Source: a virus
Virus record (IMG/VR): IMGVR_UViG_3300006810_000484
Coordinates: 1 to 21,321 of that record
DNA: 21,321 nt
Strand: one strand, 5' to 3'
Of this stretch, positions 1 through 21,321 are shown piece by piece. The position numbers and the translations under genes are program-made. Numbering within the stretch: the first letter of the stretch is position 1; every line of letters starts with the position of its first letter. Under the pieces are notes generated by a model. The model saw only the letters and a program-made list of their open reading frames with translations, was not told the origin of the DNA and did no database searches.

Positions 1-1611
1 AATTTACTACAAGAAGGTCAATTAACTGTTATTCAAATATTTAATGCAACGACCACTTGGAGTCCACCAACAGGTGTGTCTGAAATTAATTATCTAGTAG
101 TTGCAGGAGGCGGTGGAGGAGGAACAAATCGTGGAGGTGGTGGAGGTGCTGGTGGTTTTAGAACAGGCACTGCTTTATCCGTTTCCTCTAGCACAGTTTA
201 CACGTTAACTATCGGAGCAGGTGGTGGGGCAAATGGTCCTGCTGGCGGTGCTGTTGGTAGCGATGGAGTTGCTTCTTCGATTGGTAGTCCAGCTTCTATA
301 TCCTCCGCAGGTGGCGGTGGCGGTGGTGGTGGAACAGCAGGTTCTGCTACTGTTGGTCGTGACGGAGGTTCTGGTGGCGGTGGTGGTCAAGGAACTACAG
401 GTAGAGCAGGTGGTTCTGGAAACACTCCTTCGGTTAGTCCCTCTCAGGGAAGTAATGGTGGAGCAGGTGCAACAAATGCAGGAAATATAGGAGCAGCAGG
501 TGGTGGCGGTGGAGCAGGAGCCGTAGGTGCAGCAGGTTCTGCTTCAAATAATGGAATTGGTGGAGCAGGTGGAAATGGAACAGCTTCAACCATTAGTGGT
601 AGTTCTGTAACTAGAGCAGGCGGTGGAGGTGGTGGTTCTTTCGTTTCACCAGCAGGAGCTGCAGCAGGTGGTTCAGGTGGAGGAGCCGCAGGTAGTGTAA
701 ATGATTCAGCCCCAAGTGCGGCTTCAGCAAATACTGGTGGCGGAGGCGGAGGCGGTGGTGGTCAATCTACGGGTGGACTAGGGTCTTCAGGTGGATCTGG
801 CGTTATTGTTGTCAGTTATACTACTTCAGGACTTGCTTCTTATACTTTTAACGCAACAGGTAAATGGGTTTGCCCTGTTGGTGTCACTGATATTTCTTAT
901 CTTGTTGTCGCAGGTGGTGCTGGTGGTGGAAACTGTGGTGGTGGCGGTGGAGCAGGAGGCTTTAGAACAGGAACAAGTTTAAGTGTTAGTGCTGGAACAG
1001 AGTACACAATAACAGTGGGTGCTGGTGGAGCAACAGGTACATTTGGAAATAACGCAGGGGCTTCAGGGGGTGACTCTTCGATTGGTAGCCCAGCTTCCAT
1101 AACTTCTTCTGGTGGTGGCGGGGGTGGTTCTAATGGTCCTTCTGCTGGTCAAGCTGGTGCAAATGGTGGTTCAGGTGGGGGAGGTTCTTCTTCTGGCGGT
1201 AGTGTAGCTGGTGGTTCGGGAAACACGCCTTCCGTAAGCCCTTCTCAGGGCAGCAATGGTGGAACAAATAATGGTAGTGAACCTTCCTTTGGTGGAGGAG
1301 GTGGCGGTGGAGCCGCTGCTGTAGGTGTTAATGGAAGCAGTACTGCTGGTGGTGCTGGAGGAGCAGGGACAGCTTCAACATTATCAGGTTCATCTGTAAC
1401 TAGAGCAGGTGGAGGCGGTGGAGGATCGCAAGCTAATGGTGGAGGTGCTGGCGGCTCTGGTGGTGGTGGTGCAGGAAATCATTCAGGAGTTGGAGTAGCA
1501 GGAACGGCTAACACTGGTGGTGGTGGTGGTGGTGGAGGAAGAAGTGGGGGTACTTTTTTCAATGGTAACGCAGGTGGCTCTGGCGTTGTTGTTATTAAAT
1601 TAGAAGAATAG
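1..1611 (+). CDS. Glycine-rich tail fibre/adhesin-like protein, 5' end outside window
   Basis: The frame is open from base 1, so the GTG at 76 is not a start: the codons before it read FNATTTWSPPTG, matching the beginning of the second repeat unit (FNATGKWVCPVG at 847). The visible 536 residues are two tandem units. Each opens with a Y-L-V-V-A-G-G motif, then GGFRTGT, SIGSPASI, GNTPSVSPSQGSNGG, SGSSVTRAGGGGGG and NTGGGGGGGG boxes, and closes with a GGSGV(I/V)V strand. Long Gly runs separate the boxes. This is the glycine-rich domain type seen in phage tail fibres and adhesins (Gly_rich_2-like in Pfam, from memory). It probably forms the distal, receptor-contacting part of a fibre. The residues before the first unit (NLLQEGQLTVIQI) do not resemble the end of a unit, so a different domain probably precedes it. 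Tail-fibre function is inference from composition and context; the glycine-rich domain call is firm. Confidence 0.8.
   Translation, partial: NLLQEGQLTVIQIFNATTTWSPPTGVSEINYLVVAGGGGGGTNRGGGGGAGGFRTGTALSVSSSTVYTLTIGAGGGANGPAGGAVGSDGVASSIGSPASISSAGGGGGGGGTAGSATVGRDGGSGGGGGQGTTGRAGGSGNTPSVSPSQGSNGGAGATNAGNIGAAGGGGGAGAVGAAGSASNNGIGGAGGNGTASTISGSSVTRAGGGGGGSFVSPAGAAAGGSGGGAAGSVNDSAPSAASANTGGGGGGGGGQSTGGLGSSGGSGVIVVSYTTSGLASYTFNATGKWVCPVGVTDISYLVVAGGAGGGNCGGGGGAGGFRTGTSLSVSAGTEYTITVGAGGATGTFGNNAGASGGDSSIGSPASITSSGGGGGGSNGPSAGQAGANGGSGGGGSSSGGSVAGGSGNTPSVSPSQGSNGGTNNGSEPSFGGGGGGGAAAVGVNGSSTAGGAGGAGTASTLSGSSVTRAGGGGGGSQANGGGAGGSGGGGAGNHSGVGVAGTANTGGGGGGGGRSGGTFFNGNAGGSGVVVIKLEE
40..846 (+). repeat. 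Tandem glycine-rich coding repeat, unit 1
   Basis: This is the first of two in-frame units of the glycine-rich protein, 807 nt (269 codons), starting at FNATTTW. It shares at least six conserved boxes with unit 2 in the same order, separated by Gly/Ala/Ser segments that differ between units. Confidence 0.75.
847..1611 (+). repeat. Tandem glycine-rich coding repeat, unit 2
   Basis: This is the second unit, 254 codons plus stop, starting at FNATGKW. The boxes SIGSPASI, GNTPSVSPSQGSNGG and SGSSVTRAGGGGGG are nearly identical to unit 1, while the connecting Gly-rich segments vary. The protein ends here with a short acidic tail (KLEE). Confidence 0.75.
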
Positions 1612-1621
1612 GGGAATATTT

Positions 1622-1876
1622 ATGGATGCTAAAATATATAGATTTTACGGGATAGATGTTGCGATGGAACTGTTAAGACCAAAAGCAAAGTGGGAGATAT
1701 CTAACAATGTATTTACTAGATGGGATGACCCACGACCTTGCCCAACAATCGAAGAAGTTTATGAGGTAATGGAGTTATCTAAAAAATTTGAAGATAAGAT
1801 AAATTCTATTTGGTTGCCTGAACAGATTAAAGCTTTAGAGAAAGAAGATGAAAAATTTGAAAAAGCTATGCATTAA
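1622..1876 (+). CDS. Small conserved phage protein (84 aa), function unknown
   Basis: This is an 84-residue acidic, mostly helical protein. An AGGGG ribosome-binding stretch lies just upstream in the tail of the preceding gene. The recognisable part is the central W-E-I-S-N-N-V-F-T-R-W-D-D-P-R-P-C-P-T segment (residues 24-42) followed by a helical I-E-E-V block. Similar small proteins with a W-x-D/E-P-R-P-C-P-T motif occur beside tail genes in marine phages (from memory); no biochemical role is known to me. Its stop overlaps the start of the oxygenase gene by one base (TAATG), so the two are probably translationally coupled. A chaperone or accessory role for the adjacent fibre is possible but unsupported. 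Confidence 0.75.
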   Translation: MDAKIYRFYGIDVAMELLRPKAKWEISNNVFTRWDDPRPCPTIEEVYEVMELSKKFEDKINSIWLPEQIKALEKEDEKFEKAMH

Positions 1877-2472
1877 TGATTTATAATTTATTTCCAACAC
1901 CTGTTGGGCATTACAAAATAGAAAGAGATTTAACCAGAGCAGAATTAAAATTTATTAACAAACAGGAGAAAAAACAAAACGAAGGAAACAAAACAAGTGT
2001 AGATCATTACGTTTTAAAAAATACTAAGTTATTGAAACTTAATACATTTTTAGAAGAATCTTTAAAGGATTATGTAGATCATACACTAAGTCCAGTTGAA
2101 GGTAATGATATATACATCACACAATCTTGGATTAATTATACAGAGGAAGGTGAGTATCATCACAAACACGCTCATCCTAACTCAATAGTTTCTGGAGTTT
2201 TTTATATAGATACTGACCCAAAAAGAGACAGGATTAATTTTTTTAACGAGGGTTATAAGATAATTCAGTTAGAAACAAAAGAATGGAACGCCTATAATTC
2301 ACAAAGCTGGTGGTACGAAACGGACATAGGAGACTTATATTTATTTCCTTCAAGCTTGCCACACAGTGTTTTTAAAGTTCCAGAAGGAAAAACAAGGATA
2401 AGTTTATCGTTCAATACTTTTGTAAAAGGAGCGATAGGTAGTGACGATAGATTAACAGAGTTAAAATTATAA
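1876..2472 (+). CDS. 2-oxoglutarate/Fe(II)-dependent oxygenase, TIGR02466-like
   Basis: This 198-residue protein has the size and layout of the phage 2OG-Fe(II) oxygenases grouped as TIGR02466/2OG-FeII_Oxy_5. The N-terminal LFPTPVG motif (residues 5-11) is typical. The metal site appears as H98-A-H100 in the segment HAHPNSIVSGVFYI, with the distal His at H163 (LFPSSLPHSV) and the 2OG-binding Arg at R174 (TRISLSFN). H-x-H in place of H-x-D is, as I recall, usual in this group. Such enzymes hydroxylate a substrate using O2 and 2-oxoglutarate; the substrate is unknown. The gene sits between the fibre gene and structural genes, as in marine T4-like and other phages, which suggests modification of a virion protein or a host product. 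The start overlaps the previous stop (TAATG). Confidence 0.88.
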   Translation: MIYNLFPTPVGHYKIERDLTRAELKFINKQEKKQNEGNKTSVDHYVLKNTKLLKLNTFLEESLKDYVDHTLSPVEGNDIYITQSWINYTEEGEYHHKHAHPNSIVSGVFYIDTDPKRDRINFFNEGYKIIQLETKEWNAYNSQSWWYETDIGDLYLFPSSLPHSVFKVPEGKTRISLSFNTFVKGAIGSDDRLTELKL

Positions 2473-2481
2473 GGATATAAG

Positions 2482-2859
2482 ATGGCACATTTTGCAGAGA
2501 TAGATTCAAACAGTTTAGTATTACGAGTAGTGGTAGTATCTAACGCTGACACGGCTCTTGCTGATGGCAAAGAAACGGAGAGTATTGGAATAGCTCACTG
2601 TCAAAAATTATTTGGTGGCACTTGGGTTCAGACCTCTTACAACGGCAACTTCCGCAAAAATTATGCAGGTGTTGGTAGTACTTATGATTCAACAAGAAAT
2701 GCTTTTTATTCACCAAAACCTTTTAACTCTTGGGTATTAAATGAAAGCACTTGTGTTTGGGAAGCTCCTGTTGCGTTACCTTCTGATTCAGGTGAGGGTG
2801 ATCCACCTAAGATGTACAGATGGGATGAAGATTCAACAAGCTGGGTAGTTGAAGAGTGA
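2482..2859 (+). CDS. Conserved phage protein (125 aa), WVQTSYN / YDSTRNAFY type
   Basis: This 125-residue protein starts at an ATG preceded by AAGGAT with 6-nt spacing. It opens with a short beta-rich stretch (MAHFAEIDSNSLVLRVVVVS) and then carries FGGTWVQTSYNGNFR, YAGVGSTYDSTRNAF and PKPFNSWVLNE segments. It ends with W-x-x-P and a second W-D-E-D-S-T-S-W-V-V tail. I recognise this pattern from hypothetical proteins in cyanophages and other marine phages, usually close to tail-fibre genes. The aromatic, repetitive beta signature suggests a small structural or fibre-associated protein, but no function is established to my knowledge. Confidence 0.8.
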   Translation: MAHFAEIDSNSLVLRVVVVSNADTALADGKETESIGIAHCQKLFGGTWVQTSYNGNFRKNYAGVGSTYDSTRNAFYSPKPFNSWVLNESTCVWEAPVALPSDSGEGDPPKMYRWDEDSTSWVVEE

Positions 2860-2862
2860 TAT

Positions 2863-3039
2863 ATGGAAACAGCAGAGATAATACAGGTTGTATCAAGTCT
2901 GTACCCGATAATAATAGGGTTAACAACTTTAATATTTATCTTGTCAAAAATATGGGTGGATGTAGAAGCACTGAAAGAACAAGTGAGACAACTGTTTGTG
3001 TTTCACAACAATGAGAAAGAAAAAGAAAAAGAGAAATGA
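2863..3039 (+). CDS. Small single-span membrane protein (58 aa)
   Basis: This short reading frame is easily missed. ATG at 2863 lies 3 nt after the previous stop, and its TGA overlaps the next ATG (ATGA at 3036-3039). The 58 residues comprise an N-terminal segment METAEIIQVVSSL, a hydrophobic span (about residues 13-31, with IIIGLTTLIFIL), and a helical cytoplasmic-like segment (VDVEALKEQVRQLF). The tail alternates Lys and Glu (EKEKEKEK). One membrane span plus a short coiled-coil-like charged tail is the plan of many small phage membrane or lysis accessory proteins. The tight placement in a coupled operon supports it being real. It could be a holin accessory or a membrane anchor for the next gene product, which also carries a membrane span. 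Confidence 0.7.
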   Translation: METAEIIQVVSSLYPIIIGLTTLIFILSKIWVDVEALKEQVRQLFVFHNNEKEKEKEK

Positions 3040-3521
3040 TAGACCCTATTACAGCATTTTCTGCAATTAAATCTGCTCACGCAGCAATAATGACTGCTGT
3101 CAAAATTGGGAAAGATGTCAGTAGTTTATCTAACGCTGCGGCTAAATATGCTAAAGGTGAAGCTGCACTTCAATCTCATAGTGAGGTAAAGAAGAAAGGT
3201 TTGTTAGCAAAACTAGGAATGGTTGAGAGTGATGCAATAGACTCGTTCTTCCGTAAGAAAGAGCAGGATGAGTTAAGAGATGAGTTAAGATCCGCATTCC
3301 AGTTGTACGGGAAGCCTGGGGCTTGGGAAGCGTTACAAGGAGAAATAGCTAGGGTTCGTGCTGAAAAAGCAAGAGAGTTTAAAAAAGAACTACTGCGTAA
3401 GAAGATGATCAAAGATATTTGTATTGCTGTTTTGATTGTTGCTATGTTTGCCGTAGCTGTTGCTTTATTTGGTTTTGTTTTTGTACAGAGCAGTGAGGTT
3501 GCCTATTATGACATTAACTAA
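3036..3521 (+). CDS. Tail-anchored phage protein (161 aa), function unknown
   Basis: The protein begins MIDPITAFSAIKSAHAAI and continues as amphipathic helix. It has a basic/acidic helical centre (KKKEQDELRDELRSAFQLYG, then W97) and a Lys/Arg-rich helix, and ends with a strong hydrophobic span at about residues 127-149. Only about a dozen residues follow the span, so it is tail-anchored. Proteins with the same plan (MIDP start, RDELR..YG.PG motif, C-terminal span) occur in marine cyanophages and pelagiphage-like contigs, generally as hypothetical proteins (from memory). The start overlaps the stop of the 58-aa membrane protein (ATGA), and the gene's end overlaps the next gene by 14 nt. A membrane role in virion assembly or lysis is plausible but not shown. 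Confidence 0.8.
   Translation: MIDPITAFSAIKSAHAAIMTAVKIGKDVSSLSNAAAKYAKGEAALQSHSEVKKKGLLAKLGMVESDAIDSFFRKKEQDELRDELRSAFQLYGKPGAWEALQGEIARVRAEKAREFKKELLRKKMIKDICIAVLIVAMFAVAVALFGFVFVQSSEVAYYDIN
3495..3498 (+). promoter_or_regulatory. Shine-Dalgarno GAGG deciding the 3508 start
   Basis: GAGG lies 9 nt before ATG 3508, inside the end of the upstream gene. This places the start of the propeller-like protein at MTLTKLQFRPG rather than at an in-frame TTG at 3460, which would add 16 residues unlike the family N-terminus. Confidence 0.65.
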
Positions 3522-5394
3522 ATTGCAATTTAGACCAGGGATAAACAGAGAAACAACATCGTATTCTAATGAAGGTGGTTGGTATGACTGCGATAAGGTA
3601 CGATTTAGATCAGGTGTGCCTGAGAAAATAGGTGGTTGGGTAAGAGAAAGCAGCAATCAGTTCTTGGGAACTGCTAGGGCTATGCATACTTTTGTTGGAT
3701 TAGACGGCACTCAGTATATGGGTTTGGGAACCAACCTTAAATATTATATTGATGAGGGTGGTTCGTTAAACGATATAACTCCGATTAGAGCTACAACAAG
3801 TGCAGGAGATCCTACCTTTGCGGCTGTCGATGGTTCTGCGGTTATCACAACCTCAGAAACAGGACATGGGGCAATCCAAGGTGACTTTGTGACCTTTAGT
3901 GATGCGGCTAGTCTTGGTGGTGCTATCACAGCAGCAGTGCTTAATCAAGAGTATGAGATTACAGAAATAGTTAATGCTAACAGTTATAAGTTTACAGCAA
4001 CAGCTACTGCCAATAGCTCTGATACAGGCAGTGGTGGTGGATCTACTGTTGCAGCTTATCAAATTAATATTGGTTTAGACACCAGTGTTGCAGGTAGTGG
4101 GTGGGGAGCAGGAACCTGGGGTCGAGGAACATGGGGTTCTAGTTCAAGTATTATTGCTTCTGGAGCGTCTTTGCGTCTTTGGAGTCACGATAATTTTGGC
4201 GAAGATATGTTGATAAACCCACGTAACGCTGGTATTTACTATTGGGACAGATCAGGTAATTCTGGATCTCCTTTTGGCAGGGCTGTTGAATTAGCAACTT
4301 TGGCAGGAGCAGATTCTACAACTCCAACTTTAGCGAATCAGGTATTAGTAAGCGATGTTGACAGACACATTATTGTCTTTGGCTGCGACCCAGAAGATGC
4401 GATAGGAACACAAGATCCTTTGCTTATTAGGTTTAGTGGGCAAGAGAGTTTAACAACGTGGACTACAGAAGCAAGCAATACAGCAGGTTCCATTAAGCTT
4501 GGAACAGGTTCTGAGATTGTTACGGCTATAGAAACAAAGCAAGGTGTGCTTGTTTTTACGGATGTAAGCTTACATGTTATGCGATACTTGGGACCACCAT
4601 TTACTTTTGGTATTACGCAGTTATCAAACAATATAACAATCATTGGACCGATGACGGCAAAGGCTGTTGATGATACTGTATATTGGATGGGTAAGAGAGA
4701 TTTCTATGTGTTCTCTGGAGGAGGTGTCCAGAAGATCCCTTGTTCTGTAAAGAGTTATGTCTTTAATGACTTTAATAATTCTCAAACAGAAAAATTCTTT
4801 GCGGCATCAAACAGTTCTTTTAATGAGATTATGTGGTTCTATTGTTCTTCATCTAGTGATGAGATAGATCGCTATGTCACGTATAACTACCAAGACCAGA
4901 TATGGTATTACGGCACTCTTACAAGGACAGCATGGGTTGATCGTGGTTTAGATGATTATCCTAGAGCAGCAGGGACAGATAACTACTTGTATTATCACGA
5001 GTTTTTACTTGATGATGGAAGCACAATTCCTGCTTCAGGTATATCATCTTATATAGAATCCTCTCAGTTAAGTATAGGAGAGGGTGAGAGGTTTGTTTCA
5101 GTATCACATGTTATACCAGATTTAACATTTGATGGCTCATCATCTGCATCTCCAAGTGCAACTTTTACTTTAAAAACAAGGAACTATCCTGGTGGAGAGT
5201 ACCTTCAAACAGAATCTAATGGGGTAACGCAGTCACAAGCAGAGACTTCAACATTAGTAGAACAGTACACAGAAGAGATCTATATGCGTCTAAGAGGTAG
5301 GTCTTTTGCCCTAAAAGTAGCCAGTGAAGACACGGAAGTGCAGTGGAGATTAGGCACACCTCGTGTTCATATTAGACCTGATGGTAGAAGATAG
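3508..5394 (+). CDS. Putative beta-propeller tail hub / DNA-stabilisation protein (P22 gp10- or T7 gp12-like)
   Basis: This 628-residue protein starts at ATG 3508. It opens LQFRPGINRETTSYSNEGGW followed by DKVRFRSGVPEKIGGW, a signature of a large family of phage head-tail or tail proteins. Downstream it is almost entirely beta-strand, with an insert of Ser/Thr/Gly repeats (about residues 100-190). The most diagnostic stretch runs from F350 (FTDVSLHVMRYLG) through ITIIGPMTAKAVDDTVYWMG to FYVFSGGGVQ near residue 411. That is the blade pattern seen in P22 gp10 and T7 gp12 nozzle proteins: 'force to zero, check the flag, show the screen'. In P22, gp10 plugs the portal-tail channel after packaging. 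Its position just before a set of ejection-type proteins fits that role. Fold-level homology is my inference; the family call is stronger than the exact function. Confidence 0.68.
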   Translation: MTLTKLQFRPGINRETTSYSNEGGWYDCDKVRFRSGVPEKIGGWVRESSNQFLGTARAMHTFVGLDGTQYMGLGTNLKYYIDEGGSLNDITPIRATTSAGDPTFAAVDGSAVITTSETGHGAIQGDFVTFSDAASLGGAITAAVLNQEYEITEIVNANSYKFTATATANSSDTGSGGGSTVAAYQINIGLDTSVAGSGWGAGTWGRGTWGSSSSIIASGASLRLWSHDNFGEDMLINPRNAGIYYWDRSGNSGSPFGRAVELATLAGADSTTPTLANQVLVSDVDRHIIVFGCDPEDAIGTQDPLLIRFSGQESLTTWTTEASNTAGSIKLGTGSEIVTAIETKQGVLVFTDVSLHVMRYLGPPFTFGITQLSNNITIIGPMTAKAVDDTVYWMGKRDFYVFSGGGVQKIPCSVKSYVFNDFNNSQTEKFFAASNSSFNEIMWFYCSSSSDEIDRYVTYNYQDQIWYYGTLTRTAWVDRGLDDYPRAAGTDNYLYYHEFLLDDGSTIPASGISSYIESSQLSIGEGERFVSVSHVIPDLTFDGSSSASPSATFTLKTRNYPGGEYLQTESNGVTQSQAETSTLVEQYTEEIYMRLRGRSFALKVASEDTEVQWRLGTPRVHIRPDGRR

Positions 5395-5422
5395 TGACAA
5401 TTTTCAACTCTAATGATATTCT
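5394..5422 (+). promoter_or_regulatory. Weak sigma70-like promoter candidate in the longest intergenic gap
   Basis: GTGACA at 5394-5399 matches TTGACA in five of six bases, and TATTCT at 5417-5422 matches TATAAT in four of six, with a 17-nt spacer. It sits in the only sizeable gap of the window (5395-5467). An 8-nt perfect palindrome, AGTTAACT, follows at 5435-5442. In an AT-rich genome such matches arise by chance, so this is only a candidate. Confidence 0.2.
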
Positions 5423-5467
5423 AAGGATAATGTTAGTTAACTTAACAAAGACAATTGGATAATTAAT

Positions 5468-7114
5468 ATGTACGAATTAGCACCACAAGCCAACCAATTA
5501 GCTAGTAAGGGTCGATACGGAGACTCGATGCTTGTTCATATGAACCCTGCTGAAGTAGGGATCATGAACGCTATGAGTGGCGATAAGATGACTATCAATC
5601 CAGATACCGGGCAACCCGAAGCGTTTGCTTTTCTGTTACCTTTATTAGGTGGATTAGCAGGAAGTGCATTAGGTGGAGCAGGGATGTTAGGTGGATTGGG
5701 TGCATTAGGTGCAGGAGCTATAGGAACAGGTCTTGGTAAGTTTGCTGAAACAGGAAGTTTAAAACAAGCATTATTATCTGGTGCTATGTCTTATGGTATT
5801 GGAAGTTTAGCTAAAGGAGCTATGGGTACTTTTGCAGACAAAGCGGCAGAAGCAGGAACAACAGGGTTTACACCTCTTACAGAATTAACAGGGGAGATTG
5901 GTACTACTTTCGGGGAAACAGTTGGTGATACCTTTGTAAGTGATGCAGCAAAAAAGGCATTTACAACAGGTTTTAATGAAACAAATCCTATTCTTTCTAA
6001 ACTTGTTACAAATCCTTTTAGTGCAACCCTTGGTGAAACGGGTGCAGGAATAGGAAGTGCGGTAGCTCCAGGTCTTCAATCACTAGCAGGATCTCTTGGC
6101 ACAGCAGCTGTTTTCCCTGAGTATCCTGAATTTAATGATAATCGTGAGATATATGATATACCAGAAGCTGCACCTCCTACACGCAGATTAAGAAGTATGC
6201 CTAGCGATTTTGCTCAAAATAATAGAGGTGAGTTTAGATTCTTTGAAGATCCAGCAAGAGAAAAAATTGGGGAAAGTGCAAGGAACTTCTTTCCTGAAGG
6301 ATCAACAGCAGATAGAGAAACAAAATACGCTCAATATGGTGGACCTGTCCGTATGGACTTAGGTGGTTTGCTAATGCCATCTCTGAGGGGTTCATCTCCT
6401 AGTCTATCATCAAGGATAGATCCAGTAACAGCAGGTAATGCACCAAAATCTTTTGATGGTATGATGAAGCAATTTGATCCTCAAGAAGTTTATGATAGGG
6501 GTGGTAAGCTTCCAGGTATAATGGGAAATTTCTTTGGTGTTAGTGACTTAGGAAGGTTCTCAGGTTTGAGTGACGAGGAATTGCTTCTTCTTAAAGAAAA
6601 GAAAAAAGCTAGAAGAATGCAAGAAGGTGGTGTTATTGAAGAAGGAATTGGTTCTATTCCTACAGACATGGTTCCAAGTGAATCTGTTATGGATGATGAC
6701 TCTATGAGATCAGAAGTAGCTTTAGAAGATAGTGCTAATGTCTTCAATGAAGGTGTTCAAGCTATTATGTGTGAAAGCGCAGCACCAAAAGAAGCCTTAA
6801 CAAGGTTTGTGGAAATGTATGGTATGGACAGATTGCATGAAGTTATATGTGAAGTTATATCTATCGCACAAGAAGGCGATGATATGGAAGGAACACTCAC
6901 TAAAGAAAATGAAGATGGAACTCCTGTAGCATTAAAAAAAGGTGGATCTGTTGATACTATACCAGCTTCTTTAGAGGGTAAGCAATCTTACCTCCTTGCA
7001 GAAAATGAATACATAATACCAGAACCAGTAGTACGGGCTGTTGGTGGTGGTAATGTTGATGCCGGGGCAGATGCTTTTGATAGATTTATTGAAAATGTTA
7101 AGGCAGTTGCTTAA
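5468..7114 (+). CDS. Putative internal virion / DNA-ejection protein, Gly/Ala-rich (548 aa)
   Basis: The N-terminus has a recognisable marine-phage signature: GRYGDSMLVHMNPAEV (residues 15-30) and MTINPDTGQPEAF (41-53). A long Gly/Ala/Leu-rich stretch follows (about residues 56-120) with GxxxG spacing, able to insert into membrane. The middle is low in order, with QYGGPVRMDLGGL and MQEGGVIEEG motifs. The C-terminus has GGSVDTIPASLEGKQSYLLA, then AENEYIIPEPVVRAVGGG and NVDAGADAFDRFI, a block I recall from many podovirus structural proteins. No enzymatic motif is seen. The gene starts a new transcript-like block after a 73-nt gap with a weak SD (GGAT, 7-nt spacing). Its context after a gp10-like hub and before other Ala/Gln-rich proteins supports an ejection protein, by inference. 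Its stop overlaps the next start (TAATG). Confidence 0.6.
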   Translation: MYELAPQANQLASKGRYGDSMLVHMNPAEVGIMNAMSGDKMTINPDTGQPEAFAFLLPLLGGLAGSALGGAGMLGGLGALGAGAIGTGLGKFAETGSLKQALLSGAMSYGIGSLAKGAMGTFADKAAEAGTTGFTPLTELTGEIGTTFGETVGDTFVSDAAKKAFTTGFNETNPILSKLVTNPFSATLGETGAGIGSAVAPGLQSLAGSLGTAAVFPEYPEFNDNREIYDIPEAAPPTRRLRSMPSDFAQNNRGEFRFFEDPAREKIGESARNFFPEGSTADRETKYAQYGGPVRMDLGGLLMPSLRGSSPSLSSRIDPVTAGNAPKSFDGMMKQFDPQEVYDRGGKLPGIMGNFFGVSDLGRFSGLSDEELLLLKEKKKARRMQEGGVIEEGIGSIPTDMVPSESVMDDDSMRSEVALEDSANVFNEGVQAIMCESAAPKEALTRFVEMYGMDRLHEVICEVISIAQEGDDMEGTLTKENEDGTPVALKKGGSVDTIPASLEGKQSYLLAENEYIIPEPVVRAVGGGNVDAGADAFDRFIENVKAVA

Positions 7115-7482
7115 TGAGAGCAGAATTAAAGGATGATATATCTCGATGTAAAAGATGGATTAAGAATGCTTTAAAGTTATTAGATACGCATAATTTTTCT
7201 GACATTAGACGAGGTATTTTAGATGGTAGATATATTTTATGGCCCGCACCTGATGGATGTTTGGTTACTGAGTTTGTAGAGTACCCCAAGATGAGAGTGT
7301 TAAATGTTTTTCTTGGTGGTGGAAAGTTAGAAAGATTGATTGACATGAGAGTGTCTATAGAAAATTTCGCTAGAGAAACAGGGTGTAAGAAGCTTTCTAT
7401 TACTGGTCGGCAGGGTTGGTCTAAAGTTTTTGAAAAAAATGGTTTGGTAAAAGAAGCCGTTGTAATGTCTAAGGAGTTATAG
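7114..7482 (+). CDS. GNAT-like phage protein (122 aa)
   Basis: This 122-residue protein begins with an amphipathic helix (residues 1-25). A mixed strand/helix region follows: DIRRGILDGRYILWPAPDG, VTEFVEYPKMRVLNVFLGGG and a helix (LERLIDMRVSIENFARETG). It ends with CKKLSITGRQGWSKVFEKNG. The G-R-x-G-W-x-x-V/L...G end and the W-P-x-P-D-G-C-L-V-T-E core are typical of a small phage family whose fold resembles GNAT acetyltransferases (from memory of profile matches). The R-Q-G-W turn would correspond to the acetyl-CoA-binding loop, but the canonical R/Q-x-x-G-x-G/A is not fully present, so catalysis is uncertain. It is coupled by TAATG to the preceding virion gene and is followed by another within 3 nt, suggesting a role in particle assembly or modification. 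Confidence 0.6.
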   Translation: MRAELKDDISRCKRWIKNALKLLDTHNFSDIRRGILDGRYILWPAPDGCLVTEFVEYPKMRVLNVFLGGGKLERLIDMRVSIENFARETGCKKLSITGRQGWSKVFEKNGLVKEAVVMSKEL

Positions 7483-7484
7483 TT

Positions 7485-8537
7485 ATGGGTGGTGGCGGTA
7501 GTTCTAGACCTATGCAATCAACCTCAACAGTTACGCAGAGTAACTTACCTGAGTATGCAAGGCCGTATTTTGAAAGACTATTATCAAGAACGGAGTCTCA
7601 ATCCTTAGAGGATTATATCCCTTATGAAAGCGCAAGACTGTCAGGTCCTGCTGCTGATACGCTTGCGTCAGAACAGTTAACAAGAGATATATCTGCTGCT
7701 CCTGCACCCGGAATTGACACTGCTTATCAAACATTTCTTAATCAAGCACAAGGTTCTAATCCTTTTAGAGCAGGTATAGCTGAGTATTATGATCCTTCTA
7801 TGACAATGGGTAGGTATCAAGATCCTTACACAGCAGGTATTGCTCAGATGTACGATCCGAGAAGCCAGTACCAATCCTATATGAATCCTTATATAGAAGG
7901 TGTTCTTGATGTTCAGCAGAGAAGAGCGCAAGATAGATTTAATGAAGGGCAAGCAGCAAGAGATTCTCAGGCTGTATCCGCAGGTGCTTTTGGTGGCTCC
8001 AGAAGGGCTGTAGTCGATAGACTTGCTAGGCAAGATCTAGATCAGAATTTACAGGATCTTGAAGCTCAGAATCTAGCAGCAGGATTTCAAGATGCTATGG
8101 GTAGGGCTGAACAACAACAAAGTTTCAGAACAAACCTATCACAGCAAATGTTTTCACAGGCACAGCAAAGAGCCGCAGAACAACAAGCAAGACGTATTGC
8201 CGCACAAGAACAAGAAGCAGCAATGGCACAGCAATCTGCTCAACTTGCGGCTGGTCTTGATCCTGCATTACAAGAGTATGGTTTAGGCAGAGCAAGAGCA
8301 ATGGCAGGCGTTGGTGAGTCTGTAAGGATGCGAGAACAACAATCTCTTGAAAGAGCTTACGAAGATTTTATCAACCAAAGAGATTACCCAAGGCAGAACT
8401 TACAGTTCTTGTCTTCAATATTACGTGGTGTTCCAATTACAGCTTCTTCTGAAGTTAGTCAGTACACTGCCCCTCCTAGCCCAGCAGCAACTCTTCTTGG
8501 GTTGGGGCTTGGTGGATTAGGTTTAACAAGAGGATAA
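7485..8537 (+). CDS. Putative DNA-ejection / internal virion protein, Gln/Ala-rich (350 aa)
   Basis: A strong SD (AAGGAG at 7471-7476) precedes ATG 7485. The protein opens MGGGGSS, then TVTQSNLPEYARPYFERLL. It has two imperfect AGIA-x-x-Y-D-P units (residues 96-126), then Y-M-N-P-Y-I-E-G-V (132-140). A long helix follows with the characteristic S-A-G-A-F-G-G-S-R-R-A (165-175) and a Gln/Ala-rich coiled segment to about 255. It closes with INQRDYPRQNLQFLSSILRG (296-315) and a Gly/Leu tail. The N-P-Y...AGAFGGSR...Q-x-x-Y-P-x-Q-x-L...L-x-G pattern recurs in many podoviral internal or ejection proteins (from memory). The helical, cysteine-free, Gln/Ala-rich composition suits a protein that passes through the tail channel. 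Function is inferred from pattern and position; no catalytic motif is visible. Confidence 0.65.
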   Translation: MGGGGSSRPMQSTSTVTQSNLPEYARPYFERLLSRTESQSLEDYIPYESARLSGPAADTLASEQLTRDISAAPAPGIDTAYQTFLNQAQGSNPFRAGIAEYYDPSMTMGRYQDPYTAGIAQMYDPRSQYQSYMNPYIEGVLDVQQRRAQDRFNEGQAARDSQAVSAGAFGGSRRAVVDRLARQDLDQNLQDLEAQNLAAGFQDAMGRAEQQQSFRTNLSQQMFSQAQQRAAEQQARRIAAQEQEAAMAQQSAQLAAGLDPALQEYGLGRARAMAGVGESVRMREQQSLERAYEDFINQRDYPRQNLQFLSSILRGVPITASSEVSQYTAPPSPAATLLGLGLGGLGLTRG

Positions 8538-8541
8538 AGAT

Positions 8542-10320
8542 ATGAGTGAGTCAGATTCCGCATTATACGCTGCTAATCAATTAAATTCTAAGATAAGAAC
8601 TGATTCAGCTTTGAATAATATGCTTCGCTCTTTGATGGGTGAGAAGCAAAAAGCAACTGTTAGTCAAAGATTAAAAGAACTGTTTGAAGTAGATGATATT
8701 CTTGCCAAGCAAGATGCACCTATAAACACTGTGTATGACGCAAAACAACAGGCAATGGACAATCAAATAGCAATGTCTTTATCTAGTCCACTACCTCAAT
8801 ATGAGGCTTTAGATAGTAATCAAGAAAATTTATCTACTGCAATGATCAATACTAATGCTCCTAACACACGAGTTGAAAGAAGTATGAATGGTGGTCTTAT
8901 GGCATTTTCTCCTCAAGCAAGAATGCAGCAAGGGTTAATGCAAACTTACAGACCTCCTATAAGAATGAATGAAGGTGGTATATTTAATTTTGATGATGGT
9001 CCTCTTAATCCTTCAGATGTGCAATTAAGAAGTAAAATAGAATCAAGAAGAAGAAAGATAGGGCAAGGATTAGATCCTAAAAATCGAAATGATTTCTACA
9101 AATTTTTTCAAACTTTAAAAACAGATGAAGAAAAAATAAATTTCTTAGGTGGTGATAGTGTTAATTTAGGTCAAGAATTTTTTCAAGAAATTGAAAAAAA
9201 TAAATTTGATCTAGGAGATCTGTTATTTACTTCTAAAAATGCTCAAGATATTCAAGACGCAACAAAAGAAATTTTTGAGGATAAAAGTGATGATGCTAGT
9301 ACTGAGGATAAAAGTGATGATGCTAGTACTGTTGTTCCTAGTGGTGGTAAAACAAGAACTGCACTTAACCTAAAAGGTTTGGAGGGAGTAGGTACTGATG
9401 GTCCTGATGCTTCTAAACCTGATAGTGGTACTGTTGTTCCTGAAGATAAAAGTGATGATGTTAGTACTGTTGTTCCTGAAGATAAAAGTGATGATGGTCC
9501 TGTTGATAAACCTATTGAACTTGTTGAAGGTACTGAGGAAGATTTAGCTGGGTTAGGTGGCACTTCAGTTGATAAGTTAGAATATTTTAAAAACTTATAT
9601 ACTAAAACAGATGAAGCTTCTAAAGGTAAAGGTCTATCTTCTTTCTTAGGAAACCTTGATAGAGAAGATTTATTCTCAATGGCACAAGGTATGTTAGGGG
9701 CAAAAACTCTTACTGAAGGGGTTGCATCAAGTTTAGGAAGCTATCTTAAAACTCAAGAAGGTAAAAAGAAACTTGCATCTGAAGCAAAAAAACTTCAATT
9801 CAGTGCAGATGATTTAGAACTTAGAAGGCAGCAAACGAAACAATTAGGAAAATATAGAGAAGACACGATAAGCGAAAGAGAACGAGATCGAGAAAGTGCA
9901 GAAGAAATAGCAGAAAAGAAACTAAAGAGTCAAAAACAAATAGCAGATAAGCGAAATATTACTGCAGTAGCAGTTGCTAAATTAAATTCTATCAACAAAC
10001 CTGATTTGTTGACTAATGCTAGCATAGAAAATATTGAGAAGAATGTGATTAAAAGATATCCACATTTTTATGGAGGATCAGAAAAATGGGAAGAGTATGT
10101 AAAGAAAAACCCAGATGCATTTCCTAAAAGTAAATTTCCTTCAGGTCCTCCAGAATACGGAAAAAAAGAATTTTATGAACTACAGAGAGAGATTGTTGAA
10201 AATGTAACAAACGAATTTGTAAACACTTTTAGTATAAGTAGACCAAACATATCTCCTGGTGGAGCAGTTCCTACAGTAAATGATAGTGGAGAAGTCGTAT
10301 CGTTGCAAAATACACCTTAA
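8542..10320 (+). CDS. Putative internal virion protein with EDKSDD repeats (592 aa)
   Basis: It starts at ATG 8542 with an AGGAT SD that overlaps the previous stop. The N-terminal ~100 residues are helical. A region with M-N-G-G-L-M-A-F and R-M-N-E-G-G-I-F follows, like the 'GGLMAF/EGG' linkers of other marine phage virion proteins. Residues 246-319 are an acidic, low-complexity linker of EDKSDD(A/V/G)ST and TVVPEDKSDD repeats. After it comes a helical part (LEYFKNLYTKTDEASKGKGL, LSSFLGNLDREDLFSMAQGM) with a long charged coiled coil (about residues 410-475). The C-terminal segment contains IKRYPHFYGGSEKWEEYVKK. I recognise the overall plan, not a precise homologue. The place between two ejection-type genes argues for an internal virion protein. 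Confidence 0.5.
   Translation: MSESDSALYAANQLNSKIRTDSALNNMLRSLMGEKQKATVSQRLKELFEVDDILAKQDAPINTVYDAKQQAMDNQIAMSLSSPLPQYEALDSNQENLSTAMINTNAPNTRVERSMNGGLMAFSPQARMQQGLMQTYRPPIRMNEGGIFNFDDGPLNPSDVQLRSKIESRRRKIGQGLDPKNRNDFYKFFQTLKTDEEKINFLGGDSVNLGQEFFQEIEKNKFDLGDLLFTSKNAQDIQDATKEIFEDKSDDASTEDKSDDASTVVPSGGKTRTALNLKGLEGVGTDGPDASKPDSGTVVPEDKSDDVSTVVPEDKSDDGPVDKPIELVEGTEEDLAGLGGTSVDKLEYFKNLYTKTDEASKGKGLSSFLGNLDREDLFSMAQGMLGAKTLTEGVASSLGSYLKTQEGKKKLASEAKKLQFSADDLELRRQQTKQLGKYREDTISERERDRESAEEIAEKKLKSQKQIADKRNITAVAVAKLNSINKPDLLTNASIENIEKNVIKRYPHFYGGSEKWEEYVKKNPDAFPKSKFPSGPPEYGKKEFYELQREIVENVTNEFVNTFSISRPNISPGGAVPTVNDSGEVVSLQNTP
9277..9330 (+). repeat. Perfect 27-nt tandem duplication inside the 592-aa gene
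   Basis: Two identical 27-nt copies (9277-9303 and 9304-9330) encode EDKSDDAST twice. Perfect DNA identity suggests a recent slippage duplication that keeps frame. Confidence 0.85.
9430..9501 (+). repeat. 36-nt near-tandem repeat, TVVPEDKSDD
   Basis: Two copies with a 36-nt period (9430-9465 and 9466-9501) encode TVVPEDKSDDVS and TVVPEDKSDDGP. They are related to the EDKSDD copies at 9277-9330 and extend the same acidic linker. Confidence 0.75.
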
Positions 10321-10344
10321 TCATAATAGATAAAAAAAACAATT

Positions 10345-13300
10345 ATGCCTCAAATAAATTTTAAAAATACTCTTCTTAATGTTCCTGACACTATTGCAGG
10401 GAAACCTTTTTTAGAGGCTACAAACGCTGAAAGATTAGATTTTTTAAATTTAGTTGAACAGAAAAACCCTGGTATTTTTGATCAAGAACAAGAGATAGAT
10501 TATTCTTACGATGCAGGAGAAGATCAAGATGTCGGTATGGGTGAAGGACTTGTTAACGCTCTTGGTAGGGGTATTAATCATTTAACTACTGGTCTTGCTA
10601 TTAATGCAGAGAGAGCAGGTATAATAAGCCCAGAAACTGCTGCCGAACAAGTAGCACAAGACGCAGAGGATATGGCACAGTATCCTATGAGTGAATCTGT
10701 AGGATCAGGTTTAGAGGAGATACAAAAAGCAGAAGGTTTTGGAGATAGTGCTTTGGCTATTATTCAAAATCCCGGTGCAGTTGTTGATGTTGCAGTTCAA
10801 AGTTTAGCGAGTTCGATACCCTCTATTGCAGGAATGATTGGTGGTGGTCTAGCTGGCTTTGCTGTTGGTGGTCCAATAGGGGCAGCTATAGGAGCCGTTT
10901 CAGGATCTGGTTTAGGATCTTATGGCGTTGAGTGGGGTAGCACTGTAGCTCAAGAAATGCAGAAAGAAGGCATAGATCTTGATAGCTATGATGAAGTTAA
11001 AAACTTTTTAAACGATGAAGCTAAAATGAAGAAGGCAGGTGCTTTTGCAGAAAGTAGAGCTATACCAATAGCTGTCTTTGATGGCATCACTGCTGGTGTT
11101 GCAGGTAGATTAGTAAAGCCTGTTTCAAAAATAGTTGCAGGTTCAGCATTATCTGAAAGTGCTGAGATAGCTGCTAAAGAAGCAGGTAGGAAAGCCAGAC
11201 AGAAAGTTATAGACAATGCTTCTTTTCTTATGAAAAGAGGAAAGACTGACGATCAAATAGCAAAGATAGCTGCGAGAGCAGAAGTTAAAGCTAGTGATAC
11301 TGTAAGAAGAAAATCTTTAGGAAGATTAGCAGTAGGTGTTGGTGTTGGAGCAGAGCTTGGTGTGCAAGCTGTTGGTGGTGGCGCAGGAGAAGCTTCGGCA
11401 CAAGTAGTTTCTGAAGGTGCTATAACATCACCTGGGGAAGTCTTGCTTGAAATGTTTGCGGAGTTACCATCAGGTGCTGTGGAAACAGGTGTTGGTGTAA
11501 TGTCAAACCAAAGAAATATGGCAAAACTTAAAAAAGCTAAAATATTAGATGAGAATGTTATTAACAATAGTAGTGTGGAACTAGATAAAGCAGATGCAAA
11601 CGCTCCAGTAGGAGCAGCCATAATGCAGTCCATACCTAATTATACTGGTGGTGCAAACGCGATATTGTATGGTGATGTTGATAATAATATTGTGGGTGGA
11701 TTTGAACAAAATGCTATTAACCTTATTAATGCTAATCTAAATAATTTTGAATCTGATACGGACACTGTAAGTGTACAAGATAATGAAGATGGAACTTTTG
11801 ATTTAGTTGCTAGTTTTGGAAAGCTTACTAATTTAAAGTTTAACAATAAAGATGTTGCTGAAAAAACAGCATTAAATATTAATGAAAATTTAACTACTTC
11901 CTTAAAAGATAAGGAAAGGAACTACGATTATATAACTGCAAGAAATGAACTGATTGAAGAAGAGGTTAAAGCTAAAGCAAAAGCAGATGGCAAAACTAAA
12001 AACTTTAATTTAATAAAATCTTTTAACGAATTTGACCCTAGATTAATCTCAGAAAAAGAAATCCAAGAAAGAATGGAGCTTTTAAAACCTTTGGTTACTT
12101 TAACTGAGTTTGAAAAAGCAAGAAAAATAGTTATAGCTGAAAAAAAATATGATAGAAATATTCTTAGAGTAAAAATGAAAGAGCAGGGTATTGAATTAAC
12201 AAATAAACAATCGACTCAAATTCAAAAAATGTTAAGGTTACAAGGAGTTTTAAAACAAACTGGTAATTTTGTTTATGCAACTTTTGATCCAAGAGGTCAA
12301 AAACAACTTACAGTTAGCAGAGATGCTGAAGGATTAATAGCTGCACAGAAAGAAAATAAATCAATAACAATAGATGAAGACGCAAAAAAAATTATGGAGG
12401 AGGCTGTTAAAAAGGCTGCTGAAGAGGCTACTGCAAAGGCTGACGCAGAAAATGTTGCAGGAGTTTCTCAAACAACACTTGGTGGTACAGATGGTGAATC
12501 AGGAAAAAATTCTAATAGACCTAAAGAAACTGTATATTTTGATGACGACAGTCCTTCTTTAGATATTTCTAGTCTACCTGAAAAATCAAGAAAAAAATAT
12601 TTAAACACTCAAGAAATCTATAGGGCTTTGCCAGGAGGTATGAGAGTAGGAGTGCTTACAGAACTACGTAAAGCTGCTAAAACTACTGAAGAAAAAAATA
12701 CATTCAAAATAGAAATTGACGAGATTCTTGCTCAACAAAATGAGGTTAGAGATAAGGAGGTTAGAGATAAAAAAAATAAGGCAGCAGATGCTGCAAAAAA
12801 AACAGCTGATTCTCTTGACGCACAATATAAAGCTATATTAGATAATTCTATATTAGAAGAAAAAGTGAATAAACTAGGTCCAGAAGATAAAGTTTATTCT
12901 TCAGAGAATATCAAATCAAAATTAGATAAATCATTTTCTCAAAAAGCAATAGATATTGCTAACAGCAAATTATTTTACCATGAAGAATTTTTATCTAAGT
13001 TTAGTGAAACTTTTTTACCTAGATTAATAGAAAACTTTAAAACTATTACATCAACATCAGAAACATCAGATAAAGATTTTGATGTTGCAATTAATTTTGT
13101 TCGGTCTATTGAAGGAACAGATAGTAGTAAACCTACTGCTTTGTTAAGGGAGCAGGAAGGTAAAATTATTATTGATATTGCTGCTGGGGCTTTAGGTACA
13201 ACCAACACTAAAAAACAAGAACAGATTATTGCTGAAATAATACAAGAAGAAGGTTTTCATGTTATTACAGATTTAGCAGAACGAGAAATGGGACCTTTAA

Positions 13301-16300
13301 GTAAAGGGGATATAGTTAGCTTAAGAAAGTTTGTAAGAAAAGCAACAGATCCACAAGATAAAAGCAAAACTTACTATGATGTTGCTAAAGAAAAATATAA
13401 AAATAATGATAGGTATCAATCAAGTGGAAAACTTAATGAAAAATTAATTGAAGATGAAGCTATGGCTGCTGCTTATGTTCAATACATTGCTGATGGTTCT
13501 ATAAGTAGTGCAAAAGAAGAAATGTTGTATGGAAAAATAAAACTTTTCATGAGATCTATTTTAGACGCTTTAAAAAATACAAAAGTAAAAAATATTTTTC
13601 AAAGAATATCAGATGTTACTGATGTTGATGGCGGTATTGAAGCATCTACACTTAGAAGAAATAAAAAAGTTGCAGTAGATAAATTAATAAATCTTTCTAA
13701 TACTAAAGAGGGAGTAGTTTTTTCAAAAGAAGAAATAAATTCTATTAAAAATCCTATTGAAAAAGAAATACAAGAAAAAATTAATGGAGGAAAAATTAGT
13801 CAAGAAGCTGGAGAGGCTGCTTTAAACATATTAAAAGATTATAATCCTAATAGCCGTGTTTCTATTAGAAAATTATTTGATGAAACTAAAAAAATAATTA
13901 ATGAAAGAAATAGTGTTGTTAATAGCGAAACAAGTAGATTTATAAAAAATGCAAAGAAAAAATTCGGCATAGGAAAAAATAATTCAACCGAAACTGTAGG
14001 GTCTACTATTCTTGATAGAGTTTATGGCAATACTTGGAATAAAAAAATAGCTGAAATAGGTTTAAGGTTTAGAGAAGCTTTTATTAACGATCTTGATTAC
14101 GCTTCTAGATTGGATAAAGTGGTTGCCTCCGCAGAGGGTGATAGAATGGCTGATGTCAGTTCTCATGCTGCTTTGCAGATGGCAAAAAATGCTGCGGCTA
14201 TTTTAAGTGGTGCATTAAATATAGGTGTGCCTAATTATCTTTCTTCTAGTCAAAGAGGAAAAGGTTTTATTAGTAATCAACCTTTTACAGAAACGAAAGA
14301 TGGTAAAGAATATAATATTGGTGGGTTGATAGACACTGTTTTAAATGATGTTATAGAGAATGGCACTGAAGAAGATTTTCAATTATACATGGTAGCTCAA
14401 AGAGAGCTAGAGATTCATAATAGTAATGAAACACAACGTCTTAATGTAATGAGTGCAGACGAAGCTCAATCTTATATTAATGAATATAATAATACACATC
14501 CATACTTTGGAGAAACAGCAATAAAATTAAATATGTATTTTAATAAACTTGCAGATTTTCAAGTAAACGCAGGTGTTTTAAGTAATAGTAAAAGAGAGGA
14601 ATACAAACAATCTTTATTCTATATTCCTATGTACAGAGAGGTAAGCAATAAATCTAATAAAACATTTAATCCAACAATAGATGAACCAGTTAATATTTTG
14701 TCAGATAGTATTGAACTAGGTAGCCAACCTTCTAGCTACAAAGCTCCATCAGGTAAAAGAAAGTTAAAAGCAGGAGCCGGGAAAGTATACAGGATCTACT
14801 TTAGTAATGGAGATGTTAGTAGTAGTTTCTTTAGAAATATGGCAGAAGTTGAAGCTTACATAAAAGAGCTTAAAGGATCTGGAAATTTTGATGTAAAAGA
14901 AATGTCTCTCGTTGAAACAGGGCAACCTGTTTCTAATATATTTAATAATCTTATTATTAATATGAGTGAAGCTATTGAAGCATCAGCAAGAAACATAGCT
15001 ACTCAAAGAGTAGTTAGGGATGCTTTAAAACTAAACACAATAACTCGCACCAGTGAAGATGTTATCGAAGGAGTAGCAGGGGCAACTCGCAAGAAAAAGG
15101 GTGATCAAGGCAACACTGTTTCTGTTTATGTTAATGGTGAAGAAAATAAATTTATTATGCATGACCCTATGTTGTTTCAGATGTTGACATCATTAGATGA
15201 TCCAAGCGTATTGGGTGATGGTTTTTTATCTAAGCTAGGTACACTTCCTGCTAATGCTTTAAGAGAGCTTGTGACTAAAGACCCAGGGTTCATGTTGGCA
15301 AATTTTTTCCGTGATTCTTTAAGTGCTTATGTTACAAGTGGTAGAACTAATGCTCCTTTAGTTGACTCAATTAAAGGATTAGCATCTGCTGTAGGAAACA
15401 ATTCAAGTGCAGAGGCTTTAAGGAGGGCTGGTATTAAAGGTGGTTTTGATTGGAGTAAGTCTGGTGATAGTGATGCAATCAAAGAAGTAGAAAAAATAAT
15501 TAATAAAACTTTTCCCGGTAGAAAGAAGTCTACTTTAAAAACTGTTTCTTCTCCTTTGAGATATCTTTGGGAAAAATTAGATAAGGGAACTGAGAACTCT
15601 GACCTTGCAACAAGAATAGCTGTATATAACGATGTGTACGCAAGAACAGGCAACGAGGCTCAAGCTATATGGGAAGCTCAAGAAGTATTAAATTTTAGAA
15701 GGCGTGGAAAGTATATGAAGGCAGTGACTGCCATCATTCCATTTTTAAATGCTAGGATTCAGGGTTTAGATATTCTTTTTAGAGGGTTCACTGGTGATGC
15801 AGCATCTTCAAATGCAGAGCTTACAAGAGAAAGAGTAAAAAAATTAGCATTCTTTAGGGCTTCTTATTTAATTGGTTTTACAAGTCTGTTGTGGTTTATG
15901 CAATACGATGATGATGAATGGGAACTTATAGAGGATTCTAAAAGAGATAACAATTGGATTATATTAGGTAAATATTTTGGCAGACCTGATAGCTTTATAT
16001 CTTTACCTATTCCTTTTGAAATAGGTTTATTAACTAAAACTATTCCTGATAGAATACTAAGTTATTACTTAGGCACTGATACATCAGCAGATTTAAAAAG
16101 ATCTTTTGGTTCAGCTTTATTTGGGACACTAGGAGTTGGTTTTCCAACTACTATTCAACCTATTTTAGAAACAATGACTAATTATAACTTCCTTACAGGA
16201 AGAAAGATACTGAGTGATTATGAGCAGAACTTAGATCCTTCAACTGTCGTTAGACCATCAACATCAGAGCTTGCACAAAAAGTAGCATCTCTTACAGGCT

Positions 16301-16800
16301 ACACACTTACTCCTGTAGAGGTTGATAACATTATTAGGGGTTACTCTGGCACGTTAGGTTTTCATGTAGTAAGAATGATAGATACTGTCTTACCTGATGA
16401 TATCACAAAACCTTCTAGAAGAATTGAAGAGTATCCTTTCGTATCAAGAGTGTTTAATAATCTAAGTGGTGCTAAAGGTGTTACTGGTGAAATATATCAA
16501 TTAAATAATAGTTTAACAAAGATTACTCGTGCTGTAAGAGACAATGAACACATGGGTAATTATGATAGAGCGAATCAAATAGAAGAGGATAATATAGACA
16601 TTCTATCTTTTGAAAGTGAAATAAGGCGTTCTGTAAGAAACCTACAAAAGATTAACAAAAAATTAAAACTACTTAGTTTATCCAAGGGTGATTACTCTCA
16701 AGAGTTTGTTGATGAGGAAAGAAAAAATCTTGAGTTCGCAAGAAGGTTAGAGGGACAAAGAGTTAAGTTTATAAAAGAACAATTAAAGGCAAGAAAGTAA
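10345..16800 (+). CDS. Giant polyvalent-type internal virion protein with LPD38-like C-terminal region (2151 aa)
   Basis: This is the largest gene, about 30% of the window. The N-terminus (MPQINFKNTLLNVPD...ATNAERLDFL) is followed by a glycine-zipper hydrophobic region (about residues 162-193). A segment then has the GAGEASAQVVSEG and LEMFAELPSGAVE pattern common in large phage ejection proteins. The centre is Lys/Glu/Asn-rich and AT-rich. It includes a winged-helix-like stretch near 615-660 (QIQKMLRLQGVL, DPRGQKQL) and a zincin-like segment at 968-1045 in which HExxH reads E968-E-G-F-H972, with E1038 downstream. The C-terminal half holds an LPD38-like region: LRELVTKDPGFMLANFFRD (1639-1657), NFRRRGKYMKA and PFLNARIQG (1799-1807). 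LPD38 marks 'polyvalent' phage and conjugative-element proteins. A role as an injected protein is inference. No convincing SD precedes the ATG. Confidence 0.65.
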   Translation: MPQINFKNTLLNVPDTIAGKPFLEATNAERLDFLNLVEQKNPGIFDQEQEIDYSYDAGEDQDVGMGEGLVNALGRGINHLTTGLAINAERAGIISPETAAEQVAQDAEDMAQYPMSESVGSGLEEIQKAEGFGDSALAIIQNPGAVVDVAVQSLASSIPSIAGMIGGGLAGFAVGGPIGAAIGAVSGSGLGSYGVEWGSTVAQEMQKEGIDLDSYDEVKNFLNDEAKMKKAGAFAESRAIPIAVFDGITAGVAGRLVKPVSKIVAGSALSESAEIAAKEAGRKARQKVIDNASFLMKRGKTDDQIAKIAARAEVKASDTVRRKSLGRLAVGVGVGAELGVQAVGGGAGEASAQVVSEGAITSPGEVLLEMFAELPSGAVETGVGVMSNQRNMAKLKKAKILDENVINNSSVELDKADANAPVGAAIMQSIPNYTGGANAILYGDVDNNIVGGFEQNAINLINANLNNFESDTDTVSVQDNEDGTFDLVASFGKLTNLKFNNKDVAEKTALNINENLTTSLKDKERNYDYITARNELIEEEVKAKAKADGKTKNFNLIKSFNEFDPRLISEKEIQERMELLKPLVTLTEFEKARKIVIAEKKYDRNILRVKMKEQGIELTNKQSTQIQKMLRLQGVLKQTGNFVYATFDPRGQKQLTVSRDAEGLIAAQKENKSITIDEDAKKIMEEAVKKAAEEATAKADAENVAGVSQTTLGGTDGESGKNSNRPKETVYFDDDSPSLDISSLPEKSRKKYLNTQEIYRALPGGMRVGVLTELRKAAKTTEEKNTFKIEIDEILAQQNEVRDKEVRDKKNKAADAAKKTADSLDAQYKAILDNSILEEKVNKLGPEDKVYSSENIKSKLDKSFSQKAIDIANSKLFYHEEFLSKFSETFLPRLIENFKTITSTSETSDKDFDVAINFVRSIEGTDSSKPTALLREQEGKIIIDIAAGALGTTNTKKQEQIIAEIIQEEGFHVITDLAEREMGPLSKGDIVSLRKFVRKATDPQDKSKTYYDVAKEKYKNNDRYQSSGKLNEKLIEDEAMAAAYVQYIADGSISSAKEEMLYGKIKLFMRSILDALKNTKVKNIFQRISDVTDVDGGIEASTLRRNKKVAVDKLINLSNTKEGVVFSKEEINSIKNPIEKEIQEKINGGKISQEAGEAALNILKDYNPNSRVSIRKLFDETKKIINERNSVVNSETSRFIKNAKKKFGIGKNNSTETVGSTILDRVYGNTWNKKIAEIGLRFREAFINDLDYASRLDKVVASAEGDRMADVSSHAALQMAKNAAAILSGALNIGVPNYLSSSQRGKGFISNQPFTETKDGKEYNIGGLIDTVLNDVIENGTEEDFQLYMVAQRELEIHNSNETQRLNVMSADEAQSYINEYNNTHPYFGETAIKLNMYFNKLADFQVNAGVLSNSKREEYKQSLFYIPMYREVSNKSNKTFNPTIDEPVNILSDSIELGSQPSSYKAPSGKRKLKAGAGKVYRIYFSNGDVSSSFFRNMAEVEAYIKELKGSGNFDVKEMSLVETGQPVSNIFNNLIINMSEAIEASARNIATQRVVRDALKLNTITRTSEDVIEGVAGATRKKKGDQGNTVSVYVNGEENKFIMHDPMLFQMLTSLDDPSVLGDGFLSKLGTLPANALRELVTKDPGFMLANFFRDSLSAYVTSGRTNAPLVDSIKGLASAVGNNSSAEALRRAGIKGGFDWSKSGDSDAIKEVEKIINKTFPGRKKSTLKTVSSPLRYLWEKLDKGTENSDLATRIAVYNDVYARTGNEAQAIWEAQEVLNFRRRGKYMKAVTAIIPFLNARIQGLDILFRGFTGDAASSNAELTRERVKKLAFFRASYLIGFTSLLWFMQYDDDEWELIEDSKRDNNWIILGKYFGRPDSFISLPIPFEIGLLTKTIPDRILSYYLGTDTSADLKRSFGSALFGTLGVGFPTTIQPILETMTNYNFLTGRKILSDYEQNLDPSTVVRPSTSELAQKVASLTGYTLTPVEVDNIIRGYSGTLGFHVVRMIDTVLPDDITKPSRRIEEYPFVSRVFNNLSGAKGVTGEIYQLNNSLTKITRAVRDNEHMGNYDRANQIEEDNIDILSFESEIRRSVRNLQKINKKLKLLSLSKGDYSQEFVDEERKNLEFARRLEGQRVKFIKEQLKARK

Positions 16801-17231
16801 TGGTTAATCAAGCAGATAAATTGAGGCAACAAATTAGAATGCATGAGGGTGTAGAGTATAAGGTTTATGAAGATACTGAAGGCATTAAGACTGTTGGTGT
16901 GGGCAGAAACCTGGAAGACAGAGGTCTATCTGATGATGAAATAGATTACCTTCTTAGTAATGATATAGATATATGCGTTAAAGAATTAGAACAAACCTTT
17001 GATTGGTACGATGATTTAGATGATATAAGAAAAAGAGTTCTTATAGACATGATGTTTAATTTAGGGATGCCAAGACTCAAAGGATTTGCTAATATGTTAA
17101 AGGCAATAGAAGCAGGGGCTTGGAAGAATGCTGCTGTTGAGATGCTTGATAGTAAATGGGCAGAGCAAGTAGGTAACAGAGCTAGTCGTTTATCAGAGAT
17201 GATGGAATCTGGCACAGATTATATAGGATAA
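16800..17231 (+). CDS. T4-type lysozyme endolysin (glycoside hydrolase 24)
   Basis: This 143-residue muramidase cleaves the MurNAc-GlcNAc bond of peptidoglycan. The T4 lysozyme triad E11-D20-T26 is reproduced with exact spacing as E16 (MHEGVEYK), D25 (YEDTEG) and T31 (KTVGVGRNL). The C-terminal lobe matches too: RKRVLIDMMFNLGMPRLKGF, then AVEMLDSKWAEQVGNRASR, like the T4 MxFxxG...AA...S.W...pnRa.R pattern. It lacks a signal peptide and an N-terminal membrane anchor, so it probably needs a holin. The start overlaps the stop of the giant protein (TAATG), and an AAAGG lies 10 nt upstream. Because it follows the ejection genes directly, it could alternatively be packaged and help DNA entry, but the plain single-domain form favours lysis. 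Confidence 0.92.
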   Translation: MVNQADKLRQQIRMHEGVEYKVYEDTEGIKTVGVGRNLEDRGLSDDEIDYLLSNDIDICVKELEQTFDWYDDLDDIRKRVLIDMMFNLGMPRLKGFANMLKAIEAGAWKNAAVEMLDSKWAEQVGNRASRLSEMMESGTDYIG

Positions 17232-17235
17232 GATT

Positions 17236-19023
17236 ATGGCAGGTGGTGGTGGCAATTATAATTTTTCAAATGCTCCTAGTTATGGGAATCCTAATTTAGG
17301 AACATTCCAAACAGGCATGGGTGGTGGTGGTTATTTACCTCCTACATCAGGCATGGGTGGTAGTTATTCACCACCATCATATGGATACATGGCTCCTCAA
17401 AACTTCACAGTGCAGACACCTAGTGGTATTGGCACTACTTCATCTCTTTCACCAGAAGCGCAAACAGTTCTTGAAAATGCCGGGGCTAATGTAACCTCAC
17501 CTCCAGAAGCAGATCCAATCACAACACCTGATATGGACACAATGGCAAGCACAGCACCTGTTACAACAGCAAGCACTTCTTCTCCAGCGTTTAACAATAT
17601 GAATATGGATTTCATAAGAAATGTTGCTTCAAGGTATCTAAGTCCACAGAGATTTTCATCTCCACAAAGATACGGAATTTCTCAATTCTCTGGAGGTCCT
17701 GGTAACTTTGGAAGAATGGGTGGTATGCTTGGGCTAGGTGGATTCCAACAGCCTTATTACTCTTCTTCAACCCCATCTATGGGTACGACTGCCTCTGACC
17801 TTGATGCCACTAATAGAGGTTATGGAGATATGTATCGTGCGTACAGAGGAATGGGTGGAACTGAAAGAGAGTTTGTTGATTCAGATCAGTTTAAAGATTT
17901 TGAAAATGTTTTGTTAGATCAGATATCTACTTTAGATGATAGAGGTAGATTAGAAAGTGACCTGTTAACACAGAGAGATCGTGCCGCTAGTGGTAGCATT
18001 TACTCTCCGTCTGCTCAAAGAGTGACAAACGCTATCCAAAGAAGAATAAATACTCTTCAACAAGCTCCGAGAAGACAAGAGAGTTATTTATCTACACCTT
18101 CTTTTAGACCCAACTACAATACATATCAACCACAACCTTATACTAACCCAATGATGGCGTATAGGAACCAGTTTAGCCCTCAAATGGGCTACGGCAATCA
18201 GTATAATTCTAGGATGGGATACGGTAATCAATCTAACCCTATGATGGGGTATGGTCTTGGTGGAATGTCAAATAGATTTAGTAATGCGCCTAATCAATTT
18301 GCGAGTTCTATGTTTGCCAATGTTCCTAATTATTATACAAGGAGATACAATAGTCCTCCTCTTTACAGCACAACACCTGGGGCATATACCTATGGTTTAG
18401 GATCTATTGACAATGCTCCTACAGGCACTTCAAATACTGGGGTAACGGGTGGTCAGGATACAGGTAAGACGGCACAAGAAATAGCTGATATAGCTTCGGT
18501 AAAGGGTGGTAGTCTTTTCGGAGTTGACGGGTTAGTTCGGAACCCAGATGGTTCATATACTTATATGCCAACTAATCAGGAGATGTCAGCTTTTTTCCCA
18601 GAAGGAGGGGTACAACTCCCATCAAGTTTTGATGTTACTCAGTTGACAGGATATGACCCGGCTCAAGCTGAAGAAGAAACAACTGAAGAGACTACAGATA
18701 CAGGAGGACCTGATGTGGATACATCTGCTTCTGATGGGACTGTAGATCTTACGTCTTTTGGAGATGATAATTTAAGCTTAACACAGCAGTTCTCAAAAGA
18801 AGCAGCAGCCTTTGAGGGTGGAGAGAGTGCCTTTGTAAACAGTCCTAGATTTATGGAATTTGAAGGTGCTTTAATAAGACAGTACATAGATAAATCTCCT
18901 GAAGAAGTAAGGGCAGAAGCTACTAGACAGCTAGAAAGATCTAACGCTGGTGGAATATACGCACCATCAGCCAAAAGGATTTACGATTCTCTTAACTCTT
19001 ACGCTACATCAAGAGGTGCTTAA
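17236..19023 (+). CDS. Low-complexity Gly/Tyr/Asn/Gln-rich protein with duplicated C-terminal domain (595 aa)
   Basis: ATG 17236 has an AGGAT SD (6-nt spacing) overlapping the lysozyme stop. Residues 1-130 are Gly/Pro/Tyr/Ser/Thr low complexity (MGGGGYLPPTSG, GMGGSYSPPSYGY). Residues 301-340 contain four imperfect decapeptides of the type NQxxxxMGYG. Two copies of a ~65-residue helical domain are present, at 210-274 and 530-595. Both start with F-V-(D/N)-S-x-x-F-x-(D/E)-F-E and, 42-43 residues on, have (S/G)-I-Y-(S/A)-P-S-A-(Q/K)-R. An acidic Thr/Glu linker (about 475-505, EEETTEETTDTGG) precedes the second copy. I know no characterised homologue. The composition resembles tail or virion-associated structural proteins. 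No enzymatic motif, signal peptide or membrane span is evident. Confidence 0.7.
   Translation: MAGGGGNYNFSNAPSYGNPNLGTFQTGMGGGGYLPPTSGMGGSYSPPSYGYMAPQNFTVQTPSGIGTTSSLSPEAQTVLENAGANVTSPPEADPITTPDMDTMASTAPVTTASTSSPAFNNMNMDFIRNVASRYLSPQRFSSPQRYGISQFSGGPGNFGRMGGMLGLGGFQQPYYSSSTPSMGTTASDLDATNRGYGDMYRAYRGMGGTEREFVDSDQFKDFENVLLDQISTLDDRGRLESDLLTQRDRAASGSIYSPSAQRVTNAIQRRINTLQQAPRRQESYLSTPSFRPNYNTYQPQPYTNPMMAYRNQFSPQMGYGNQYNSRMGYGNQSNPMMGYGLGGMSNRFSNAPNQFASSMFANVPNYYTRRYNSPPLYSTTPGAYTYGLGSIDNAPTGTSNTGVTGGQDTGKTAQEIADIASVKGGSLFGVDGLVRNPDGSYTYMPTNQEMSAFFPEGGVQLPSSFDVTQLTGYDPAQAEEETTEETTDTGGPDVDTSASDGTVDLTSFGDDNLSLTQQFSKEAAAFEGGESAFVNSPRFMEFEGALIRQYIDKSPEEVRAEATRQLERSNAGGIYAPSAKRIYDSLNSYATSRGA
17863..18057 (+). 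repeat. Duplicated coding domain, copy 1
   Basis: Residues 210-274 (EREFVDSDQFKDFENVLL ... SGSIYSPSAQRV) align with copy 2 at 18823-19020 with a single one-residue gap between the FV(D/N)S and IY(S/A)PSA boxes. DNA identity is low, so the duplication is old. Confidence 0.65.
18136..18255 (+). repeat. Four imperfect decapeptide-coding repeats, NQxxxxMGYG
   Basis: The 30-nt periodic units encode PYTNPMMAYR, NQFSPQMGYG, NQYNSRMGYG and NQSNPMMGYG. The last three are clearly related; the first is degenerate. The Asn/Gln/Tyr/Gly composition is prion-like. Confidence 0.7.
18823..19020 (+). repeat. Duplicated coding domain, copy 2
   Basis: Residues 530-595 (ESAFVNSPRFMEFEGAL ... GGIYAPSAKRI) form the protein C-terminus and mirror residues 210-274. 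Confidence 0.65.
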
Positions 19024-19172
19024 TGTCTGATGTTGAAAAACTAATAAAGAAGGCTAAAAAACAAAAAGAAAAAATACTTGATCAAGAACAGATAATAAAA
19101 GAACAAACCGAAAAAATTAGAAAGCAACTAAACAAAATTAATTTAGATGGAAAGTTAGAGTATTTCAAATGA
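19023..19172 (+). CDS. Small charged coiled-coil protein (49 aa)
   Basis: This frame is too short for routine calling. The ATG at 19023 overlaps the preceding stop (TAATG), and its TGA overlaps the next ATG at 19169 (ATGA). The 49 residues are almost all helix formers with a Lys/Glu/Gln/Ile heptad-like pattern: EKLIKKAKKQKEKILDQEQ, then IIKEQTEKIRKQLNKI. No hydrophobic span is present. Coupled start and stop on both sides, with no gap left for other sequence, support a real gene. Its function is unknown; a short coiled coil next to a two-span membrane protein could be a lysis regulator or assembly factor, which is speculation. Confidence 0.65.
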   Translation: MSDVEKLIKKAKKQKEKILDQEQIIKEQTEKIRKQLNKINLDGKLEYFK

Positions 19173-19381
19173 ATGAGAATATACCTGACAAAAAAATCTA
19201 TCAGTCTAATCGCAGGTATATGTGCTGGTGTTTATTACTTGCAATGTTAGCAACGACTATAGCAACTCTTCTTTATCCTGCTCGAATGGCTGAAGCAGAG
19301 AGTATTATTATGACGCAATACCTTGCAATGTCAGGGGTTGTGGGTGCATACTTTGGTTTCACTTCTAATAGGAAGAAGTAA
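19169..19381 (+). CDS. Putative class II holin-like membrane protein (70 aa, two spans)
   Basis: The 70-residue protein has a basic N-terminus, a first hydrophobic span (about residues 18-36, CWCLLLAMLATTIATLLYP), a short loop with ARMAEAES, and a second span (about 47-65, MTQYLAMSGVVGAYFGF). It ends in a basic tail (SNRKK). Two spans with both ends cytoplasmic and a charged tail are the plan of class II phage holins. The VVGAYFG ending recurs in small marine-phage membrane proteins (from memory). It lies about 1.9 kb after the lysozyme, which lacks an export signal and so needs such a partner. The gene is coupled on both sides (ATGA and TAATG). Two other membrane proteins in the window compete for the holin role. 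Confidence 0.6.
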   Translation: MNENIPDKKIYQSNRRYMCWCLLLAMLATTIATLLYPARMAEAESIIMTQYLAMSGVVGAYFGFTSNRKK

Positions 19382-19572
19382 TGGCTGTTAAAAAGAAAGC
19401 TAAGAGTAAAGTAAATGAGGCAGGTAATTATACTAAACCTGCAATGCGAAAAAGATTGTTTAGTAAAATTAAATCAGGAACTAAGGGTGGTAAAGCAGGT
19501 CAATGGTCTGCTCGTAAAGCCCAGATGTTAGCACAACAATATAAAAAAGCAGGAGGTGGATATCGTGGCTAA
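19381..19572 (+). CDS. DUF5872 N-terminal half, stand-alone (63 aa)
   Basis: The 63-residue basic protein has the signature of the DUF5872 N-terminal half: YTKPAMRKRLFSKIKSGTKG, then GGKAGQWSARKAQMLAQQYK and the GGGY end. In the single-chain versions I recall from phages, giant viruses and bacteria, this block continues directly into a K-S-Q-K-S-L-x-x-W-T segment. Here the protein stops at GGGYRG, and that segment is found in a separate gene at 19764. The start overlaps the previous stop (TAATG). The family's function is unknown; the Lys/Arg-rich W-S-A-R-K-A-Q motif hints at nucleic acid binding, which is inference. Confidence 0.8.
   Translation: MAVKKKAKSKVNEAGNYTKPAMRKRLFSKIKSGTKGGKAGQWSARKAQMLAQQYKKAGGGYRG
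19551..19556 (+). promoter_or_regulatory. Perfect Shine-Dalgarno AGGAGG deciding the GTG start at 19565
   Basis: AGGAGG, the strongest ribosome-binding site in the window, lies inside the end of the DUF5872 half gene, 8 nt before GTG 19565. An in-frame GTG at 19556 overlaps the SD itself and is unlikely to be used. Confidence 0.8.
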
Positions 19573-19795
19573 AGGTGTACCGCATTACTTTAAAGATGGT
19601 AAAGAACACAAGGGTGGTCTTCACAAAATGCCTAATGGACAACTACATTCAGGCACAACACATACAGCAAACAGCAAGAGACTCTTTCATAAAGATGAGC
19701 TTTCTCTTTCTGTACAAAAGAAATTAAAAGATAGCCCAAAGAAGAAATCAAAAGGAAAAGCAAGTGGCAAAACAAAAGTCACAAAAAAGTCTTGA
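19565..19795 (+). CDS. Small basic conserved phage protein inserted between DUF5872 halves (76 aa)
   Basis: The start chosen is GTG 19565, giving MAKGVPHYFKDGKEHKGG, because AGGAGG sits 8 nt before it. The 76-residue product has an N-terminal GVPHYFKDGKEHKGGLHKMP block and a G-Q-L-H-S-G-T-T-H-T-A-N-S-K-R-L-F-H-K motif (about residues 29-47). It ends in a Lys-rich tail (KKKSKGKASGKTK). The HKDGK...HSGxxHTxxSKxLxH pattern is familiar from small phage proteins (from memory), but its function is unknown. The His residues are notable and could bind metal, though no defined finger is visible. It overlaps the genes on both sides, by 8 and 32 nt. Confidence 0.72.
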   Translation: MAKGVPHYFKDGKEHKGGLHKMPNGQLHSGTTHTANSKRLFHKDELSLSVQKKLKDSPKKKSKGKASGKTKVTKKS

Positions 19796-20018
19796 TAAGT
19801 GGACTAAACAGAAGTGGAGAACCAAGTCTGGAAAGCCCTCCACACAGGGCAAGAAGGCTACTGGTGAACGCTACCTACCTGAGAAGGCTATAAAGTCTCT
19901 CAGCAACGCAGAATACGCTGCTACGACTAGGAAGAAAAAGAAAGATACCAAGAAGGGTAAGCAGGTTTCTAAACAACCTAAGAAGATTGCCAAGAAAACT
20001 AGGAAGTACAGGAAATGA
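19764..20018 (+). CDS. DUF5872 C-terminal half, stand-alone (84 aa)
   Basis: GTG start at 19764 with AAGGA 7 nt upstream, inside the preceding gene. The 84 residues are extremely basic (31 Lys/Arg against 5 Asp/Glu). The SQKSLDKWTKQKWRTKSGKP segment, the G-E-R-Y-L-P-E-K-A-I-K-S-L-S block and the ATTRKKKKDTKKGKQ tail match the second half of DUF5872-type proteins as I remember them. Together with the product of 19381-19572 it would rebuild the full-length domain. A nucleic-acid-binding or virion-packaged role is plausible from charge only. Its stop overlaps the next start (ATGA). Confidence 0.8.
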   Translation: MAKQKSQKSLDKWTKQKWRTKSGKPSTQGKKATGERYLPEKAIKSLSNAEYAATTRKKKKDTKKGKQVSKQPKKIAKKTRKYRK

Positions 20019-20341
20019 GTTTAACAGATTCAGAAAAGAACAGACTAAAGAAGGTGGGTCTTAAAGGTTTAAACAAACCTAAGATGACACCATCACACAA
20101 GAGTAAGAAAGCTGTTGTCGCTGTACGAGATGGTAGTAAGGTTAAGGTTATACGCTTTGGTGCTAAAGGTATGGGGCATAACTACAGTCCTGAAGCCAGA
20201 AAGTCTTTCAAAGCCCGGCATGGAAAGAATATTAAGAAGGGTAAGACATCAGCAGCATACTGGGCGAACAAGGTATTCTGGGGTGGTCCAAGTGCAAGAA
20301 AGAAATCTCCTCCGAAGTCTCAGAAGCATAGGTTCGGTTAA
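20015..20341 (+). CDS. DUF6321-like basic phage protein (108 aa)
   Basis: The 108-residue protein carries a characteristic order of motifs. MSLTDSEKNRLKKVGLKGLN and K-P-K-M-T-P-S-H come first, then V-I-R-F-G-A-K-G. The most conserved part follows: KSFKARHGKNIKKGKTSAAY, then W-A-N-K-V-F-W. This S-F-K-A-R-H-x-x-N-I-x-K-G-K-x-S-A-A-Y-W-A pattern is that of DUF6321 (from memory), a small family common in marine phages and of unknown function. It is strongly basic (about 30 Lys/Arg against 4 Asp/Glu). It is coupled by ATGA to the DUF5872 C-terminal half and by TAATG to the next gene. Confidence 0.82.
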   Translation: MSLTDSEKNRLKKVGLKGLNKPKMTPSHKSKKAVVAVRDGSKVKVIRFGAKGMGHNYSPEARKSFKARHGKNIKKGKTSAAYWANKVFWGGPSARKKSPPKSQKHRFG

Positions 20342-20715
20342 TGTTTATAGATAGTTATCCTCAATATATACAGCGTGTTACTAATGCAAAGCTAGATCTG
20401 ACAGGCACAGGGGTTACTGTATTGTACACTGCACCTGCTACAGTTTCTTTCGTTATTGTTAACTCTATCTTAGTGTCTGAGGATTCTGGTAATGCCGATA
20501 CTCTCACCCTCACATTAACAAATGGGTCCGATGTGTTTAGTTTGTTTAAAGTAGCGGCAGTAGGAGCTAACGGCACAGTGGAATTACTAACAAGAGATCT
20601 AGTGCTTCAACCATCAGAGATATTAAAAGCAACAGCAGCTACAGGTAATAGACTTCATGTCGTAGCAGGGGTGCAAGAGTTTGTACGTTCAGTGTCTGGC
20701 AGTGTAGGATTATAG
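20341..20715 (+). CDS. Small beta-rich phage protein (124 aa), possible minor virion or decoration protein
   Basis: The 124-residue protein is predicted to be almost all beta strand. It reads KLDLTGTGVTVLYTAPATVS, then FVIVNSILVSEDSG, TLTLTLTNGSD, TVELLTRDLVLQPSEILKAT and RLHVVAGVQEF. The T-x-L-Y-T-A-P-A...V-N-S-I-x-V...L-V-L-x-P-x-E-I-L pattern is typical of small beta-sandwich proteins often annotated as phage structural or hypothetical proteins. There is no membrane span or signal peptide. The start overlaps the DUF6321 stop (TAATG). The stop lies in the SD of the nuclease gene, so the two are coupled. A decoration or tail-accessory role is inference from fold type. Confidence 0.65.
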   Translation: MFIDSYPQYIQRVTNAKLDLTGTGVTVLYTAPATVSFVIVNSILVSEDSGNADTLTLTLTNGSDVFSLFKVAAVGANGTVELLTRDLVLQPSEILKATAATGNRLHVVAGVQEFVRSVSGSVGL

Positions 20716-20723
20716 GAGTTAGT

Positions 20724-21095
20724 ATGGATGAAAACATTTACAGTTATCGTTGCAAACTTGTACGGGTTGTTGATGCTGATACCAGTGTTGTTGATATTGA
20801 TCTCGGCTTCGGTGTACATCTCAACAATCAGTATATTCGCTTTTATGGTATTGATACTCCCGAATCTCGTACTCGAAACCTTGAAGAGAAAGCTCTGGGG
20901 TTGGCTGCAAAAGCAAGAGCCAAAGAACTCCTGCCCAAAAAATTTATTATGAATACATATAAAGATGGAAAAGGAAAGTTTGGCAGGATACTAGGCAGAC
21001 CTATCTTAGAAGATGGGCGTGATGTGTGTGAGGTTTTAATCTCAGAGGGTCACGCTAGACCTTACTATGGTGGAAAGAAGGAGTCTTGGACATGA
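20724..21095 (+). CDS. Staphylococcal-nuclease-like (SNase) endonuclease (123 aa)
   Basis: This Ca2+-dependent phosphodiesterase fold degrades DNA or RNA. It shows the OB-fold SNase pattern: VVDADTSVVDIDLG, then I-R-F-Y-G-I-D-T-P-E. R39 and E47 are spaced eight residues apart like R35 and E43 of the Staphylococcus enzyme, and R88 (GKFGRILGRP) stands for R87. D19, D44 and T45 match the calcium ligands D21, D40 and T41. The end V-C-E-V-L-I-S-E-G-H-A-R-P-Y closes the fold. At 123 aa without a signal peptide it is a minimal, intracellular version. AGGAG at 20714-20718 gives a 5-nt spacing. Such genes are frequent in marine phages, where host DNA breakdown or nucleotide recycling is assumed. Its place near lysis genes suggests late expression. 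Confidence 0.9.
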   Translation: MDENIYSYRCKLVRVVDADTSVVDIDLGFGVHLNNQYIRFYGIDTPESRTRNLEEKALGLAAKARAKELLPKKFIMNTYKDGKGKFGRILGRPILEDGRDVCEVLISEGHARPYYGGKKESWT

Positions 21096-21321
21096 TCTTT
21101 GGAAGTATAGTATCGGCAGTCGGTGGCATAGCAACCAGTTACCTACAAAATAAAGTAGAACAAACAAAAGCAGCAGGTGAATTGAAAGTTGCTATCGAAA
21201 AACGTAAGACAAAGATGGCAACAGGCGAGATAGACTGGGATCAAACGATGGCTGAAGCCTCAAAAGACTCTTGGAAAGATGAATGGATACTAGGACTCTG
21301 GTCGATACCATTAATACTTTC
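21092..21321 (+). CDS. Membrane protein of holin-like type, 3' end outside window
   Basis: ATG 21092 overlaps the nuclease stop (ATGA). The 76 visible codons begin with a hydrophobic Gly/Ala/Ser helix (MIFGSIVSAVGGIATSYLQ). A charged helix follows (NKVEQTKAAGELKVAIEKRK), then MATGEIDWDQTMAEASKDSW, and a hydrophobic span begins at WILGLWSIPLIL before the window ends. The order glycine-rich helix, charged helix, D-W-D...A...S-W-K-D-E-W then hydrophobic span is a recurring plan in marine phage proteins. It resembles the GTA_holin_3TM group (from memory). It is the third holin candidate and would pair with the lysozyme at 16800. Confidence 0.6.
   Translation, partial: MIFGSIVSAVGGIATSYLQNKVEQTKAAGELKVAIEKRKTKMATGEIDWDQTMAEASKDSWKDEWILGLWSIPLIL

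Follow-up and report, generated by a model that had tools for sequence, protein, structure and literature searches.

Putative fission of a DUF5872-type phage gene at a glycine loop and repeated insertion of small genes into the junction

Results

The window, by which we mean the whole stretch of 21,321 nt analysed here (IMG/VR virus record IMGVR_UViG_3300006810_000484, positions 1 to 21,321), carries a DUF5872-type protein in two genes, N and C, with a third gene, M, between them. It is likely (probability about 0.7) that this arrangement goes back to a stable fission of a DUF5872-type gene directly after its GGGY motif, where the codons of the glycine loop are ribosome-binding-like, the junction is prone to insertion and the two modules would be translationally coupled.

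Genes in the window

N, M, C and D are four consecutive short and very basic genes, each of which overlaps the next (Table 1). An earlier sequence-only reading had described N as ending with GGGYRG, C as beginning with MAKQKSQKSLDKWTKQKW, and the 76-aa M, with its own AGGAGG, as overlapping both neighbours; coordinates, frames and boundaries were correct. The start codon of M is GTG, located 8 nt after AGGAGG, and M overlaps N by 8 nt. C also starts with GTG, has AAGGAA upstream of this codon (19752-19757) and is overlapped by M over 32 nt. The overlap of C and D is 4 nt (ATGA). A promoter and terminator scan of window positions 18900-20500 gave counts no different from those of shuffled sequences.

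Table 1. Positions of the N-M-C-D genes and of the AGGAGG motif in the window.
Feature	Position	Strand	Description
N gene	19381..19572	+	63 aa, computed pI 11.0, C-terminal GGGYRG; N module of DUF5872-type protein
AGGAGG	19551..19556	+	made up of the A-G-G codons within N's conserved C-terminal KKAGGGY motif; Shine-Dalgarno-like for M
M gene	19565..19795	+	76 aa, computed pI 10.4; insert between N and C
C gene	19764..20018	+	84 aa, computed pI 10.8; C module of DUF5872-type protein
D gene	20015..20341	+	108 aa, computed pI 11.3; next in cassette, frequent neighbour of the family

Three other contigs (L176, L175 and L177) carry the N-M-C stretch with 0, 1 and 1 differences, respectively, over 1390 bases, which excludes an assembly error. 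N and C show the substitution pattern of coding sequence, with changes mainly at third codon positions; M shows a coding pattern against near relatives but not against L037. Changed codons between the window and L037 were 34 synonymous and 6 non-synonymous in N, and 37 and 11 in C. For M, 19 synonymous and 9 non-synonymous changes were counted against the near relative L180, and 10 and 33 against L037, where the M-like gene sits elsewhere.

N and C correspond to consecutive parts of one chain

N matched phrog_17747 over the full length of the profile (E 3.9e-34, residues 3-62 on positions 4-63 of 63) and C matched phrog_14910 likewise (E 2.7e-35, residues 1-84 on positions 1-80 of 80). In PHROGs these are unrelated families of unknown function, but here they are halves of one protein. 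As shown by single-ORF homologues such as L279 and L320, the two blocks are contiguous in one chain elsewhere, as the sequence-only reading had stated. In four of the five fused proteins scanned, the first half matched phrog_17747 and the second half phrog_14910; the fifth, L267, matched phrog_14910 only. L267 matched DUF5872 (PF19197) with 28.6 bits (cut-off 27.5) over profile positions 3-110 of 116, spanning the N/C junction, and other fused members were aligned on positions 4-115 or only 3-74. A DUF5872 match at E≤0.01 was obtained for 23 of 55 fused members (best 4.1e-8). Neither window protein gave a Pfam match, with no hit of any kind for N at E≤10 and none to DUF5872 for C at E≤10, and seven proteins scanned against NCBIfam gave none.

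These profile alignments confirm that N and C are homologous to consecutive halves of a single DUF5872-type chain, each matching a different part of the family and not the same part. The proposal that a DUF5872 domain is split in two thus holds for the consecutive halves, by way of the fused homologues through which the link to DUF5872 runs, but not for direct membership. Because N and C fall short of the DUF5872 profile, we class the window locus as a split homologue rather than a member of the Pfam family. The DUF5872 proteins known from phages, bacteria and giant viruses are single chains, and N followed by C aligns along the fused members. In the window, by contrast, there are two chains, neither of which matches the profile alone, and another gene lies between them. 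One giant-virus gene list includes a DUF5872 protein (PMC12085832).

Split and fused loci

A survey of fused against split arrangements, as the sequence-only reading had suggested, was carried out. In 50,697 phage records, 19 matched N, 19 matched C and 20 matched a fused homologue. The union was 20, in which HMO-2011 is present twice, and 18 phage loci were analysed, of which 16 were split and 2 (S-CRES1 and Hodr) were fused. The survey consisted of these 18 loci, the window and five protein scans of viral contigs (best 80 loci each). Of 342 sources among the matches listed, 209 were split and 67 fused; C occurred alone in 14, N alone in none, and 52 had neither half. These counts reflect the queries used and not natural frequencies. 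The 52 sources with neither half were found by the M query (51) or a fused query (1). N without C was not found in any of the 276 sources with N among the matches listed. Fused forms were seen in bacteria, cyanophages and pelagiphages.

After identical N-C DNA was collapsed, the 276 sources were reduced to 254 distinct loci (190 split and 64 fused), in all of which, among the matches listed, N precedes C in the same orientation. In 97 of the 190 distinct split loci among the matches listed (adjoining loci), fewer than 20 bp separated the N and C HMM matches and no gene intervened; in the other 93 (separated loci) the distance was 35-2095 bp. The fact that the halves adjoin in 97 of the 190 loci indicates that an insert is not needed for the split.

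Four of the 14 C-only loci among the matches listed had a window-like C near the contig start. The other 10 had a more distant stand-alone C of the phrog_23735 type, and no N was found in those contigs. This stand-alone C-like protein (L182:5438-5701 and nine further loci) follows an M-family gene and has the motif WVRIG..CGT..RCLP.

Genes in the N-C gap

Among the matches listed, 91 loci with a gap of at least 60 bp contained 142 mechanically called ORFs in 62 clusters, some of them surely spurious. The recurrent same-strand clusters were M (19 members), a 140-236 aa phrog_32327 protein (19 members) and five others with 4-10 members. Single cases included a methyltransferase and a phrog_3704 'ferredoxin' moron. 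In HMO-2011, an annotated methanesulfonate monooxygenase, a Rieske-type oxygenase, lies inside the gap (L006:3889-4971). The N-C junction is an insertion hot spot for unrelated small genes, and M is one of many. For genomes of the HMO-2011 type, the gap is a site of cargo genes. M itself, in its 79-aa form, had no Pfam match at E≤10 and no PHROG match.

Genes of the T4 type are known in which a homing endonuclease gene has split the coding sequence. The present loci resemble them in that a gene is in two parts with another gene between, and differ in that many split loci have no insert and no endonuclease was found in the gap proteins scanned (none among 10 gap representatives at E≤0.01, and no Pfam match for M at E≤10).

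Sequence of the junction

C started with ATG in 89 and with GTG in 8 of the 97 adjoining loci among the matches listed. N stop and C start overlapped by one base in 76 and by four bases in 10 of these 97 loci (TAATG or ATGA type). The second glycine codon of the GGG motif was GGA or GGG in 72 of the 97 adjoining loci (expected 26.3, z 10.9), in 48 of the 93 separated loci (expected 28.8, z 4.6) and in 18 of 52 fused loci with GGGY (expected 18.2, z -0.1), all among the matches listed; the expectations were taken from the other glycine codons of the same genes, and the z values ignore relatedness, which inflates them. The 12 of 64 fused loci lacking GGGY were left out. The GGG codons are biased to the Shine-Dalgarno-like GGA or GGG in the split form only. 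At the DNA level, the glycine loop is a putative ribosome-binding site of the downstream gene. In the window junction it is the first glycine codon, not the second, that is GGA and completes AGGAGG.

Phylogeny of the two modules

A tree of the joined modules was constructed from 244 rows, after exclusion of duplicate rows and of L141 and L274, which were too short. It required three changes between fused and split, compared with 45-57 in 100 shuffles. A single clade (support 98; 186 rows) contained all split rows except S-EIV1, and L279 was its only fused row. The N-module tree also gave 3 changes and the C-module tree alone gave 11, which points to poor resolution or recombination of C. Presence or absence of an insert changed 42 times on the tree (shuffles 56-73), with at least 11-12 changes on starred branches. 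Since 97 of the 190 split loci adjoin without insert and the insert state changes 42 times, it is most likely that fission came first and that insertions came later and repeatedly. As read from the survey counts and these trees, the split is a stable gene fission and not a recent break.

When the C-module tree was rooted with the stand-alone C proteins, HMO-type split rows were nested within the fused forms; some of the forks had support of 86 and 99, others less than 50. The tree gives moderate support to a derivation of the split loci from within fused forms. The joint trees, built on samples of the split rows, showed exceptions on weak or long branches: the fused L328 and L441 fell within the split clade, and L046, a split row, grouped with fused ones.

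The fused L279 was nested with the split L097 and L050 (support 99), and a wider tree added L422 and L423 (support 100). In these four split loci a small gene stands between N and C. L279 has this small gene upstream of its fused N-C, and shares the gene downstream of N-C with L097, L422 and L423. Because L279 is nested in split relatives and their middle gene now precedes N, it represents a re-fusion with changed gene order.

A scan with the N part of S-EIV1 gave, among the matches listed, 80 loci, of which 59 were split, 20 were fused and 1 had N only (contig end). The split loci likewise have two genes with others between. In all 59, the N part continues through the L-W block and C starts shortly before RYLP. 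The cut lies some 45 residues beyond the first glycine of GGG, within the C module, whereas the window-type cut is right after GGGY. S-EIV1-like split rows formed one clade (100) adjoining fused phage rows (98). Judged from alignment and tree, the S-EIV1-like phages are a case of independent second fission at another loop. In the S-EIV1-like split genes (L342-L421), similar tails of the AAKKYK type terminate both the N and the C part, a possible hint of duplication with reciprocal loss.

Structure models and couplings

AlphaFold2 models were obtained for the fused L279 (pLDDT 81.7, pTM 0.52) and L320 (116 sequences; pLDDT 92.1, pTM 0.61), with pTM values too low to say how the modules pack. 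The junction lay in the least confident inner stretch in L320. N was modelled as a pair of helices, and single bridge residues were assigned at 4 and 48 (GGGY), which suggests that the N chain closes up immediately ahead of the cut. C began at helix 54-63. Mean-field DCA had an alignment of only about 87 effective sequences. N-C pairs made up 11 of the top 80 couplings, compared with 41.4 expected by pair number and 0 in 20 of 20 shuffles. The couplings, being mostly within modules, and the closure of N in the model suggest that the cut lies between two modules and not through one fold.

In a mirror-tree comparison of 20 N-M-C loci, the N-C correlation (r=0.32) did not exceed those of N with M (0.44) and of M with C (0.42), and the test thus lent no support to an assembly of the two chains. 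With the neighbour D in 76 loci, r(N,C)=0.22 against 0.14 and 0.07 was not decisive. Neither model had a match at E≤0.001 in a PDB fold search, and a VIA fold search gave a best Z of 2.7 over 39 residues for the second model and none with Z≥2 for the first. A search by sequence found no relative of solved structure. Against viral models, six matches at E≤0.001 were found, with names mostly missing.

Bacterial homologues

A bacterial genome scan with the fused alignment confirmed 430 stretches, and the best 80 of these 430 comprised 77 fused genes and 3 split ones. Many of the fused genes (L424-L501) were on large contigs of Sphingomonas, Methylobacterium, Belnapia, Roseomonas, Aureimonas and Stutzerimonas. 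The fused protein is common as a bacterial gene in Sphingomonas, Methylobacterium and Acetobacteraceae among the best 80 of 430, and it carries no NCBIfam name. A Rho_N/SAP-like tail was found by pattern in 58 of the 77 fused homologues and by eye in two more; other tails were DUF3140-like (8) or Ala/Lys-rich (8), all among the best 80 of 430. Four bacterial proteins scanned in Pfam had no DUF5872 match at E≤1; Rho_N was sub-threshold in three (E 0.012-0.034) and DUF3140 was strong in the fourth. In RefSeq, an Azospirillum plasmid homologue is named DUF5872 domain-containing protein and several others Rho termination factor N-terminal. No conserved operon was seen in the bacterial gene neighbourhood, where the ORF caller chose antisense frames in high-GC DNA.

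From the Rho_N/SAP-like tails of the bacterial proteins and the charge of the N and C halves, we infer that the DUF5872-type protein may bind nucleic acid. The window N and C have no such tail. With less weight, the N-C pair may be a late-expressed nucleic-acid-binding protein whose halves act together.

Discussion

The fission can be pictured as follows. The glycine loop, lying between two modules, would already encode a ribosome-binding-like sequence. A stop and a nearby start at the loop would then give two translationally coupled modules with neither fold damaged. Fission would be easy because the loop is ribosome-binding-like and lies between modules. Unrelated small genes would afterwards have been placed into the junction repeatedly, with M as the one found here.

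The sequence-only reading had offered another cause for the split, in which a foreign reading frame, M, broke an intact gene, the two parts persisting as separate chains and M possibly joining them as a third subunit. M does lie between the halves here and overlaps both, and relatives of M, of which 110 ORFs were found in the surveyed loci, lie between the halves in 20 of the 190 distinct split loci (both counts among the matches listed). Against this, 97 of the 190 loci among the matches listed have no gene between the halves, the insert state changes 42 times, and the gap holds many unrelated ORFs. A role of M as a conserved third subunit is not supported, since M-family genes also occur in other places, upstream of a fused gene in 17 loci and after C in 4, among the matches listed. 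We regard insertion of M as the cause of the split as very unlikely. It is still harder to accept that adjoining genes are one gene read by programmed -1 frameshifting, with a product that is still fused. The frame of C relative to N is at offset 2 in 88 of the 97 adjoining loci among the matches listed, but TAATG-type stop/start overlaps give this offset anyway. By a simple pattern, a slippery-type heptamer was found no more than 60 nt from the N stop in just 13 of these 97 loci, and the 93 separated loci of the 190 among the matches listed are beyond the reach of frameshift joining.

The split form had also been proposed as ancestral. N and C would then be independent proteins, separate from the beginning and fused later in some lineages, and an interaction would not be required. 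The position of the cut between modules, with 11 N-C couplings in the top 80 where 41.4 are expected, agrees with this, as do the stand-alone C-like proteins in 10 contigs in which no N was found and the negative mirror-tree result. However, N never occurred without C in the 276 sources with N among the matches listed, fused forms are spread over bacteria, cyanophages and pelagiphages, N-C couplings exceed those of shuffled pairing, and in the S-EIV1-like phages the cut falls within the C module. The rooted C-module tree, with moderate and uneven support, places split rows inside fused ones. Ancestral separation is not favoured and seems improbable to us.

Within the preferred reading of a stable fission, it is possible, though we put it forward tentatively, that the codons of the conserved glycine loop provide the ribosome-binding site for the second half of the same protein and so make the gene separable, with cuts at two loops in different phage lineages, cargo genes in the gap and at least one re-fusion, and that the chains work together on nucleic acid.

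Two phage families without known function, phrog_17747 and phrog_14910, are joined here into one protein, which occurs in phages abundant in the ocean as well as in soil-dwelling and plant-associated bacteria. Its fused, adjoining, separated and re-fused forms are a natural series of one small protein, which makes the cost and route of fission and the internal Shine-Dalgarno-like role directly testable. In the literature collection searched, nothing was found on HMO-2011 split or structural proteins, on fission with translational coupling, or on DUF3140.

Other genes of the window

The D protein matched phrog_7595 (E 2e-27) and, in part, phrog_220 (minor head protein and DNA pilot; E 4.3e-11). 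Relatives of D were found by BLAST in 130 of the 254 distinct N-C loci among the matches listed. Positions 20724-21095 encode a Staphylococcal-nuclease-like endonuclease (PF00565, E 2.9e-9; phrog_452, E 2.1e-29). A 2151-aa ORF (10345-16800) lies directly upstream of a 143-aa ORF and a 595-aa Gly/Tyr-rich ORF.
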